From assembly GCA_900016875.1 (NCBI GenBank), contig FCNR01000032.1, forward strand, positions 1-64,000: a stretch of DNA of 64,000 nucleotides, written 5' to 3'. The position numbers and the translations under genes are program-made. The notes beneath the pieces were generated by a model that searched no databases, had not been told where the DNA came from, and saw only the letters and a list, made by a program, of their open reading frames with translations. The stretch comes from Eubacteriaceae bacterium CHKCI004. Its GTDB lineage: Bacteria > Bacillota > Clostridia > Lachnospirales > Lachnospiraceae. Shown here one piece after another: positions 1-64,000 of this stretch; positions within the stretch are counted from its first letter, which is position 1; the number at the start of each line of letters is the position of its first letter.

Positions 1-7
1 TAGATCA

Positions 8-77
8 GTGCGCTTTTTCAGCAGCGCAAGCGCTGTAATTGTAGCCAAAGCAAACAGATTCTGCTGAAAATGCGCAC
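8..77. repeat. 16-bp inverted repeat with inner palindrome
   Basis: GTGCGCTTTTTCAGCA at 8-23 is matched, with one mismatch, by its reverse complement at 62-77. A second perfect palindrome, CAGCGCAAGCGCTG, lies at 22-35. No gene was found in 1-142. The structure lies beyond the dhaK terminator on the leftward strand, so it may belong to a gene or repeat continuing outside the window. Function unknown. Confidence 0.5.
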
Positions 78-123
78 AAAAAGTCCGTCAGCAGTTACGG
101 TCGTTAGACCGTTACTGCGACGG
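78..123 (-). terminator. Intrinsic terminator of dhaK
   Basis: Read leftward, a long stem (CCGTC plus GCAGTNACGGTC arms, 85-102 paired with 108-123) is followed by a run of five U. It lies just downstream of the dhaK stop. It suggests that dhaK is the last gene of its transcript and that dhaL is not co-transcribed immediately downstream. Confidence 0.75.
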
Positions 124-142
124 AACCTTTTGTGCCAGTAAA

Positions 143-1141
143 TTATTTAGCCACTGTCATAGCCGGAGTATCTGCTTCTGCATCTAACAGCTCTTTCATC
201 TGGTCATCCAGACGGAGTAAGGAAATGGAGAAACCTTCCATCTCAAGGGATGTCATGTATTCGCCAACTAAAGTCTTGTAAACTTTGATACCTTTCTCTG
301 CCAGAACGTCAGCCACACGATTATTAACAACGAAGAGCTCCATCAGAGGAGTAGCGCCGCATCCGTTGATCATAACAGCAACTTCAGATCCGGAGTAATC
401 GATATCAGCAAGGATCTTCTCTAATAATGTATCAACGATCTCATCTGCTGTCTCCATCTCTTTCTTCTCTACGCCAGGCTCTCCATGGATACCGATACCG
501 ATCTCCATCTCGTTGTCAGCCAGCTCAAATCCAGGTTCTCCTGCTGCCGGAACGGTACAAGGGCGGATAGCCATTCCCATGGTTCTCACGTTATCGATAA
601 CCTTCTGTGCAACTGCCTGTACTTCGTCAAGGCTTGCTCCTGTCTCAGCCAGAGCGCCAGCGATCTTATGTACAAATACAGTACCCGCAACACCGCGGCG
701 TCCTGTTGTATATAAGGAATCCTGAACAGCAACGTCATCGTTAACAACAACTTCTTTTACTTCGATGCCGTCCATGTCGGAAGCCATCTCAGCAGCCATC
801 TCAAAGTTCAGCACATCACCAGTATAGTTCTTAACAACCATCAGAACACCCTTACCAGCATCAATTGCTTTGATTCCTTCATAAATCTGGTCCGGAGTAG
901 GAGATGTAAATACAGCGCCTGCAACAGCAGCGTCCAGCATACCCTTTCCGACAAATCCGCCATGAGCCGGCTCATGTCCGCTTCCGCCGCCGCTGATAAG
1001 AGCAACCTTGCCCTCTTTCTTATCGGCTCTAACTACAACGTTACCACAGTCAAGCTTCTTCACATACTGAGGATAAGCCTTAACCATACCTTCTATCATC
1101 TGGTTTTCTACCTGATCCACTGCATTAATAATCTTTTTCAA
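143..1141 (-). CDS. dhaK: Dihydroxyacetone kinase subunit DhaK
   Basis: 332 residues, the usual DhaK length. The glycine-rich GGGSGHEPAHGGFVG motif at about 51-65 includes His56. The substrate-binding histidine is His219 in GIGIHGEPGVE; in the family this histidine forms a covalent hemiaminal with dihydroxyacetone. Family knowledge: DhaK works in the cytoplasm with DhaL, using either PTS DhaM or ATP as phosphate donor, to make dihydroxyacetone phosphate. The start is set by an AGGAGG-like site 8-9 bases upstream. A terminator follows the gene and no dhaL is visible, so the partner must lie elsewhere or beyond the window. The upstream promoter reads TTGACC-17-TATTAT. Confidence 0.93.
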   Translation of the reverse strand: MKKIINAVDQVENQMIEGMVKAYPQYVKKLDCGNVVVRADKKEGKVALISGGGSGHEPAHGGFVGKGMLDAAVAGAVFTSPTPDQIYEGIKAIDAGKGVLMVVKNYTGDVLNFEMAAEMASDMDGIEVKEVVVNDDVAVQDSLYTTGRRGVAGTVFVHKIAGALAETGASLDEVQAVAQKVIDNVRTMGMAIRPCTVPAAGEPGFELADNEMEIGIGIHGEPGVEKKEMETADEIVDTLLEKILADIDYSGSEVAVMINGCGATPLMELFVVNNRVADVLAEKGIKVYKTLVGEYMTSLEMEGFSISLLRLDDQMKELLDAEADTPAMTVAK

Positions 1142-1211
1142 AATAATCTCCTCCTTACTGGTTCATTGAAAATAGTTCAGATTAGACAATTATTGCCTTC
1201 ATCCTTTACTA

Positions 1212-1240
1212 ATAATATCACTTTTGCATATACAGGTCAA
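1212..1240 (-). promoter_or_regulatory. Promoter of dhaK
   Basis: Leftward strand: -35 TTGACC (1240-1235), 17-bp spacer, -10 TATTAT (1217-1212). It lies about 70 bases upstream of the dhaK start codon, a normal distance. Confidence 0.6.
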
Positions 1241-1273
1241 TTAAAAAAATCTATTTTTCATCCAATTTACACA

Positions 1274-1302
1274 TTTAACTTTTTTCTTATATTTGTTATA
1301 GT
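1274..1302 (+). promoter_or_regulatory. Promoter of galM
   Basis: Rightward strand: -35-like TTTAAC (1274-1279), 17-bp spacer, -10 TATAGT (1297-1302). It is followed about 50 bases later by the galM start. The galM and dhaK promoters diverge from the same intergenic region. Confidence 0.5.
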
Positions 1303-1351
1303 TGATGTAAATGTAATTCATGTAAATATTATGAAAAAGGAGAGGACTCAG

Positions 1352-2383
1352 ATGAAAGTATTGGATTTCGGAACGACGAAAGACGGGCATCAGACCCATC
1401 TTTACACCTTAAAAAATGACACGCTTGAATGCCGTGTCACTGATTTCGGCTCTATTCTCGTGAACCTTTTCGCACCGGACAAGAACGGCGATATTGTCGA
1501 CGTGGTTTTAGGCTTTGACGACGTATCCGGCTATGAAAATGACACAGCCAGCCTGGGCTGTAATGTAGGACGCTGCGCCAACCGCATTGGCGGCGCCGCC
1601 TTCACTCTGAACGGAACCGAGTACCATCTTGATAAAAATGACGGAGAGAACAATCTCCACAGCGGATTCCATCAATATTCCAAACGTATCTGGACTGTAA
1701 AGGAATACACGGATACCGCCATCACATTTACACTGGACAGTCCGGACATGGATCAGGGCTTCCCTGGCGCCCTCACAATGTCGGTTACCTACCGCCTGGA
1801 AGATAATGCGTTAAAGCTCAGTTTCTCGGCTGTTCCAGACAAAGACACCATCATCAATATGACTAATCACAGCTATTTTAATCTCAATGGTAAAGGAGAC
1901 GTTCTGGATCATATGGCTGCGGTCAACGCCAGCCGGTTCACTCCATCTGACGCTCAGTCCATCCCTACCGGCGTCTTCACAGACGTGGCTGGCACCCCGA
2001 TGGACTTCCGCGAGCCAAAAGCCATCGGGCAGGATATAGGAGAGGATTATGACCAGCTGGTTCAGGCGCGTGGTTACGACCACAACTATGTGATCAATGA
2101 TTACGACGGTACTGTACGTTACGCTGTACACCTGTATTCAGAAGCTTCCGGCATCCTCATGGATCTGTCCACCGATTATCCGGGCATCCAGATGTACACC
2201 GCCAACTATCTTGAGGACGAGCACGGCAAAGGCGGCGCCGTTTATCACCCAAGAGACGCCGTCTGCTTTGAACCGCAGTTCTTCCCGGACGCTGTCAATA
2301 AACCGGATTTTCCAAGTCCGGTTTGTAAGGCTGGTACGACATATCACAAAGAGATCATCTATACATTTTCCATTGATAAATAA
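1352..2383 (+). CDS. galM: Galactose mutarotase (aldose 1-epimerase)
   Basis: 343 residues, normal for the family. It interconverts the alpha and beta anomers of galactose or glucose in the cytoplasm, feeding the Leloir pathway. Visible family motifs: NNLHSG with His103, NHSYFNLNG with the catalytic-type His173, GYDHNYV, and CFEPQ with the general-base-type Glu307. The open frame extends far upstream to 962, but that part covers promoter DNA and antisense dhaK. The ATG at 1352 has a good AGGAG site (1338-1342) 9 bases before it, so I use it. Its place beside an mgl-type importer and sugar sensors fits galactose use. Confidence 0.93.
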   Translation: MKVLDFGTTKDGHQTHLYTLKNDTLECRVTDFGSILVNLFAPDKNGDIVDVVLGFDDVSGYENDTASLGCNVGRCANRIGGAAFTLNGTEYHLDKNDGENNLHSGFHQYSKRIWTVKEYTDTAITFTLDSPDMDQGFPGALTMSVTYRLEDNALKLSFSAVPDKDTIINMTNHSYFNLNGKGDVLDHMAAVNASRFTPSDAQSIPTGVFTDVAGTPMDFREPKAIGQDIGEDYDQLVQARGYDHNYVINDYDGTVRYAVHLYSEASGILMDLSTDYPGIQMYTANYLEDEHGKGGAVYHPRDAVCFEPQFFPDAVNKPDFPSPVCKAGTTYHKEIIYTFSIDK

Positions 2384-2469
2384 AGCCGGCGTCCAGGAGC
2401 ATATACAGCAGGAAACGCGCCAGCCTTTAAGAAGAAGTACATAAAGCTGGTTTTTCCCGTGACGTAACT

Positions 2470-2523
2470 CGCGGGACGCCATGCGGCACACTCGATCATC
2501 ATGTGTCCGCACGGCGTCCCGCG
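2470..2523. terminator. Bidirectional terminator-like hairpin
   Basis: CGCGGGACGCC at 2470-2480 pairs with GGCGTCCCGCG at 2513-2523, with a further partly paired inner stem. It sits between the converging ends of galM and the leftward lipoprotein gene and probably serves both. The T-rich TTATTATTTATTT follows on the plus strand. Confidence 0.7.
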
Positions 2524-2530
2524 TTATTAT

Positions 2531-3559
2531 TTATTTCCGGTTCAAAAACTCATCCACATTGTCTGCCGTCACTTTCAGATACGGCAGGTAAACGTACCGC
2601 TCATTTTCAAAAGTAATCGCATCGAGGCTCCCTCCGGTGGCAAGGGCAACCGACAGTTCTGCCATGACTGAGGCCTGTCCCTCCTTGTCATTATAGACAG
2701 TTCCGGCAAAGTCTCCGTCCTTCACTGCCTGCAGTCCCACAGAGGTTCCATCAACACCAAAAAATACAGGACGGTTATCCTCCGTATAATTCAGCTCATC
2801 ATAGGCGTCAACGGCTCCCGCCGCCATATCGTCGTTGTTGGACAATACCAGCTCCACTTCGTCATTATACTGCCGGATCATCTGCTTCATGCGGTTTTCC
2901 GCCTGGGCGCGATTCCAGTTGGCGATCTGATAACTGAGCTTTTCAAGATTAATTCCTTCTTTGTTCAGGGTATTCACCACATTTTCCGTGCGGATAATGG
3001 CGTCCTGATGATCTGCCTCTCCTTCCAGGATCACATACTGAATCTTTCCGTCACCGTTGCGGTCTACGCCTCCATTTTTGATAACTTCTGCCGCCATCTC
3101 TCCCTGCAATTCTCCGGACTGCCTGGCGATGGCTCCCACATAGTAAATCTTTTCCCACTGCATCATATCCTCTGTCACCGGCTCCCGGTTAAAGAAAATC
3201 AAAGGAATATCATGTTCTCTGGCCGTATCAATGATCTCTGACGGATCCGCCCGGTCCACCAGATTCACACACAATACATTGCATCCGGCATCAATAAGCT
3301 CCTTCACCTGTTCATTCTGTGTCTTCTCCAGCCCCGCCGCTTCCCGGACCATAGCTGTCACCTCAAGATCCTCTGTTTTATAGGTCTCCAGTTCATTTTT
3401 AAAACAGTCGATCAGTTCTCTGACAAAGGTATCTGTCTGATTATAGTAGGCGACTCCCACCTGCACCTTCTGAGAAGTATTTCCGGACACCTCTCCGCAG
3501 GAACACAGACAGAACATGCCTACTCCGCACAAAAACAAAGTCAACAGTGTTTTTTTCAT
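2531..3559 (-). CDS. Galactose/glucose-binding lipoprotein (MglB family)
   Basis: 342 residues with a lipoprotein signal ending in LCSC (Cys around 21). The normal type I periplasmic-binding order is present: VGVAYYNQTDTF (~34-45), LCVNLVD, IFFNREP, the calcium-loop-like DRNGDGKIQYV, ADHQDAIIR, LSNNDDMAAGA, FFGVDG and AGTVYND. Judged by E. coli MglB, the sugar-contacting Asp, Phe, Asn, His-x-Asp, Arg, Asn-Asp, Asp and Asn positions are all kept. It is the last gene of the operon response regulator - kinase - membrane-anchored binding protein - this protein. It is therefore more likely a sensor ligand-binder than the importer's main binding protein, though it could do both. Confidence 0.85.
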   Translation of the reverse strand: MKKTLLTLFLCGVGMFCLCSCGEVSGNTSQKVQVGVAYYNQTDTFVRELIDCFKNELETYKTEDLEVTAMVREAAGLEKTQNEQVKELIDAGCNVLCVNLVDRADPSEIIDTAREHDIPLIFFNREPVTEDMMQWEKIYYVGAIARQSGELQGEMAAEVIKNGGVDRNGDGKIQYVILEGEADHQDAIIRTENVVNTLNKEGINLEKLSYQIANWNRAQAENRMKQMIRQYNDEVELVLSNNDDMAAGAVDAYDELNYTEDNRPVFFGVDGTSVGLQAVKDGDFAGTVYNDKEGQASVMAELSVALATGGSLDAITFENERYVYLPYLKVTADNVDEFLNRK

Positions 3560-3593
3560 AGTCTCTCTTCCTCTTCTATTTCATCATTACATT

Positions 3594-4568
3594 TCATTGC
3601 GTCATGGTAAAAAGAATGTTTTGATTATCTGCAGAAAACAGCGTTTCCTTTCTGACCACAGAATAAGACAAGGACCGGACGCTGACCCGGCGGAACGGAT
3701 GCTGAAGCTTTTGTATCAAGCCTCTGACACTCTCATACCCCACATTAAATTCATCCGGAACGATCAGGCATTCTACAGAGCCGTAATCCAGATAATAAAA
3801 CGCCTCCATGGAATTGCCAATTCCATATACCACTGCTCCGTACAGATTCTTATTTGCAGCGGCTTCACCCGCCTGAATCAGACATCTGTCATCTAATGCA
3901 ATGATAATATCCACCTCAGGGTAAGCCGGAAGCGCCAGTTCTTCTTCCTGTCCGGAATAGTCATTGACCGTCCAGCGGACCTCGCCTCCCGCCTGTGCAA
4001 TGCCGTCCATAAATCCTTCCTCTTTATCCTGAAATGCCGAGGTATCTTTGCTGTTTGCAACGATCCCCAAAGTTTTTCCTTCCAGACTGCCGTTAAAATC
4101 TTTCAGCAATTCGTCTGCCAGCGCAGCGCCCATTTCATAATGATCCGGTCTGGCTACCGGCAGCGCAGACGTTTCATCGTCCGTCGTCACCGCAGATTCC
4201 ACCTGCATGACCGGCACTTTCCTGCCGATTTTTTCCAGCATTTCTTCTGTGCCTTCTCCGGCAACCGGCTGCACGATAATCCCGTTGGCCCCATTATCTA
4301 TTTCTTTCTCTAGAAGTGCTTCTTCCTCTTCGACAGTCAGCGAGCCTCCCGTACTGACCACAAACAATTCTGCGTCATAATCTGCCGCTGCCATCTCAAG
4401 CCCATATTTTAGCGCGGACCACTGAGAACTATCCGAATCCTGCAAAACCACGGATATTTTCTGAATCCTGTCATCTGCTCTGTCGAACAACATAAACGCG
4501 GCGACAATAAGAAATACTACTGCGAGAATGGCTTCTATCAATATAAATACTTTTTTATCATTTTTCAT
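3594..4568 (-). CDS. Membrane-anchored sugar-binding sensor protein
   Basis: About 324 residues. An N-terminal membrane anchor (FILIEAILAVVFLIVAAFML, ~7-26) is followed by a Peripla_BP_4-like domain (ISVVLQDSDSSQWSALKYGL, NGANGIIVQPV, VDIIIALDDRC). The ATG at 4568 overlaps the kinase stop and has AGGGTG 7 bases upstream; an in-frame GTG at 4577 is less well placed. Known parallel: XylFII, a binding protein that works with a LytS/YesN pair in Clostridium xylose sensing. By that analogy, I infer that this protein presents ligand to the adjacent kinase. It keeps fewer galactose-binding residues than its neighbour, so its ligand is uncertain. Confidence 0.75.
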   Translation of the reverse strand: MKNDKKVFILIEAILAVVFLIVAAFMLFDRADDRIQKISVVLQDSDSSQWSALKYGLEMAAADYDAELFVVSTGGSLTVEEEEALLEKEIDNGANGIIVQPVAGEGTEEMLEKIGRKVPVMQVESAVTTDDETSALPVARPDHYEMGAALADELLKDFNGSLEGKTLGIVANSKDTSAFQDKEEGFMDGIAQAGGEVRWTVNDYSGQEEELALPAYPEVDIIIALDDRCLIQAGEAAANKNLYGAVVYGIGNSMEAFYYLDYGSVECLIVPDEFNVGYESVRGLIQKLQHPFRRVSVRSLSYSVVRKETLFSADNQNILFTMTQ

Positions 4569-6426
4569 GGCTGTCACCCTGCCGTTTTATTTCACCGGTA
4601 TCTTCGATGCTGAAAATATTACCTTCTTCCAGTTTTTTTCGATTTTCTTCTGTATAAGGCACCTCAGGAATACATATGGATACCCTGGTTCCCTCATCTG
4701 GCTCACTCTCCACCGTCAGTCCGTATTCTTTTCCAAAAAGAATTTTGATGCGGTTATTGACATTGACAAGACCAACGCCAGATCCTTTTTTGTGAACCCG
4801 GTTACTGTCTGTCAGTACTAAAGCCGCCTCCTCCTCGGACATGCCAAGACCATTGTCTTCCACTGCGAGAATGATATTTCCATTATCTCGTTTTCCGCTC
4901 ACAATGATTTCCCCGCAGTCGTCCATGCTGCTGACGCCGTAATTAATGGCGTTTTCCAATATCGGCTGAAGAATCAGCTTCACAGTACAGCAATCCTCAA
5001 TGGACGGATCCACCTGAAAATCCACGGAAAATGTATTTTTATAACGTATTTTCTGAATGTTCATGTAGCTTCTGGCATGCTGCAGCTCTTCTCTCACGGT
5101 GATGACTGTGCGCCCTTTGGAGAGACTGATGCGAAACAGCTTCGCCAGCTGAGATATCATGAAAGAGGCCTCGTCATTACGTTCGCCTTCGATCATCCAG
5201 ATGATAGAGTCCAGTGCATTATACAGAAAATGCGGATTAATCTGGCTCTGAAGGGCATCCAGCTCGCTTTTTCTTCTCTCATTCTGCTCAATGACAATCT
5301 CTTTCATCAGCGTATCGATCTGCTCATAAGATTTTTGAATCGAATATCCCAAATGACGGATCTCCAGCGATCCTCCTATATAAATCTCCGGTTTTTCACC
5401 CGCCTCATATTCTTTCACGGAATCATTGAGCTTCATGATTGGCCTGGAAATACGCACCGAGACAATGCGATTTACAACCACGATCATCATAAAGGTCAGC
5501 AGCATGAGGAGAACGACAAAATATTGAATATTGATCATCCCATGAGTAAACGAAGATTCATACGGAATAACTCCGATAAGCTTCCAGCCGGTATAACTGA
5601 TAGTATCCACCACCACTTTCCGGCGTCCTCCGTCAAATATCTCATCGTAGACTCCTTCTTCGTAGCCTCCATTGACAACTGCGTTCTCTTTATAAATACC
5701 TTCACTGATCTGAATCTGTCTTGGATGATAAATTATCTCCCCGCTGCTGTCACAAAGATAGTAATACTGTCCATTCTGCGAATCATTTATTTGTTTCATC
5801 ATCCATGATATACTGGAAAAATCCATATCAACCAGCAAAACACCGGTCTGCACGACTCCGCTGGTCGTAATCTCCACGGCGCGGCTCAGAGAAATCACCC
5901 AATAATAATGCTGTGTTCCATCGTCAAAAAGATTCTGTATATGAGGCGTGGAAAAGTGCATATTCTCTTTTTTATTCATCGCCTGCTCAAACCAGGACTG
6001 ACTGGTGACATCCACATTTTCTTTCTGATTCGCCACTGGTTCCGCCATCATGAGGCTTCCGTAATTATTATAAAGAGCAATGCTTCTCAATTTATCTTTA
6101 TTTGCCTCATACAACAAATTCAATTTGACCTGGATATCCGGATTCTCCCTGGAAAAATCACTTTCTTTAATGGCATTATAGTACGCCGTGTCGGAAATCT
6201 GGCGCATGCTGACCAGATAATCTTCCAGACTCTTTCCAGTCTGTTCGATGAGTTTTTGTGTATTCTGAACATTCTCTTCCCTGGTCACGAAAAGAAATTG
6301 ATTGTACATGACAAATCCCATGGCAAGCATGATAAAAATGGATATCAGGGAAAATGCCGCCATAATTGTAGACTGAATCTCCTTGGGCTTCACAAAATCC
6401 CAGAATCTGATTCTTTTACTTTTCAC
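4558..6426 (-). CDS. Sensor histidine kinase, LytS/YesM type
   Basis: 622 residues from a GTG start at 6426 that overlaps the response-regulator stop (GTGAAAAGTAA). GGAG lies 10 bases before it, and the longer frame back to 6510 runs into the regulator gene. TM1 is ~20-42, then a Cache-like extracellular sensor, TM2 ~301-320, and a HAMP-like linker. The His_kinase domain has phospho-acceptor His399 in INPHFLYN. The HATPase part shows ENAINYG, NGLGMSEEE and GSGVGLVNVNNR. Family knowledge: such kinases phosphorylate AraC-type response regulators to switch sugar transport genes. The following gene encodes a likely extracellular ligand-binding partner. Confidence 0.9.
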   Translation of the reverse strand: MKSKRIRFWDFVKPKEIQSTIMAAFSLISIFIMLAMGFVMYNQFLFVTREENVQNTQKLIEQTGKSLEDYLVSMRQISDTAYYNAIKESDFSRENPDIQVKLNLLYEANKDKLRSIALYNNYGSLMMAEPVANQKENVDVTSQSWFEQAMNKKENMHFSTPHIQNLFDDGTQHYYWVISLSRAVEITTSGVVQTGVLLVDMDFSSISWMMKQINDSQNGQYYYLCDSSGEIIYHPRQIQISEGIYKENAVVNGGYEEGVYDEIFDGGRRKVVVDTISYTGWKLIGVIPYESSFTHGMINIQYFVVLLMLLTFMMIVVVNRIVSVRISRPIMKLNDSVKEYEAGEKPEIYIGGSLEIRHLGYSIQKSYEQIDTLMKEIVIEQNERRKSELDALQSQINPHFLYNALDSIIWMIEGERNDEASFMISQLAKLFRISLSKGRTVITVREELQHARSYMNIQKIRYKNTFSVDFQVDPSIEDCCTVKLILQPILENAINYGVSSMDDCGEIIVSGKRDNGNIILAVEDNGLGMSEEEAALVLTDSNRVHKKGSGVGLVNVNNRIKILFGKEYGLTVESEPDEGTRVSICIPEVPYTEENRKKLEEGNIFSIEDTGEIKRQGDSHEK

Positions 6427-8029
6427 TTTTTGTATGCTCCATTCTGTATTTGGACGGGGACGCCCCAAACTGCCGTTTAAACACATAACTGAAATAATTC
6501 GGGTCCGCATATCCCACCTGACCGGCTATGACATAATTCTTTTCATCGGTCTCGATGAGCAATCTCGCCGCATGTTCCATACGACATTCTGTCAAAAATC
6601 CAATGAAAGAAGTTCCGGTCTCCTTCTTAAAAATACTGGAAAAATAAGAATTGGATACTCCAAGTTCCCGGCAGATCTCGTCGAGGGACAAATTTTCATC
6701 TGCATAATTGGTATAAATGTATTCTTTCGCGTCAGTGACAATGGACTGCGACGACGTACTCCTCACCTTGGCCAGTTTTTCACTGAAAGACAGGCTGGTA
6801 TCAGTCAGCCACTGTTTAAGAACATCCGGAACAAAGTCTACCAGACGGTCGCACAGCTGCTTCATATCGCCAAGCATTTCTTCCGCCGGAATATTATTAT
6901 GGGACGCAAAGCGGTACAATTCTCCGATCATTTCCATGACAGCCACATTATGCTGCTGCAAAGACTGTCCGGAGAAGGAAGGATGCTGCAGATACTTTTC
7001 CGCCGCTTCTTTGATACGATTCTCATCGCCAAGCCGGATCATCTTAAACAGCGTGGACACTTCCGAATTCTGTTCCGACGCTTCCATTTCCCTGTTCTGC
7101 GGAACAATCTCCCCGATATTAATGGCTCTGGACGCTCCGTAGATTGCCCGGTAGGATAAAGCCTCTCTGGCTCCCGCATAGGACCTCGACAGCTGCAGGA
7201 TATCAGAAACACAGGAGCCCACTCCCACCGTAACCACTGCACCGAGAATACGCTGAGCATATCGGCAGAACTTATCGCAGTCGTCCGTCAGCTCTATCAT
7301 ATCATCCTCTTTGTCAAGCTGTATGATCGCCACTCCATTCTCCAGATAAGTAAAATGACTCATTCTCCATTTGGGACTCAGACGTTCATCTACCTGCTTT
7401 TTTACCAGTGTATCAAGCAGCACCGGATTAATATTCTCCGGCACCTGGCTGGAAGATGTATGAATGACCAGGCAGCAGTAAAAAGGTCCTGTCAGAGAAA
7501 TTTGATAATTGATCAGATATTTCTCCAGATCTTCTTTTGTAATCTTTCCCTCAATGAGCGTAGAATAAAAATTTGCCTGAAGCAAAGGCAGAGATTCCAT
7601 ATAATATTGCTGCAGGGTTTCCACATTCCGTTTTTCTCTGATTTCCTGTTCCAGCTTTGCTCTGAGCTTGGTAAAGACCTCAGATAATTCCATGGAATTG
7701 ATCGGTTTTAAAATGTATTCCTCCACACCCATATGTACAGATTCCCTGGCATACTCAAACTCGTCAAATCCGGTAAATACAAGGATTTTAATCTCCGGAT
7801 ACCGCTCCTTAATCTGTCTGGTCAATTCAATGCCATCCATATATGGCATTTTAATATCTGTCATCACCACATCAGGCTGATATTCTTCCACCATCTCCAG
7901 CGCTTTTACTCCATTGCTGGCATGACCCACTACGGAAAAGCCCAATGCCTCCCAATCCATTTTTTTAATGATGATCTGGATGACCTCCTCCTCATCATCT
8001 ACCAAAAGCAAGGTATATTTATCCATCAT
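6416..8029 (-). CDS. AraC-type response regulator, YesN family
   Basis: 537 residues. The receiver domain has the acidic pair Asp11/Asp12 and the phospho-acceptor Asp58 in MTDIKMPYMDG. A long middle region follows, then a C-terminal AraC double helix-turn-helix (SLDEICRELGVSNSYFSSIFK, then AGQVGYADPNYFSYVFKRQFG). It is the first gene of the operon, with a strong promoter just upstream. The likely target is the adjacent mglBAC operon, because such regulators usually activate neighbouring sugar transporters; this is inference from position. Confidence 0.92.
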   Translation of the reverse strand: MMDKYTLLLVDDEEEVIQIIIKKMDWEALGFSVVGHASNGVKALEMVEEYQPDVVMTDIKMPYMDGIELTRQIKERYPEIKILVFTGFDEFEYARESVHMGVEEYILKPINSMELSEVFTKLRAKLEQEIREKRNVETLQQYYMESLPLLQANFYSTLIEGKITKEDLEKYLINYQISLTGPFYCCLVIHTSSSQVPENINPVLLDTLVKKQVDERLSPKWRMSHFTYLENGVAIIQLDKEDDMIELTDDCDKFCRYAQRILGAVVTVGVGSCVSDILQLSRSYAGAREALSYRAIYGASRAINIGEIVPQNREMEASEQNSEVSTLFKMIRLGDENRIKEAAEKYLQHPSFSGQSLQQHNVAVMEMIGELYRFASHNNIPAEEMLGDMKQLCDRLVDFVPDVLKQWLTDTSLSFSEKLAKVRSTSSQSIVTDAKEYIYTNYADENLSLDEICRELGVSNSYFSSIFKKETGTSFIGFLTECRMEHAARLLIETDEKNYVIAGQVGYADPNYFSYVFKRQFGASPSKYRMEHTKSEK

Positions 8030-8074
8030 TTTCTCCCTCTATTTACATCTTTCTATCTCAATTCATATAAAGAA

Positions 8075-8103
8075 ATTATAACAAATGTCTGATTCCATGT
8101 AAA
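8075..8103 (-). promoter_or_regulatory. Promoter of the sensor operon
   Basis: Leftward: -35 TTTACA (8103-8098), 17-bp spacer, -10 TATAAT (8080-8075). It lies about 45 bases before the regulator start. Near-consensus boxes suggest steady expression of the sensing proteins. Confidence 0.75.
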
Positions 8104-8137
8104 CAGCCGGAATTCGAACAGAGTTTCTTAAGAAAGA

Positions 8138-8174
8138 GAAACAAAAGAAGAGCCAGAATCCAATCTGGCTCTTC
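8138..8174 (-). terminator. Terminator of the mglBAC operon
   Basis: GAAGAGCCAGA (8147-8157) pairs with TCTGGCTCTTC (8164-8174). On the leftward strand the stem is followed by a U-rich run. It separates mglC from the sensor-operon promoter. Confidence 0.8.
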
Positions 8175-8190
8175 CTCAAAGACATATATT

Positions 8191-9846
8191 TTATTTTTTC
8201 TGAACGTATTTCAGACAGTCCAGAGTAACTGCTACAAGGATGATGATACCGGAGAATACGAACTGTAAGTTCGTGTCGATACCGAGGATAGTCAGGGAGT
8301 ATGTTAATGCTGTGAAGATACATACACCAACAACTACGCCTGAGATTTTACCGATACCACCAGTAAAGGATACGCCGCCGACTACGCAGGCTGCGATGGC
8401 GTCCATCTCCCAGCCCTGTCCATAAGCTGCGGAACCGGAACCGACCATTCGGATACATTCCAGCCAGGAACCGAAACCGTAAAGGATACCGGCCATAACG
8501 AAAGCTCCTACTGTAACTGCGAATACGGAGATACCGGATACGGCTGCTGCCTCCGGGTTACCGCCTACCGCGTACAGGTTTTTACCAAATGTTGTTTTAT
8601 TCCAGATGAACCATACAATCACAATGGCTGCGACTGCCCATAAAATAATGGTAGGGAATCCGTTGAGCTTCGGAATGATCATGTTCGGGATCACCGGCTC
8701 GATGGCTCCAAAGGACACACCCTTTGTCGCATAAGTAACAAGACCGAAAATTACAAGCATGTTTGACATCGTTGAAATGAACGGATGCATTTTAAACTTC
8801 GCCGTAAAGAAACCGGCAATTGTCGTAAAGAATGTACACAGAACCACACAGGCTACCAGTGCAAGAACAATACGTCCTACCAGTGGCATTCCGGTAAAAT
8901 CAAAGATATGTCCGAAAACGCCGCCGGTGTTGACTCCCTGATGCATGATAATGGTTGCCGCCGTCATACCCATACCGACCATACGTCCGATGGAAAGGTC
9001 AGTACCTGCCAGAAGGATCAGAGCCGCAACGCCCAGTGCAAGGAACATTCTAGGCGATGCCTGCTGCAGGATATTCAGCACGTTGTTGTAAGTCAGTAAC
9101 GGCGCACCCTTCACGATCGGTGTGATAATACACAATGCGATGAAAATAAGGATGATTGCAATATAAAGACCATTCTGTAATAAGAAGGATCTCTTATTGA
9201 ATGTGTACTTATAATTCTCCCACTTCTGCGCCCTGGATTCCATAAATGTAAACTTGGACATGCGGAGCAGGTCGATCAGATGATATTTATGAGAAAATGC
9301 CTCATGTCTTCTGTCCTTAACTGCCTGCAGATCATTCTGCAGCTGCAGCTTCGCATCAAAAAGACGATTCTTATAAACATAATTCTCATCTTTGATTTCC
9401 TGACTGTCAGACAGTTTTTTCAGATTTTCCTCATGCTCTTTTTTCAGCTCCACGAGTTTCTGATTATACTTTTCTTTTGCCAGTACTTTTTCCTGGTCAC
9501 AGCTTTCTTTAACCGGTTTATAGTACTCTTCATCGAAATGTTCTTTCAGATATGCTTCAGCTTCCGCGATCAATTTGGATATTTCATCCTTATTTTTCGC
9601 GTCGACTCCTTTTGCCATCTCGATTTCCGTGCGAAGAGTCGCGATTCTGTTTTCTTTCTCTCCCTGAGTTAAAGAACGGTCTCTCTTTACTCCGTCCAGT
9701 GTATTCTGAAGAGAAATCACTTTATCTATTCCGTCTACCCTTAATGCGTCAATTTTTTTCTGGATATTTCCTACAAATTCATCAATGGGTTGACGCAGTT
9801 TCTTTTCTTCTTCAACCGTAAGAATCTTAGTATTTCCTTTCTCCAT
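8191..9846 (-). CDS. mglC: Galactose ABC permease with coiled-coil extension
   Basis: 551 residues, against about 336 in E. coli MglC. Residues ~1-215 are hydrophilic, charged and heptad-like (KKEHEENLKKLSDSQE and similar), predicted coiled coil. The first membrane helix starts near 222. The remaining ~330 residues are a typical BPD_transp_2 permease (GTDLSIGRMVGMGMTAATII, YAVGGNPEAAAVSGI, GGVSFTGGIGKISGV). It forms the membrane channel of the galactose/methyl-galactoside importer with MglA and MglB. The extension should face the cytoplasm; its role is unknown. The frame is open with no internal stop, and no separate start codon context near residue 215 was judged better. Confidence 0.88.
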   Translation of the reverse strand: MEKGNTKILTVEEEKKLRQPIDEFVGNIQKKIDALRVDGIDKVISLQNTLDGVKRDRSLTQGEKENRIATLRTEIEMAKGVDAKNKDEISKLIAEAEAYLKEHFDEEYYKPVKESCDQEKVLAKEKYNQKLVELKKEHEENLKKLSDSQEIKDENYVYKNRLFDAKLQLQNDLQAVKDRRHEAFSHKYHLIDLLRMSKFTFMESRAQKWENYKYTFNKRSFLLQNGLYIAIILIFIALCIITPIVKGAPLLTYNNVLNILQQASPRMFLALGVAALILLAGTDLSIGRMVGMGMTAATIIMHQGVNTGGVFGHIFDFTGMPLVGRIVLALVACVVLCTFFTTIAGFFTAKFKMHPFISTMSNMLVIFGLVTYATKGVSFGAIEPVIPNMIIPKLNGFPTIILWAVAAIVIVWFIWNKTTFGKNLYAVGGNPEAAAVSGISVFAVTVGAFVMAGILYGFGSWLECIRMVGSGSAAYGQGWEMDAIAACVVGGVSFTGGIGKISGVVVGVCIFTALTYSLTILGIDTNLQFVFSGIIILVAVTLDCLKYVQKK

Positions 9847-9894
9847 ATCTTCTTCTCCCTTATGATAGGTATAGTCTACAGGTTGCAGGTTGCA

Positions 9895-11403
9895 TTACAG
9901 ATATTTTGCACTGAGCCGAAGGAGTTCTTCCTGATTCGTCTCTTTAGTGTTGACGATTCCAGAAAGATGTCCGTTTGACATAACGCCGATACGATTGGTG
10001 ATACCCAGAATCTCCGGCATCTCAGAGGAAACAACAATGATGGTTTTTCCCTGTTTCGCCATTTTGATGATCAGCTCGTAAATCTCGTATTTTGCTCCGA
10101 CATCGATACCACGAGTCGGTTCATCCATCATAAATACTTTCGGATCACGCTCCAGCCATTTACCAAAGATAACCTTCTGCTGATTTCCACCGGAAAGGCT
10201 GGTGATCATATCTTCCGGTCCCATACATTTTGTATTCATGGTTTTGATCTCATCTGCCGTCGCCTTCACCATTTTGGAATCGGATAACGCAAGACCGGAT
10301 TTATAGTGATTTAAGTTGGCAATGGTCGTATTGAATGTCAGATCCGTCTTCAGGAATAATCCATTGGCCTTCCGTTCCTCGGTAATCATGGCAAATCCAT
10401 GATCCATAGCTTCTTTGGCACTGTTAAAGTTCATCAGTTTACCGTTATAATACATACGGCCCGCCGCTCTTGTCCTGACGCCGAACATTGTTTCAAGAAG
10501 CTCTGTACGTCCCGCTCCTACCAGTCCATAAAGACCAAAAATCTCTCCTTCTCTGACATCAAAAGAAATATCCTTCAAATGCGGTTCAAACTTTGTTGAT
10601 AAGTGCTGAATGGATAAAATAACATCTTTTGGCGTATTATCCACCGGAGGGAATCTGTTTTCAAGAGAACGGCCAACCATCGCTGCGATCAGCTCATTCA
10701 TATTTGTATCCTCGGAACGTTTCGTCATAACAAGATTACCATCCCGAAGTACGGATACCTCGTCACAGATTGTAAATATTTCATCCATTTTGTGAGAAAT
10801 GTAAATCAATGAAATGCCCTGATCTCTCAGCATACGCATCATCTCGAAGAGTTTGTCTACTTCCTGTACTGTCAGGGAGGAAGTCGGCTCGTCAAGAACG
10901 ATTACTTTGGCATTGTAGGAAATCGCCTTGGCGATCTCGCACATCTGTCTCTGGGATACGGACATGTTCCGCATCGGCTGTGTCAGGTTTACAGTCATTC
11001 CCAGCTTTCTGAACAACTCAGAAGCTTCTTTTTTCATTCTTCCTTCATCCACAACGCCCATGGAATTAACCGGATAACGTCCCAGAAACAGATTATCAAC
11101 CACATTTCTTTCCAGACATTGGTTCAGTTCCTGATGAACCATGGCAATTCCATTCTCCAGCGCATCCTTCGGACCCGAGAAGCTCACTTCACTGCCGTCA
11201 AGGAAAATACTTCCTTCATCTTTCTGGTATGTACCGAAAAGACATTTCATCATGGTGGACTTACCGGCTCCGTTCTCACCCATCAGTCCCATGACCGTAC
11301 CTCTCCTCAAATCCAGATTGATGTGGTCAAGTACTCTGTTCCGGCCGAAAGATTTGCTCATATTGCGTATGGATAAGACAATATCTTCTCTCTTTTCTGC
11401 CAT
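9895..11403 (-). CDS. mglA: Galactose ABC transporter ATPase MglA
   Basis: 502 residues with two ABC domains in one chain, typical of monosaccharide importers. First domain: Walker A GENGAGKST, Walker B VIVLDEPTSSL, and the degenerate signature MSVSQRQ usual in this family. Second domain: a degenerate GLVGAGRTE loop, signature LSGGNQQK, and MMDEPTRGIDVG. It energises sugar import through MglC. A 48-base gap leads to mglC. A 255-base gap with two hairpins separates it from mglB, a common way of making more binding protein than ATPase. Confidence 0.93.
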   Translation of the reverse strand: MAEKREDIVLSIRNMSKSFGRNRVLDHINLDLRRGTVMGLMGENGAGKSTMMKCLFGTYQKDEGSIFLDGSEVSFSGPKDALENGIAMVHQELNQCLERNVVDNLFLGRYPVNSMGVVDEGRMKKEASELFRKLGMTVNLTQPMRNMSVSQRQMCEIAKAISYNAKVIVLDEPTSSLTVQEVDKLFEMMRMLRDQGISLIYISHKMDEIFTICDEVSVLRDGNLVMTKRSEDTNMNELIAAMVGRSLENRFPPVDNTPKDVILSIQHLSTKFEPHLKDISFDVREGEIFGLYGLVGAGRTELLETMFGVRTRAAGRMYYNGKLMNFNSAKEAMDHGFAMITEERKANGLFLKTDLTFNTTIANLNHYKSGLALSDSKMVKATADEIKTMNTKCMGPEDMITSLSGGNQQKVIFGKWLERDPKVFMMDEPTRGIDVGAKYEIYELIIKMAKQGKTIIVVSSEMPEILGITNRIGVMSNGHLSGIVNTKETNQEELLRLSAKYL

Positions 11404-11501
11404 ATCGTTTTACTCCTGTTTTCTTCTCCTGGATACTTTACACAAGTTCCGATTCCTTCGTCCTCGCATTTCTGTAAAATATCCAGGTCTGCATGGATGA
11501 T

Positions 11502-11565
11502 GGGGAGAATGTCTCTCCCCAATCATCTGGTTTCACGGCGGTGCCGGATTCATCCGGCGCGCCGC
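11502..11565 (-). promoter_or_regulatory. Two mRNA hairpins between mglB and mglA
   Basis: GGGGAGA/TCTCCCC forms one stem (11502-11520). CGGCGGTGCCGGAT with ATCCGGCGCGCCG forms a second (11536-11564). Neither is followed by a U tract on the leftward strand. They therefore look like processing or 3'-end stabilising structures for the mglB message rather than full terminators. The rest of the 255-base gap shows nothing else. Confidence 0.5.
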
Positions 11566-11658
11566 CTTTATGCTTACAATTTTACGCCTGCACTGATGAC
11601 CGGCGATCTATTCCCGTCTTCCAGTGCCCCGGCTGCTGCTCTCATCAGTCCGCAGTTC

Positions 11659-12966
11659 TTACTGGCTGAGGATGGATGTATAAGAAGCAGCGTTATCTGT
11701 CTTAACCATGTTGATTGCGAATGCATCGTATGCGCCCGGATTTCCAAGACGGTTTGTGATGTTGGACTCTGTCTGGCCGTCGCCACCGATGTACTCAACA
11801 TTCAGGTTCAGAAGATCATCGTACTGTTCCAGTAATGGCTGATATGTGGAGCTTAAGAAGTTATCAGCTGCATTGTAGATGTTCAGCCATACGTTCTTTG
11901 TTGCATGTGTGCTCTCATCAAGCTGTGCAGATACAGGCTCGTAGATCTTTGTGGAGTCTGTGAATTCCTGATAGTTGTCAGCTGTAACTGCCAGATTCAA
12001 TGCGTAGTAGGAACGCTCGTCTGCATTGTATTCGTAGTCAACGCCTTCCTGCAGTACGTTTCCAGCCTCATCAGCTGTACCAATACCAGTATCAATGTCT
12101 ACGCCGTCAAGAGCGTTACGAAGTACACGAAGTGTTAAGTAAGCCTGCACGTCTGCATGCTGGCTGATTGTTCCGCCGTAGCCTTCTGCGATAGCTGCTA
12201 CAGCGTCGCTGTTTGCATCGTAACCGAAGGTAGGAACCTGGTTATCTTTGGACCATGCGTTGAACATGGACATTCCCATACCGTCGTTGTTGGAAGCAAT
12301 AACATCGATCTGATCTCCGAAGGAAGAAGCCCATGTTCCGATAGCGTTACCTGCTGTCGCTGCATCCCATGTAGCACCTGCGGAGTTCTTCATTTCCTGA
12401 GAAGCAAGCTCACGAACAATGTATGTCTGTCCGTTTACTTCAATCTGGCCATCCTTAACGATCGTTGCGGAACCATCTGTGTTAGTACCGATCGGTTCGC
12501 TGTTTACAGCGCCGTCTGTCTCAACAGCTGTTCCAAGAGCGTTACGAACACCTCTTGTACGGGCGATGGAATCGTTGTGTCCAATATCACCGATAGCAAG
12601 AACATATCCGATAACACCGTCGCCGTTACGGTCGATAGTATCAATATTCTTCTCGATGTACTCTTTGATCATTGTTCCCTGGAGCTCTGCACCCTGATTT
12701 GCATCAAAACCTACATAATAGGTATCATCGTTGAAATTAAGGGCTGTCATATCAAGCTCGCCTGTGGAACTGTTGGAAGGCTGACGATTGTACCATACAA
12801 GCGGTTTGTCTTTGTTAGCCACGCTGCTTCCGGAAGCCTCCTGCTGTGCTGCGCCGGTATTCGCTTCGCTGCCACCGTTACCTGAATCTCCGGTGCTGGA
12901 ACCGCATGCTACCATGGACAATGCCAGAGCTGCTGCCATCACTGTCGTAAACAATTTTTTCCTCAT
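11659..12966 (-). CDS. mglB: Galactose-binding lipoprotein, circularly permuted MglB
   Basis: 435 residues. A lipoprotein signal (LALSMVACGSS, Cys21) and a Ser/Gly-rich linker come first. The mature fold starts at PLVWYNRQPS (~55-64), which in ordinary MglB is the fourth strand. It continues through DRNGDGVIGYV, GHNDSIARTR, ATWDAA, IASNNDGMGMS, TFGYDAN and VTADNYQEF. After a linker (~341-356) it ends with NVWLNIYNAADNF...DAFAINMVKTDNAASYTSIL (358-435), which matches the N-terminal part of ordinary MglB. By E. coli numbering the sugar contacts map to Asp368, Phe370, Asn60, His130, Asp132, Arg136, Trp200, Asn227 and Asp250, with Asn256 replaced by Gln. The start is supported by AGAAAGGAG upstream. 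It is first in the mglBAC order. Confidence 0.85.
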   Translation of the reverse strand: MRKKLFTTVMAAALALSMVACGSSTGDSGNGGSEANTGAAQQEASGSSVANKDKPLVWYNRQPSNSSTGELDMTALNFNDDTYYVGFDANQGAELQGTMIKEYIEKNIDTIDRNGDGVIGYVLAIGDIGHNDSIARTRGVRNALGTAVETDGAVNSEPIGTNTDGSATIVKDGQIEVNGQTYIVRELASQEMKNSAGATWDAATAGNAIGTWASSFGDQIDVIASNNDGMGMSMFNAWSKDNQVPTFGYDANSDAVAAIAEGYGGTISQHADVQAYLTLRVLRNALDGVDIDTGIGTADEAGNVLQEGVDYEYNADERSYYALNLAVTADNYQEFTDSTKIYEPVSAQLDESTHATKNVWLNIYNAADNFLSSTYQPLLEQYDDLLNLNVEYIGGDGQTESNITNRLGNPGAYDAFAINMVKTDNAASYTSILSQ

Positions 12967-12986
12967 TACATTTTTCTCCTTTCTCC

Positions 12987-13092
12987 AAAACGTTTTTCAC
13001 ACGTTTTTGTTTACAATGACAGTTTAACCGAAATCCCGTTCTGTTTATATAGAATATTTTACTATCCATCTTGAAATTCTTTAGATTTTACT
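12987..13092 (-). promoter_or_regulatory. mglB upstream control region
   Basis: Two direct copies of AGTAAAAT (leftward strand, 13092-13085 and 13063-13056) are spaced 29 bp, followed by a TATATA -10-like box (~13052-13047) without a good -35. This is the layout expected of a promoter activated by an AraC-type regulator. An AAAACGTTTT palindrome lies at 12987-12996 in the leader. Assignment to the nearby response regulator is inference. Confidence 0.4.
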
Positions 13093-13137
13093 GTTAAATC
13101 TATGAGATTTTTATGTAAAGAAACCATTTCCCTTTCA

Positions 13138-13170
13138 CACAGAAAACTTCTAAATGACATGTTTTCTGTG
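13138..13170. repeat. 10-bp perfect inverted repeat
   Basis: CACAGAAAAC at 13138-13147 is the exact reverse complement of GTTTTCTGTG at 13161-13170. It lies between the rpsU terminator and the mglB promoter region and lacks a U tract. It could be an operator for mglB or a structural hairpin; no regulator can be assigned. Confidence 0.45.
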
Positions 13171-13180
13171 AACAAAGACA

Positions 13181-13212
13181 AAAAAAGAGCATCCATACGG
13201 ATGCTCTTTTTA
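13181..13212 (-). terminator. Terminator of rpsU
   Basis: GAGCATCC (13187-13194) pairs with GGATGCTC (13199-13206), with A- and T-runs on both sides so that it could act in either direction. It lies just downstream of the rpsU stop. Confidence 0.85.
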
Positions 13213-13220
13213 CAGCACAA

Positions 13221-13397
13221 TTATTTATATTTTCTTTTTCTTGCAGCTTCGGATTTCTTTTTACGTCTAACACTTGGTTTCTCGTAATGCTCTCTTTTAC
13301 GAATCTCCTGCTGAATTCCTGCTTTAGCACAGCTCCTCTTAAATCTGCGAAGAGCGCTGTCTAAAGATTCGTTCTCTTTAACGATTATATTTGACAT
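13221..13397 (-). CDS. rpsU: 30S ribosomal protein S21
   Basis: 58 residues, the family length. It starts [20 protein letters not shown] and ends in a basic RKRKYK tail. S21 is a late-assembling small-subunit protein near the anti-Shine-Dalgarno region; in Firmicutes it affects initiation and sometimes motility or biofilm. A longer frame upstream exists in another register and is rejected. The gene has its own promoter and terminator. Its leader carries a hairpin (13419-13445) immediately before the ribosome binding site. Confidence 0.95.
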
Positions 13398-13418
13398 TGT
13401 CTCACCTAACCTCCCTCC

Positions 13419-13498
13419 AGTTGCGTATTGTGCCTAATACAACTGTTTGGGTATTTTCGCACTGGTTTATATTATACCATAACATGTGTTTTCGTCAA
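13419..13498 (-). promoter_or_regulatory. rpsU promoter and leader hairpin
   Basis: Leftward: -35 TTGACG (13498-13493), 16-bp spacer, -10 TATAAT (13476-13471). The leader contains a hairpin with arms AGTTGTATT and AATACGCAACT (13419-13445) directly upstream of the GGAGGGAGG site. It could allow translational control; no ligand is evident. Confidence 0.65.
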
Positions 13499-13611
13499 TA
13501 ACTTTTTTAAGAAAACTCAATAAATCTCTGTCAGACGAGGATGATCCCGCTTTTTCGACATTTCTTATTCCGCCGCAGTGCAAAACAATCCGCTGACAGA
13601 ATAATTCGCTC

Positions 13612-14235
13612 CTATTCTAAAATTGTCTTCCATGTATCCGCATGATGGTATGCGTCAAAACATAAGGCGATCTGCTCCGCATTATTTTTCTCTTCCGCCA
13701 GAGGAGGAAGCTCATCAAGACCGAAATATCCGCTGGCAACAGTCTCGCTGTTGGCCTCAAACTGTCCGCCGTTCACTGAACACAATACAAATACCTTACA
13801 GATTTTGTGTACGTAGACAGGCAGGTTATGCTTATCTCTGTCCTGAATGGCAATTACAAGATCAGCTGTGACGTCCAGCCCCGCTTCCTCTTTGGCCTCC
13901 TTGACCGTATTCTCTCCGATAGACACATCCACATCTACCCAGCCGCCTGGCAGCGACCAGGTTCCATTCTTCTCCTGTACTAGCAAAATCTTATCTTCTT
14001 TAAAGATGGCCGCCCGGGTGTCAAGCTTCGGCGTCTGATAACCGCTCTCGTCACAGAACAGATCCTTCACCTTGTCCACGGGAATCTCCGTCTTATAGGA
14101 AATCATATCAGCGGCGATTTCCCGGATTCTCTCATAGCGTTCCTTATCAAAAACCCCTTCGCCGTACCATAATCCTGTCTGCGCGATACTCTGTAATTCC
14201 ACTGCCCACTGCAGCCATTTTTCATTCTTATCCAT
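13612..14235 (-). CDS. NUDIX hydrolase
   Basis: 207 residues. The N-terminal ~65 residues resemble the Nudix_N helical module (WLQWAVELQSIAQTGLWYG). The Nudix fold follows, with the box GGWVDVDVSIGENTVKEAKEEAG at roughly 98-120. The usual REUXEE is KEAKEE here, a mild variation that keeps the metal-binding glutamates. Family members hydrolyse nucleoside diphosphates linked to another group; the substrate cannot be read from sequence, though Nudix_N proteins are often ADP-ribose or CDP-choline pyrophosphatases. It stands alone, flanked by rpsU and the GntR/ABC operon. Confidence 0.88.
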   Translation of the reverse strand: MDKNEKWLQWAVELQSIAQTGLWYGEGVFDKERYERIREIAADMISYKTEIPVDKVKDLFCDESGYQTPKLDTRAAIFKEDKILLVQEKNGTWSLPGGWVDVDVSIGENTVKEAKEEAGLDVTADLVIAIQDRDKHNLPVYVHKICKVFVLCSVNGGQFEANSETVASGYFGLDELPPLAEEKNNAEQIALCFDAYHHADTWKTILE

Positions 14236-14454
14236 AATGTACCTTTCCTTCTCGGTGCTTTTCTCTTTGAAGCTATTCTCTGGCGTGCCGATTCCACGAT
14301 CTCCTCGCCGGCATACATACGGACAAAGCTATGCCGCACATTTTCACCAGGTCTTTATTGTAAAAAATAATGTAAGCCTTGTCAACGGAAACACCTTGTG
14401 AACTACCAGTATCTGAAGCCAATAGAATTATGACATCCCTTTTTTTAAAAACTC

Positions 14455-14507
14455 TTGACATATCCTCTGTATGAATGTATTATTGTACTAAGTTATTAAT
14501 ACAATAA
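14455..14507 (+). promoter_or_regulatory. Promoter and operator of the GntR/ABC operon
   Basis: -35 TTGACA (14455-14460), 17-bp spacer, -10 TATTAT (14478-14483). A perfect inverted repeat TTATTGTA (14480-14487) / TACAATAA (14500-14507) overlaps the -10 box and the start point. It is well placed for repression by the YtrA-type regulator encoded first in the operon. Bases 14236-14454 show no gene. Confidence 0.75.
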
Positions 14508-14536
14508 CACACTCAATAATTTAAGGAGGTGAGCAT

Positions 14537-14908
14537 ATGCCTTGGAACCTTGATTCCAGCCGCCCGATCTACACACAGCTTGTGGAACGGATCCAGCTCG
14601 ACATCCTCGCAGGCAAATATCAGCCCGGCGCAAGACTTCCGTCCGTCCGGGACCTGGCCTCGGAAGCCGGCGTGAATCCCAACACCATGCAGAAGGCGCT
14701 GGCAGAGCTTGAGAGAGAGAACCTTGTACATTCCGCAAGAACAAGCGGCAGATTTATTACAGAGGATACAGCCATGATTGAAAAAATGAGGGAGGAGCTG
14801 GCGACAGCTCAAATAAGAGAATTTTTTGAAAAAATGCAGCAGATGGGATTCAGTAGTCAAAAAACCATCGTGCTCATTGAGAAAATGATGAAAGAGGGGA
14901 AAGCATGA
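14537..14908 (+). CDS. YtrA-type GntR transcriptional regulator
   Basis: 123 residues: a winged-helix GntR domain (PIYTQLVERIQLDILAGKYQ, LPSVRDLASEAGVNPNTMQK, ALAELERENLVHSARTSGRF) and a short C-terminal tail, as in the YtrA subfamily that heads ABC-transporter operons. A near-perfect AAGGAGGTG site precedes the ATG. Its stop overlaps the next start (ATGA), so translation is coupled. It probably represses its own operon through the inverted repeat at 14480-14507. Relatives respond to cell-wall-active compounds, but the signal here is unknown. Confidence 0.9.
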   Translation: MPWNLDSSRPIYTQLVERIQLDILAGKYQPGARLPSVRDLASEAGVNPNTMQKALAELERENLVHSARTSGRFITEDTAMIEKMREELATAQIREFFEKMQQMGFSSQKTIVLIEKMMKEGKA

Positions 14909-15603
14909 AAACGATTCTGGAATGTAAGAATTTAAGCAAACGATACGGCCGCACCCAGGCGCTCTCAGGCATTAATCTGTCTCTGAAATCCGGACGGATC
15001 ATCGGCCTGCTGGGACCAAACGGCAGCGGCAAGACCACCTTGATCAAATTGATCAACGGCCTTCTGACGCCGACCGAGGGCGAGATCCTCATCGACGGAA
15101 CGGCGCCCGGCGTCAGAAGCAAGTCCATCGTCTCCTATCTTCCGGAGCGCACGTATCTTGACGAATCCATGAGAATAGCGGAAGCCATTGATTATTTCGG
15201 GGATTTCTACCGGGACTTCGACCGGAACAAAGCGTTAAAAATGCTTAAGAAAGTAAATCTTGATCCTTCACTGCGCATCAAGACTTTATCGAAGGGCAAC
15301 AAAGAAAAGGTACAGCTCATCCTGGTCATGAGCCGCCGGGCGAAGCTTTACTGTCTCGACGAACCCATCGCCGGCGTGGACCCGGCCGCCAGGGATTACA
15401 TTTTAAGTACCATTATCAATAATTATGAACCGGACGCCACCATCCTGCTGTCCACCCATCTGATCAGTGATGTGGAAAATATTCTCGACGAAGTTGTCTT
15501 TATCCAGAACGGCCACATCCGGATGCAGGAAGAAGTGGAGACCATCCGCGACAAGGAAGGCAAATCCGTCGACGACTTATTCCGGGAGGTGTTCAAATGT
15601 TAG
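14905..15603 (+). CDS. ABC transporter ATP-binding protein
   Basis: 232 residues, a single ABC domain. Walker A GPNGSGKTT (~37-45), a signature-like LSKGNKEKV instead of LSGGQ, Walker B LYCLDEPIAGVD, and a switch His in STHLISD. It is cytoplasmic and pairs with the membrane protein encoded next. Substrate unknown; YtrA-linked transporters are often exporters tied to envelope stress. It overlaps the upstream and downstream genes by a few bases, showing a tight operon. Confidence 0.9.
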   Translation: MKTILECKNLSKRYGRTQALSGINLSLKSGRIIGLLGPNGSGKTTLIKLINGLLTPTEGEILIDGTAPGVRSKSIVSYLPERTYLDESMRIAEAIDYFGDFYRDFDRNKALKMLKKVNLDPSLRIKTLSKGNKEKVQLILVMSRRAKLYCLDEPIAGVDPAARDYILSTIINNYEPDATILLSTHLISDVENILDEVVFIQNGHIRMQEEVETIRDKEGKSVDDLFREVFKC

Positions 15604-16430
15604 GAAAATTATTTAAACACGAATGGATAGCAATATCCAAACTGCTTGTGGTTATCCACGGCTTCATCCTTATTTTTGCCATCCTCTCCCGCATCTTCTT
15701 TGAAGTAAGCGGCGGCGTTGATATGGCAATATCCGGGGAGGTCAATGATATCGTGGAAATCATTGCGGCACTGATTATTTTCGCCATCGTATTATTCATC
15801 TGCTGCGCCGCCATGTTTACCTCGGTATATATCGCTTACCGATTCTACAAAAATGTATTTACCGACCAGGGATACCTGACCAACACCCTGCCGGTGACAC
15901 CGACGCAGATCATCGTCTCCAAAGGGCTGACCGCGCTCTTGTGGACCGTCATCGACCTGGCGGTTCTTGCCGTCGCTCTGCTGATCATGTTTGCAAACGG
16001 CGAATTTATGTCCGTGCTGCTTCCGGCTCTCGGCCGTGTGCTCTATTATATGGGCGGACTGCCGGCATTCTGCTGGATTCTTCTGGTCATGATCCTGCTG
16101 GCTCCGTTCCTGATGATCATCCACATGTACTTCTGTGTGGCCGTGGGCAGCCTCATTCCGAATCACAAGATTCTCGGAGCCATCGGCGTCTACATTGCAA
16201 GCTACATTATCATTCAGATCATCTCCACAATCGTGCTGGTGATAACAGGCTTAGGCTTCACGGCCGGCTCCATGGACACCACGGGAATGACCAGCGCAGA
16301 AGCATCCTACTATGTGGGAAGCATCCTGACACCGATGTTCCTTGTATCTGTTATATGTGAGATCATCGCAATACTGGTATTCTTCTTTGTGACAAAGTAC
16401 ATTATGACGAAAAAACTGAATCTGGAGTAA
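15597..16430 (+). CDS. ABC transporter membrane subunit
   Basis: 277 residues with about six membrane helices (for example FILIFAILSRIFF, IIAALIIFAIVLFICCAAMF, LLALLWTVIDLAVLA-like segments, and a final IIAILVFFFVTKYI). It resembles ABC-2 type permeases of YtrC/YtrD-like systems. The start codon lies within the end of the ATPase gene. It forms the transport channel with that ATPase. Ordinary composition, no truncation seen. Confidence 0.82.
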   Translation: MLGKLFKHEWIAISKLLVVIHGFILIFAILSRIFFEVSGGVDMAISGEVNDIVEIIAALIIFAIVLFICCAAMFTSVYIAYRFYKNVFTDQGYLTNTLPVTPTQIIVSKGLTALLWTVIDLAVLAVALLIMFANGEFMSVLLPALGRVLYYMGGLPAFCWILLVMILLAPFLMIIHMYFCVAVGSLIPNHKILGAIGVYIASYIIIQIISTIVLVITGLGFTAGSMDTTGMTSAEASYYVGSILTPMFLVSVICEIIAILVFFFVTKYIMTKKLNLE

Positions 16431-16461
16431 GAGAAATCACGCGAATCAGAGCGATGGAACG

Positions 16462-16494
16462 CTGCTCAGCAATAACAATATTCTTGCTGAGCAG
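16462..16494. repeat. 11-bp perfect inverted repeat
   Basis: CTGCTCAGCAA (16462-16472) and TTGCTGAGCAG (16484-16494) form a perfect stem with an 11-base loop, but no U run follows. It lies between the ABC operon and the shared terminator. Possibly an mRNA 3'-end stabiliser. Confidence 0.4.
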
Positions 16495-16546
16495 AACGCA
16501 GCCTGGCAGTAATGTTATTTTTACAAAAATAAAATAATATAGAAGA

Positions 16547-16597
16547 AATCCCTGCAGAGATTCAATACATTTGAACTGCTGCAGGGATTTTCTTTTG
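16547..16597. terminator. Bidirectional terminator between ABC operon and alaS
   Basis: AATCCCTGCAG (16547-16557) pairs with CTGCAGGGATT (16579-16589). T-rich sequence follows in both directions, so it can serve the rightward ABC operon and the leftward alaS gene. Confidence 0.85.
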
Positions 16598-16649
16598 TCT
16601 TATTCTTTATTTTCTTTTTGATATTCCAACGGCTTGCCAGCCGAACATC

Positions 16650-19289
16650 CTACGCCAGCTGCTCTTTTGCCAGCTCCACGGCTTTTGCCAGGGCGTCTTT
16701 GATGCCTGCCGGGTTCTTTCCGCCGGCCTGCGCCATGTTCGGACGTCCGCCGCCGCCACCGCCAACGAGGGCTGCTGCTTCTTTGATAATCTTGCCGGCA
16801 TGGGCTCCTGCTTTTACTGCATCGTCGGTGACGGTGACAATGAGGTTCACTTTGCCGCCCATGTCGGAGGCAAGTACCACGACGCCGCTGCCGATTTTTT
16901 CTTTCAGGTCGTCGCCCAGAGTACGGAGAGCGTTCATGTCCACGTCTTTTACGGATACCGGAAGCACTTTGTATGCGCCGGTTTCCTCTACCTGGCTCAT
17001 AACGTCTGCCACTTCGCTCTTGGCAATCTGATCTTTCAGTTTCTCGTTCTCAGAGGAGAGAGCTTTCACTTCGTCAAGCAGCGCATGGATTCTCTCGGTG
17101 AGTTTATGCGGATCTGCCTTAGCTGCTTTGGCAGCTTCCAGAAGCATCTGCTCCTCATCCTGGTAATACTTCAGCACGTTGTTGCCGGTGATGGCCTCGA
17201 TACGGCGCACGCCGGCAGCTACGCCGGTCTCGGAGATAATCTTAAATGTCTTGATATCGCCGGTGTTGGATACGTGAGTACCTGCACAGAACTCTTTGGA
17301 GAAGTCGCCCATGCTGACCACGCGCACCTTCTCGCCGTATTTTTCACCAAAAAGCGCCATGGCTCCGGTCTGTTTTGCTTCTTCCACGGTCATGATCTGT
17401 GTCACAACAGGAAGCTGTGCAGCGATTTTTTTGTTGACAATCTCTTCCACCTGTGCGATCTCTTCCGGTGTCATAGCCTGGAAGTGGGAGAAGTCAAAAC
17501 GCAGACGGTCTTTATCGTTGTAGGAACCGGCCTGCTCCACATGGCTTCCCAGCACGGTACGAAGTGCTTTCTGCAGCAGATGAGTTGCGCTGTGGTTCTT
17601 TCTCGTATCGTTTCTCTGCTCAGTGTTGATGGAAAGGGTTACCGTATCGCCGGTCTTGAACATACCCTTTGTCACACGTCCGATATGTCCGACCTTGTCT
17701 CCAAGCATCTTCACCGTATCTTCCACCACGAACTCTCCGTCCTTGCAGCGAATCACGCCGGTGTCGGCATGCTGTCCGCCGCCGGTGGCGTAAAATGGAG
17801 TCTCTTCCACGAAGATGGTTCCCACCTGTCCGTCGGTGAGGGCCTCGGTAATCTCCGTATCGGTGGTCATGACTGTGATCTTGGAATCATACTCGTCATG
17901 GTCGTAGCCCACAAATGTAGTGGTGATGGACGGATCGATGGACTCGTAAACGGTCACGTCGGCACCCATGTAGTTGGTGGTCTTTCTGGCGGATCTTGCT
18001 TTCACTCTCTGCTCTTCCATGCAGGCTTTGAAGCCTTCCTCATCGATGCTGTAGCCTTTCTCGCCGAGGATCTCCTTGGTCAGATCCAGAGGAAATCCGT
18101 AAGTATCATATAATTTGAACGCTTCCTCACCGGAAAGCTCTGTCTTACCGTTTTCTTTCAGTTCATTTTCCAGTTCACTTAAAATGCTAAGCCCCTGATC
18201 GATGGTCTTGCTGAACTTGCTCTCTTCCTGGGTCAGCACATTAAAGATAAATTCTTTCTTCTCTTCCAGCTCCGGATAACCGTCCTTGGAACCTTCGATC
18301 ACCGTCTTGCTGAGCTCTGCCAGGAACTGTCCGTCAATGCCGAGGATCTTTCCGTGGCGGGCTGCCCGGCGGATAATTCTACGAAGCACGTAGCCGCGGC
18401 CTTCATTGCTCGGCATGATACCGTCAGAGATCATGAAGGTAGCGGAACGGATGTGATCGGTGATCAGACGGATGGAGATATCGTCTTCTTCCTTCTCTTT
18501 GTAGGTCTTATGAGCCATCTCGCAGACTTTGTCTCTCAGAGAACGGATGGTGTCCACGTCAAAGATGGAATCCACGTCCTGCACAACCACTGCCAGACGC
18601 TCGAGGCCCATACCGGTATCGATGTTCTTCTGCTCCAGCAGAGTATAATTGTTATGTCCGTCATTTTCAAACTGGGTAAATACATTGTTCCACACTTCCA
18701 TGTACCGGTCGCAGTCGCAGCCTACTGTACAGGTGTCTTTGCCGCAGCCGTATTTCTCCCCGCGGTCATAGTAGATCTCGGAACATGGACCGCAAGGGCC
18801 TGCGCCGTGCTCCCAGAAGTTATCTTCTTTTCCAAACTTGTAAATGCGCTCCGGTGCGATGCCGATCTCGTCTCTCCAGATGGCGAACGCCTCATCATCC
18901 TCCAGATATACGGACGGATACAGACGATCCGGATCCAGTCCCACTATCTCTGTGAGAAACTCCCAGGACCAGGTAATGGCTTCCTTCTTAAAATAATCGC
19001 CGAAGGAGAAGTTACCCAGCATCTCAAAAAATGTACCGTGGCGGGCAGTTTTACCCACGTTCTCAATATCGCCGGTACGGATACATTTCTGGCAGGTTGC
19101 CACCCGTCTTCTCGGCGGGATCTCCTGTCCGGTAAAGTACGGCTTTAACGGTGCCATACCTGCGTTGATCAACAACAGACTGTTATCGTTATGCGGAACC
19201 AGTGAGAAGCTCTTCATCACCAGATGTTCCTTGGTCTCAAAATAGTCAAGAAACATTTTCCGCAGTTCATTTACACCATATTTTTTCAA
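16650..19289 (-). CDS. alaS: Alanyl-tRNA synthetase
   Basis: 879 residues, full length. The class II catalytic core starts at the N-terminus (PYFTGQEIPPRRRVATCQKC, ARHGTFFEMLGNFSFGDYFK). The editing domain has the zinc-type HSATHLL and the CAGTH motif, and the C-Ala domain ends with GGGGGGRPNMAQAGG. It charges tRNA-Ala and clears mis-charged Ser or Gly. The start follows a GTAGGAGGA site. I looked for a T-box in the leader and found none. A small membrane protein gene precedes it under a strong promoter, so the two are probably co-transcribed, with a hairpin between them. Confidence 0.97.
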   Translation of the reverse strand: MKKYGVNELRKMFLDYFETKEHLVMKSFSLVPHNDNSLLLINAGMAPLKPYFTGQEIPPRRRVATCQKCIRTGDIENVGKTARHGTFFEMLGNFSFGDYFKKEAITWSWEFLTEIVGLDPDRLYPSVYLEDDEAFAIWRDEIGIAPERIYKFGKEDNFWEHGAGPCGPCSEIYYDRGEKYGCGKDTCTVGCDCDRYMEVWNNVFTQFENDGHNNYTLLEQKNIDTGMGLERLAVVVQDVDSIFDVDTIRSLRDKVCEMAHKTYKEKEEDDISIRLITDHIRSATFMISDGIMPSNEGRGYVLRRIIRRAARHGKILGIDGQFLAELSKTVIEGSKDGYPELEEKKEFIFNVLTQEESKFSKTIDQGLSILSELENELKENGKTELSGEEAFKLYDTYGFPLDLTKEILGEKGYSIDEEGFKACMEEQRVKARSARKTTNYMGADVTVYESIDPSITTTFVGYDHDEYDSKITVMTTDTEITEALTDGQVGTIFVEETPFYATGGGQHADTGVIRCKDGEFVVEDTVKMLGDKVGHIGRVTKGMFKTGDTVTLSINTEQRNDTRKNHSATHLLQKALRTVLGSHVEQAGSYNDKDRLRFDFSHFQAMTPEEIAQVEEIVNKKIAAQLPVVTQIMTVEEAKQTGAMALFGEKYGEKVRVVSMGDFSKEFCAGTHVSNTGDIKTFKIISETGVAAGVRRIEAITGNNVLKYYQDEEQMLLEAAKAAKADPHKLTERIHALLDEVKALSSENEKLKDQIAKSEVADVMSQVEETGAYKVLPVSVKDVDMNALRTLGDDLKEKIGSGVVVLASDMGGKVNLIVTVTDDAVKAGAHAGKIIKEAAALVGGGGGGRPNMAQAGGKNPAGIKDALAKAVELAKEQLA

Positions 19290-19318
19290 TGTCTTATCCT
19301 CCTACTTTTACGATATAT

Positions 19319-19380
19319 CCCTGCATGCAGGGTAAAGGGTGCTGAATGAAACAATACCTTCTTTGTTTCCTCCAGCACCC
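19319..19380 (-). promoter_or_regulatory. Leader structures upstream of alaS
   Basis: GGGTGCTG (19337-19344) pairs with CAGCACCC (19373-19380), with a second inner stem GAAACAA/TTGTTTC. Next to it lies a perfect 14-bp palindrome CCCTGCATGCAGGG (19319-19332). There is no clear U tract. They may attenuate read-through from the small upstream gene or act as an RNA element for alaS. Confidence 0.45.
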
Positions 19381-19410
19381 GGAAATATCTATGGGACCGT
19401 CAGTCGGTTC

Positions 19411-19539
19411 TCAGCGCTCTGCCCGTCTCTTTTTTCTCTGCAGAAGCTTCTTTCCTGCAAAAATTCCAAGTCCGGCAATGGCGATATAATAAACCGCTGT
19501 TAATAAATACTGCATAAATGCCCCAAATACTGCCGACAT
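19411..19539 (-). CDS. Small membrane protein upstream of alaS
   Basis: 42 residues: MSAVFGAFMQYLLTAVYYIA, then a glycine-bearing hydrophobic stretch and a strongly basic KKLLQRKKRRAER tail. One membrane helix (~8-27) with the basic end predicted in the cytoplasm. An AAAGGGGG ribosome binding site lies 7-8 bases before the ATG, and a near-consensus promoter is 110 bases upstream. I recognise no family. The good translation signals and membrane-protein pattern argue that it is real. Confidence 0.7.
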   Translation of the reverse strand: MSAVFGAFMQYLLTAVYYIAIAGLGIFAGKKLLQRKKRRAER

Positions 19540-19658
19540 ACCAAAGCCCCCTTTACATTCTACGCTTTTGCCCCTGTCTGCTTATTCTCATTCAAAAGTA
19601 TACGCGGACAGTACAATGCGGCAACTCTGTGCCTCATTAGTATTCGCAGATATTAACG

Positions 19659-19688
19659 ATTATAGCACAATCGGGGAAAATGTGTAAA
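19659..19688 (-). promoter_or_regulatory. Promoter for small membrane protein and alaS
   Basis: Leftward: -35 TTTACA (19688-19683), 18-bp spacer, extended -10 TGCTATAAT (-10 at 19664-19659). It is the only convincing promoter upstream of alaS. The transcribed leader before the small gene is about 110 bases. Confidence 0.75.
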
Positions 19689-19739
19689 TATATTTTTGTG
19701 ATTTCTGTCTTCTATAAAGAATAAGATACCACAATGCAT

Positions 19740-20492
19740 TTATTCCACTTCTTTCCCCTGGCCGCACTTTTTCGCCGCCACCAGAAGCATCATCGGCCGA
19801 CGCATTTCATCCTTCATGCCCTCCAGATTCATCATATCTTCCGGCGGCTGCGGCTCAATGACATGCTGGAGAGTAAAACCGTTTTGCAGCAAAGTCTCCA
19901 GGTAGGTGGTCAGCGTCCGGTGATATTTTACCACATGCTCGCCCAGAAAAACGGCGTCCCGCTGCCCTTCATAATAATAGTTGTCCACCGGAAAATGCAA
20001 AATATTTCCGTCGGTGTCATAATACCAGTCCTGGGAGCCGTAAGCCGTGAACACCGGATGCTCCACCGAAAAGACAAAGTCTCCGCCGGGCTTCAGCCAG
20101 CGCCCGATGCGCGCCACCAGCGCCGGAAAGTCCTTCACGTAATGAAAGGCCAGTGAACTGATAACGCAGTCAAAGCTCTGCTCCGGAAAACGCAGGTCTT
20201 CCATGGCAGAGAGCTGGTAGGTAATCCTGCTGTCGCTGTTCTTCTGACGGGCCGTCTCCAGCATCCTGCGGGAAATATCCGTTCCCAGAACGGAAACCGC
20301 GCCGTTATCGGCGGCGTATTTGCAGTGCCATCCATAGCCACAGCCCATATCCAGCACTTTTTTCCCATGAAAATCCGGGAGAATCTGCTTCAGCGCATAC
20401 CACTCGCCGGCGCCAGCGAGTCCCTCCTTTGAGCGGGACATCTCGCTGTATTTTTTGAAAAACTGTTCGTCATCGTATCGATTTTCTTTCAT
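19740..20492 (-). CDS. Class I SAM-dependent methyltransferase
   Basis: 250 residues from the ATG at 20492, which has AGGAG 7 bases upstream; an earlier ATG at 20507 overlaps that site. Rossmann motif I is VLDMGCGYGWH (~51-61), followed by LGTDISRRML, the post-I FDCVISSLAFHYV and LKPGGDFVFSVEHP. This is a Methyltransf_11-type small-molecule or unspecified methylase; no rRNA-methylase signature was seen. It starts 27 bases after the ABC-F stop and so probably shares that gene's attenuator-controlled transcript, which hints at a role in drug or stress response. Confidence 0.85.
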   Translation of the reverse strand: MKENRYDDEQFFKKYSEMSRSKEGLAGAGEWYALKQILPDFHGKKVLDMGCGYGWHCKYAADNGAVSVLGTDISRRMLETARQKNSDSRITYQLSAMEDLRFPEQSFDCVISSLAFHYVKDFPALVARIGRWLKPGGDFVFSVEHPVFTAYGSQDWYYDTDGNILHFPVDNYYYEGQRDAVFLGEHVVKYHRTLTTYLETLLQNGFTLQHVIEPQPPEDMMNLEGMKDEMRRPMMLLVAAKKCGQGKEVE

Positions 20493-20519
20493 ACCCTTGC
20501 TCCTCATTTATATGTCACT

Positions 20520-22133
20520 TTAATTATCTTTCGTCACCTTGTGCAGCCCGTCTTCCGTCAATTCATAGACCGTCTCGCACACTTCCTCAATATATTTCCT
20601 GTCATGGGAAATACTGATGATCGCGCCTCCAAACTCCCGAAGCACCTGACGGATCACCGGGTTGGACAGTGGAGAAAAGTTGCGGGTTGGCTCATCGAGA
20701 ACCAGTACATTTGCTCCGGAAAGATTCATTTTCAGAAGAAATATCTTCGCTTTCTGTCCGCCGGACAGTTCCCGGATGGAATGCTGCATCTCGTCGGCGG
20801 TATATTTCATGGAACCGAGCCAGGTTCGAATTCTGGTGATCTCCTCTTTATCGCCGCTCTCTGACAGATAATCCACCGGCGTCTTGTCAAGCTCCAGCAG
20901 GTCCTCATAGTTTTGCGGCATATAGGAGGCGCGGATATCCTGCCGGGGCAGAAGCTCCTCAGCAATGCGTTTCAGCAGGGTGGTCTTTCCAACGCCATTT
21001 TTTCCGACGATACAGATTCTTTCCGGTCCCCGGACAAAAAGATGAATATTCCGGGCCAGCACACGGGACGGAGCGGGCTCTGTGCCTTCTCCCTTTTTCT
21101 CCTCCGCCAGTCCGGCCCGGCAAAAGTCTGGCTCTGTTTCCCCAGCTACCAGGGCATCCAGATGAAAGTCCAGCACAATCTTTCCGGCCGGCAGGCGGAT
21201 ATCCGGCGAAAATCGCAGCAGGATAGCCTCCTCTTCTTCCGGTCTTTCCGTCATCTGTCCCGCCGCCTTGTCGAAGCGTTTCTCCATGGATTTGACTGCT
21301 TTCATCTTCTTTTTGAGAAGCTGGCCGCCGTGGGGATTCTGGCGGGAGATGGCGTTCTGTTCGTGTTCCACCCGCTGCATGATCCGGTTCAGCTTCTCCC
21401 GGCGGATCCGCTCCTGCCGCCGCTCGTTAAGCGCCGCCTGCATCTGGTTGTCCATGACATTTTCCCGGTGGGAAAGATATTCCCGGTACGGCATCCGCGC
21501 CACGGTGTGGCGGCTCACGGTCTTCCTGCGGATCTGCTCCAGATGAATCACCACATTGGCTGTCCGCTCAATGAGGGTCTCATCATGGGAAATGTACAGC
21601 ACCGGCTGTTCGGACTCTCTGATAAACCGTTCCATCCACAGGAGCGTCGGAATATCAATATCGTTGGACGGCTCATCCAGTAAAAAAACATCCGGCTCTC
21701 CCAGAAGAAGCCTCGCCATCTGTGCTTTCACCTTCTCGCCGCCGGACAGGGTGTACATTTGCTGTTCTCCGTAATAAAAATCGGCCGGCAGCCCCAGTTC
21801 CTGCGCCAATTTGCTAAGCTCCTTCGGACTCCATTGGAAAAACTGTTCTTCCTCACAGAAAAACTCATAGAGCGTCCGCTCTTTTTCTTCTGCGGGCAGC
21901 TCCTGAGGCAGATAGCCGATTCTGGCGCCGCCCGTGATGCGCTCGCCCTCCGCTTCCACATAATCTTCCACCAGAGCCGGATTCACCAGCCACTTCAGGA
22001 GCGTGGACTTTCCGTTGCCCTCTTCCCCGATGACGACCGCCTTATCGCCCGGGTTCAGCGCAAAACTGAAGTCGTCAAGAATCGGTCGCAGATCTTTTTT
22101 ATGCATCAAATGCAGGTTCTTTACCTGTATCAT
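20520..22133 (-). CDS. ABC-F family ATPase (ribosome-protection type)
   Basis: 537 residues, two ABC domains and no membrane segments. Domain 1: Walker A GEEGNGKST, signature LSGGEKVKAQMA, Walker B VFLLDEPSNDID. A long basic linker (~225-285, RRQERIRREKLNRIMQRVEH) follows, as in ABC-F proteins that reach toward the peptidyl-transferase centre. Domain 2: GKNGVGKTT, LSGGQKAK, VLVLDEPTRNFS. Family knowledge: such proteins either protect ribosomes from antibiotics (Vga, Msr, VmlR, Lmo0919) or act in translation control. The attenuator leader and tiny uORF argue for antibiotic-responsive ribosome protection; the drug class cannot be read. Confidence 0.88.
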   Translation of the reverse strand: MIQVKNLHLMHKKDLRPILDDFSFALNPGDKAVVIGEEGNGKSTLLKWLVNPALVEDYVEAEGERITGGARIGYLPQELPAEEKERTLYEFFCEEEQFFQWSPKELSKLAQELGLPADFYYGEQQMYTLSGGEKVKAQMARLLLGEPDVFLLDEPSNDIDIPTLLWMERFIRESEQPVLYISHDETLIERTANVVIHLEQIRRKTVSRHTVARMPYREYLSHRENVMDNQMQAALNERRQERIRREKLNRIMQRVEHEQNAISRQNPHGGQLLKKKMKAVKSMEKRFDKAAGQMTERPEEEEAILLRFSPDIRLPAGKIVLDFHLDALVAGETEPDFCRAGLAEEKKGEGTEPAPSRVLARNIHLFVRGPERICIVGKNGVGKTTLLKRIAEELLPRQDIRASYMPQNYEDLLELDKTPVDYLSESGDKEEITRIRTWLGSMKYTADEMQHSIRELSGGQKAKIFLLKMNLSGANVLVLDEPTRNFSPLSNPVIRQVLREFGGAIISISHDRKYIEEVCETVYELTEDGLHKVTKDN

Positions 22134-22146
22134 GATAATCCCTCCT

Positions 22147-22308
22147 CACTGTTTTCCCTTTACAGTGAGTTCCCGGGAAAGAAAAAACGGCTGCCCGATA
22201 CCGGACAGCCGATGAATGCACCAAAAGAAACCTGATGCAAAAAACACAGGTTTCACGAAAATGCCATTCTTCTTATCCGGTATCACAAACAAATCCCTCA
22301 CTGTAAAC
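22147..22308 (-). promoter_or_regulatory. Transcription attenuator leader of the ABC-F gene
   Basis: In leftward order the leader holds: a TTTACAGTGAG segment (22308-22298), a GATACCGG segment (22284-22277), a GAAACCTG...CAGGTTTC hairpin (22254-22227), an intrinsic terminator (22211-22181), and CTCACTGTAAA (22169-22159) just before the ribosome binding site. GATACCGG can pair with CCGGTATC inside the terminator, and TTTACAGTGAG with CTCACTGTAAA. Alternative folds are therefore available that would prevent or allow termination. This matches known antibiotic-sensing attenuators in front of ABC-F genes. Confidence 0.7.
22181..22211 (-). terminator. Leader terminator inside the ABC-F attenuator
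   Basis: Leftward: CGGCTGTCCGG-TAT-CGGGCAGCCG-type stem (22211-22188) followed by TTTTTT (22187-22182). A strong terminator placed before, not after, the coding region. Confidence 0.85.
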
Positions 22309-22342
22309 GGGATCATTATCGTCTGTCTGTTACCAAATAAGA

Positions 22343-22354
22343 TTATCTGAACAT
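22343..22354 (-). CDS. Three-codon leader peptide uORF (MFR)
   Basis: ATG-TTC-AGA-TAA on the leftward strand, preceded by TAGGTGAGGAA, a fair ribosome binding site. It lies 45-55 bases after the predicted transcription start of the ABC-F leader and upstream of the competing stems. Very short uORFs occur in other ABC-F leaders in Firmicutes, where ribosome stalling releases the gene. The call rests on placement; the peptide itself is too short to judge. Confidence 0.45.
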   Translation of the reverse strand: MFR

Positions 22355-22404
22355 TTCCTCACCTACACATGAAAACATGTGCCTTTCTTTTTTATTCGGT
22401 CATA

Positions 22405-22433
22405 ACTATATCATATCTTTGAAGAGGATGCAA
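22405..22433 (-). promoter_or_regulatory. Promoter of the ABC-F operon
   Basis: Leftward: -35 TTGCAT (22433-22428), 17-bp spacer, -10 TATAGT (22410-22405). Transcription would start near 22398, giving a leader of about 265 bases. Confidence 0.65.
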
Positions 22434-22467
22434 GCGAATATACTGAATAAAAATATTTCGTCTGCTT

Positions 22468-23691
22468 CTAATACAGCGCCCGCGGATTCCTCTCTTCCGG
22501 TTCAAAGCCTGCGTTCCGCAGCGCCTGAATGATGCTTTTTTTATGTTCTTCGCCGAAGGCTTCCATGGTGATGATCAGCTCCACGGAGCTGTTCCGGTTC
22601 ACGCTGACAAACTGGTTATGCTCCAGCTTGATGACGTTTCCATTAGCATCGGCAATGACTTTGGACACTTTATTAAGCTGTCCAGGAACATCCGGGAGCC
22701 GTACAGAGACAGTGAAGATTCTGGACCGCTGGATGAGACCGTTTTGTACAACGGAGGATAGGGTGATGATGTCCATGTTGCCGCCGCTTAAGATAGAAAC
22801 CACCTTTTTGTTTTCCGCCGGCAGATGTTTCAGAGCTGCCACGGTGAGCAGACCGGAGTTCTCCACCAGCAGCTTGTGGTTTTCCAGCACATCAAGAAAT
22901 GCGACGATGAGCTCGTCGTCCTCGATGGTGATAATGTCGTCAAGATTTTCCTGCAGATACGGGAAAATGTTCTCGCCCGGCGTCTTTACAGCCGTACCGT
23001 CGGCGATGGTATCCACCCTGTCAAGGGTCGTCACCGCTCCTGCCCGGAGAGACGCCTGCAGACAGTTTGCTCCCGCCGGCTCCACGCCGATAACGTGAAT
23101 TTTCGGATTAAGCATTTTGGCCAGGGTGGAAACGCCGGTGGCAAGTCCGCCGCCGCCCACCGGGACAAGGATGGTGTCCACTGTCGGCAGTTCTTTTACA
23201 ATCTCCATGGCGATGGAGCCCTGTCCGGTTGCCACATCCAGATCGTCAAAAGGATGTACAAATGTATAGCCGTGCTCTTCCGCCAATTCCAGCGCCTTAT
23301 CACAGGCCTCGTCATAGACATTGCCGTGAAGAATCACTTCCGCGCCAAGACTCTTGGTGCGGTTCACCTTCAGAAGCGGGGTGGAAACCGGCATCACAAT
23401 GGTCGCCGGAACTCCGAACTTGCGGGCGGCGTAGGCCACACCCTGGGCGTGGTTTCCTGCAGATGCGGTAATAAGACCTCTCTGCTTTTCTTCCTCGCTC
23501 AGAGTGCTGATCTTATAATAAGCGCCGCGGATTTTGTACGCGCCGGTGAGCTGAAGGTTTTCCGGTTTTAAATATACTTTATTGCCTGTTGTCTGTGAGA
23601 AGAAGTCGCTCTGAATTAAATTAGTCGGCAGGATCACTTCCTGCACCCGTTCATAGGCTTCTTCAAATTTATCTAGGGTCAACTGATTCAT
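22468..23691 (-). CDS. ilvA: Threonine ammonia-lyase (deaminase)
   Basis: 407 residues. A fold-type II PLP domain with the cofactor lysine in GAYKIRGAYYK, the substrate loop SAGNHAQG and the phosphate-binding VPVGGGGLATG. A C-terminal single ACT-type domain starts near 325. It converts threonine to 2-oxobutyrate and ammonia, feeding isoleucine synthesis or catabolism. The ~400-residue length with one ACT domain is shared by many Gram-positive enzymes, including catabolic ones, so biosynthetic versus degradative role is open. It lies 85 bases after ftsY and may be partly read from that operon. Confidence 0.92.
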   Translation of the reverse strand: MNQLTLDKFEEAYERVQEVILPTNLIQSDFFSQTTGNKVYLKPENLQLTGAYKIRGAYYKISTLSEEEKQRGLITASAGNHAQGVAYAARKFGVPATIVMPVSTPLLKVNRTKSLGAEVILHGNVYDEACDKALELAEEHGYTFVHPFDDLDVATGQGSIAMEIVKELPTVDTILVPVGGGGLATGVSTLAKMLNPKIHVIGVEPAGANCLQASLRAGAVTTLDRVDTIADGTAVKTPGENIFPYLQENLDDIITIEDDELIVAFLDVLENHKLLVENSGLLTVAALKHLPAENKKVVSILSGGNMDIITLSSVVQNGLIQRSRIFTVSVRLPDVPGQLNKVSKVIADANGNVIKLEHNQFVSVNRNSSVELIITMEAFGEEHKKSIIQALRNAGFEPEERNPRALY

Positions 23692-23715
23692 TTTTCTTCC
23701 TCCTCGGTCCTGCAG

Positions 23716-23790
23716 CCGTTCCGATACGCAGAAAGGTTACTCTGTCTTCCATGTAACCGTTCCGCCGTGCGGAAGGCTACTCAGTCTTTT
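23716..23790. repeat. Imperfect ~34-bp tandem duplication after ftsY
   Basis: CCGTTCCG...GGTTACTCTGTCTT (23716-23749) is repeated imperfectly as CCGTTCCG...GGCTACTCAGTCTT (23757-23790). The second copy includes the ftsY stop region. A small local duplication; no function is evident. Confidence 0.55.
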
Positions 23791-24706
23791 CAAATAATGC
23801 GTCTACAAATGAATCGGAGTCAAACTTCTGTAAGTCTTCGATATGTTCGCCAATGCCGATGTATTTCACCGGAATTCCCATCTCTGCCTGGATGGCGATG
23901 GCGATACCGCCCTTGGCGGTTCCGTCCAGCTTGGTCAGGACGATGCCGGAGATATCGGTCACTTCCTTAAACTGTCTTGCCTGCACCAGCGCGTTCTGTC
24001 CTGTCGTTCCGTCCAGAACGATGAGGGTCTCCAGATAAGCCTCCGGGAACTCCCGTTCGATGACCCGGCGGATCTTGGACAGCTCGTTCATCAGGTTCTT
24101 TTTATTGTGGAGACGGCCCGCCGTATCACAAAGAAGCACATCGGCATTTCTGGATTTGGCCGCCTGACAGGCGTCGTATACCACCGCCGCCGGGTCGGAA
24201 CCTTCCTGCTGGGCGATGATATCCACGCCCGCCCGGTGGGACCATTCGGTGAGCTGCTCGATGGCCGCCGCGCGGAAAGTGTCCGCCGCCGCCATGATGA
24301 CCTTTTTATTCTGCGCCTTTAACTGGGCGGCAAGCTTACCGATGGTGGTGGTCTTGCCGACGCCGTTTACGCCGATGACCAGCACAACGGAAGTGCGGTT
24401 CTCGTATTCATAAGCGGTCTCATCCACCGCCATCTGCTCTTTGATAATATCAATAAGAAGCTGACGACACTCCACCGGCTCCTTGATCTTTTCTTCTTTT
24501 ACTCTCTCCTGCAGATTCTCGATGATGTTCATGGTCGTGTCCACGCCCAGATCTCCCATGATGAGAATCTCTTCCAGCTCCTCGTAGAACTCGTCGTCAA
24601 TCTTGGAAAATCCGCTGAAAATCGCGTCAAGTCCTGAGGCAATATTCTTTCTCGTCTTGGTCAGTCCGCTGACCAGACGACTAAAAAATCCTTTTTTCTC
24701 TCCCAT
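23777..24706 (-). CDS. ftsY: Signal recognition particle receptor FtsY
   Basis: 309 residues: a short N-terminal part without a long acidic A domain, an N helical bundle, and a G domain with [51 protein letters not shown] and [12 protein letters not shown]. It receives SRP-ribosome complexes at the membrane for co-translational insertion. The gene order plsX-rnc-smc-ftsY is typical of Firmicutes. A 130-base gap separates it from smc. Confidence 0.96.
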
Positions 24707-24838
24707 TTTTATTCCCCTTTATTTATCGGTATAATATACGTCAGAAAAATCCCGCCGATGTCGGTGCATCCGCTCCTTATGAAATCTTCCTGCACAGTCT
24801 GCCATCTTATGGACATCTTCCAGACCATTTCCCTGCGT

Positions 24839-27800
24839 TTACGCATCCAGCTGTTTGTCAATGAGATCCACGGAAATCAGCGTGGAAACACCTTTTTCCT
24901 GCATGGTGATGCCGTACAGCGCCTCCGCCGCATTCATGGTTCCGCGCCGGTGGGTGATGACGATGAACTGCGTGTCGGCGGACAGTTTCTTAAGATACCT
25001 GGAAAAACGCACGATATTGGCGTCGTCAAGCGCCGCCTCGATCTCGTCAAGGAGACAGAACGGCGACGGTTTTAACTTCTGGATGGCAAACAGAAGAGCG
25101 ATGGCTGTCAGCGCCCGCTCCCCGCCGGATAAAAGCATGATGTTCTGCAGCTTCTTTCCCGGCGGCTGCGCCACAATGCGGATACCGCATTCCAGCATAT
25201 TTTCATCATCCATCAGTTCCAGATCGGCAGTACCGCCCTCGAACAGATCCCGAAATACTGTGGTGAACATTTCCCGGATCTGGGCGAACTTCTCTGTAAA
25301 CTGCTCCCGCATGGCGGCATTCAGCTCGTCGATCATGGTCAGAAGCTTCGCCTCCGCTTCCTTGATATCGTCATACTGTCCCCGCAGGAATTCATACCGT
25401 TCACCGACGGTCTTATATTCCTCGATGGCGCCCACATTGACAGGGCCGAGCTTTTTGATCTGCTGCCCGATCTCCTTTTTCTCCCGGCGGTACTGGGCCG
25501 CAGCGTCCGCACCGACCTCATAATGCTTCAGTTCCAGCGCATAATTATAAGTGAGCTCATACTGCTCCCACATATAATCCACACGGCTCTCCAGGTCGCC
25601 TTCCAGCTTCTCCTTCCGGGCCGCAAGGCGGGCGTTCTCCCTCTCAAGCAGCAGCATCCGGTCGTTTTGTTCTTCCAGTTCCCGGAAAATGACCGTATGC
25701 TTTCCGGATACCTCTTTCTGCTCCGCTTTCAGGGCAGTGAGTTTCTCCGTAATCTTTCGGAGCTCCTCCGCCAGAGTTTTCATTTCTCCGGAAATGTTTT
25801 GCTGTTCCTGTTTTGCTTCTTCATTCTGCCGGAGCAGTTCTTCCTTCTGGACACGATTACTCTCTACACTGCTGTCACAGCCCCGGATTTCCTCCTCCAG
25901 ACGCTCGCAGTCAGACCGGTAAAATTCCACCTGCTGCTTTGCCTGGGAGATCTGCAGGATCCGCTGGTTCTCCTCGGTTTCCAGAGTACGGATCTTTTCC
26001 TCCAGAAGGGCGATCTCTTTCTCCAGACGCTCCATGGCGTCGCTGTTTTTCTCGTGTATCTTTTCGTGACTCAGCTGACTTTCCGCCAGCACCTCTTTCT
26101 GTGCCCGGATCTCAAGGAGCTGATTCTGCAGAGATTTATGGTCGTCTTTGAGACTCTCAATGCTCTCTTTCAGCTCTTTTTCCTTTTCCAGAAGATCCGG
26201 AATCTGATGGCCGAGATCGTGAAGGGCAAGCTGCAGGGAGGTAACATTGTCCTGTCTTTCCTCCAGGCTGCTCTGATTGGCTGTCTTCTCCTTCTGAAGC
26301 TCTGCAAGCTTCTCCCGGATCTCGCCGCAGGAAGCTTTTGCCTGCGTCATCTTCTCCCGGCTTTCCTCCATCTCTCTTCTCCTTCCCAGCAGATTGCCGG
26401 AATGGCGGTAGGCACCGCCGGTGATGGAACCGCCGGGATTCAACAGCTCGCCGCCGATGGTGACAACCCGGAGACTGTAATTATTTCTTCTGGATAAGAG
26501 CAATGCATTTTCTATGGTATCGACCACGATGGTACGCCCCAGCAAAAACTGTACCAGCGCCTCAAAGCGGCCGTCCACCTTCACCAGATCACTGGCGATG
26601 CCGATCACTCCCTCTTCCTCAAGAATAGACGGATGGATACTGTTATTCCGCCTTCGGATATTGGTCAGGGGCAGAAAAGTCGCCCGGCCGAACCGGTTCT
26701 GCTTAAGGAAGGCAATCATCTTCTTTGCCACCTGATCGTCCTCGGTGACCACGTTCTGGAGCGCTCCGCCCAGGGCAATCTCAATGGCGGTCTCATATTT
26801 TTTGTCAAGCTCCATGATGTCGGCCACCACGCCAATGATGCCCGGATTATTTTTCTTCTGCTCCATGATGTGCTTGATGGACTGATTGTATCCTTCATAG
26901 CGCTCTGTAAAGCCTGCCAGCGTCTCGTAGCGGGAACGGGCCCGCAGGAAATCCTGATTCTCCTGCTCAAGAGCCGTATTCAGCCGCTGCTCCTCCCCGG
27001 AAAGCATCCGTTCCTTTTCCTGCAGGGCTTCCAGCGCCGCCAGAGCCTCATCATATTCTTTCTGGGTCTCCTCCAGAGAAGTTTCCAGCCGGGCGGTCTT
27101 TCCGTTATATTCTTTCAGATCCGACTGAAGGGCAATGAGCCGGCTGTTATATTCCGCATTACGAATCAGAAGCTGCTCCTCCATGGTATCATAACGGCTT
27201 AGCTTTTCCTTGGTGTCGAGCTGGTCGTCCATCATGGAAAAAATAGCGTCCTTCTGAATGGACAGCTTCTCGGCTGCCAGCTGTTTCTGCCCGGTGAGCT
27301 GCTCTTTTTCCTCCGTCAGACGGGCCTTTTCCTCTTCCAGCGCGGAGATTTTCTCCTGCTGCCCGGCCAGCTGCTCCTGCTGCTCTTTTCTTTTCGCGAT
27401 CTTGCTCTCTTTTTCTTCGAGATTCTGACCGATGATTTCTTCGTAGTGGGCAATCATCCGCTGGTTGGACTCCACCTTGTGACCGAGAAGCATATTCTGG
27501 CTGTCCAGCTCTTCCTTTCTGGAAGAAAGCTTTGCTCTGTCTGTCTCCGTCTCGTCAATGCGGGCCAGCAGACTCTCGGATTCCTGCTGCAGAGAAGCAT
27601 TTTTCTCCTTGATCTTATCGTGGGTCTGTCTCGTCTCTTCCAGATCCTTTTCCACGATCTCCAGCCGGCTCCCGTTCTCCTTTAATTCTTCCTGCGTATG
27701 TTCATAATCATAAAGAAAGAGATGGATATCCAGCTCCTTCTCTCTGTCTCTTAATTTCAGATATTCCTTTGCCGTGCGGCTCTGTTCCTCCAGAGGGCCG

Positions 27801-28405
27801 ACCCGTTCTTCCAGTTCCCGGAGAACGTCCGTCACTCTCTCCAGATTCTGCCGTTCCTGCTCCAGGGACTTTTCCGTGACGGAACGATTCTTCTTATACT
27901 TGGCAATACCGGCAGCTTCGTCAAAAAGCTCCCGGCTGTCCTCAATCTTTCCGCTGAGAATTTTCTCCACCTGTCCCTGTCCGATGATGGAATAGCCTTC
28001 CTTTCCGATACCCGTGTCATAAAAAATCTCCACGATATCTCTTCTCCGGCAGGCGGCGCCGTTTATGAGGTACTCGCTCTCCCCGGAGCGGTATACCCGC
28101 CTCGCCACCTTTACCTCATCGTAATCCAGGGCAATCTTTCTGTCTCGATTGTCAAAGACAATGGCCACATAGGCAAATCCCAGCGGCCGCCGGCTCTCGG
28201 TACCGGAAAAAATAACATCCTCCATCTTGGAACCGCGGAGCTGCTTGGCGCTCTGTTCGCCCAGCACCCAGCGCACCGCGTCGCCGATGTTGCTTTTTCC
28301 GCTGCCGTTTGGTCCCACGATACCGGTGATCCCATGGGGAAACTCAAACACAATCTTGTTGGCAAAGGACTTAAATCCATTGATTTCTATACTTTTTAAA
28401 TACAT
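24839..28405 (-). CDS. smc: Chromosome partition protein SMC
   Basis: 1188 residues, the normal bacterial length. N-terminal ABC half-head with Walker A GPNGSGKSN (~32-40), long coiled coils, a hinge around 510-670 (PGIIGVVADIMELDKKYETA, SLRVVTIGGELLNPGGSITGG), then a second coiled coil and the C-terminal half-head with signature LLSGGERALTAIA and Walker B CLLDEIEAALDDAN. It compacts and resolves chromosomes with ScpA and ScpB. It starts 25 bases after the rnc stop. Confidence 0.97.
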   Translation of the reverse strand: MYLKSIEINGFKSFANKIVFEFPHGITGIVGPNGSGKSNIGDAVRWVLGEQSAKQLRGSKMEDVIFSGTESRRPLGFAYVAIVFDNRDRKIALDYDEVKVARRVYRSGESEYLINGAACRRRDIVEIFYDTGIGKEGYSIIGQGQVEKILSGKIEDSRELFDEAAGIAKYKKNRSVTEKSLEQERQNLERVTDVLRELEERVGPLEEQSRTAKEYLKLRDREKELDIHLFLYDYEHTQEELKENGSRLEIVEKDLEETRQTHDKIKEKNASLQQESESLLARIDETETDRAKLSSRKEELDSQNMLLGHKVESNQRMIAHYEEIIGQNLEEKESKIAKRKEQQEQLAGQQEKISALEEEKARLTEEKEQLTGQKQLAAEKLSIQKDAIFSMMDDQLDTKEKLSRYDTMEEQLLIRNAEYNSRLIALQSDLKEYNGKTARLETSLEETQKEYDEALAALEALQEKERMLSGEEQRLNTALEQENQDFLRARSRYETLAGFTERYEGYNQSIKHIMEQKKNNPGIIGVVADIMELDKKYETAIEIALGGALQNVVTEDDQVAKKMIAFLKQNRFGRATFLPLTNIRRRNNSIHPSILEEEGVIGIASDLVKVDGRFEALVQFLLGRTIVVDTIENALLLSRRNNYSLRVVTIGGELLNPGGSITGGAYRHSGNLLGRRREMEESREKMTQAKASCGEIREKLAELQKEKTANQSSLEERQDNVTSLQLALHDLGHQIPDLLEKEKELKESIESLKDDHKSLQNQLLEIRAQKEVLAESQLSHEKIHEKNSDAMERLEKEIALLEEKIRTLETEENQRILQISQAKQQVEFYRSDCERLEEEIRGCDSSVESNRVQKEELLRQNEEAKQEQQNISGEMKTLAEELRKITEKLTALKAEQKEVSGKHTVIFRELEEQNDRMLLLERENARLAARKEKLEGDLESRVDYMWEQYELTYNYALELKHYEVGADAAAQYRREKKEIGQQIKKLGPVNVGAIEEYKTVGERYEFLRGQYDDIKEAEAKLLTMIDELNAAMREQFTEKFAQIREMFTTVFRDLFEGGTADLELMDDENMLECGIRIVAQPPGKKLQNIMLLSGGERALTAIALLFAIQKLKPSPFCLLDEIEAALDDANIVRFSRYLKKLSADTQFIVITHRRGTMNAAEALYGITMQEKGVSTLISVDLIDKQLDA

Positions 28406-28430
28406 CGATGCACCTGCCTGCTGCCATACT

Positions 28431-29129
28431 TTACTGTTTCTGCTGCTTTTTCAGAAGAAGGATTGTCTGGTAGGCTGCCACCTGCTCCGCCCCCTTCTTT
28501 GTCTTGCCCACACCAACGGCATAAGCCTTATCGCCGATATGGGTCTCCACAGTGAACTCCTTGTTATGGTCAGGGCCGGTCTCCCGCACCAGCTTATAAT
28601 GAAGCTGTCCGTTTCCTTCCGACTGCACCATCTCCTGCAGAATAGTCTTGGCATCATAAAACAGTGATTTATCCTCCACATCCTTCAGCAGATGATCGCG
28701 GATAAACCGTCCCGCCTCCTCGATGCCGCCGTCCAGATAGATGGCGCCGATCAGCGCCTCAAAGGCGTCGGAAAGGATGGAATCTCTCTCCCTTCCGCCG
28801 GTCAGATCCTCTCCCTTGCTCAAAAGAAGATAGCTGCCCAGGGAGACGTCCCGGGCACAGATAGCCAGGGTATACTCACAGACCAGGCTGGAACGGAGCT
28901 TGGTGAGCTTTCCTTCCGCGTATGAAGGATACTGCCGGAACAGGTAATCGGAGACGGTCACTTCCAGAACCGCGTCTCCGAGAAACTCCAGCCGCTCGTT
29001 ATTTTCCTTTTTTCGTCCTTTATGCTCATTGGCATAGGAGCTGTGGGTCACGGCCAGCAGCAGTTTATTCTTATCTGCAAATGTATAGCCGATTTTTTGT
29101 TCCAGCTCCGCTAATTTTACAGGCTTCAT
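28431..29129 (-). CDS. rnc: Ribonuclease III
   Basis: 232 residues. The catalytic domain signature is NERLEFLGDAVLEVTVSDYLF, with the metal-binding Asp/Glu pattern completed by DAFEALIGAIYLDGG. A C-terminal double-stranded RNA-binding domain follows (AKTILQEMVQSEG, KKGAEQVAAYQTIL). It processes rRNA precursors and double-stranded mRNA, and in this window could act on the sense-antisense pairs of the toxin modules (inference). It is separated from plsX by only 11 bases. Confidence 0.96.
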   Translation of the reverse strand: MKPVKLAELEQKIGYTFADKNKLLLAVTHSSYANEHKGRKKENNERLEFLGDAVLEVTVSDYLFRQYPSYAEGKLTKLRSSLVCEYTLAICARDVSLGSYLLLSKGEDLTGGRERDSILSDAFEALIGAIYLDGGIEEAGRFIRDHLLKDVEDKSLFYDAKTILQEMVQSEGNGQLHYKLVRETGPDHNKEFTVETHIGDKAYAVGVGKTKKGAEQVAAYQTILLLKKQQKQ

Positions 29130-29140
29130 CTCATGCCTCC

Positions 29141-30175
29141 CTATCTCGCTCCCTCTCCGGCTTCTTCCTTGGCCGGGGCGAGATATTCCATAATTCTCTC
29201 ATTTATTCTTGCTTCTTTAAAGGAAACGCACTGCAGGATCGCCGTCTTTGTCTCCTTGGCTGTGGAACTTCCGTGGATTTTTACCACCAGCCCCTTAAGA
29301 CCGAGAAGCGGCGCGCCGCCATGCTCAGAAGCGTCAAAAGTCTTCAATGTTCTTTTCAGGGACGGCTTCGCCAGAAGTCCGCCGATCTTTCCTGCCAGCG
29401 AGGACATCATGCCCTTCTTCACCACAGACATCATGGTCTTTGCCAGACCTTCCTCCAGCTTCAGGATTACATTTCCCACGAAAGCTTCCGTGACGATAAC
29501 GTCCACGTCTCCCTTCGGGATATCCCTTGCCTCAATGCTGCCCACAAAGTTGATACCCGGACATTCCTTCAAAAGCGGGTAAGTCTCTTTCACCAGCGCG
29601 TTGCCCTTGGCTTCCTCCGCACCGATGTTTACGATGGCAACCTTCGGATTCGGAACGCCCACCACATGTTCCATATAGACGGAACCCATCTGGGCAAACT
29701 GTACCAGATGCTCCGGACGGGCATCCACATTTGCTCCGCAGTCGATGAGCAGGGAAATCCCTTTCTCTGTCGGCACGATCGGCGCCAGCGGCGCACGTTT
29801 CACGCCTTTACATTTGCCGACGATGACCTGTCCGCCCACGAGAATGGCTCCTGAGCTTCCGGCGGATACCACCGCGTCACACTCGCCGTTCTTTACCGCC
29901 TTGAGGGCAACCACCAGAGAGGAATCCTTCTTCTTCTTGATGGCTGCTGCCGGAGATTCATCACAGCTGATCTCCTCCGTGGTATGAACAATCTTTATCT
30001 GATCGGAGTCATAGGTATATTTCCCGAGCTCCTCCTCGATTCTGTCTTTATCTCCATATAACTGAACCTGAATATCTTTTCTTTCATTGACTGCGTTAAC
30101 CGCACCCTTTACAATCTCTCCCGGCGCATTATCGCCGCCCATGGCGTCCAGCGCAACTACTGTACTGAAACTCAT
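29141..30175 (-). CDS. plsX: Phosphate acyltransferase PlsX
   Basis: 344 residues, normal length. Motifs: VVALDAMGGDNAPGEIV at the N-terminus, VSAGSSGAILVGG, and LLIDCGANVDARPEHLVQFA. It makes acyl-phosphate from acyl-ACP for phospholipid synthesis at the membrane surface. In many Firmicutes acpP follows plsX; here rnc follows after 11 bases and no carrier-protein gene fits between. Promoter TTTACA-17-TATGAT upstream. Confidence 0.96.
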   Translation of the reverse strand: MSFSTVVALDAMGGDNAPGEIVKGAVNAVNERKDIQVQLYGDKDRIEEELGKYTYDSDQIKIVHTTEEISCDESPAAAIKKKKDSSLVVALKAVKNGECDAVVSAGSSGAILVGGQVIVGKCKGVKRAPLAPIVPTEKGISLLIDCGANVDARPEHLVQFAQMGSVYMEHVVGVPNPKVAIVNIGAEEAKGNALVKETYPLLKECPGINFVGSIEARDIPKGDVDVIVTEAFVGNVILKLEEGLAKTMMSVVKKGMMSSLAGKIGGLLAKPSLKRTLKTFDASEHGGAPLLGLKGLVVKIHGSSTAKETKTAILQCVSFKEARINERIMEYLAPAKEEAGEGAR

Positions 30176-30222
30176 ACGATCTCCTTTCTCAAAACCATTT
30201 TTCCTTTCGGAAACCTCAAGCC

Positions 30223-30251
30223 ATCATAGCATACTTTCCATTCTTTGTAAA
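30223..30251 (-). promoter_or_regulatory. Promoter of plsX-rnc-smc-ftsY
   Basis: Leftward: -35 TTTACA (30251-30246), 17-bp spacer, -10 TATGAT (30228-30223), about 45 bases before plsX. Confidence 0.7.
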
Positions 30252-30274
30252 TGTTGAGCTCTCACCGTTCTGTC

Positions 30275-30318
30275 TTTGCCGCGGGCGGACGTCATCCGTC
30301 TCCGGCCGCCCACGCAAA
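30275..30318 (-). terminator. Possible terminator of the degV-family gene
   Basis: TTTGCCGCGGGCGG (from 30275) can pair with CCGCCCACGCAAA (ending 30318) with a small bulge. It lies just after the DegV-family gene. No U run follows, so its function as a terminator is weakly supported. Confidence 0.35.
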
Positions 30319-30332
30319 GGCCTATGGCATCC

Positions 30333-31220
30333 TCAATCCACTCTCTCGTCGCCCCAGAAAAACAGCGCCACCGTTCCCGGACCGGTATGGCTTCCGATGG
30401 TCGCGCCGATCGGATAAATCTCGACGCTTCCGGTCAGCTTCGGGAAACGCTCTTCCACCAGATCAGCCACCGCTCTGGCGTCCTCCTCGCAGAGGGAGTG
30501 ACAGATATAACATTTGCCGCTGTATTCCACGCCGCCCTCGGCATGTTCCTCCATCTTCTCCACGATCCGCTTTATGACCTTCTTCTTGGTGCGGATCTTC
30601 TCCCGCGGAATAAGCTGCCCCAGATGATTGACATTGAGAAGAGGGCAGATGTTCAGCATGGTTCCGATAAATCCCGACGCCTTTGAAATGCGTCCGCCCC
30701 GGATGAAAAACGTAAGATCCGTGGAAAAGAACCAGTGATGAAGCTGGCGCTTATGCTCCTCACACCACTGATACAGTGCGTCAATATCCATGCCCTCGTC
30801 TCTCCTGTCTGCCAGCGCATCCATGAGCAATCCGTATCCGCTGGAAGCCGCCAGGGAATCCACCACATAGATTTTCCGCTCCGGATACTTTTCTTTCAAA
30901 TCTTCCGCCGCGATGCGGGCAGAATTAAATGTACCGGAAATGCCGCTGGACAGCGTCACGTGAAGGACGTCCTTTCCTTCCTTTAAAAATGTCTCAAAAT
31001 GTTCCGTGTATTCTCCGATGCTCACCTGGGACGTCTTTGTACTTTCTCCCTCCAACATTCTGCGGTATAGTTCTTCCGGCGGCACCGACGCCCCCAGATC
31101 ATCCTGGTACTCCGTTCCTCCCAGCTCAAAATGGAAAAACAGATATTTGAGATCTCTCCTCTCAAAATGCTCCTTTGACAGATCGGCTGCGGAGCAGCAG
31201 CTTATAACATAAGATTTCAT
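30333..31220 (-). CDS. DegV family fatty-acid-binding protein
   Basis: 295 residues from the ATG at 31220, which has GAGGAGG upstream; the longer frame to 31349 covers the promoter. DegV features: SYVISCCSAADLS at the start, TSQVSIGEYTEHF, VTLSSGISGTFNSARIA, VVDSLAASSGYGLLM and a C-terminal HTGPGTVALFFWGDE. Family knowledge: DegV (FakB-like) proteins bind fatty acids and present them to FakA for phosphorylation. A fakA homologue is at 55719-57413, so the two may work together; specificity is not visible. Confidence 0.92.
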   Translation of the reverse strand: MKSYVISCCSAADLSKEHFERRDLKYLFFHFELGGTEYQDDLGASVPPEELYRRMLEGESTKTSQVSIGEYTEHFETFLKEGKDVLHVTLSSGISGTFNSARIAAEDLKEKYPERKIYVVDSLAASSGYGLLMDALADRRDEGMDIDALYQWCEEHKRQLHHWFFSTDLTFFIRGGRISKASGFIGTMLNICPLLNVNHLGQLIPREKIRTKKKVIKRIVEKMEEHAEGGVEYSGKCYICHSLCEEDARAVADLVEERFPKLTGSVEIYPIGATIGSHTGPGTVALFFWGDERVD

Positions 31221-31271
31221 GGGTTCCTCCTCTTTTATGTGCTTCATGTTTATTATATTCTTTTCAGAAAA

Positions 31272-31301
31272 ATTATAACATAGGGAATCAGGAAGGGGCA
31301 A
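31272..31301 (-). promoter_or_regulatory. Promoter of the degV-family gene
   Basis: Leftward: -35 TTGCCC (31301-31296), 18-bp spacer, -10 TATAAT (31277-31272), about 50 bases before the start codon. Confidence 0.6.
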
Positions 31302-31350
31302 TATGGGAGTTTGGCGGCAGAAATGATTTTTGGACAGAATTTCTGGCAAT

Positions 31351-31380
31351 AAAAAAAGGATAGACGGTTATATCTATCCC
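31351..31380 (-). terminator. Terminator of yceD-rpmF
   Basis: GGATAGA (31358-31364) pairs with TCTATCC (31373-31379), followed on the leftward strand by seven U. It lies right after rpmF. Confidence 0.85.
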
Positions 31381-31390
31381 TTTCATCATG

Positions 31391-31570
31391 CTAGTTAGCA
31401 GAAATAATTTCTTTTTTGTTATAGCTGCCGCATGCTTTACATACTCTGTGTGGCATTGTTAATGCTCCACATTTGCTGCATTTTACCAATGTAGGCGCAG
31501 ACATTTTCCAGTTTGCTCTACGGCGGTCTCTTCTTCCTTTGGAAGATTTATTCTTTGGACAAATTGACAT
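31391..31570 (-). CDS. rpmF: 50S ribosomal protein L32
   Basis: 59 residues starting MSICPKNKSSKGRRDRRRAN. The zinc ribbon CSKCG...CKACG is intact. The ATG at 31570 has AGGAGG 7 bases upstream; a GTG two codons earlier is too close to that site. It is downstream of yceD, the common bacterial pairing, and is followed by a terminator. Confidence 0.95.
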   Translation of the reverse strand: MSICPKNKSSKGRRDRRRANWKMSAPTLVKCSKCGALTMPHRVCKACGSYNKKEIISAN

Positions 31571-31624
31571 GGTCACACCTCCTCTTGTACAATATCATTG
31601 CAGACGTATGAACGTATACCCTTT

Positions 31625-32146
31625 TTACTCTTGATTAAAGCTTCGAAAGATATCCTGAATTGCTACCATACGCGGATCCGCCACACGGCGGTCACAGTCA
31701 CATGTGCCGTGATTCAGATTCGTACCACAGACACTGCACAATCCTTTGCAATCTTCTTTACACAGAACCTTTGTAGGGAGTGCAACCACAATCTCATCAG
31801 AGATAAGCTTGTCTACATCCAGTATACATCCGTCCATGAAAGTAATTTCATCTACGTCTTCCGCGCCATCTGTTTCCTCATCAGGATTCCAGCGGCAGTC
31901 AATCCGAATAGGAAAGGCTGTATCCACTTCGTCGAGACACCGGTCACAGGGAATCAGAATATGAATCTCCGTCTCTCCGGTGATGTGAAGCTTCTCCTCC
32001 TCTTTGGATACGGTCAAAACAAAAGGCGCTTTCCGGCTGACCGGATAGCTGCCGCGCTTCAACTTCAATGTATCAAAGGAAGGCTCCACTGTAAACTCTC
32101 GGACCACAGATGGATTGGCCAAGATTTCCGATATATTAATAGTCAT
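31625..32146 (-). CDS. yceD: YceD/DUF177 family protein
   Basis: 173 residues. Central CDRCLDEVD and a C-terminal cysteine-rich segment CKEDCKGLCSVCGTNLNHG typical of DUF177. In bacteria and plastids this family is linked to 23S rRNA accumulation; it nearly always precedes rpmF, as here. The upstream promoter (-35 TTGACA, -10 TATAAT) lies exactly at the left edge of the mobile element. Confidence 0.92.
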   Translation of the reverse strand: MTINISEILANPSVVREFTVEPSFDTLKLKRGSYPVSRKAPFVLTVSKEEEKLHITGETEIHILIPCDRCLDEVDTAFPIRIDCRWNPDEETDGAEDVDEITFMDGCILDVDKLISDEIVVALPTKVLCKEDCKGLCSVCGTNLNHGTCDCDRRVADPRMVAIQDIFRSFNQE

Positions 32147-32180
32147 AATATCAGCAACCTTTCGTACTCATACTCTTGGT

Positions 32181-32209
32181 ATTATACACAGGTGGTTTTT
32201 CTTTGTCAA
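32181..32209 (-). promoter_or_regulatory. Promoter of yceD-rpmF, overlapping the element end
   Basis: Leftward: -35 TTGACA (32209-32204), 17-bp spacer, -10 TATAAT (32186-32181), a consensus promoter. The direct repeat that marks the element ends begins at 32205, so five of the six -35 bases come from repeat sequence. Confidence 0.8.
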
Positions 32210-32444
32210 GTAATTTTTCTTGATTCAAATGTTTTTATTTTGTGCCGTCCTGTGCTATCCTGGCATAAAATCAAGCTCTTCCTATTTATATAGGATTCGT
32301 CTTGTGCTGTCTTATGTTGTCTTTGTTCTGGAATTTGTCACAGGATTGTCACAGACTATCAGGATATTCTTATCTTTTGGATCGCTGCCTCTCGCTTTTT
32401 CTTTTGCTCCTCTGTCAAATGGGTGTAGGTATCTAACGTTACCG
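32205..32444. repeat. Left end repeat of element 1 (attL side)
   Basis: This ~240-bp segment recurs with few mismatches at 45690-45929, offset 13485. It contains the probable crossover core at its left edge, two direct integrase arm-type sites TTGTCACA (32335-32342 and 32346-32353), and the 3' end of the integrase gene. Confidence 0.85.
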
Positions 32445-33579
32445 CTGTTGAAGCATGCCCCAAAATAGAACTGGTACTCTTCATATCTACCCCGGCCTCG
32501 TATGCCAGACTGGTGAAGGAATGTCGTGTTGAATGTGGACAAAAATTTTTAATCTTCTCTGTTCCGTTTTTTTCTGCTTCCTTATTATAATGGTCAATAA
32601 TCCTTAATATCAAATCACGGAAAGCTGGTTCACTCCATACCCTGCCATAGCTATTATAAAAAAGGAAACCTTGTACATGTCCTCTAATATATCCGGAATC
32701 ATCCACATATGGCAGCCGCATATCATAAGAAATATGCTGCATTTTCAGTTTGAGAAATGTTCTTTTTAATGTGTTATTCATGGGGATGCAACGGCAGGAA
32801 GCCTTATTTTTAGGAGAAGCCACACCTAAAGTAAATCCATAATCCGCTTTTCTGTATCTGTTTACCGTTTTATTGATCTCCACTGTGTTGTTCTCAAAAT
32901 CTATATCATCCCATGTGAGCGCTGCCATCTCGCCTATTCGCACACCCAAATTAAATAGTGCCACAAAGGCCGGATAGGCATATTGATATCTTCCATTTGT
33001 TTTCACATACCTCATAAATAACTCTATTTGATTTTGTTCTATCGCCTCCCTCTTCTTTCTTTCTGTCCGAGGAATCTGTATATTTTTTGCCGGGTTCTTT
33101 AAAATCATCTCATCATCAACCGCGCATTCAAATATATTATTCAAACAGCTTTTTAAATTAGACATAGTCGAGTGCTTCTTCCCGGACTCCGTCATCTCGT
33201 TTATTATTTTCTGGCAATCTGCTTTTGTGATTTTTGTTATTTTCTTTTTACCAATTGTATTATTAATATATGTATTATAATAGGACTTATAATTGGTACA
33301 GGTAGTTGCTTTCCTACCGGTCTTTGCATATGTATCCATCCAGTATTCAAAATATTCATTCAAGAGAACTTTAGAGCTTCCGCTCTTTGGCTTACTGCCT
33401 TTATCAATCCGACATAGCAGTTCGTTTTCCTGCCTTCGCAAATCTGCCAGATCAGGAGAGGTAATTGTAACCCTCTCCCCATTGACCATTTTCCGGAACA
33501 TATAACGCTTATTTTTTTCGTCATAGTATTCTCCGGTACGGAGATTCCGCCCTTTATTGTCTTTCCTTTTTTCTGGCAT
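32359..33579 (-). CDS. int: Tyrosine recombinase integrase
   Basis: 406 residues. N-terminal arm-binding region, SAM-like core-binding domain (~75-160), and a catalytic domain with Arg in LFNLGVRIGEMAALTWDDID, HSTRHSF (His-x-x-Arg), LGHAS and the nucleophile Tyr in LDTYTHL. It resembles integrases of Gram-positive phages, satellites and Tn916-like elements. It drives integration at the flanking core site, and the repeated TTGTCACA sequences at both element ends are likely arm sites. The gene runs toward its own attachment site, a usual arrangement. An inactivated 3' copy lies at 45844-45957. Confidence 0.95.
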   Translation of the reverse strand: MPEKRKDNKGRNLRTGEYYDEKNKRYMFRKMVNGERVTITSPDLADLRRQENELLCRIDKGSKPKSGSSKVLLNEYFEYWMDTYAKTGRKATTCTNYKSYYNTYINNTIGKKKITKITKADCQKIINEMTESGKKHSTMSNLKSCLNNIFECAVDDEMILKNPAKNIQIPRTERKKREAIEQNQIELFMRYVKTNGRYQYAYPAFVALFNLGVRIGEMAALTWDDIDFENNTVEINKTVNRYRKADYGFTLGVASPKNKASCRCIPMNNTLKRTFLKLKMQHISYDMRLPYVDDSGYIRGHVQGFLFYNSYGRVWSEPAFRDLILRIIDHYNKEAEKNGTEKIKNFCPHSTRHSFTSLAYEAGVDMKSTSSILGHASTAVTLDTYTHLTEEQKKKREAAIQKIRIS

Positions 33580-33608
33580 ATTATCGCTTCCTATTTAAGA
33601 TCAAACTC

Positions 33609-33788
33609 TCAATCATCACTCTTAGTATCTTCTCTCAAAAAATCTTTCAGAGCTTCTTGTTCCGCCTGTAATAACAATACAAGCTCCTGGGCGCGTTTTT
33701 CTATGGCCTGTAACGCTTTCAGCTCTCCCTGTAACTGTTCTTTAAGTTCAGTAATAACATCTGTTGCCAAGCTATTATTTTGCTTCAT
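33609..33788 (-). CDS. Small coiled-coil protein
   Basis: 59 residues: MKQNNSLATDVITELKEQLQ, then a heptad-like Leu/Glu/Lys-rich helix and an acidic tail ending KSDD. An AAGGAAAG site precedes the ATG. No family recognised. It lies between the integrase and a run of short overlapping leftward genes and probably belongs to the same transcript. Confidence 0.6.
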   Translation of the reverse strand: MKQNNSLATDVITELKEQLQGELKALQAIEKRAQELVLLLQAEQEALKDFLREDTKSDD

Positions 33789-33846
33789 ATCTGCTTTCCT
33801 TTCGTTTTTTTACCTGATGTCAACTTTATTTACTCCCAGCCTAGAA

Positions 33847-33960
33847 TTATGTTCTCACAAAATACTTTTGTACATAATTTAATATGCGATTCAAAAATTT
33901 GACATCATCCATTTGATTCACCATTTCAATAATGTATTTTTTATATTCCTGCTCAGTCAT
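33847..33960 (-). CDS. Short hypothetical protein (MTEQEYKKYI type)
   Basis: 37 residues: MTEQEYKKYIIEMVNQMDDV followed by KFLNRILNYVQKYFVRT. Its ATG overlaps the stop of the preceding gene (ATGA), indicating coupled translation. It resembles the 33-residue product at 34469-34570 (YKK-IIEM pattern, then a Leu/Ile-Tyr helix), so the two may be paralogues. Short proteins of this kind are common in Firmicute mobile elements; function unknown. Confidence 0.6.
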   Translation of the reverse strand: MTEQEYKKYIIEMVNQMDDVKFLNRILNYVQKYFVRT

Positions 33961-34193
33961 CTTTTATCCTCCGCTGTTTTCTCATAATAGCTATTAGCCC
34001 CTTGATTTGTAAATTTCATATTTACTAATTTTCCACAAAAGATAGCCATACATTCCAGGCGATCATTATCGTCACATTGATTAACTGCAGATGTAATAAG
34101 TTCTCTTAATTTATATTTAACAATCTCTTGGTGAAGTTCTGAATTCTCTGCATCGGCTCTTTCAAACATTTCTTTCCACCCGCTTTTCTTCAT
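33957..34193 (-). CDS. Hypothetical protein
   Basis: 78 residues, soluble, mostly helical (MKKSGWKEMFERADAENSEL at the start). No recognised motif. It begins right after the upstream gene's stop and overlaps the downstream start by four bases, so it is part of a tight leftward operon. Confidence 0.6.
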   Translation of the reverse strand: MKKSGWKEMFERADAENSELHQEIVKYKLRELITSAVNQCDDNDRLECMAIFCGKLVNMKFTNQGANSYYEKTAEDKR

Positions 34194-34349
34194 TTATAAG
34201 TCTGCCTCCTTGTTTAACTCTCCTTTTAACATTCTCAGTGCAATTTCCTGCACCTTACTTTCTTCTACTTCACAGGCAAGCTTCATCACCTGATAAAGCA
34301 TAGGATTATCCTTCAATGCCCTCTGTATTTCCATTACTTCATGACGCAT
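34194..34349 (-). CDS. Hypothetical protein
   Basis: 51 residues from the ATG at 34349 (MRHEVMEIQRALKDNPMLYQ), which has AAAGGA 8 bases upstream. The frame extends to 34418, but that part overlaps a predicted opposing small RNA and lacks a ribosome binding site. Helical and charged, no family recognised. An opposite-strand small RNA may start in its leader. Confidence 0.55.
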   Translation of the reverse strand: MRHEVMEIQRALKDNPMLYQVMKLACEVEESKVQEIALRMLKGELNKEADL

Positions 34350-34364
34350 GGCTGCTGTCCTTTC

Positions 34365-34470
34365 TTTACAGGGGGCAGCGACCGTGTTATAATGACCGCA
34401 TACCCCAAATTCACGCATTTAGTGGGTTACTTTCCCCTGCCAGAGTTGCCGCTCTGGTAAGGGGTTTTTT
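34365..34470 (+). ncRNA. Candidate rightward small RNA with promoter and terminator
   Basis: Promoter -35 TTTACA (34365-34370), 17-bp spacer, -10 TATAAT (34388-34393). About 40 bases after the expected start at ~34400 comes a terminator stem CCCCTGCCAGAG...CTCTGGTAAGGGG (34434-34464) and TTTTTT (34465-34470). The ~70-nt RNA is antisense to the leftward transcript upstream of 34349 and encodes no evident peptide. Near-consensus signals at both ends make it credible. Confidence 0.6.
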
Positions 34471-34570
34471 ATTTTAAGCCTAATAATGCTCTCACATGAA
34501 AATATATTAATTTCAGACACCTCTCGTCTGCCCTGTCAAGCATTTCAATAATAACTTTTTTATAATCCAT
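34469..34570 (-). CDS. Short hypothetical protein (MDYKKVIIEM type)
   Basis: 33 residues: MDYKKVIIEMLDRADERCLK then LIYFHVRALLGLK. AAGGAGG lies 7 bases before the ATG. Similar in pattern to the 37-residue product at 33847-33960. Such mini-proteins recur in Firmicute phages and satellites; role unknown, perhaps protein-protein interaction through a short amphipathic helix. Confidence 0.6.
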   Translation of the reverse strand: MDYKKVIIEMLDRADERCLKLIYFHVRALLGLK

Positions 34571-34581
34571 TGAATGCCTCC

Positions 34582-34911
34582 TTATGCCATCCTAATCTTC
34601 TGTACCTGTGACCTTCCAAAAAAGCTCGCCTTGTACGTTTTGCCATCACCGCGGCTTCCCCATATCAAAACAGTTCCGAAAAGTGCCTTGCTCCCATGAA
34701 TGACTTCATATCCTAATTTCTTCCAATCACTCCATGTATTTGTTTCTTCCTCGACTCCCGCTGCGGCCTTTGCTGTCTCAATCCTCTTTGCATTGACTTT
34801 CTCTGCTTTTGCTGATAACCAAGCCCGGTGTAAGCATTCTCCGAAAGAAAGCTCGTTCTCCCGATAAATTTTCCATGCTTTCATCATGATTTTTCTTAAA
34901 TCGTACTTCAC
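34582..34911 (-). CDS. Hypothetical phage-type protein
   Basis: 109 residues from a GTG start with AAGGAGATAGGA upstream. N-terminal MKYDLRKIMMKAWKIYRE and SFGECLHRAWLSAKAEK resemble short conserved proteins found in Firmicute prophages and integrative elements. A Gly-rich SRGDGKTYKASF follows but is not a full Walker motif. Probably the first larger gene of the leftward operon driven from the operator region at 35100-35214. Confidence 0.6.
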   Translation of the reverse strand: MKYDLRKIMMKAWKIYRENELSFGECLHRAWLSAKAEKVNAKRIETAKAAAGVEEETNTWSDWKKLGYEVIHGSKALFGTVLIWGSRGDGKTYKASFFGRSQVQKIRMA

Positions 34912-34931
34912 GCTTCCTATCTCCTTTCTTA

Positions 34932-35084
34932 TCAGGTAAGTCTTTCAACAGCTCCGGCAGGTCTTAAAGCCATCTTAGGTCTTCTCACCATCTCATTATC
35001 CCCTTTCCCTTGTCCGGTATTATATTGGTGTCTCCGGTACGCTTCCGCCACTTCGTTTTCACCCTTCGCTGTTGAATGCATCAT
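34932..35084 (-). CDS. Possible 50-residue protein
   Basis: An open frame MMHSTAKGENEVAEAYRRHQ...AVERLT starts only about 9 bases after the predicted leftward transcription start, with no ribosome binding site, so it would be almost leaderless. The sequence is charged and lacks known motifs. It is listed because nothing else fills this stretch; it could equally be an untranslated leader. Confidence 0.3.
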   Translation of the reverse strand: MMHSTAKGENEVAEAYRRHQYNTGQGKGDNEMVRRPKMALRPAGAVERLT

Positions 35085-35099
35085 CTATGTTATGATGAT

Positions 35100-35214
35100 A
35101 TTATAGTGTATGTGTACACATATATCAATTGACATTTTCAACAAATATGTGTACATATATTTGTGTATTATGTATGTGTACACACATTGTCAAAAATGAT
35201 ATATTCTATATATT
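35100..35214. promoter_or_regulatory. Divergent promoters with three RHH-type operators
   Basis: Operators: TATGTGTACACATA (35109-35122, perfect palindrome), TATGTGTACATATA (35146-35159), TATGTGTACACACA (35173-35186). Leftward promoter: -35 TTGATA (35128-35123), 17-bp spacer filled by the first operator, -10 TATAAT (35105-35100). Rightward promoter: -35 TTGTCA (35187-35192) next to the third operator, 16-bp spacer, -10 TATATT (35209-35214). The adjacent ribbon-helix-helix protein is the obvious candidate repressor of both directions. Confidence 0.7.
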
Positions 35215-35258
35215 GGAGAAGTGACTCCTATTTTTATTTCATGAAAGGGCTTATTATT

Positions 35259-35447
35259 ATGACATTAACCGAAGCACAAAGAAAAGCTAATAATAAATAT
35301 CGCGAAAAGAATATTAAACGGATTCCTCTTGATGTCCAAAAAGAAAAATATGAGGAAATCAAAGCAGCTGCGGGACAAGCTGGAGAATCCGTTAATGGCT
35401 ATATCAAAAAAGCTATTGATGAGCGTATGATTCGCGAAAAGCAATAA
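35259..35447 (+). CDS. Ribbon-helix-helix DNA-binding protein
   Basis: 62 residues: TEAQRKANNKYREKNIKRIP (ribbon: KRIPLDV) followed by two helices (YEEIKAAAGQAGESVNGYIK, KAIDERMIREKQ). This is the Arc/CopG type pattern. AAAGGG lies about 10 bases before the ATG at 35259; earlier in-frame codons lie within the promoter. Likely binds the three TATGTGTACA operators just upstream and represses itself, the nuclease gene after it and the leftward operon. Such proteins are often antitoxin-like, but no toxin partner sits beside it other than the nuclease. Confidence 0.75.
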   Translation: MTLTEAQRKANNKYREKNIKRIPLDVQKEKYEEIKAAAGQAGESVNGYIKKAIDERMIREKQ

Positions 35448-35472
35448 CACTTGTGATACTGGAGGATAAAAT

Positions 35473-36594
35473 TTGAAAAAAATATATAACAATAAGGTTT
35501 TAAAATTCTTATTTCCAATTCCTTCAATTTGCACATTAGTGATTTTTGGAATTTTAATTTCTGTTTCAGAAATAAATGGAGAACCAGCTACTATTTATGA
35601 TAAACTACTATTCATGATAATTATATTTGTTTGTATAGTGATACCATTAGATATAATTATCTTGATTTATAAAAAGGCGAAAAATTATATTAAAAAAAGA
35701 ATAAAATCAAAGTCAAAAAAACAAGATGTTTTTATGGATGCAGACTATAGTATTATTGATGTCGATTTATTATCTGACAATAATTCCAAATCTGATACAA
35801 AAAATAAAGCACAATCAAACTTCAAATCTGAAGAAAACAAAAGCGAATTAAATGCACGTTCAAACATTGAAACAAAAAAAGCCTTTATACCAGAAAATTC
35901 AACTCTAAAGCGAAAATTAACGGTCGATTCTTATTTTGAAGAAGCAGGAAAATTTATTATTGACAAGGATAAAGCATCTATCGGCATGATTCAAAGATAT
36001 TTCCGTATCGGATTTAATCGAGCCTGTCGCATCATGGATCAGCTTTGCGATGCCGGAGTCATAGGCCAGGAGGAAGGCACAAGGCCAAGAAAGATTTTAA
36101 TGAACACAGATGATTTTCAGGCATTTATCGAAAATAACGACTTCAACTACAAGGATTTTACTTCTATAGAAGAGCAAACAAAAATTTCAGAAAATAATTC
36201 AAAAACAATTATACCTGAACGGATATATATGTATAATAATAAATTTGATTACATGACCGGCCATGATTTTGAATATTTTTGTGCCGATTTATTGCAAAAA
36301 AACGGTTTCCAGAATATCACTGTTACCCAGGGCAGCGGTGACCACGGTGTTGATATTTTAGCCGAAAAAACTGGAGTTTCCTACGCCATTCAATGTAAAT
36401 GTTACTCCAAAGATATCGGTAATGCCGCAATTCAACAAGTTCATGCCGGAAAAAGCATCTATAAAAGAGATATCGCTGTTGTACTGACCAATCGATTTTT
36501 TACTCCACAGGCAAAAGAAGAGGCCGCTATTCTTGGAGTGAAACTATGGGATAGAGATATATTGATTAAATTAATATACAATTCCTCTTTTTAA
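35473..36594 (+). CDS. Membrane-anchored FtsK-gamma/Mrr nuclease fusion
   Basis: 373 residues from a TTG start with GGAGG 7 bases upstream. Two membrane helices (~12-32 and ~46-66), a charged linker, then a winged-helix FtsK-gamma-like domain (~151-216; IGFNRACRIMDQLCDAG). A C-terminal Mrr-type restriction endonuclease domain follows (~259-370), with GHDFEYFCADLL, catalytic-type Asp294 in HGVDIL and QCK with Gln307 and Lys309. Mrr-type enzymes cut methylated or foreign DNA; FtsK-gamma modules read KOPS-like sequences. This is probably element cargo for defence against competing phages. It lies 25 bases after the RHH gene, so the two are likely co-expressed. Distinctly AT-rich. Confidence 0.8.
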   Translation: MKKIYNNKVLKFLFPIPSICTLVIFGILISVSEINGEPATIYDKLLFMIIIFVCIVIPLDIIILIYKKAKNYIKKRIKSKSKKQDVFMDADYSIIDVDLLSDNNSKSDTKNKAQSNFKSEENKSELNARSNIETKKAFIPENSTLKRKLTVDSYFEEAGKFIIDKDKASIGMIQRYFRIGFNRACRIMDQLCDAGVIGQEEGTRPRKILMNTDDFQAFIENNDFNYKDFTSIEEQTKISENNSKTIIPERIYMYNNKFDYMTGHDFEYFCADLLQKNGFQNITVTQGSGDHGVDILAEKTGVSYAIQCKCYSKDIGNAAIQQVHAGKSIYKRDIAVVLTNRFFTPQAKEEAAILGVKLWDRDILIKLIYNSSF

Positions 36595-36621
36595 TATCGA
36601 TTCAGATTTTTAACATATTTC

Positions 36622-36762
36622 TTGCACTTCTCTCGTTTCTATGCTATATTGAGATTAGAAAAAGGGGAAGCCAGAAAAGCGGCCTACCCACCATAAAGAA
36701 CAAGTTAATGCTTTACAGCATCAGCCGTCACTATTGGCTGTAGTGGCGGCTATTTTCGTTTA
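36622..36762 (+). ncRNA. Antisense RNA of type I toxin module, copy 1
   Basis: Promoter -35 TTGCAC (36622-36627), 17-bp spacer, -10 TATATT (36645-36650); expected start ~36657. Terminator AGCCGTCACTA (36723-36733) with TAGTGGCGGCT (36741-36751), then ATTTTCGTTT. The ~105-nt RNA converges on and overlaps the 3' end of the toxin message, as in Bacillus txpA/RatA and bsrG/SR4. A related copy with the same signals is at 46013-46155. Confidence 0.7.
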
Positions 36763-36845
36763 TCCTTGAGAATCTCGTAAACAAGACCAACAAGGGAGAC
36801 AATGAATATTAAAAGCTGTATTAAATCAGCGTATGTAACAAACAT
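36750..36845 (-). CDS. Type I toxin-like small membrane peptide, copy 1
   Basis: 31 residues: MFVTYADLIQLLIFIVSLVG then LVYEILKDKRK. One membrane helix and a basic tail, like the holin-like/TxpA group of type I toxins. The ATG at 36845 has AAAGGAGG 8 bases upstream; another in-frame ATG two codons earlier is too close to that site. The 3' end overlaps the antisense RNA terminator. The copy at 46143-46238 is almost identical (one Phe to Tyr change near the start). Confidence 0.75.
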   Translation of the reverse strand: MFVTYADLIQLLIFIVSLVGLVYEILKDKRK

Positions 36846-36996
36846 TGGCATCGCCCTCCTTTCTTTCGTCTGGAGGGTAAGCCCCTCCGAAAAATCAGAG
36901 GGTAAGCCGCCTGGCTCTGTGGTTTCCCCGTGGCTATATTCTATCATGCCGCTGCCATTTCTTCAATATAAATATTGTTTTTTGATATATGAAATA

Positions 36997-37311
36997 TTAA
37001 AAGAATTTATTTTTATCTTCATCATGTAAAATAATCAAATCATTCAATATCTTTAATGCTTTCCTTCTATACCCCTGAAAATCTTTTCTCTGCATAGGTA
37101 TTTCATACCATTTTGAAAGCCGATCATAACCGATTCCAGAAGTCAGATTTACCAGTATAGGTATTGCAATACTATCATTTGCTATCTGCGCCGCATGTAA
37201 AATCAAAGCCTGCTGCCTCTTGTCGGCTGTCCTGCAAAACTTCAAGAGTTCCCTTGCTTCCTGTTCCGATATATCATAATCATTTAAATATGCGTCTCTT
37301 ACCGTTGACAA
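36997..37311 (-). CDS. Hypothetical protein
   Basis: 104 residues from a probable TTG start (AAAGGA about 11 bases upstream). Soluble and helical: VRDAYLNDYDISEQEARELL, then KRQQALILHAAQIANDS and a lysine-rich end. No family recognised. It follows the 95-residue gene after 15 bases, in the leftward operon downstream of the tape measure gene. Confidence 0.5.
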   Translation of the reverse strand: MSTVRDAYLNDYDISEQEARELLKFCRTADKRQQALILHAAQIANDSIAIPILVNLTSGIGYDRLSKWYEIPMQRKDFQGYRRKALKILNDLIILHDEDKNKFF

Positions 37312-37326
37312 TGGCTTTTAATCCTT

Positions 37327-37614
37327 TCAAAAAGACCACAGCTCCCCTTCCTGTTCTGACTCTGGTATACATACTGTCATTTTTTCTTTTACCTGATAAA
37401 GCAGAGCCATTTCCTGAATCATCTTCCTGATTGTATCCTCATTCCTGGCAAACAACTTTATTCCTGTTGTCTTGGTGTCTTCCTGATTCCTGGTAACATG
37501 AAATATGATTATCGCAGACAAACCATCTCCTTGCTCCCATTTAACGGCAATACGGACAATTTTTAAGTATTTACCTTTACAATCTTTATTTGGTAACAAT
37601 TCAAATATCTTCAT
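37327..37614 (-). CDS. Hypothetical protein
   Basis: 95 residues, mixed alpha/beta: MKIFELLPNKDCKGKYLKIV, then IIIFHVTRNQEDTKTTG. No recognised motif and no membrane segment. GGGGGC-type purine-rich sequence lies upstream of the ATG. It lies after the tape measure gene, separated by a structured 108-base gap. Confidence 0.5.
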   Translation of the reverse strand: MKIFELLPNKDCKGKYLKIVRIAVKWEQGDGLSAIIIFHVTRNQEDTKTTGIKLFARNEDTIRKMIQEMALLYQVKEKMTVCIPESEQEGELWSF

Positions 37615-37636
37615 TTTGTTTCTGCCCCCTATCCTG

Positions 37637-37718
37637 TATAATCAGAATAAGGCATCCAGTTTTTATTTGCAGCGGAAAGGGCGGATATTTCATATCTTCG
37701 CTCCGTCCGCTGCTATTT
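37637..37718 (+). ncRNA. Weak candidate rightward small RNA
   Basis: A TATAAT box (37637-37642) without a good -35 is followed by a stem GCAGCGGA...TCCGCTGC (ending ~37706) and a T-rich TATTTTCTTTTA. The layout resembles the antisense RNAs at 36622 and 46013, but no toxin gene faces it. The same stem could instead be the leftward tape-measure transcript end. Confidence 0.3.
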
Positions 37719-37722
37719 TCTT

Positions 37723-40700
37723 TTATGCCAACTCAAAAGGATTTTTCCCTGTCTGCATCCTTATAAGCTTTGCACCGTCCACTACGGCATGTGCAATTTT
37801 TCTTCTGTCCAGATATACCGGCACTTCGATGCGCTGCAATCCGATATTGTTACCAACTTCTTCCCGAACCACACGACGCATGAGGCTTTCAGGAGTCTCT
37901 ATATTCTTTCCCTGATTCTGGTCACCCAGTACTGCTAAAAACTCCTTATTTGGCGGGATAACGGCGCCAGAAGCAAGGTACGGAATCTTTGAATTACCAA
38001 GGTATGGAATCCTTGGATTGCTTAAATTAGATAGAGCACGGGCAGATATATTATTCACAATGCTGTCAGCAATCAATCTCATAGATTTTTTATTTTCTAA
38101 TGGAAGAACTGCCTCTTTTCCCGCTTCTCCTACGCCAATCACAGAAGCCTGATTAAATAAGCCTCCTGTTTTATACCAGCTGACACTAAAAGTTGGTAAT
38201 GTAATATTTCGTCCAAAGAAAGTATGCTCCGCGCTTCCAATTTTCACATGTGGCAGCGGAATAGTTATTGATTTAAGTCCGTCAATAAATCCTCTGATAA
38301 CATTTTTTCCGGTTTTAAACAAGCTTGGAATCGCTTTGCTGACTTTATCTGGTAGACCACCCAAAATCTTTTCCATGCTGGACCAGTCCCCATTAAATCC
38401 ATCTTTTAAGCCGCTGATAATATCTCTGCCTTTTGACAATACTTTATCTTTTACATTTCCAATTGATGAATAAACTTCTTCTCTGATATTCTTTACCCTA
38501 GACAGAAAACCGCTCTCTTTCAGATTCTCATAACCGTCTTTCAGTCCTTCGATGATATCTTTACCCTTGCTCTTAACTTTATCACCAATGGCACCCACCT
38601 TTGAAAAGACTTCATCTTTTAACTTGGCCACCTTGGATAAAAACGTCGGGTCCTTTACCCTTTCATACCCATCTTTTATTCCGGTAATTACATCAGAACC
38701 TTTTTGCTTCAGCCACTGTGTTGCATCACCGGCCTTTTCTTTTACATATGAACCCATCTTGGAAACTGTCTGCCCTATTTTACTTTCCTTCACGGCCTCC
38801 CATCCATCTTTGAAACCTTGAACTACGTCGGAGCCTTTTTCCTTCAGCCATTCTTTGGCTTTATCAAAAGCATCAAGAACCGCGTCTTTCACATTTCCAG
38901 CCCATTCTGTGATTTTATCCCAATTTTTCCAGATCAAAAAACCGGCAATAATGGCGCCGACTACAATAAGGCCCACAGGATTAAATAATGCAGATGCCAG
39001 GGTTGTAAATGCCGTAGAGAGTGCCGGAGCAAAGGTTCCTGTCACCCATGTACCAATGGTAGAGACAAGTGTCGAGGCCGCAGGAAAAATTTTCGGAATA
39101 ATCGAAGTGGAAAACCAGTTGCCCACTTTTGTAATGATACTACTTGTAATTGTTTTCCCAGTCATCGCTTCCGAAACTGCATTTCCAAATCCAGAAAAAA
39201 TAGTAACAAGCTTAGAGGCAACAAAGAATCCTGCCAGTAGTTTAAAGACTGTACCGCTCTCTGAATCAAATAACCCTGACAACATACCGGAGGCGGCTTC
39301 ATAGATGATAGTACCAACATCGGATAAGATAGTCTTCCAGTCAATACTTCCAAGGAAATCACCGATTCCCTTTCCGAAAGCTTCCCAATCCGTATTTTCT
39401 GCAACATCCCTGATGGTTCCCAACAAGTCCGTTGCAAACTGACTGAGCGTTTTTCCTGCTTGCGTCCAATTGATACCATGTATCATATTGTTCATTCCGT
39501 TATAAATATTTTTTGCAATGCCATCCCAGTCAACTTCATCTGTAAAAGATTTTAAAGTTTCAAAAGCGCCGTTAATTCCAGTAGAAAGAGTTTTCCCGAT
39601 TTCTCCAAAATCAATCTTGGCAAACATTCCGTTGATAGCCCGCCCAAGCGCTGTTCCAAGTTCCTGCCACCCTGTAACACCTGCATCACTTCTCCTGGAC
39701 ATATCCTGCACGAAACCAGACAAGGTGTCCCACGAAATCATAAAATAGTTTCCAATCAGATTACCTAATTCTGTCCAATTGATTTCGCCGATCATTCCCC
39801 GCAGGCCTTCAGATAAGCTTTTTCCTATATTTTCCCAATCAATCCCGGTAATCAACAGATTTAAGGTATTAACAAGAGTATTTATCCCTGCTCCTATGGT
39901 CCGCCCCATCAAATCCCAGTCAATATTATCAACCAGACTATTGAATGTCCTGGTAAATGCATTTATAAACGGTGTAATTTTAGGACCGACATTTTCCCAG
40001 CTGATCGTGTCATAGACTATTTGCAATCCTTTATTGATTCCTTCGGCGATATATCTGCCAAGCCCCTCCCAATCCTGAGAGTTGATATATTTCTTTATTT
40101 TATCAGCTAAATTCTTTACAGAATCAGGAATAGTAACCGTTTCAAACATATCTCCCGGAGCAAGTCCGCCGGAGCCGCTGCCGCCGGCGGAATCTTTTCC
40201 GGAATCAGATTTATTTTTCTCGGTGAATTTATTTATATCGTCAAGGGGAGATAAATACTTCTCTGCCGCTTTGGCTGCCTTGTCCGTTTCGTCCGCCGCA
40301 TCTTTGGCTCCGGCCGCAGTATCCTGTAAACTGACAGCATAATCCTGCTGCACTTTCTTTGCCCTAGTAAAGCTATTTTGTCCTGTCAGGCGCGCAAAAA
40401 ACATACCCAAATATGTAATACCATCGGCCAGCAAATTGATAAATCTGGTCAGAATCGGGGCAACAACACTGAGGATTGGAGAAAAAGCAGTTGCAAATGC
40501 ATTTTTTAACCTGGTAAGCGCCGACATCATCATTGACATACTTTGATTCATTGCGTCGGAATATTGAGCCAAATTCTCAATTCCTTCTCTAACACCGCTT
40601 GTAACCAATGATATGGCGCGAAAAACAGTACTGAACAAAATGGACATCGCCAACATCTTACCCATACTCATGCCAGCGCTTTTTGTTTTCTTGTTAAAAT

Positions 40701-41433
40701 CTGTGATTGATTTCGTTGTGTTCTTTATTGCCTTAGCAAAGCTTGAAAAAGCTTTTGTTCCAGTATTTTTTATCCGACCAAAGATCTCTGAGACACTTTT
40801 ACCGAGAGCTTTGAAAACACTCTGTATTTTCGCACCGCTTTCTTTCACTTTGCCTTTCAGAGAATCATAAGATATATTCAACTGTCGATTCATATCGAGC
40901 AATCTTTTTTCTTCTCTTTCCAGGCGTTCCATGTCGGCCGCCGCCTGCTTAGTCTGCGTGCCAAACGTAAAGGCTTTTCCTGTTTCTTCAAGGTCTTGCA
41001 GTTCGCCTCGAGCATATTTTATGGTATTCCTCAGCTCATCAATATCATATTGATAGCGCTTGAAAGTCTTGCTGTTTTGGCTGCCGCCAAGTGCCAGGAA
41101 TCTCTCTTGTGTAGCTATCAGGTTATTTAATCGCTTCTCTGCCTGTTCAATCTGGACTTGAATCTCCCGATATTCCTGTGTTGGGATTTTCTGGCTGCCG
41201 TATTCTTCGACCTTCTGTTTTAGATCGTCAACTTTTTTTGCTTGTGCGGTATATGCTTCGTTTTGTTTCAGCAGCGCGGCAAGCTGTTTGTTCAGAGCTG
41301 TTTTTGTGGACTGATTTAATCCATGTACGCTACCAGCCATTTTACGAACAGCCGCTTCAAATTCCTTGCTCCCTGCTTTTAGTCCGTCCGCATCTATGGC
41401 GGTATCAATAATGATGCTTCCATCCGCCTGCAT
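37723..41433 (-). CDS. Phage tail tape measure protein
   Basis: 1236 residues. N-terminal coiled coils (~50-230), a hydrophobic segment (MGKMLAMSILFSTVFRAISL, ~255-280), about ten DW-x-x-x-G-x-x-x-x-x-GI repeats (~420-720), a second hydrophobic section (FNPVGLIVVGAIIAGFLIW), then four ~33-residue repeats of the KGSDVVQGFKDGWE type. The C-terminus has GGLFNQASVIGVGEAGKEAVLPLE, a common tape-measure ending. In siphophages this protein fixes tail length and is ejected with DNA. The start has AAGGTGG 6-7 bases upstream. It is by far the largest gene of the element and has no tail neighbours except the probable chaperone. Confidence 0.9.
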   Translation of the reverse strand: MQADGSIIIDTAIDADGLKAGSKEFEAAVRKMAGSVHGLNQSTKTALNKQLAALLKQNEAYTAQAKKVDDLKQKVEEYGSQKIPTQEYREIQVQIEQAEKRLNNLIATQERFLALGGSQNSKTFKRYQYDIDELRNTIKYARGELQDLEETGKAFTFGTQTKQAAADMERLEREEKRLLDMNRQLNISYDSLKGKVKESGAKIQSVFKALGKSVSEIFGRIKNTGTKAFSSFAKAIKNTTKSITDFNKKTKSAGMSMGKMLAMSILFSTVFRAISLVTSGVREGIENLAQYSDAMNQSMSMMMSALTRLKNAFATAFSPILSVVAPILTRFINLLADGITYLGMFFARLTGQNSFTRAKKVQQDYAVSLQDTAAGAKDAADETDKAAKAAEKYLSPLDDINKFTEKNKSDSGKDSAGGSGSGGLAPGDMFETVTIPDSVKNLADKIKKYINSQDWEGLGRYIAEGINKGLQIVYDTISWENVGPKITPFINAFTRTFNSLVDNIDWDLMGRTIGAGINTLVNTLNLLITGIDWENIGKSLSEGLRGMIGEINWTELGNLIGNYFMISWDTLSGFVQDMSRRSDAGVTGWQELGTALGRAINGMFAKIDFGEIGKTLSTGINGAFETLKSFTDEVDWDGIAKNIYNGMNNMIHGINWTQAGKTLSQFATDLLGTIRDVAENTDWEAFGKGIGDFLGSIDWKTILSDVGTIIYEAASGMLSGLFDSESGTVFKLLAGFFVASKLVTIFSGFGNAVSEAMTGKTITSSIITKVGNWFSTSIIPKIFPAASTLVSTIGTWVTGTFAPALSTAFTTLASALFNPVGLIVVGAIIAGFLIWKNWDKITEWAGNVKDAVLDAFDKAKEWLKEKGSDVVQGFKDGWEAVKESKIGQTVSKMGSYVKEKAGDATQWLKQKGSDVITGIKDGYERVKDPTFLSKVAKLKDEVFSKVGAIGDKVKSKGKDIIEGLKDGYENLKESGFLSRVKNIREEVYSSIGNVKDKVLSKGRDIISGLKDGFNGDWSSMEKILGGLPDKVSKAIPSLFKTGKNVIRGFIDGLKSITIPLPHVKIGSAEHTFFGRNITLPTFSVSWYKTGGLFNQASVIGVGEAGKEAVLPLENKKSMRLIADSIVNNISARALSNLSNPRIPYLGNSKIPYLASGAVIPPNKEFLAVLGDQNQGKNIETPESLMRRVVREEVGNNIGLQRIEVPVYLDRRKIAHAVVDGAKLIRMQTGKNPFELA

Positions 41434-41505
41434 GTTTCACCACCTTATAACTATTTCTGGTCAGCGACTATCTCCCACCGATAGCCGGTTATATTACCGT
41501 AAATT

Positions 41506-41937
41506 TTATTTATGATACTTAGAAGAATATTTATTCACGCGCCGACGCATCCTTTTTATTCTGATTTCCATTTCCTGTTCAATGACACCGGCAATCGCTT
41601 CTAGTACCTCCTCAACAAAAAACTTTCCAGACTCCAGCAGCGAAAACGGTCCGATAATATTAAAAAAGGTATTTGCCGCCTCTTCTCCAATGAGATAACC
41701 AATTTTTTCAATTACCTGTTTTTCCACTGCTCTAATGGACTCATAGGAATTATCCGGAATCTGAAGATGATCGAAAAATTTTACCACTTCTTCATATCTC
41801 TCCGCAATTTGGGTATCGGAAGGCCGGAATACAAACTCTCCTAAAACTTTTCCCCGTTTATTTTTGATCGTATACACTGTGCTGACATCATCTAAAACAA
41901 CCTGATTAACCTGTTCTTTTACTGCTTTATTACTCAT
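41506..41937 (-). CDS. Probable tail assembly chaperone
   Basis: 143 residues from the ATG at 41937 with AAAGGAAA upstream. MSNKAVKEQVNQVVLDDVST, then beta-rich VYTIKNKRGKVLGEFVFRPS and a long helical, basic C-terminus. Size, position directly before the tape measure gene and general make-up fit gpG-type chaperones, which bind and solubilise the tape measure protein. I found no second overlapping reading frame or clear slippery site for the usual frameshifted longer form. Assigned mostly by context. Confidence 0.55.
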   Translation of the reverse strand: MSNKAVKEQVNQVVLDDVSTVYTIKNKRGKVLGEFVFRPSDTQIAERYEEVVKFFDHLQIPDNSYESIRAVEKQVIEKIGYLIGEEAANTFFNIIGPFSLLESGKFFVEEVLEAIAGVIEQEMEIRIKRMRRRVNKYSSKYHK

Positions 41938-42035
41938 ATTTTTTCCTTTCTGTCTCAAAACTAATTATTAATTCAACCGCTAATTAATGCGGGCAGCGGC
42001 CGTCTCAATTTGACGGTCGGACTATCTTGTATTAT

Positions 42036-42134
42036 TTATGCCTGTCCCTTTTCCAACTTCCCATAAATCGCTACCAAACCCAGGAATTCCATGCAGTTCA
42101 TAAATAAAATCCCTGTCAGTAACATAATCTGCAT
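42036..42134 (-). CDS. Small hydrophobic peptide
   Basis: 32 residues: MQIMLLTGILFMNCMEFLGL then VAIYGKLEKGQA. A very strong AAGGAGGTGAGG site precedes the ATG. One membrane helix with a basic tail, similar in size to holin-like type I toxins, but no convincing opposing RNA was found. A hairpin with arms CCGTC/GACGG lies downstream (~42000-42018). Confidence 0.6.
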   Translation of the reverse strand: MQIMLLTGILFMNCMEFLGLVAIYGKLEKGQA

Positions 42135-42174
42135 ATCCTCACCTCCTTGCGCGCGTTATCGTGTCATTAAATTC

Positions 42175-42408
42175 TCACTCTTTACTCAATTTCAACGCTT
42201 CCAAAATCAGGTTAGCCGAATAAAAGATAGAATTCGCTTCTTTCGCTGTCAGCTCATGATTCAGTACCATATTATTCACCCGGGCCAGGCTTCTGCGAAC
42301 TTCCCGGGGTGTATTCCATCTCAATTTTATCTTCCTGCCATTTCTGCTTTCATCCGCTGCCCGCATCCGGGCCAACGTATATTTTTCTAGCATAGAGTTA
42401 TTCATCAT
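42175..42408 (-). CDS. Hypothetical protein
   Basis: 77 residues, basic and helical (MLEKYTLARMRAADESRNGR; LSLARVNNM-like middle). It overlaps the upstream gene by four bases (ATGA). No family recognised. It belongs to the leftward early operon of the element. Confidence 0.55.
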   Translation of the reverse strand: MMNNSMLEKYTLARMRAADESRNGRKIKLRWNTPREVRRSLARVNNMVLNHELTAKEANSIFYSANLILEALKLSKE

Positions 42409-42665
42409 ATCATCTCCATATCAACAGTAATTGTATTCTGATCTGATGGATACAACTTTTCTATCCGTCGCATTTGCTCTTTCAAATCAGCTTTGTTATT
42501 TGCATCAATTCGGATTTCAAGAGCCGCCCTTTTCGGAAGTTTCTTTCCTTTCTCATAAAAAAGTATCTTACCAAAGTATCTTTTTTCATCTTTTGAATAA
42601 TCAATATAAGAAAACGCTTTCGTAAACTGCTTTTTTCTCCCCTTCGTATTTTCGCTCTTTTGCAT
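42405..42665 (-). CDS. Hypothetical protein
   Basis: 86 residues, lysine-rich, mixed alpha/beta (FSYIDYSKDEKRYFGKILFY; RAALEIRIDANNKADL). No recognised motif. Translationally coupled to the next gene by a four-base overlap. Confidence 0.55.
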   Translation of the reverse strand: MQKSENTKGRKKQFTKAFSYIDYSKDEKRYFGKILFYEKGKKLPKRAALEIRIDANNKADLKEQMRRIEKLYPSDQNTITVDMEMI

Positions 42666-42731
42666 CTTGTACTCCTATGTTTTGTTATAAAAAAACACTA
42701 AAATAATTACTATACACCGTATTTTTCTATA

Positions 42732-42920
42732 TTAGACCCCCTCCCTTACTCTTTTTTTCACGGTCTGAATCGCTACCACAATCTTTTTTTCCATACTTTC
42801 TTCAATGTCCCCTCGCAAAGCTTTGGACAACGCTGCTTCAGAAATACCCATTTCCTGCGCGATTTCCCACTGTCTCAACCTTGAATTTTTGATTGTCATT
42901 TTTACCTCGTCCCCGGTCAT
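42732..42920 (-). CDS. Small helix-turn-helix protein
   Basis: 62 residues from the ATG at 42920 with GAGGAGGG 8 bases upstream. The helix-turn-helix reads RLRQWEIAQEMGISEAALSK, close to Cro/C1-type domains. It lies in the early operon and may be a Cro-like switch partner of the XRE repressor or a regulator of later genes; target unknown. Confidence 0.75.
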   Translation of the reverse strand: MTGDEVKMTIKNSRLRQWEIAQEMGISEAALSKALRGDIEESMEKKIVVAIQTVKKRVREGV

Positions 42921-42999
42921 ATCTGCCCTCCTCAAAAGAACAACAATTTGTTACCTAGCTGTATTATAACATCCCTAAAAAAATGCAGTGTCCCCATAA

Positions 43000-43764
43000 T
43001 TACGCGAGTATTTCGCTCAGAAATTTATCCCGTTCTTCGACTGCTTTCTTTTGTCGTATACTCTCTTCTGGCAGTTGTATCTCAATGGAAACACGTTGAA
43101 TCCGATTTATGATCCGGTTTTCTACCTTCAGTTTTTCAGTTGGAAAATTTGATGTAAAGATAGTTACCAGTCCATTTTTCATCCTGGTGTCAATTAATCG
43201 AAAGATTTCTGATTGCTGCCAATCACCGGATTTTTGCACTCCTACATCGTCAAATATCAGCAGTTCGCATTCCCGATATATTTTAGACTCGTCCCGCTCT
43301 CCCATCTGCCTCTTGTAACTATCACCAACCATTGACAGATAGTCAGGTACCGTTATAAATCTTACTCGGCATCCGTACTTGATCCTGATAGATTGCGCCA
43401 CACAACAGGCCAAAAAAGTTTTCCCGCTGCCCGGTGTATCACTCCAGAAATATATCCCCTTCCCGACTGACTCCCATTTTTTGTAGTCCTCGAAAAAGCT
43501 CCAGACAATTTTTTTGACCTTGCTTAAATCTTTTTGATAAGCTTCAAAATCGAACCTATACAGGTCCATATCCCTGTATCCCGAAGGAATTCCGCTTTCA
43601 TCGTTTGCAGCAATAATTTTATGACACCTTGGACATGGCGCGGCATATTCAAGTGGCGCATCATATCCTTCAACTTTTTTCTCGTACAATTTCCACCCAG
43701 TCCCATGACAAATGGCGCAAGCGTCACCAGAGCTTGACGCTGTAACTGTTTTCTGATTTCTCAT
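43000..43764 (-). CDS. DnaC/IstB-like helicase loader ATPase
   Basis: 254 residues from the ATG at 43764 (AAGGAG about 9 bases upstream), within the end of the initiator gene. N-terminal zinc-binding type CxxC pairs (CAICHGTGW ... CPRCHK), Walker A SDTPGSGKTFLACCVAQSI, Walker B CELLIFDDVG, sensor-type TIFTSNFP. Family knowledge: loads the replicative helicase at an origin opened by an initiator. Its pairing with the initiator and iterons indicates that the element replicates itself after induction. Confidence 0.85.
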   Translation of the reverse strand: MRNQKTVTASSSGDACAICHGTGWKLYEKKVEGYDAPLEYAAPCPRCHKIIAANDESGIPSGYRDMDLYRFDFEAYQKDLSKVKKIVWSFFEDYKKWESVGKGIYFWSDTPGSGKTFLACCVAQSIRIKYGCRVRFITVPDYLSMVGDSYKRQMGERDESKIYRECELLIFDDVGVQKSGDWQQSEIFRLIDTRMKNGLVTIFTSNFPTEKLKVENRIINRIQRVSIEIQLPEESIRQKKAVEERDKFLSEILA

Positions 43765-44509
43765 TGCCCTTTTCTCCTTTTTGCATTGGTTCCCTGTTCT
43801 GATAATTTCCATCAAGCACCTTCGCCATATTTCCGTCCTGTATCAGCCAGTCGAAGGTTGCCGACCAGTTCCGACCATTGCTGCCCTTTAAAAACTCGCT
43901 GCTTTCGGCCAGCTCAAAAAGGCGCCGAAAATCGTCAAGAGTATATCCTGACTTGAGTCTTGCCCTGATTGCCTTTCGTCGACGGTCAGAAAGTTTGGTC
44001 AGGCGAGGGAATGACACGCAAGTGTCGTTATACATATCAGCTATTTGCTGACAATCATAATTGTTCTTTGTCATATTGTTCTTTATATTGTTGTTACTTT
44101 TAGTTCCCTTATTTTCCGTACACGGTCTTTCGCTTTTTACCGTGTACGGTTTTTGGCTTTTTTCTGTATACGGTTCATCCGTGTACGGTTTTTCCGCATC
44201 TTTATTTTCCGTACACGGTAAGCATACTTTTTTAGATACAGGGACATCATTAACCATCCGATAGATCACTCTTCCAAATCTTCCATTTTCCCGACTTGTC
44301 TGCCTTTTTTCAATAACTTCTGCTGCCACTAGAATTTTAATGTAGCGGTAAAAAGTATCTTTCCCTATTCCCATCTCTTCAACTATCGTCTCCACGCTAG
44401 GGAAAACATTCATCAGAATTACCACATAAGGCCGCCAGATAAGCGTAAAGTCCCTTTGCGGCAGCGGGAATGTTTTTGTTTCTCGTAACGCTCTGATATA
44501 CCCGGCCAA
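43724..44509 (-). CDS. Replication initiator (replisome organizer type)
   Basis: 261 residues. An N-terminal winged helix (VETIVEEMGIGKDTFYRYIK) is followed by a low-complexity region with repeated PYTE/PYTD/PYTV units and a C-terminal domain ending WSATFDWLIQDGNMAKVLDG, typical of phage replisome organizers. The repeats arise because five iteron-like CCGTGTACGG sequences lie in the coding DNA. A TTG start at 44509 is used; the ribosome binding site is weak, so the start is uncertain. Confidence 0.8.
   Translation of the reverse strand: MAGYIRALRETKTFPLPQRDFTLIWRPYVVILMNVFPSVETIVEEMGIGKDTFYRYIKILVAAEVIEKRQTSRENGRFGRVIYRMVNDVPVSKKVCLPCTENKDAEKPYTDEPYTEKSQKPYTVKSERPCTENKGTKSNNNIKNNMTKNNYDCQQIADMYNDTCVSFPRLTKLSDRRRKAIRARLKSGYTLDDFRRLFELAESSEFLKGSNGRNWSATFDWLIQDGNMAKVLDGNYQNREPMQKGEKGNEKSENSYSVKLW
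44116..44220. other. Iteron array, probable element replication origin
   Basis: Five near-identical CCGTGTACGG/CCGTACACGG units at 44116-44126, 44139-44150, 44165-44175, 44179-44190 and 44209-44220. The first and last are in opposite orientation to the middle three. They lie inside the initiator gene, as in lambda O and many phage and satellite replication genes. Confidence 0.7.
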
Positions 44510-44536
44510 ATCCGTTCTTAAATGCCATAGCTTTTC

Positions 44537-44740
44537 TTACCCCTTATAAACCTCAAGCCCTTGCTTAAATTTGTTCCAGTCGGTTACTCTTGTTCTTCCA
44601 ATTCTATATACGGCATCAAATTCTTCTGCCAATCTTCTAAACGTCGCAACACTCATTCTTGCCAGCTGAGCACCTTCAGCATCTCTCACAAATTCCACAT
44701 GATTTGTTTTGCTTACGTCTAAACTTTTCATTTTCTCCAC
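44537..44740 (-). CDS. Excisionase-like/DUF6462-type DNA-binding protein
   Basis: 67 residues from a GTG start with AAGGAGA 8 bases upstream. Winged-helix pattern LARMSVATFRRLAEEFDAVY, RIGRTRVTDWNKFKQGLEVY, as in small excisionase-like proteins that bend DNA at att sites. First gene of the leftward early operon, divergent from the repressor, which suits an excision or early-control role. Assignment to excision is by family resemblance and position only. Confidence 0.65.
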   Translation of the reverse strand: MEKMKSLDVSKTNHVEFVRDAEGAQLARMSVATFRRLAEEFDAVYRIGRTRVTDWNKFKQGLEVYKG

Positions 44741-44766
44741 GTTCTGTCTCCTTCCATCTAATATCT

Positions 44767-44795
44767 TTGCGTGCTTTGTGGTGTTATGATATAAT
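44767..44795 (+). promoter_or_regulatory. Promoter of the XRE repressor gene
   Basis: -35 TTGCGT (44767-44772), 17-bp spacer, -10 TATAAT (44790-44795). The leftward early promoter must lie in the same 113-base gap, but its boxes are not clear. Confidence 0.55.
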
Positions 44796-44853
44796 AAAAA
44801 AATGTATTTGTATGTATCTATTTTTTAGTCAAAATAATATATAGGAGATTTTT

Positions 44854-45534
44854 TTGTTAATTATGAAATACAATTTAAAAAAAATTGGGAAAAGGCTTCA
44901 GACAGAACGAAAATTAGCAGGATTTAAAAGTCATGATTCATTAAGTGAATATATTCGTCAACATAATTATAGGGGATTCACTAGGCAAACCATAGCCAAA
45001 TGGGAACATGGTTTAGAGCTTCCTCCACTGGATGTTCTATGTACATTATGTGTACCTTTTAATTGTGAGATAGGATATTTACTGTGTGAATATGATTGTA
45101 AAACAAGAGAAAATACGGATATTAATCAAGTTACAGGACTTTCTGAAGACGCCATAAACGCCTTGCATCATTTAACAACCTTTAAACAAGGAGAAGTCCG
45201 TCTTGCTATTATAAATTACCTACTAAATAATACAGATTTTAATTTTTTGATGGATGCTATTGATAGATACTACACAAAATATGATTATTATCAATCTTCT
45301 CTTCAAAGATATAGTGCAGAACAGAAAAAAATACAAGATTTAGCAAATGGAGATTTACTTAAAATGTTAGAATTAAAGGAATCAGAAGAATATTCTCCTT
45401 CCATATCAAGACATAAGGTTGCAGAAAACGAAAATGCACTATTAGCATTCCGTTTTAAAGTACAAAAAGAATTCGATGAGATTTTAGAAAAAATGATGAG
45501 ATTTTTTTATGAAAAAAACAATTCTGAATCATAA
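44854..45534 (+). CDS. XRE-family repressor
   Basis: 226 residues from a TTG start with GGAG 6 bases upstream; an ATG three codons later is alternative. N-terminal Cro/C1-type helix-turn-helix (LKKIGKRLQTERKLAGFKSH, FTRQTIAKWEHGLELPPLDV). The rest is helical and charged with no peptidase (LexA/CI autocleavage) signature. It diverges from the early operon as an Stl- or CI-like master repressor would. Without a cleavage domain, induction may depend on another protein, for example a helper-phage factor (inference). Confidence 0.82.
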   Translation: MLIMKYNLKKIGKRLQTERKLAGFKSHDSLSEYIRQHNYRGFTRQTIAKWEHGLELPPLDVLCTLCVPFNCEIGYLLCEYDCKTRENTDINQVTGLSEDAINALHHLTTFKQGEVRLAIINYLLNNTDFNFLMDAIDRYYTKYDYYQSSLQRYSAEQKKIQDLANGDLLKMLELKESEEYSPSISRHKVAENENALLAFRFKVQKEFDEILEKMMRFFYEKNNSES

Positions 45535-45601
45535 ATGGCCATATCTCGGTATCAAAAAAGTTTATTGCGTATATTATAAGTGCTCTATAAGGTTCACAGT
45601 A

Positions 45602-45689
45602 TTTTCTCCGGATTTGTCACAACTTTGTCACAAATCCGGAGGTTGAGTCTCAAAAAACGTCTTATTTATGCGCTTTTCTGGAAATAAAC
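45602..45689. repeat. Right end repeat of element 1 with arm sites
   Basis: CTCCGGATTTGT and ACAAATCCGGAG form a perfect stem around two direct TTGTCACA repeats (45614-45621 and 45625-45632), followed by AAATAAACGTC at the core. The same block recurs at 47970-48053. The TTGTCACA repeats match those at the left end, so they are probable integrase arm-type sites. Confidence 0.75.
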
Positions 45690-45929
45690 GTCAAGTAATT
45701 TTTCTTGATTCAAATGTTTTTATTTTGTGCCGTCCTGTGCTATCCTGGCATAAAATCAAGCTCTTCCTATTTATATAGGATTCGTCTTGTGCTGTCTTAT
45801 GTTGTCTTTGTTCTGGAATTTGTCCCAGGATTGTCACAGAAACTCAGGATATTCTTATATTTTGGATCGCTTCCTCTCGCTTTTTCTTTTGCTCCTCTGT
45901 CAAATGGGTGTAGGTATCTAACGTTACCG
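45690..45929. repeat. Left end repeat, copy in element 2
   Basis: Matches 32205-32444 with few changes. One of its two arm-type sites is altered (TTGTCCCA instead of TTGTCACA), suggesting decay. Confidence 0.8.
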
Positions 45930-45957
45930 AAGTTGAATGTGGACAAAAATTATTAAT
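45844..45957 (-). pseudogene. Integrase remnant
   Basis: Corresponds to the last ~28 codons of the element 1 integrase plus a short upstream piece. About 82-85 bases between two GTTGAA copies (seen intact at ~32447 and ~32529) are missing, pointing to a deletion between 6-bp direct repeats. The catalytic region is absent. Confidence 0.75.
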
Positions 45958-46012
45958 CAAATTGATAAACAACTCTTCTCCTTAATATCGATTCAAAATC
46001 TCAACATATTTC

Positions 46013-46155
46013 TTGCACTTTTCTCGCTTCTATGCTATATTGAGGATAGAAAAAGGGAAGCCACAGAAGCGGCCTACCCTCAATAGCAACTAAATTTAAC
46101 GCTTTGTAGCGTCAGCCGTCAGCTATTCCCAGTAGTTGGCGGCTATTTTCGTTTA
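46013..46155 (+). ncRNA. Antisense RNA of type I toxin module, copy 2
   Basis: Promoter -35 TTGCAC (46013-46018), 17-bp spacer, -10 TATATT (46036-46041); start ~46048. Terminator AGCCGTCA... with TTGGCGGCT (46114-46144), then ATTTTCGTTT. Diverged from copy 1 in the middle of the RNA but with conserved signals, which may keep the two antisense RNAs specific for their own toxins. Confidence 0.65.
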
Positions 46156-46238
46156 TCCTTGAGAATCTCGTAAACAAGACCAACAAGGGAGACAATGAAT
46201 ATTAGAAGCTGAATCAGATCAGCATATGTAACATACAT
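46143..46238 (-). CDS. Type I toxin-like small membrane peptide, copy 2
   Basis: 31 residues: MYVTYADLIQLLIFIVSLVG then LVYEILKDKRK. ATG at 46238 with AAAGGAGG upstream, as in copy 1. DNA changes between copies are largely silent (for example AGAAGCTGAATC versus AAAAGCTGTATT on the plus strand), which suggests selection on the peptide. Bases 46239-46455 hold its leader and no other gene. Confidence 0.7.
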   Translation of the reverse strand: MYVTYADLIQLLIFIVSLVGLVYEILKDKRK

Positions 46239-46455
46239 TGGCATCGCCCTCCTTTCTTTCGTCTGGAGGGTACGCCCCTCCGAAAAAAGAGGGTAAGCCG
46301 CCCGGCTCTGTGGTTTCCCCGTGGCTATATTCTACCATGCCGCTGCCAATTCTTCAATATTAATATTGTTTTTTAATAGATAAAATACTAAAAGAATTTA
46401 TTCATCGCTTCATCATGTAAAATAATCAAATCATTTTTAAAATACATAGAGCATA

Positions 46456-46836
46456 TCATTTTTTCTCATTTAATAACTGTTTCACCCGCTCTATCGGAAA
46501 TCTGTCTTCTATATCCACTATCTCAAATACATTCGCTGGCAATTCTTTTTCTCCTATGAATGCAAGATATTCACTGACAGCCCGGCGGTCTATGGCAATT
46601 TTGCCATGTCCGTCCCAATGACGGTTACTCTCTGTTTTTTTCAAACCAGAGATCCAGTATTCATCTCCGTTTTCAATATCTACATAATTGGAACAGCTTC
46701 CGATTGATCTTTGAAAGGCATGATCATTAAAATAAATGGTTTTTTTGCTTTTTGAAGTTTTTACATATCCGATCCATGCCGGTCCATCATCGGAATAACC
46801 TGTTTTAAGTTCTATATACATCAAATCATGTATCAT
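46456..46836 (-). CDS. Hypothetical protein of a widespread small family
   Basis: 126 residues from the ATG at 46836, with AGGAGGG upstream. MIHDLMYIELKTGYSDDGPA, then WIGYVKTSKSKKTIYFNDHAF, is a conserved pattern I recognise in short uncharacterised bacterial proteins often found beside immunity or accessory genes. Database labels for such proteins are unreliable. No catalytic motif is seen. Possibly an immunity or cargo protein. Confidence 0.6.
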   Translation of the reverse strand: MIHDLMYIELKTGYSDDGPAWIGYVKTSKSKKTIYFNDHAFQRSIGSCSNYVDIENGDEYWISGLKKTESNRHWDGHGKIAIDRRAVSEYLAFIGEKELPANVFEIVDIEDRFPIERVKQLLNEKK

Positions 46837-46886
46837 AGCATTATCCCTCCTGTATGTTCTCATATATATTTTCCATAGGTTATAAA

Positions 46887-47546
46887 TTATGAAATCCACC
46901 AATCTCCATCAGCCGACTGATTTAAGCATCCAAGTTCTTCCGAAATCGTATTGCCTGCAAAATCTTTTATGATAATTCGATTGTAATATTTATACTGATC
47001 CGTTGCACGACCAGCTGCAACATCCCATCCTTCTTCTACCCATTCTTCTATATAAACTTTTCCGTCCTCTATTAAAATAACGGACTGCTGTTCTTTTAGC
47101 GGGAATGAAATTTTATCCGGATAGTAACACCGAAAACCATCCTCTGCTTCCTGACTGATAATGTACAGAGGATTTCCAATAATTATTAAATTATATAAAT
47201 TTACGTCTTCCATATTTAACTGGACAACCTTTTCCAGAATTTTCTCTGGCATATACCTGTACAAAGTCACTTTTTTACTGTCGTAATCACCCTGTAAAAA
47301 ATATAGAAATTTCTCCACATATACAGGCGCACCATAGACAGTATTTCTTTTCTTATCAAAAGGTTTATATACATTTCCGGTATGAAAATCATAGAACAAC
47401 AATTCAGAGCCCCGGTATCCTCCCTGCTCTGCCCACACGATCAAATCATATAAATCCTCATTATCAGATTGGGAATATCCAAATCTGTCCTGTCCATATA
47501 TTTTTTCTATGTATCTGCCCTCAATTTTATCGAACCTTTTTATCAC
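46887..47546 (-). CDS. Hypothetical protein
   Basis: 219 residues, rich in aromatic residues and beta-prone segments (GSELLFYDFHTGNVYKPFD, VYVEKFLYFLQGDYDSKKVT, PLYIISQEAEDGFRCYYPDK), suggesting a repeated beta or propeller-like fold. No signal peptide, no known motif. Lies 12 bases after the DUF2500 gene, so the three leftward genes of element 2 form one unit. Confidence 0.6.
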   Translation of the reverse strand: MIKRFDKIEGRYIEKIYGQDRFGYSQSDNEDLYDLIVWAEQGGYRGSELLFYDFHTGNVYKPFDKKRNTVYGAPVYVEKFLYFLQGDYDSKKVTLYRYMPEKILEKVVQLNMEDVNLYNLIIIGNPLYIISQEAEDGFRCYYPDKISFPLKEQQSVILIEDGKVYIEEWVEEGWDVAAGRATDQYKYYNRIIIKDFAGNTISEELGCLNQSADGDWWIS

Positions 47547-47558
47547 TTTATGCTTTCC

Positions 47559-47933
47559 TCAAACTTTCTTGTAAAATGACAGATATCTGGTACCCTGGAA
47601 TGACAGTTCGCCCTCGTCTCCTTCAGCAAACATTCCATACTCTGAACCAGGCACAGACATCTCTATCCTGTCGCCACTTTCCACCTGAAAAGTAACATAG
47701 TATGTAGTATGAACCGTTGTATGATATCCATGCGCACCTGATACATCGCCTGCATTCGGGTGATTGTGATGCGTGGTATTCTGGCGTTTTGCGACAATCT
47801 TTGCCGGTACGGTTAAACGCGGAGAGTTATTATTGTCATGCCAGGTCTGAATCCCTTTTGCAAAAGTAAATATAATCATCGCAATAATCAGTATGAACAT
47901 CACAGGAAATATTATTTCCATTAAATCAAACAT
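47559..47933 (-). CDS. DUF2500 family membrane protein
   Basis: 124 residues: one N-terminal membrane helix (~5-26, EIIFPVMFILIIAMIIFTFA), then a soluble domain with a His-rich loop (TTHHNHPNAGD, GAHGYHTTVHTT) and YVTFQVESGDRIEMSV, GMFAEGDEGELSFQGTRYL. This is the DUF2500 pattern; biochemical role unknown, cell-surface or envelope location likely. First gene of the three-gene unit. Confidence 0.8.
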   Translation of the reverse strand: MFDLMEIIFPVMFILIIAMIIFTFAKGIQTWHDNNNSPRLTVPAKIVAKRQNTTHHNHPNAGDVSGAHGYHTTVHTTYYVTFQVESGDRIEMSVPGSEYGMFAEGDEGELSFQGTRYLSFYKKV

Positions 47934-47969
47934 GATTGCCTCCCTCCTGAAAAAAAATCCTATTATAAA

Positions 47970-48053
47970 ATTTCTCCGGATTTGTCACAGCTTTGTCACA
48001 AACCCGGAGATTGAGTTTCCAAAAAAGGCTTATTTATTTTTCAAAGAATAAAC
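47970..48053. repeat. Right end repeat of element 2 (attR side)
   Basis: CTCCGGATTTGTCACAGCTTTGTCACAAACCCGGAG-type hairpin block followed by AATAAACGTTAATTAAT at the host junction. Matches 45602-45689. The core here reads GTTAATTAAT, compared with GTCAAGTAAT at the other two junctions. Confidence 0.7.
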
Positions 48054-48088
48054 GTTAATTAATATTTCCGATATTCCCGAAAATATTT

Positions 48089-49468
48089 CTACTGAATTCC
48101 CGGAATCTTCGGGATACCCGCGAATCCTGCCGCCAGTTCTTCGTCTGTCGGAATGTAGTCACTCATCTCGCCATCGTTGAATCTTTGGTAGGCCACCATA
48201 TCGAAATATCCGGTTCCGGTCAGGCCAAAGAGAATGGTTTTCTCTTCGCCAGTTTCCTTACACTTCAGCGCCTCATCAATGGCTACCTTGATGGCATGAC
48301 TGCTCTCCGGCGCCGGGAGGATTCCTTCGATGCGGGCGAACTGTTCGGCCGCTGCGAAGACTTCCGTCTGTTCTACGGCGCGGGCTTCCATCAGGCCCTG
48401 GTCGTAAAGCTCGGACAGGGTGGAGCTCATGCCGTGGAAACGGAGACCTCCGGCATGGTTGGCGGACGGGATGAAACCGCTTCCCAATGTGTACATTTTT
48501 GCCAAAGGACAGATCATACCAGTATCACAGAAGTCATACATGTACCTGCCTCGTGTGAAGCTAGGACAGGATGCCGGTTCTACGGCAATGAACTGATAGT
48601 CAGCTTCTCCGCGGAGCTGTTCGCCCATGAATGGAGAGATCAAACCTCCCAGATTGGAACCGCCGCCGGCGCAGCCGATAATCATATCCGGCTTAATGCC
48701 GTATTTGTCCATGGCAGTTTTGGTTTCCAGACCGATAATGGACTGATGCAGCAGTACCTGGTTTAACACACTACCCAGTACATAACGATACCCTTCGTTA
48801 GTAGTTGCCACCTCAACGGCTTCGGAAATGGCGCAGCCGAGGCTTCCTGTTGTTCCCGGATGTGCTTCCAGTATCTTCTTTCCGACTTCTGTTGTGGTAG
48901 ACGGAGACGGGGTAACGCTGGCGCCGTAGGTGCGCATCACTTCTCTTCGGAACGGCTTCTGCTCATAGGATACCTTTACCATGTAGACCTTGCAGTCCAG
49001 ATCCAGGTAGGCGCACGCCATGGAAAGGGCTGTACCCCACTGGCCGGCGCCTGTCTCTGTGGTCACGCCTTTTAAGCCCTGTTTCTTTGCATAGTATGCC
49101 TGGGCAATGGCAGAGTTGAGCTTGTGGCTTCCGCTTGTATTGTTTCCTTCAAATTTATAATAAATCTTAGCCGGTGTATCCAGTTTCTTTTCCAGACAGT
49201 ATGCCCGAACAAGCGGAGCCGGACGATACATTTTATAAAAATCCTGAATCTCCTGCGGAATGTCGATATATGGTGTGGTATCATCCAATTCCTGCTGTAC
49301 CAGCTCTTCACAGAATACAGGTTCCAGCTCTTCAGCCGTCATCGGTTTGCCGGTCGCTGGATTTAACAGGGGAGCCGGTTTCTTTTTCATGTCCGCACGG
49401 ACATTATACCACTGTTTCGGCATCTCGTTTTCTTCCAGATAAATCTTGTATGGAATGTCTCTGCTCAT
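48089..49468 (-). CDS. trpB: TrpB2-type tryptophan synthase beta chain
   Basis: 459 residues from the ATG at 49468 (AAGGAG upstream), longer than classical TrpB (~400), as expected for TrpB2. PLP lysine in GNNTSGSHKLNSAIAQ, ETGAGQWGTALSMA, and the phosphate-binding CAGGGSNLGG. It condenses indole with serine to tryptophan; TrpB2 enzymes usually act without TrpA and often salvage indole. It stands alone here, outside any trp operon. The promoter upstream is TTGACG-17-TAAACT. Confidence 0.93.
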   Translation of the reverse strand: MSRDIPYKIYLEENEMPKQWYNVRADMKKKPAPLLNPATGKPMTAEELEPVFCEELVQQELDDTTPYIDIPQEIQDFYKMYRPAPLVRAYCLEKKLDTPAKIYYKFEGNNTSGSHKLNSAIAQAYYAKKQGLKGVTTETGAGQWGTALSMACAYLDLDCKVYMVKVSYEQKPFRREVMRTYGASVTPSPSTTTEVGKKILEAHPGTTGSLGCAISEAVEVATTNEGYRYVLGSVLNQVLLHQSIIGLETKTAMDKYGIKPDMIIGCAGGGSNLGGLISPFMGEQLRGEADYQFIAVEPASCPSFTRGRYMYDFCDTGMICPLAKMYTLGSGFIPSANHAGGLRFHGMSSTLSELYDQGLMEARAVEQTEVFAAAEQFARIEGILPAPESSHAIKVAIDEALKCKETGEEKTILFGLTGTGYFDMVAYQRFNDGEMSDYIPTDEELAAGFAGIPKIPGIQ

Positions 49469-49580
49469 AGGTTTCTCCTTTTCTTTTTTATTCCTTTTAT
49501 AAATATAAACAGGAAAGTTTATTAATTTCATCTATTGATGTAATCAGGTATAAAATCATCAAAACTTTATATACCGGTAT

Positions 49581-49609
49581 CAGTTTACCGCATTAAAGTG
49601 TTCCCGTCA
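49581..49609 (-). promoter_or_regulatory. Promoter of trpB2
   Basis: Leftward: -35 TTGACG (49609-49604), 17-bp spacer, -10 TAAACT (49586-49581). An ATACCGGTAT palindrome lies at the expected start point (~49570-49579) and could be an operator. Confidence 0.55.
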
Positions 49610-49676
49610 AGGTAATCTTCTCATATTCCCTGCTCCGGCTGCATATACATACACAAAGCTGCCACAGGAAGACGCC

Positions 49677-50684
49677 ATGAAAACATCTTTTCTTCTTAAA
49701 ATCTGCCAGATTGCATGTATCATATCTTTCTTTTTTCTTCTGACCCATTCTTCTCTTGTCCTTGATTATGCGAAATCCGGCCTGTCTTCCTGGGCATTTT
49801 CCGTCCTGCCGGTTTTGCTGCCGTTTATTATCCTGTCCAAACTGTGGATATATTATGATGTGCCGCAGCTCTTTTACCGTGCCGCCTGCCGGGCGCTGCC
49901 AGGTCACAGTCATGCAGCCGTCTGTCTCACAGTTCTTCTTCTGGGTTTATCCTCCGGTTTTCCCGTAGGCGCGATTTTTGTACGGTACTTTTATGAAAAA
50001 GGCATCCTTTCCAAGCGGGCTGCAGATGGGCTTCTGCCTCTCTGCTCTTTTGTAAGTCCCATGTTTCTCATCGGATATGTCCGGCCGCTCACCGGATATA
50101 CCGACGCGGACTGGTATCTGTTTGTGCTGAGTCTTTATCTGCCGCTTCTCTTGTGCTTTGGAATCCTGCTGGTCAGCCGGGCAGGCCACCACACAAGCAA
50201 ATATTACCCCGGTGAACGAGCGCCCCACGCAAACCAACACCATCCCGCCCAACAGGCACCCCGCCACGTACCGTATAAAAATGTAAAGACAGCCTCCCCA
50301 TCCACGCTTAGGGATGTGTGGCTGTCTTCTCTGGAAATCATATTTACCATCGGCATCTATATGATGCTTTTTTCCATTCTGTTCGGCATCACTCTCCATG
50401 AACCGATGCTCCGGCATACCGTCACGGAGATAACGCTTTCCAACCTGGAAATCACCACCGGCATTGGCTGGCTGTCACGAATGTCGGCCCTGTCCGGGAT
50501 AGTCCGGGGCGCCGTCATGGCCGCCGTTGTCTCATTGGGAGGACTATGTACTATGGCGCAGGTTCACAGCGCCACCATCAGCTGTCCCTTTTCCATGAGC
50601 CGTTATCTCCTGATCAAAGTGAAATGTGCTCTGCTGTCCGCCGGACTCTTCCTCTTGACGGAACATATGCTGTCACTTTTCTGA
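49677..50684 (+). CDS. YlbJ-like sporulation/nucleoside-gate membrane protein
   Basis: 335 residues, about eight membrane helices. Gate-domain features occur twice: LGLSSGFPVGAIFVRYFYEK with CSFVSPMFLIGY, and a C-terminal VRGAVMAAVVSLGGLCTMAQ. A His-rich hydrophilic loop (~170-205) separates the halves. Resembles the YlbJ sporulation integral membrane protein family; role in spore cortex formation is known only for Bacillus. AGGAAG before the ATG. It lies near coaD and rsmD, as ylbJ does in Bacillus, supporting the call. Confidence 0.75.
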   Translation: MKTSFLLKICQIACIISFFFLLTHSSLVLDYAKSGLSSWAFSVLPVLLPFIILSKLWIYYDVPQLFYRAACRALPGHSHAAVCLTVLLLGLSSGFPVGAIFVRYFYEKGILSKRAADGLLPLCSFVSPMFLIGYVRPLTGYTDADWYLFVLSLYLPLLLCFGILLVSRAGHHTSKYYPGERAPHANQHHPAQQAPRHVPYKNVKTASPSTLRDVWLSSLEIIFTIGIYMMLFSILFGITLHEPMLRHTVTEITLSNLEITTGIGWLSRMSALSGIVRGAVMAAVVSLGGLCTMAQVHSATISCPFSMSRYLLIKVKCALLSAGLFLLTEHMLSLF

Positions 50685-50767
50685 GCTCATCATCTTGTCG
50701 GAACAAATGCTGTCATTTCTCTGAACTCATCCTTCCAAGCATGGAGGTCTGCGGCGCTGCACCGGCT

Positions 50768-51379
50768 TTAAGCCTGGGCTCCGCCGTCATCTTTCGCCTC
50801 GAAGTCTTCCTTACTCCGTGCGCTTCTGGCACCGCTTCCCAGCTGGAGGTCTATTTCATGTTTATCCTCCAGAATCTGTTTATGTTCTTCTTTCAGCTTG
50901 GCCAGTACCGAGTCAAAATACTGCTTTTCCTGCTCAATGATGCTGTTATACATGTATTCAAGGCCGCTTAACATATTCTGTGTATACTGGAGAGCGCCGG
51001 TCTGCAGAGTCCGGGATGTTTCCCTGGCATGACTGATGATATCACCGGCTTCCGTCTCGGCGTTGCTGACGAGTTCCTCCGCCCGCATGTTGGCGAGGGC
51101 GACGATCTCGTTGTCATCGATCATGACTCCGGCTTCCTTGGCAGCATCCTGCACGATCCTTTCTGCTTTAGCTCTCGCATCGGCAATGATAGATTCTCGT
51201 GTCTGTATGATCTGGCGGCTCTCCGCCAGCTCTCTCGGAAGCTGTGTCCGCAGTTCATCCAGCATGGCAAGCAGTTCTTCTCTGTTTACCTTTATCATAC
51301 TGCCTCCGCTTAAAACGCCAGTGGTTTTGCAGTTATCAATATATACTTCAATTTCATCAATCAACTGATCTATATTCAT
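50768..51379 (-). CDS. DivIVA/ATPase subunit H-like coiled-coil protein
   Basis: 203 residues from the ATG at 51379 (AGGAGGAG upstream). MNIDQLIDEIEVYIDNCKTT, then a long coiled coil (ESIIADARAKAERIVQDAAK) and a charged tail. Similar uncharacterised proteins next to coaD in Clostridia are labelled ATPase-like or DivIVA-like. Likely a structural or membrane-curvature scaffold protein; function not established. Confidence 0.7.
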   Translation of the reverse strand: MNIDQLIDEIEVYIDNCKTTGVLSGGSMIKVNREELLAMLDELRTQLPRELAESRQIIQTRESIIADARAKAERIVQDAAKEAGVMIDDNEIVALANMRAEELVSNAETEAGDIISHARETSRTLQTGALQYTQNMLSGLEYMYNSIIEQEKQYFDSVLAKLKEEHKQILEDKHEIDLQLGSGARSARSKEDFEAKDDGGAQA

Positions 51380-51501
51380 ATGCTCTCCTCCTGAATCCCT
51401 TTCCCGGTACATTCCAGGTCATCTGTCTGTCCCGGCTGCCGGACCACATAATCCGGTTTCCTTCTATATATTTTATGATTCTGTCGATCCAAATGTGTCT
51501 C

Positions 51502-52008
51502 TTATTTACCGCCGACTTCCGTACTCCTGTGCTCGCCGATCTTCTCGTAAACCTTTTCCCTCACATAATTCGGTACGAACGGAGAAATATCGCCATCAAA
51601 CATCGCCAGCTCTCTCACTGTACTGGAGCTAAGGAAAGAATATTTTGCGCTGGTTGCAAAAAACATCGTCTCCACGTCGGGATGCAGCTGTTTGTTGGTC
51701 TGCGCCATCATCAGTTCATATTCAAAATCGGAGACGGCGCGGATTCCGCGGACGATCACGTCCGCATGCATTTTTTTGGTAAATTCAATCAAAAGCCCCT
51801 GGAAGGATACCACCTCCACATTGGGATAATCCTTTACCACCTCCCGAATCATATCTACCCTTTCCTCAAAATCAAACAGAGGCGTCTTCGTCTGATTCTT
51901 CAGCACTCCAACGACCACCTTATCAAATACTTCCGACGCTCTGCGGATAATATCCAGATGTCCATAGGTGATAGGGTCAAAACTTCCCGGATAAACTGCT
52001 GTTGCCAT
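51502..52008 (-). CDS. coaD: Phosphopantetheine adenylyltransferase
   Basis: 168 residues. Nucleotidyltransferase signature YPGSFDPITYGHLDIIRRA, KKMHADVIVRGIRAVSDFEYE, and FLSSSTVRELAMFDGDIS. It makes dephospho-CoA from 4'-phosphopantetheine and ATP. Directly downstream of rsmD, the standard pairing. Confidence 0.97.
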   Translation of the reverse strand: MATAVYPGSFDPITYGHLDIIRRASEVFDKVVVGVLKNQTKTPLFDFEERVDMIREVVKDYPNVEVVSFQGLLIEFTKKMHADVIVRGIRAVSDFEYELMMAQTNKQLHPDVETMFFATSAKYSFLSSSTVRELAMFDGDISPFVPNYVREKVYEKIGEHRSTEVGGK

Positions 52009-52051
52009 AATTTTTCTTACCTTTCTCTTCCTGTAATAAAATGCACGGAAA

Positions 52052-52603
52052 TTATTTTCCGATAAAAATGTGCTGATTTGTCTTATATTTTTTCTGCTTT
52101 ATAATATGAAAATCCGTCTCTTCCAGGTAAGAAAAATCTGTTTCCAAATCCGCTTCCACTATGATCCTTGTCTCCGAATCACACAAAGATGACTTCTCAA
52201 GAAAAAGCAAAACCTCTTTTTCCAGAAGCTTCCCATAAGGCGGGTCCATAAAAATGAACGAAAACGCTTCTCCCTTTTTGTCGAGACGATTCAGCGCATA
52301 CATGACATTTTCTTCCATCAGCACAGCACGTTCTGCCAGATGGGTGTGTTCCAGATTCTCCCGGATACACCGGGCAGCCTTCCGGTTATTCTCCACAAAA
52401 ACAGCCGCCCTTGCCCCCCGGCTCAACGCCTCAATGCCAATGGCTCCGCTTCCGCTGAACAAATCCAGAAAGCGGCTGCCTTCCACATCGTAGGAAAGCA
52501 TATTAAAAAGGGTCTCTTTAATGCGGTCGGTTGTCGGTCTGGTATTTATTCCTTCTATAGTCTTTAACTTCAAATGTCTTGCCGTGCCGGCTATTACTCT
52601 CAT
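52052..52603 (-). CDS. rsmD: 16S rRNA (guanine-N2)-methyltransferase RsmD
   Basis: 183 residues. MRVIAGTARHLKLKTIEG, TRPTTDRIKETLFNML, the SAM motif FLDLFSGSGAIGIEALSRGA and catalytic MDPPYGK. Methylates G966 of 16S rRNA. Promoter TTGACA-16-TAAAAT upstream; coaD follows after 43 bases. Confidence 0.95.
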   Translation of the reverse strand: MRVIAGTARHLKLKTIEGINTRPTTDRIKETLFNMLSYDVEGSRFLDLFSGSGAIGIEALSRGARAAVFVENNRKAARCIRENLEHTHLAERAVLMEENVMYALNRLDKKGEAFSFIFMDPPYGKLLEKEVLLFLEKSSLCDSETRIIVEADLETDFSYLEETDFHIIKQKKYKTNQHIFIGK

Positions 52604-52662
52604 CGTTTTCTTCTTCCCATCTGTTTTTTCATAATTGTGCCAATTGTTTAAGCATTACCTTT

Positions 52663-52690
52663 ATTTTATAATATCCTTCACTTTTGTCAA
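52663..52690 (-). promoter_or_regulatory. Promoter of rsmD-coaD
   Basis: Leftward: -35 TTGACA (52690-52685), 16-bp spacer, -10 TAAAAT (52668-52663). Confidence 0.6.
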
Positions 52691-52698
52691 GAAAAACA

Positions 52699-52744
52699 GC
52701 CGCCAATCCACCGTATTTTCTGCCGTCAATCCACCGTATTTTCT
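52699..52744. repeat. 23-bp tandem repeat, two copies
   Basis: GCCGCCAATCCACCGTATTT... (52699-52721) is repeated with a single change at 52722-52744. It lies directly upstream of the rsmD promoter and after the phosphatase gene. Probably a recent slippage duplication. Confidence 0.75.
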
Positions 52745-52798
52745 AAAGGAGCCGCACTATACTTTCCTCTCTGTCGGATGATTTGCAATAAATGTATA

Positions 52799-53521
52799 CT
52801 AAAGCACCAGCTTCCTGCGAATCTTGCGGATCTCTTTTTTCTTGAGGCCCGCGGATAACAGATAATTTCTGAAGCTTCCATATTCAGTCATTACATGATC
52901 GTAGGCGGCGGCAATCCACTGAGGTCTGGAATATTCCAGTTCTTCCAGGCCGTCATGGATCCGAAGTTCCACATGGTCTCTTAAATATGTATGGGAGACC
53001 TGGTAATTTGCAATGATATCCTCCCTGGATACTCCGGCAATTCCCAGAAGCAGCATAGCGAGAATTCCTGTACGGTCTTTTCCCGCCTGACAATGAAACA
53101 GCACACAGCCGTCCTCATGGGCAAGAATGAACCGGAAAATCTGCGCCGCCATATCCTTGTATTCCACCAGATTAATATAGAACTGTTCCGGCTTAAAGCC
53201 TTCCTCTTTCACCGCACGCATGTCAAGTACCGTGTCCGGGATGAACGGCAGATTGATATAGGTCACATCCGGATGCTCCCGGAAAGGATTCGGATAAATG
53301 AGCGTCTCCTCTCTGCCGCGCAGATCGATGACCGCCCGGACTCCATATCCCAGAAGGAAATTCTTATCCTCCTCGGTGATATTGGTAAGATTATCTGTTC
53401 TCAGAAACTGATGATATTTTGTCACCGAGCCCTTTCTGGCGGCATATCCGCCCAGCTCTCTTACATTAAAGGCTTTTTCCATCGGCAGCCTGTTATAATC
53501 CAAAAGTGCATTTCTCTTCAT
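52799..53521 (-). CDS. Tyrosine-protein phosphatase, IphP type
   Basis: 240 residues. N-terminal FNVRELGGYAARKGSVTKYH and active-site P-loop HCQAGKDRTG with the CX5R nucleophile cysteine. GVSREDIIANYQVSHTYLRD and ALL-type helices follow, as in bacterial dual-specificity/lipid phosphatases of the IphP/PTPMT1-like Y_phosphatase3 family. Cytoplasmic, no signal peptide. Substrate may be protein or phosphoinositide-like; not decided from sequence. Confidence 0.88.
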   Translation of the reverse strand: MKRNALLDYNRLPMEKAFNVRELGGYAARKGSVTKYHQFLRTDNLTNITEEDKNFLLGYGVRAVIDLRGREETLIYPNPFREHPDVTYINLPFIPDTVLDMRAVKEEGFKPEQFYINLVEYKDMAAQIFRFILAHEDGCVLFHCQAGKDRTGILAMLLLGIAGVSREDIIANYQVSHTYLRDHVELRIHDGLEELEYSRPQWIAAAYDHVMTEYGSFRNYLLSAGLKKKEIRKIRRKLVL

Positions 53522-53588
53522 AACTGTGTCTCCCTGTTTTCTCTTTTTAGAATCTCTCTGTGTCCGGGCAGTTTTCCCAATGGACCAC

Positions 53589-55610
53589 TCACAGATTTCT
53601 CGCGTAATTCAAATCCTCTTCCAGAGAATACTGATGTATTTTTCTAAAATTATACCCTGACTTTTTCAAAAAGTCGACGGCTTCCGCCGCAGTTTTTAAA
53701 ATATCCGCGTTTTCGTAAATGTCTCCCAGCGCAAAGTTCATGGTGCCGCTCTGGCGGGTGCCGAAGAACTCGCCCGGTCCCCGGAGCTTCAGGTCTTCGT
53801 TGGCGATGTGGAAACCGTCGTTGGACTTTCCAACCACCGACAGGCGTTCCAGCGCCTCCTGCTGTTCTGAGCCGGAGATAAAAATACAGTAGGACTGTTC
53901 TTTGCCGCGGCCGACACGCCCCCGGAGCTGATGAAGCTGGGCAAGACCGAACCGCTCCGCATTTTCAATGATCATCACCGTCGCGTTCGGCACGTCGATA
54001 CCGACCTCCACCACGGTGGTGGAGACAAGAACCTGTATATTTCCCTCAGAAAACTGTTCCATGATCTCGTTTTTCTCAGCCGGGCTCATTTTGCCGTTGA
54101 GCGCCTCCACACGGATGGACGGAGACAGCGCCTGCGCCAGCATACCCGCGTAGGAAGTGACATTTTCCACATCGAGAGTCTCGCTCTCCTCAATCATCGG
54201 GCAGATGACATAGGCCTGACGCCCGAGAGCCACCTGCTTCTGGATGAAGTTCCAGGCCGCCGGACGGGCGTTCTGCTTCACCACACAGTTTTTGATGGGC
54301 AGTCTCGACGCCGGCAGCTCGTTCATGACGCTGATATCCAGATCCCGGTACAGGATCATGGCGAGGGTTCTTGGAATCGGCGTGGCGCTCATGACCAGCA
54401 CATGGGGCTCCATCCCCTTGTGCATGAGCGCATCCCTCTGCTTCACACCGAAACGGTGCTGCTCGTCAGTCACTGTCAACGCCAGATTCTTAAACAACAC
54501 ATCTTCCTGAATGATGGCATGAGTTCCGATGACAATATCCACCTCTCCGCTCTCACAGAGCTGTTTGCTCTTTCTTTTCTCCGCCGCCTTCTGAGAACCA
54601 ATCAGAAGACCGACGCGCACGCCGCGGGGCTCCAGCATCTTCCGGAAGGATTCATAATGCTGTAACGCCAGTACCTCTGTGGGCGCCATGAGCGCGCCCT
54701 GGTACCCATTTTTCACTACGGCGTAGAGAGCCGTCATTGCCACGATGGTCTTACCGGAACCAACGTCTCCCTGGATCAGCCGGTTCATGGCGCTGGTTCC
54801 CGCCATGTCTCTGCGGATATCCTCAAGCGTCTCCTTCTGCGCGCCTGTCAGCGCATAGGGGAGCGATGCGATGAACTCCTTCACCTCATCCCCCATGGTG
54901 ATGACGTAATGGTTCAGCGTCTTATGCTCTTTTTCCTGCAGCAATTCCAGAGCGCTGAAAAAGCGGAAAAATTCATCAAAGATAATCCGGCGTCTCGCCT
55001 CGATCAGCGTTTCGGACCCCGTCGGAAAATGTATCTCTCTAAGCGCCCGGTCCTCATCCAGCAACGAATAATACTTCTGTACATTTTCCGGAAGAAACTC
55101 CTCCGCCCGGTACATTTCAAAGGCCGCAGCCTGCGCCTTGCGCAAAATTTTATTGGACAGACCGGCTGTCAGAGGGTAGACCGGCTGAAAGGTCTCCATC
55201 ATCTCTCTGTATTTTGCTTCCGTGCAATATTCCGGCTGTTCCAGCATCACCCGGCCGTTCTTATAGACCGGTGTCCCGGTAAACACATACTTTTGCCCCT
55301 GCTTTAATGTGTTGCGAAGATACGGCATATTAAACCATCGCAAAAATATCTGTCCGCTCTCATCGGCAACCAGACAGGTGCATAATTTCAGCCGTCCGGC
55401 CGCTTTCAAATGTACCGGCGAAGCAATTTCAGCGAAAATGGAACACCGCACCCCGGTTTTTACCTCATTGACAAAAATGGGTTCCGGGTATGCCATATAG
55501 CATCTCGGATAATGATGCACCAGATCCTCAACCGTCTCAATGTGCAGCCGTTTCAAAAGTTTTTCTGTCTTCTCACCGATTCCTTTAATGTTTCTCACAG
55601 AAACTCCCAT
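53589..55610 (-). CDS. recG: ATP-dependent DNA helicase RecG
   Basis: 673 residues from the ATG at 55610 with GAGGAG upstream; the longer frame begins in non-coding DNA. Wedge domain near the start, helicase motifs GDVGSGKTIVAMTALYA (I), DEQHRFGVKQR (II), MSATPIPRTLAM (III), and VGIDVPNATVMIIENAERFG and QLRGRVGRGK (V-VI). Restarts stalled forks and resolves branched DNA. Lies after fakA in the conserved Gram-positive order. Confidence 0.96.
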   Translation of the reverse strand: MGVSVRNIKGIGEKTEKLLKRLHIETVEDLVHHYPRCYMAYPEPIFVNEVKTGVRCSIFAEIASPVHLKAAGRLKLCTCLVADESGQIFLRWFNMPYLRNTLKQGQKYVFTGTPVYKNGRVMLEQPEYCTEAKYREMMETFQPVYPLTAGLSNKILRKAQAAAFEMYRAEEFLPENVQKYYSLLDEDRALREIHFPTGSETLIEARRRIIFDEFFRFFSALELLQEKEHKTLNHYVITMGDEVKEFIASLPYALTGAQKETLEDIRRDMAGTSAMNRLIQGDVGSGKTIVAMTALYAVVKNGYQGALMAPTEVLALQHYESFRKMLEPRGVRVGLLIGSQKAAEKRKSKQLCESGEVDIVIGTHAIIQEDVLFKNLALTVTDEQHRFGVKQRDALMHKGMEPHVLVMSATPIPRTLAMILYRDLDISVMNELPASRLPIKNCVVKQNARPAAWNFIQKQVALGRQAYVICPMIEESETLDVENVTSYAGMLAQALSPSIRVEALNGKMSPAEKNEIMEQFSEGNIQVLVSTTVVEVGIDVPNATVMIIENAERFGLAQLHQLRGRVGRGKEQSYCIFISGSEQQEALERLSVVGKSNDGFHIANEDLKLRGPGEFFGTRQSGTMNFALGDIYENADILKTAAEAVDFLKKSGYNFRKIHQYSLEEDLNYARNL

Positions 55611-55718
55611 GATCTTCTCCTCATTTTCTTTTGTCAAATAATACCGAATGCTGTCTTCCAAAAAAAGGGAAAGCCGGCATCCCGTGTCAGCTTTCCCTTC
55701 CGTGATATTCGTTGTATC

Positions 55719-57413
55719 TTATTCCACCGATACCATGTAATAATAAATTGGCTGTCCGCCAAAGTTTGTCTCAATTTCCACATCCGGGAACATTTCTTCC
55801 ACCTTCGCTGCAAGCTCTTCCGCCTGCTCGCCAGTGACATTCTCTCCATAATATAAGGAAATCAGCTCAGAATCCGCGTCCACCATCTGAGACAACAGAT
55901 CCAGCGTAGTCTGCGCCACGTCAGTGCCCACTGCACGGATTCCTTCGTCATCAATTCCCATGATATCTCCGTTGCGGATGGTCTTTCCGTTGATAGTCGT
56001 ATCCCGCACCGCATAGGTCACCTGTCCGCTCATGATGTTCTGGTAGCACTCTGTCATACCGTCCTTATTCTCTTCCACATCAACTTCCGGCATATAACCG
56101 ACCATAGCAGCAATCCCCTGCGGAATCGTCTTAGTCGGCAGTACGATGATGTTCTTCTCTGCCGTCAGCTTCGCTGCCTGCTCCGCTGCCAGCACGATAT
56201 TTTTATTATTAGGAAGAATGAAAATATTCTCCGCATTGACGTGATCGATGGCTTCCAGCATATCCTCCGTGCTAGGATTCATGGTCTGTCCTCCCTCTAT
56301 AAGGTAATCGACGCCCAAATCCTTGAAGATCTCACTGAGGCCGTCACCGATGGAAACAGCGATAAAACCAATCTTTTTCGGCGGCTCTTTCTTTGCTTCT
56401 TCCTCGGCAAGAGCCTCTTCCTCCCGCTGGCGGGCGGCGACTTTCTCCGCATCCTTGATGAGTTTCTCCTCATGCTCCAGACGCATGTTATCCACCTTCA
56501 TATTAGAAAGAGGACCGTAAGTAAGCGCCTTCTCAAATGCCTGACCCGGGTGATTGGTGTGAACATGTACTTTACAGATATCCTCATCTGCCACCAGAAC
56601 CAGAGAATCACCCATGCCAAGGAAATATTCTTTCAGTTCCTTTTCTTCTTCTGATGACAGCGGCTTGTTGAGCATGATGATAAACTCTGTGCAGTATCCG
56701 AACTTAATGTCTGCCGGCGGCACATAATCTCCGCTCTTTGCAGGAGTTACCGGCACGGAAACTGCCGGTCCTTCCGGAATCACGATCTCCGTTACCCTTC
56801 CCGTCAGAGCGTCAAGCACTCCCTGAAGCACTTCCATGAGACCCTGTCCGCCGGAATCCACCACGCCGGCTTCTTTTAATACCGGAAGCATCTCCGGAGT
56901 CTTCGACAACACCTCATATCCAAAAGAAACGATTTCTTCGCAATACGGAATCAGCTCCAGATCGGTTTCCGCTAATTCGGCTGCCCTTTCAGCCATTCCT
57001 CTGGCAACGGTTAAAATAGTTCCTTCCTTCGGTTTCATAACCGCCTTATAAGCAGTTTCCACCGCACGGTTAAATCCTGCGGCGATCTCTTTTTTGCCAA
57101 GACCGTCCGCCTTGGAAACAGACTTGGTAAAGCCGCGGAAAAGCTGAGAGAGGATGACTCCCGAGTTACCTCTCGCGCCCCGCAGAGATCCTCCGCTGAT
57201 GGCCTTGCAGAGACTGGCGATCGTAGGATTGGAAATCTTCTCCACTTCTTTTGCCGCCGACAGAATCGTCAGGGACATATTTGTTCCCGTGTCACCATCC
57301 GGAACCGGGAAAACATTTAACTCATTGATATATTCTTTCTGTTCATTAATGCGGTTTGCACCGGCTAAAAATAGTTTCTGAAAAGCTTTTGCATCTATGG
57401 TGTGCATATCCAC
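55719..57413 (-). CDS. fakA: Fatty acid kinase FakA (YloV/DAK2)
   Basis: 564 residues from a GTG start (AAGGAGG 7 bases upstream). N-terminal DAK2 domain VFPVPDGDTGTNMSLTI with metal-binding aspartates, GNSGVILSQLFRG, VDSGGQGLMEVLQG; then a middle domain and a C-terminal DegV-like half. FakA phosphorylates fatty acids held by FakB/DegV proteins. A DegV protein is encoded at 30333-31220. It follows the Asp23 gene, the usual order. Confidence 0.93.
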   Translation of the reverse strand: MDMHTIDAKAFQKLFLAGANRINEQKEYINELNVFPVPDGDTGTNMSLTILSAAKEVEKISNPTIASLCKAISGGSLRGARGNSGVILSQLFRGFTKSVSKADGLGKKEIAAGFNRAVETAYKAVMKPKEGTILTVARGMAERAAELAETDLELIPYCEEIVSFGYEVLSKTPEMLPVLKEAGVVDSGGQGLMEVLQGVLDALTGRVTEIVIPEGPAVSVPVTPAKSGDYVPPADIKFGYCTEFIIMLNKPLSSEEEKELKEYFLGMGDSLVLVADEDICKVHVHTNHPGQAFEKALTYGPLSNMKVDNMRLEHEEKLIKDAEKVAARQREEEALAEEEAKKEPPKKIGFIAVSIGDGLSEIFKDLGVDYLIEGGQTMNPSTEDMLEAIDHVNAENIFILPNNKNIVLAAEQAAKLTAEKNIIVLPTKTIPQGIAAMVGYMPEVDVEENKDGMTECYQNIMSGQVTYAVRDTTINGKTIRNGDIMGIDDEGIRAVGTDVAQTTLDLLSQMVDADSELISLYYGENVTGEQAEELAAKVEEMFPDVEIETNFGGQPIYYYMVSVE

Positions 57414-57471
57414 AACATTTCCTCCTTAATACACATCAAATAATCTGTATATGTGAACCGTCCGCCGGCAA

Positions 57472-57828
57472 TCAGTCGACAATGCGGACACCCTCCACAA
57501 ATATATTAATCTTCTCCACGGTCATATCCGTGAACTTCTCCACTCTGTACTTGACACTCTGAATGAGGTTCTCCGTCACAGTAGCGATGGAAACGCCGTA
57601 GACCACAATAATATGGAAATCAATATAAATCTTATTATCCTGCAGTCTCACCTTTACCCCTTTTGTGAGGTTATCTCTCTTCAAGAGTCTTACGAGACCG
57701 TCCGTCATGTTGACGGAGGCCATACCTACGATGCCAAAACATTCCAGCGCGTTCATGCCGGCATATTTTGCAATTACTTCTTCATCTATTACAACCTGAC
57801 CTAATTCCGTCTGCATCTGACCTTTCAT
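57472..57828 (-). CDS. Asp23/Gls24 family protein (YloU-like)
   Basis: 118 residues from the ATG at 57828 with GGAGG 8 bases upstream. Pattern GQVVIDEEVIAKYAGMNALE, VRLQDNKIYIDFHIIVVYG, and VTENLIQSVKYRVEKFTDMT. Asp23-family proteins are cytoplasmic-membrane-associated and linked to envelope stress. Starts the fakA-recG operon. Confidence 0.92.
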   Translation of the reverse strand: MKGQMQTELGQVVIDEEVIAKYAGMNALECFGIVGMASVNMTDGLVRLLKRDNLTKGVKVRLQDNKIYIDFHIIVVYGVSIATVTENLIQSVKYRVEKFTDMTVEKINIFVEGVRIVD

Positions 57829-58062
57829 ATAAAATACCTCCATAATAATTAATCCAAAAATCCGCGCGTTTTACTCACCGATTCTTTCATGCGCGCCTCT
57901 TCTGGCAACATACATCAGTACACCGGGCGCATCTTTGGATATAGTATACCCTTTTTTATGAAAAAAAGAAACTCTAAAATACATTCTGTTATTATAAAAA
58001 TCCTCACAGCTTCCCCTTTTTTGCATATCATAAAATGAAGAAAACAATTTGAGGGAGATTCT

Positions 58063-58209
58063 ATGAAAAAGGTTTGCGGTTTTGGTCTTATGTGTTTCTC
58101 CCTGGGTTTATTCTTGAGCTGTTTTCTCTCCGGCTTCGCCATAAAATTCATTCTGCTGCTGTCCGGCGCCGTCATCGGATATCTTCTGTTTCATGATCAT
58201 TTCTGCTGA
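58063..58209 (+). CDS. Small two-segment membrane protein
   Basis: 48 residues: MKKVCGFGLMCFSLGLFLSC, then FLSGFAIKFILLLSGAVIGY and LLFHDHFC. Two hydrophobic segments, several cysteines, GAGGGAGA before the ATG. The only rightward gene in this stretch. Similar short proteins occur in Clostridia; function unknown. Confidence 0.7.
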   Translation: MKKVCGFGLMCFSLGLFLSCFLSGFAIKFILLLSGAVIGYLLFHDHFC

Positions 58210-58245
58210 AAATTCACAACACATAAAACACACATGAAATGGCAT

Positions 58246-58276
58246 GAAAAAAGAGGGAATCTGTTCGATTCCCTCA
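58246..58276 (-). terminator. Terminator of rpmB
   Basis: GAGGGAATC (58253-58261) pairs with GATTCCCTC (58267-58275), with six U following on the leftward strand. Confidence 0.85.
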
Positions 58277-58344
58277 TAATCTCACATCTGTATACTTGCT
58301 ATATGCAATATGTCAAGCATTCATCATATACGGTAAAGGAGAAA

Positions 58345-58530
58345 CTACGCGCGTTCTACTTTGCCGGATCTTAAGCAGGAAGTACAAACGTACATCTTCT
58401 TTGCAGCTCCGTTTACCTTCACTTTTACAGACTTGATGTTGGATTTCCACATCTTGTTAGATCTTCTATGAGAATGACTCACTTTGATACCGAAATGAGC
58501 ACCTTTGTCACAAATAGCGCATCTTGCCAT
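58345..58530 (-). CDS. rpmB: 50S ribosomal protein L28
   Basis: 61 residues: MARCAICDKGAHFGIKVSHS, then HRRSNKMWKSNIKSV and CTSCLRSGKVERA. Two CxxC pairs suggest the zinc-binding form. AAGGAGG upstream. Its leader contains a long stem-loop at 58557-58602. Confidence 0.96.
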   Translation of the reverse strand: MARCAICDKGAHFGIKVSHSHRRSNKMWKSNIKSVKVKVNGAAKKMYVCTSCLRSGKVERA

Positions 58531-58556
58531 GATAGCACCTCCTTGCGTATATACTT

Positions 58557-58602
58557 AAGTCCCGTATGCTATTTGCCTGAAAAACAGCACACAAACAGAC
58601 TT
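58557..58602 (-). promoter_or_regulatory. Leader stem-loop of rpmB
   Basis: AAGTC...GACTT outer arms with an inner GTATGCTATTT/AAACAGCACAC stem that pairs with G-U wobbles. It lies between a weak promoter (TTGCTT-17-TAGTAT, ~58625-58655) and the ribosome binding site, and could mediate autoregulation by L28; this is inference. Confidence 0.45.
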
Positions 58603-58680
58603 ACAACGAGTCTATACTATCAGAAACGGCTTTAAAAAGCAAGAGAAATTTTTAAAAAATTCAAAACTTGCATTTCAGAA

Positions 58681-60116
<1,436 letters not shown>

Positions 60117-60137
60117 CGGCAAACCATGATTTTTTTC

Positions 60138-61337
60138 TTACTTTATTCTTACGGTCTGTGGCGCACTGAACGCACCGTAAATTTTCTTTCCGTTTTTCTT
60201 CTTTTCAAAAGCACGGACACGGAACATATACGACGAACCGGCTTTGAGCCTTCTCGACCAGAATGTCTGTTTTTTCACCTTCGCGACAGCCTTATACTTT
60301 CTTGTTCTGAAATTATATTGGTAGATCTTGTATCCATCCGCCCGGACGGACTTCTTCCATGTAAGAAGCACTCTGCCCCGGTCATAATTCACGTCTGCCT
60401 TTACCTTCGGTCTTGCCGGCACGGCAGGCGCAGGATCTGAGAATTCTCCGTATATTCTGCTGCCCGCCGCGTCCGTCACAAAAGCACGGACCTTATAGTA
60501 GTAGATTTTGCCATCTTTATGCTTCACTTTTTTGCTGTTCCTGCGGGCGCTCACCCGCTCTTTGAGCGTGTAGTTTCCGTTTTTCTTCTTGCTTCGCCAG
60601 ATCTCATATCCGTCTGCGCCAGCTGCAGCTTTCCAGGAAACAATCGTTTTTGACATATTTTTATAAACAGAAGAAACGCTTGTCACTTTTGCTACAGCTG
60701 CTGCTCCCGTATCCTGTCCCTGATCCGGCGTTGTTGACGGCTCTTCTCCTTTATCCGGCTGAGCCGGTTTTTGCTGCACATATTCCACGGAAACCGGAGC
60801 CGCATTATTCAGGAACAGCGTTTCCATGGAAATGCCGCTGCTGTCCACGTACTGCACGACCGGCTGGACATCTCCGTCTTGCTGTTCATTTCCTGTCTCC
60901 GCGGAATCCTCACCGGCAATGCCTGCCTCGGCAGTGAAATCCTTTCCGTCTTCCGGCGTCAGAACGAGGGTTCCGATGACGGCGTCTTCGCTTCCCTGGA
61001 AAATATCCTGCTTCTGTTTGCCGGACAAAATCAGATCCACCACGTAGTTTCCTTCTTCGCCCTGGCCGACGGCAGCGTCCTGTACTTCACTGGTCAGCCC
61101 TTCCGCAAACTGAAACGACGGTTCTTTCATCTCCCCGCTCTTTACGGAAACGTACAGTTTCAGCCGAAGAGATGTGATAGTCTCTGTCTTCCCTTCCGGA
61201 AGATGCAGCGCCACGGTTACCTCATTGCCGTTCACCGTCAGATCAGCCGACGTGTCTGCCTGTACATTTACTGTAAAGGCAGAAAAAGCAAAAAGAAGGA
61301 TAAATATACCAAACAGATTTTGTATTTTCTTTCTCAT
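60138..61337 (-). CDS. Secreted cohesin-like/fibronectin type III protein
   Basis: 399 residues. Signal peptide MRKKIQNLFGIFILLFAFSA with likely cleavage after VQA. A cohesin-like beta domain (~28-145; TSADLTVNGNEVTVALHLPE, VIGTLVLTPEDG), an acidic Pro/Thr linker (~190-215), then two FN3 repeats (YEIWRSKKKNGNYTL; YKIYQYNFRTRKYKAV). No catalytic motif. Starts 2 bases after the stop of the metallopeptidase gene, so they are co-expressed; the pair may be a secreted enzyme with an accessory surface or dockerin-binding protein (inference). Confidence 0.8.
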   Translation of the reverse strand: MRKKIQNLFGIFILLFAFSAFTVNVQADTSADLTVNGNEVTVALHLPEGKTETITSLRLKLYVSVKSGEMKEPSFQFAEGLTSEVQDAAVGQGEEGNYVVDLILSGKQKQDIFQGSEDAVIGTLVLTPEDGKDFTAEAGIAGEDSAETGNEQQDGDVQPVVQYVDSSGISMETLFLNNAAPVSVEYVQQKPAQPDKGEEPSTTPDQGQDTGAAAVAKVTSVSSVYKNMSKTIVSWKAAAGADGYEIWRSKKKNGNYTLKERVSARRNSKKVKHKDGKIYYYKVRAFVTDAAGSRIYGEFSDPAPAVPARPKVKADVNYDRGRVLLTWKKSVRADGYKIYQYNFRTRKYKAVAKVKKQTFWSRRLKAGSSYMFRVRAFEKKKNGKKIYGAFSAPQTVRIK

Positions 61338-61339
61338 AT

Positions 61340-64000
61340 TTACCTCTCTTCCGTAAATGTAATGGATGGAAGATCCTGCGGCACGGTAAGCGGCAGCGTA
61401 TCGCTGACCACCCGCTCGCCTTCCAGGGTCAGAGCGTTATCCACGCGGTACAGCTCGCCCCGCACGGTGAGTCCCTTCACATCTTCTTCCTTCCATTTTC
61501 CAGGCTCCACATAGTAGACCCAGGTTCCGTTGGAGACCTCTCCCAGATTGCCATGCTCCGGCACATCGGCAAAGATCACCTGCTCCGCCTCCACGGACGG
61601 TTCTATGCCAGCTTCCTCGTCTCCGTCACTGGCACCGATGATATTTCCTTCTTCGTCGTAGAGCATCACAACGTTATAAGCCGGATTACCCTTGTACGTT
61701 CCGGTAAATACGAGGGAACCTTCCGGTATCACATCTTTTTCACCATCTCCGTAAGTATAATCCTCTGCCAGCACGCCGACCGCCGGCTTGCCGTCCCCTG
61801 TGGTCATAAATTCCAGATTATCTCCGCTCGGACCGCAGATTCCAATCTCATTGATGGTGACGTTTTCCGTCTCCGGCATGGTCAGCCGGATATATCTGGC
61901 GTCGTAGGTTCCGATCCAGGACGTTCTCTCGGATTCCTCCACAGCGTCAAACCAGATGGTCGTATATGCTTCCGTGCTGCTTTCTGCCACACTGCCGCCT
62001 GCTGCGTTGTCATTCGAAGCAGCGACTTCGGTCTCTTTCACTGTTGTCCAGCTCTGACCGTCTCCGCTGACTTCCACGGTCAGCTTCGCAATATCCGAAC
62101 CCATATATTTCAGCGCGGTAACTTCTTCCAACTTGTGCATATCAATGGTGATCTGCGGGGTATCCGCGTCCTTCTTTCCGGTATAAACGGCATCTTCTCC
62201 GGAGACATTATTATCAATAATCCGCACAATGCTCTGCACCTTCTCATGCTCCGCCTTGGACGGGTCTGAATAATAGCCGCTGTCCGGATCGTCATCCGAA
62301 TGCTCGATCTCCACGTCAGCTTCGGAAACCATGTTTGTTTTCACCGTCCAGCCGTCTTTGGCAAGAAGTCCGTCGGTCTCAATCTTGACGGAGCCCGCAG
62401 ATGCGCCCGCCGCATAATTTAAAAACTTATCAACGGCCTTCACCTCATACTGCATCACACGGTTGTTGATCGTCGATACCGTATCGACAAAGGAAGCCGT
62501 TCCATCGTCGTTCGCCTCCACGAATCCCACCGGACAGGATTCTTTCTGACCGTTGCTGGTCATGGTCCGTATAATCTCATAACCGAGGATCGCGTCGGTA
62601 TTCACGCCGGCTTTCGGATTGATCGTGACGGTGGCTCTGTTATCTGTTGCGCTTACTTCCGCATCCGCCACGTTTTGTCCTGCCAGAGAAAGCTCGTCTT
62701 CCTCTGACTGATGATTCACTCTGTAATCTCTGGCGTCATCATTGACATAGTAGAGCGCCTTCTCCTCCGCCTCACCGTAAAGGGCGGCGTAAGCCTTTGT
62801 TGTCTCATCCGGCGTCATGCCCCAGCGCTCGAAGAACGGAAGAAGGTTTTTCTCCGCCGCGGCGCATGCCAGGCGCATCAGATTCTGATCCGCGTCATTT
62901 CCCAGGGTCAGAGTGCCCTTCGGCGCCTTGCCCGGATTTCTCGCGTAGGTATCCACTCTCGCGAAGAACAGATTATTCCACTGATCGTTGTAATCATCAT
63001 AGATCGCTCTGTCATTCGTGTTGTCATCATAAGCCAGATGCAGCTGCCAGTAGAGGGCCAGCTGTACTGCCTCGCTGGATGCTCTTCCGACGGCGCCGGA
63101 AGTTACCTTTTTGTAGACATCCTCATATTGGAAACGGGTTCCATCTATGTCTTTTGTCAGAAGCTGCGCAAAGTAGTTGTTGGTGATCTCCGCGATGGCG
63201 TAACTGTTCTGATTGATGTTGTGGCCGATCTCGTGGGCGATGCCCCAGCCAAACTCATCCCAGCTTTTTGCTCCTGTCAGAGTGGCCGACTTCCATTGCA
63301 CACCGATGTGGTTGCCTGCCGCATACATAAACGCGCCGGCAAACATCCGCATGTACCGGATATTAAGATGCTGTGACGGAAGAGCATTATTTCCCTTCTC
63401 CTTTACAGCCTCATTACTCAGACCTTTATGCTGATAGAACAGCGTCATGGTATTCTCCATGGCCTGAAGCGCCGTATCAAGAGCTTTCGCTTTTTCTTCA
63501 GTGGTTGTTCCCTTGATGGAATTCCATACCTGGGTGGCAGGAAGGGAGTACATCATCTCGTCCATCATAATATCGGTGGCATTAAGAATACAGTTTTGCT
63601 CGTCGTATGTATAAGCCACAGAGCTGCTGGTTCCTGCCTTGTGGCGTTCGTTATGCTTTTCGGAAATTTCACTCTGATACTCTTCCAGATCTTCTACATA
63701 TTTCTTTATGGCGTCGGTTCTCTCCTGTCCGGTCTTCTTATACAGATCAAGAACCGGAATATCACTGCCGCCGTTGACACGCACCGCGTAATTATCGGCG
63801 TCATTGTTTCCCGTGTAGACGATATAAAGCTGCCCGCCTTTTTCAAAATTATTGCTGGTAAGCTGCGGAATTGTAATTTCATTTTTACCCACCGTAAGAT
63901 TCACAGTTTTGGAAACACTGGCAGATTCCGCGTGCTGCTGGGTCACAACCAGCTGCAGTTCCGCACGCTCTCCATTCTGTTTGGTCGGATGACCCACGAT
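61340..64000 (-). CDS. M60-like secreted zinc metallopeptidase (N-terminus beyond window)
   Basis: At least 886 residues; the reading frame is open at the window edge, so the signal peptide and start lie outside. Peptidase M60/enhancin-type region with the zinc motif GIAHEIGHNINQ plus a downstream AEITNN glutamate. After a long middle section comes an F5/8 type C-like carbohydrate-binding region (LEEVTALKYMGSDIAKLTVEVS, WIGTYDARYIRLTMPE). Known M60 enzymes of gut bacteria cleave mucin-type O-glycoproteins. Coupled to the FN3 protein gene downstream. Confidence 0.85.
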   Translation of the reverse strand: MVGHPTKQNGERAELQLVVTQQHAESASVSKTVNLTVGKNEITIPQLTSNNFEKGGQLYIVYTGNNDADNYAVRVNGGSDIPVLDLYKKTGQERTDAIKKYVEDLEEYQSEISEKHNERHKAGTSSSVAYTYDEQNCILNATDIMMDEMMYSLPATQVWNSIKGTTTEEKAKALDTALQAMENTMTLFYQHKGLSNEAVKEKGNNALPSQHLNIRYMRMFAGAFMYAAGNHIGVQWKSATLTGAKSWDEFGWGIAHEIGHNINQNSYAIAEITNNYFAQLLTKDIDGTRFQYEDVYKKVTSGAVGRASSEAVQLALYWQLHLAYDDNTNDRAIYDDYNDQWNNLFFARVDTYARNPGKAPKGTLTLGNDADQNLMRLACAAAEKNLLPFFERWGMTPDETTKAYAALYGEAEEKALYYVNDDARDYRVNHQSEEDELSLAGQNVADAEVSATDNRATVTINPKAGVNTDAILGYEIIRTMTSNGQKESCPVGFVEANDDGTASFVDTVSTINNRVMQYEVKAVDKFLNYAAGASAGSVKIETDGLLAKDGWTVKTNMVSEADVEIEHSDDDPDSGYYSDPSKAEHEKVQSIVRIIDNNVSGEDAVYTGKKDADTPQITIDMHKLEEVTALKYMGSDIAKLTVEVSGDGQSWTTVKETEVAASNDNAAGGSVAESSTEAYTTIWFDAVEESERTSWIGTYDARYIRLTMPETENVTINEIGICGPSGDNLEFMTTGDGKPAVGVLAEDYTYGDGEKDVIPEGSLVFTGTYKGNPAYNVVMLYDEEGNIIGASDGDEEAGIEPSVEAEQVIFADVPEHGNLGEVSNGTWVYYVEPGKWKEEDVKGLTVRGELYRVDNALTLEGERVVSDTLPLTVPQDLPSITFTEER

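Follow-up and report, generated by a model that had tools for sequence, protein, structure and literature searches.

Can the binding protein of a sugar importer carry the segments of its fold in an altered order, and, if so, is this an oddity of a single genome? The question is raised by the gene at 11659..12966 in the window, i.e., the whole stretch of 64,000 nucleotides analyzed. An earlier note had proposed that its product, referred to here as P0001, begins at the strand that is the fourth in canonical MglB, the segment that is usually the first being placed at its end.

Segment Order in the mglB Product

The gene and the parts of its product are as follows.

11659..12966, minus strand: mglB, circularly permuted galactose/glucose-binding lipoprotein of 435 aa, P0001 (ORF, Pfam, PDB match)
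12904..12966, minus strand: lipoprotein signal, aa 1-21, followed by a low-complexity linker to approximately aa 53 (sequence)
11935..12807, minus strand: body, aa 54-344, homologous to canonical MglB from strand 4 onward and starting with KPLVWYNRQPS (Pfam, alignment, hhalign)
11899..11958, minus strand: linker, aa 337-356, between the former C- and N-termini, matching the fourth hinge/connection of Tp0684 (rotated alignment; PMC4990184)
11662..11901, minus strand: permuted segment, aa 356-435 (Peripla_BP_7), homologous to the N-terminus of canonical MglB (Pfam, profiles, alignment)

The Pfam search placed Peripla_BP_4 on aa 79-288 of P0001, with a match to profile positions 93-256 of 258 only, and Peripla_BP_7 on aa 356-426, where the whole profile (1-71) was covered (E 2e-41). 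The unpermuted lipoprotein P0002, which is encoded at 2531-3559 on the minus strand of the window and had been suggested as an internal comparison, served this purpose well, as Peripla_BP_4 extended over positions 1-256 in the normal order. Since the Pfam order differs between the two proteins, the order of segments in P0001 is truly changed. When aa 345-435 of P0001 were put first, the protein aligned with canonical MglB from end to end, with NVWLNIYNAADNF on RIGVTIYKYDDNF and DAFAINMVKTD on KALAINLVDPA; the Pfam order and this rotated alignment bear out the arrangement proposed in the earlier note. In the body, hhalign placed canonical MglB 106-331 on aa 52-337 (E 1.4e-29). P0001 matched NF011924, the NCBIfam model of canonical MglB, in two stretches with 88.6 bits, far under the cut-off of 420, as expected of a permuted chain. 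The signal ends at C21 in a motif that we take to be lipobox-like, and this cysteine was conserved in at least 90% of the rows in a 28-row alignment. The quality of an AlphaFold model of P0001, generated with 25 aligned sequences, was low, with a mean pLDDT of 47; the order of strands and helices that it shows at aa 357-433 was compatible with the permutation and was not counted as evidence. Structural proof therefore depends on the homology to the crystal structure 5JX2.

Relationship to the Tp0684/MglB-2 Family

The best solved relatives of P0001 were the T. pallidum Tp0684/MglB-2 entries 5JX2, 6BGD, and 6BGC (E 3.8e-89 to 3.5e-87). P0001 was colinear with these chains in one stretch, namely, over aa 51-433 for 5JX2 and 6BGC and over aa 46-433 for 6BGD; in the match to 5JX2 (E 3.8e-89), aa 51-433 fell on chain residues 19-385 of 387. 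Canonical galactose-binding chains found in the same PDB search matched in two stretches each, with E 6e-19 and weaker. By homology, P0001 thus has the order that characterizes MglB-2, with strand 4 first and strands 1-3 of the N-lobe at the C-terminus. The search described in PMC4990184 asked for more than 90% coverage and a well-matched N-terminus against Tp0684, and the alignment covered approximately 95% of the Tp0684 chain and 88% of the query, the residues of P0001 without a match being the first 50 aa, i.e., signal and linker.

PMC4990184 (2016) reports the crystal structure of Tp0684 and names the circular permutation as such. According to this source, the strand order in the N-lobe of Tp0684 is 5-4-6-1-2-3 as compared to 2-1-3-4-5-6, and the chain has a fourth hinge crossover, as opposed to three in canonical MglB. 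Tp0684 bound glucose in vitro with a conformational change, and the same sugar ligands were mapped in it and are conserved. The permuted topology, for which the names Type Ic and Cluster Bc were proposed, was noted in treponemes as well as in a large number of gram-positive bacteria, gut commensals being frequent among the latter. The earlier note had suggested that a permutation could change domain motion or docking; as for motion, the treponemal protein retains a conformational change upon binding glucose. The earlier note knew of no description of a permuted MglB, a view that has to be abandoned: because the structure and the permutation of a homologue had already been described, the permutation in P0001 is the rediscovery of a known kind. 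Sequence comparison argues strongly that P0001 is a member of MglB-2 (Type Ic/Cluster Bc), and it is very probably the glucose/galactose receptor of an MglBAC importer.

The sugar site was compared using the list of E. coli MglB contacts in Table 2 of PMC4990184, with residues compared on a Klebsiella-type MglB. Nine of the 10 ligand positions are identical in P0001 (D368, F370, N60, H130, D132, R136, W200, N226 or N227, and D250), and at the tenth Q269 replaces Asn, which is the same change as in Tp0684. D368 and F370 lie within the new C-terminal segment, and the seven other identical contacts along with Q269 are in the body, so that the initial proposal that all but one of the contacts can be mapped, two of them to the new C-terminus, was correct. 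The body also contains a calcium-type, EF-loop-like loop (D112, N114, D116, G120, and D221) that is kept in the style of Tp0684. Both the glucose-binding residues and the calcium site expected of MglB-2 are thus retained. In P0002, all 10 ligand positions are as in canonical MglB.

Origin of the C-Terminal Segment

PMC4990184 left open the idea that the segment of Tp0684 comes from a different gene, because it shares only 13% identity with E. coli MglB. Applied to P0001, this would mean that the C-terminal segment was acquired from a different gene and came to play the same role by convergence, and that it is not the N-terminus of MglB itself. In line with this, the mean identity to canonical MglB was lower for the segment (18.6%) than for the body (31.1%). 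However, the identity of the segment to outgroup proteins averaged only 10.6%, and the permuted segment and canonical MglB have a D-N-F ligand stretch in common.

We compared a profile of the permuted segment (85 sequences) with a profile of canonical MglB (25 sequences). The latter was built without P0002 (L184) and without six weaker hits of the MglB model (L183, L185, L186, L190, L191, and L192), which were used as separate templates. The segment profile matched canonical MglB with E 3.5e-5 and a score of 35.5, the match falling on residues 27-91 of Klebsiella-type MglB. It matched the family of sensor-side MglBs with E 3.3e-4, and both matches were colinear over 63-64 columns. The scores of 60 column-shuffled templates had a mean of 13.8, a standard deviation of 3.0, and a maximum of 24.8, and the reversed template scored 13.7 (E 0.23). 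Four other binding-protein profiles gave E values of at least 0.15 and scores of at most 14.7 over 9-25 columns, namely, the P0003 family (E 0.15 or worse) and matched Peripla_BP_4 clusters of 9, 5, and 5 proteins from relatives (E 0.30 or worse, score of at most 13.1). The Neff of these cluster templates was 1.7-2.6, as compared to 2.6 for the MglB template.

The separation was incomplete with single-sequence templates, whose scores overlapped, with a median of 17.8 for 33 MglB-like proteins and of 11.1 for 29 others. Eleven single-protein templates gave E 0.0086 or worse, and L192 (E 0.0086) and L229 (E 0.013) outscored the Klebsiella-type MglB alone (E 0.022). Single-sequence controls are an unequal test against an MglB profile, and the matched profiles were therefore added. 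The longest ORF over the middle of the match was used for the matched controls; 4 of the 30 (L221, L226, L228, and L229) are possibly wrong ORFs, and these had no clear similarity to MglB (E of at least 1). The reverse comparisons gave a weaker signal: the N-terminal segment of canonical MglB found the right place in the whole permuted protein with E 0.0018 on nine columns, and in the comparison of whole with whole the segment match was the third alternative (E 0.021), again in the right place. Given the profile-level match to the MglB N-terminus and the shared D-N-F stretch, the sequences favor a true permutation of MglB as the better reading, and an origin from a different gene appears unlikely.

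A duplication intermediate, i.e., a longer protein with both copies of the segment, was not seen. Peripla_BP_7 was present in 32 genomes of the family set of 299 and in 4 of the class set of 391 (G000 belongs to both sets), and the open frames in these genomes had 418-511 aa. A contig scan confirmed 370 relatives of P0001, of which the best 80 were kept. At 15 of these best 80 of 370 loci, the mechanical ORF had at least 30 extra residues in front, 125 at most (L034); with an E threshold of 0.01, these stretches matched neither form of the segment.

In a maximum-likelihood tree of the bodies of 57 proteins, the 12 permuted proteins, from Bacillota and the treponeme, formed one clade (100/99), and the support for the place of this clade beside the canonical and sensor MglBs was weak (84/42). 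Considering this weak placement, the arbitrary root, which was set for drawing only, and the long branches present, we claim only the single grouping of the permuted proteins. The treponemal side of the tree and of the operon analysis consisted of one locus (L116, T. saccharophilum), and T. pallidum was represented by the PDB alignment and PMC4990184.

Importer Operon and Sensor Cluster

Downstream of mglB, the window contains the following genes.

9895..11403, minus strand: mglA, ABC ATPase of the importer, 502 aa (best model NF008215 MglA, 668 bits, cut-off 828)
8191..9846, minus strand: mglC, permease, 551 aa (best NCBIfam model MglC, 261 bits, cut-off 386)
6416..8029, minus strand: response regulator with AraC-type DNA-binding domain (domain search)
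4558..6510, minus strand: sensor kinase with dCache, His_kinase (PF06580), and HATPase (domain search)
3594..4577, minus strand: second substrate-binding protein, Peripla_BP_4, P0003 (Pfam; neighborhood)
2531..3559, minus strand: unpermuted MglB-like lipoprotein, P0002 (Pfam, NCBIfam, ligand residues)

The order on the minus strand is thus mglB-mglA-mglC, followed by the regulator, the kinase, P0003, and P0002. The adjacent mglA and mglC of an MglBAC system are present, and the MglA and MglC models were the best for their products, but under the equivalog cut-offs. We take the His_kinase domain (PF06580) of the sensor kinase to be of the LytS/YesM type. The substrate-binding protein at 3594..4577 is probably the partner of the sensor, and P0002 is a probable sensor-side receptor. 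We infer that a sensor controls the expression of the importer and that it recognizes the same sugars by means of an ordinary MglB. An aldose 1-epimerase ORF is located at 962-2383 on the plus strand; within the mechanical ORF, the domain does not begin before residue 147, and the true start is probably further in.

Next to mglB and on the same strand, mglA was observed in 77 of the best 80 of 370 loci, the other 3 having no mglA in the stretch seen. Counted with ORFs of at least 200 aa and E 1e-10, the full sensor set was present downstream in 47 of these 80 loci, whereas in 11 the kinase and binding protein(s) lay only upstream, in a more distant form (20-44% identity). The set was partial in 5 loci, and none was present in the stretch seen in 17, some of which are cut by contig ends.

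The sensor genes in the window could also suggest that the permuted protein is mainly a signaling receptor and that the sugar is imported via another binding protein, and a diverged permuted member in genome G789 (L153), which has no mglAC in view and lies beside genes with GGDEF and HD domains, points in the same direction. This is very unlikely for P0001, because mglA is next on the same strand in the window as in 77 of the best 80 of 370 loci, it is the unpermuted and not the permuted protein that sits with the kinase genes, and a search of genome G000 yielded one permuted copy. A role of P0001 in the importer remains the preferred reading. As L153 has no importer genes in view, permuted members can leave the importer. 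At this locus (9638-13026, minus strand), the permuted protein (56-58% identity) is part of a same-strand run with HD_5 and GGDEF genes, the equivalent of the sugar contact D132 is Ile, and the receptor has possibly moved to cyclic-di-GMP signaling.

Distribution of the Permuted Receptor

The search for the same order in other Lachnospiraceae that the earlier note had suggested was successful. All of the best 80 of 370 relatives had this order, with a single BLASTP alignment that started at query residue 50 or before and ended at residue 433 or beyond. These best 80 of 370 were mostly from Lachnospiraceae and other Clostridia, with one from Bacteroidales (L039), and the nearest included Eubacterium sp. 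An11 (93%), Ca. Anaerobutyricum avicola (91%), and Anaerobutyricum hallii (81%). With the genome of the window included each time, Peripla_BP_7 was detected in 32 of 299 genomes at the family level (one per genus), in 4 of 391 at the class level, and in 2 of 398 at the phylum level. The full permuted protein was present in 8 of 61 relatives, including that of the window, with 79-100% identity, and T. saccharophilum carries a permuted protein on a plasmid (45% identity). The permutation is a feature of an established receptor family in many gut bacteria and no oddity of one genome. An assembly or annotation artifact that joined unrelated pieces, including the assembly error that had been named as a possible refutation, can practically be dismissed, as the same order occurs in the best 80 of 370 loci from many assemblies as well as on the T. 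saccharophilum plasmid, and Peripla_BP_7 in 32 of 299 family genomes.

An N-Terminal Extension of MglC

The permease of the window has an additional feature.

9202-9846, minus strand: charged helical extension, MglC aa 1-215 (absent from canonical MglC; predicted helical hairpins)

With 551 aa, MglC is approximately 215 residues longer at the N-terminus than ordinary MglC. The mglC gene was in view in 75 of the best 80 of 370 loci, and the extension was present in all 75, of which 72 were complete (508-551 aa), 2 were cut by a contig end (L076 and L113), and 1 was in two frames (L102). The MglC proteins of L154 (G686), L155 (G129), and T. saccharophilum L116 were extended too (562, 553, and 564 aa, respectively), the extension in L116 sharing only 25% identity (E 5e-6). 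Not counting the window, all 78 operons that combine a permuted mglB with a visible mglC thus carry the extension, as compared to 0 of 12 canonical operons. The latter 12, with MglC proteins of 333-376 aa that gave no match, comprise 10 from the phylum of the window and 2 from Fusobacteriota; L201 (no MglC in its 3 kb) and L118 (broken MglC) were not counted. Among the 391 class genomes, the extension was detected in 3 genomes that also have Peripla_BP_7, with one weak match (E 8e-4) in another genome. In the fourth class genome with Peripla_BP_7, G789, no extension was found among the best candidates scored (up to seven per genome).

In the AlphaFold model of MglC, blocks within aa 11-190 had pLDDT values of 81-93 and formed extended helices that turn near 56-60 and 145-147; we read these as two predicted helical hairpins. 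L062 and L044 have natural deletions that keep the reading frame (aa 39-81 and aa 135-169, respectively), and these are located roughly around the predicted turns. A Foldseek search of the PDB with the MglC model, which is confident only at aa 11 to approximately 190, yielded no match with E of 0.001 or below and 177 with E of 10 or below. By sequence, the PDB gave no match to the extension up to E 0.1, and Pfam gave none up to E 1. In the literature searched, which covered few subscription journals, we found no description of the extension.

The permuted receptor and the coiled-coil-extended MglC might form one matched design in Bacillota and the treponeme, in which extension and permutation depend on each other. 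Docking, tethering, or keeping the importer receptor from cross-talk with the unpermuted sensor receptor are candidates for such an interdependence. We consider this idea tentative and rather doubtful; common descent of one operon would equally give the correlation between extension and permutation.

Proposed Mechanism and Significance

According to the mechanism proposed, lipidation of P0001 at C21 would be followed by folding into the usual sugar trap of two lobes, the C-terminus of the chain providing strands 1-3 of the N-lobe. P0001 would bind glucose or galactose, close, and pass the sugar to MglAC. The downstream regulator, kinase, and two substrate-binding proteins, among them the unpermuted P0002, would detect the sugar and control the operon. 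A single origin of the permutation is probable, in which mglB was duplicated or fused and the outer parts were lost; the permutation would add a fourth hinge crossover to the chain. Candidate reasons for keeping it are tethering and an altered fit to the extended MglC.

The locus is a good test bed, with a permuted MglB beside the importer and an unpermuted one beside the sensor kinase, presumably for the same sugars, and the MglC extension found along with the permuted receptor provides a concrete hypothesis. What is added to the known family is modest: the profile homology of the segment, the single clade that includes the treponeme, and the pairing with the MglC extension.

Comparison with Known Systems

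Canonical MglB proteins (E. coli/Klebsiella, Fusobacterium, and Cetobacterium) have a body, a sugar site, and a calcium loop homologous to those of P0001, and their N-terminal segment is homologous to the permuted segment by profile. They differ in the order of segments and in having three instead of four hinge crossings, the latter according to PMC4990184. The MglC of canonical mgl systems is devoid of the 215-aa extension, unlike that of the window.

Tp0684 and P0001 have in common the segment order, the termini, the linker site, the lipoprotein nature, and the sugar contacts, including Gln for Asn. As stated in PMC4990184, the Tp0684 gene, like that of P0001, has an operon-like context that includes a gene for an ABC permease (tp0686). 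The position of E. coli D14 is Asp (D368) in P0001 and Asn in Tp0684, and P0001 has a longer insert around aa 148-167. Unlike for Tp0684, a two-component sensor is linked to the permuted mglB in many of the loci examined.

In systems that combine a sugar-binding protein with a sensor kinase, such as XylFII-LytS and CuaD, genes for substrate-binding proteins lie beside kinase and regulator genes, as in the P0002/P0003 cluster. The window differs from these systems in that its sensor cluster has two binding proteins and its importer uses a permuted paralogue.
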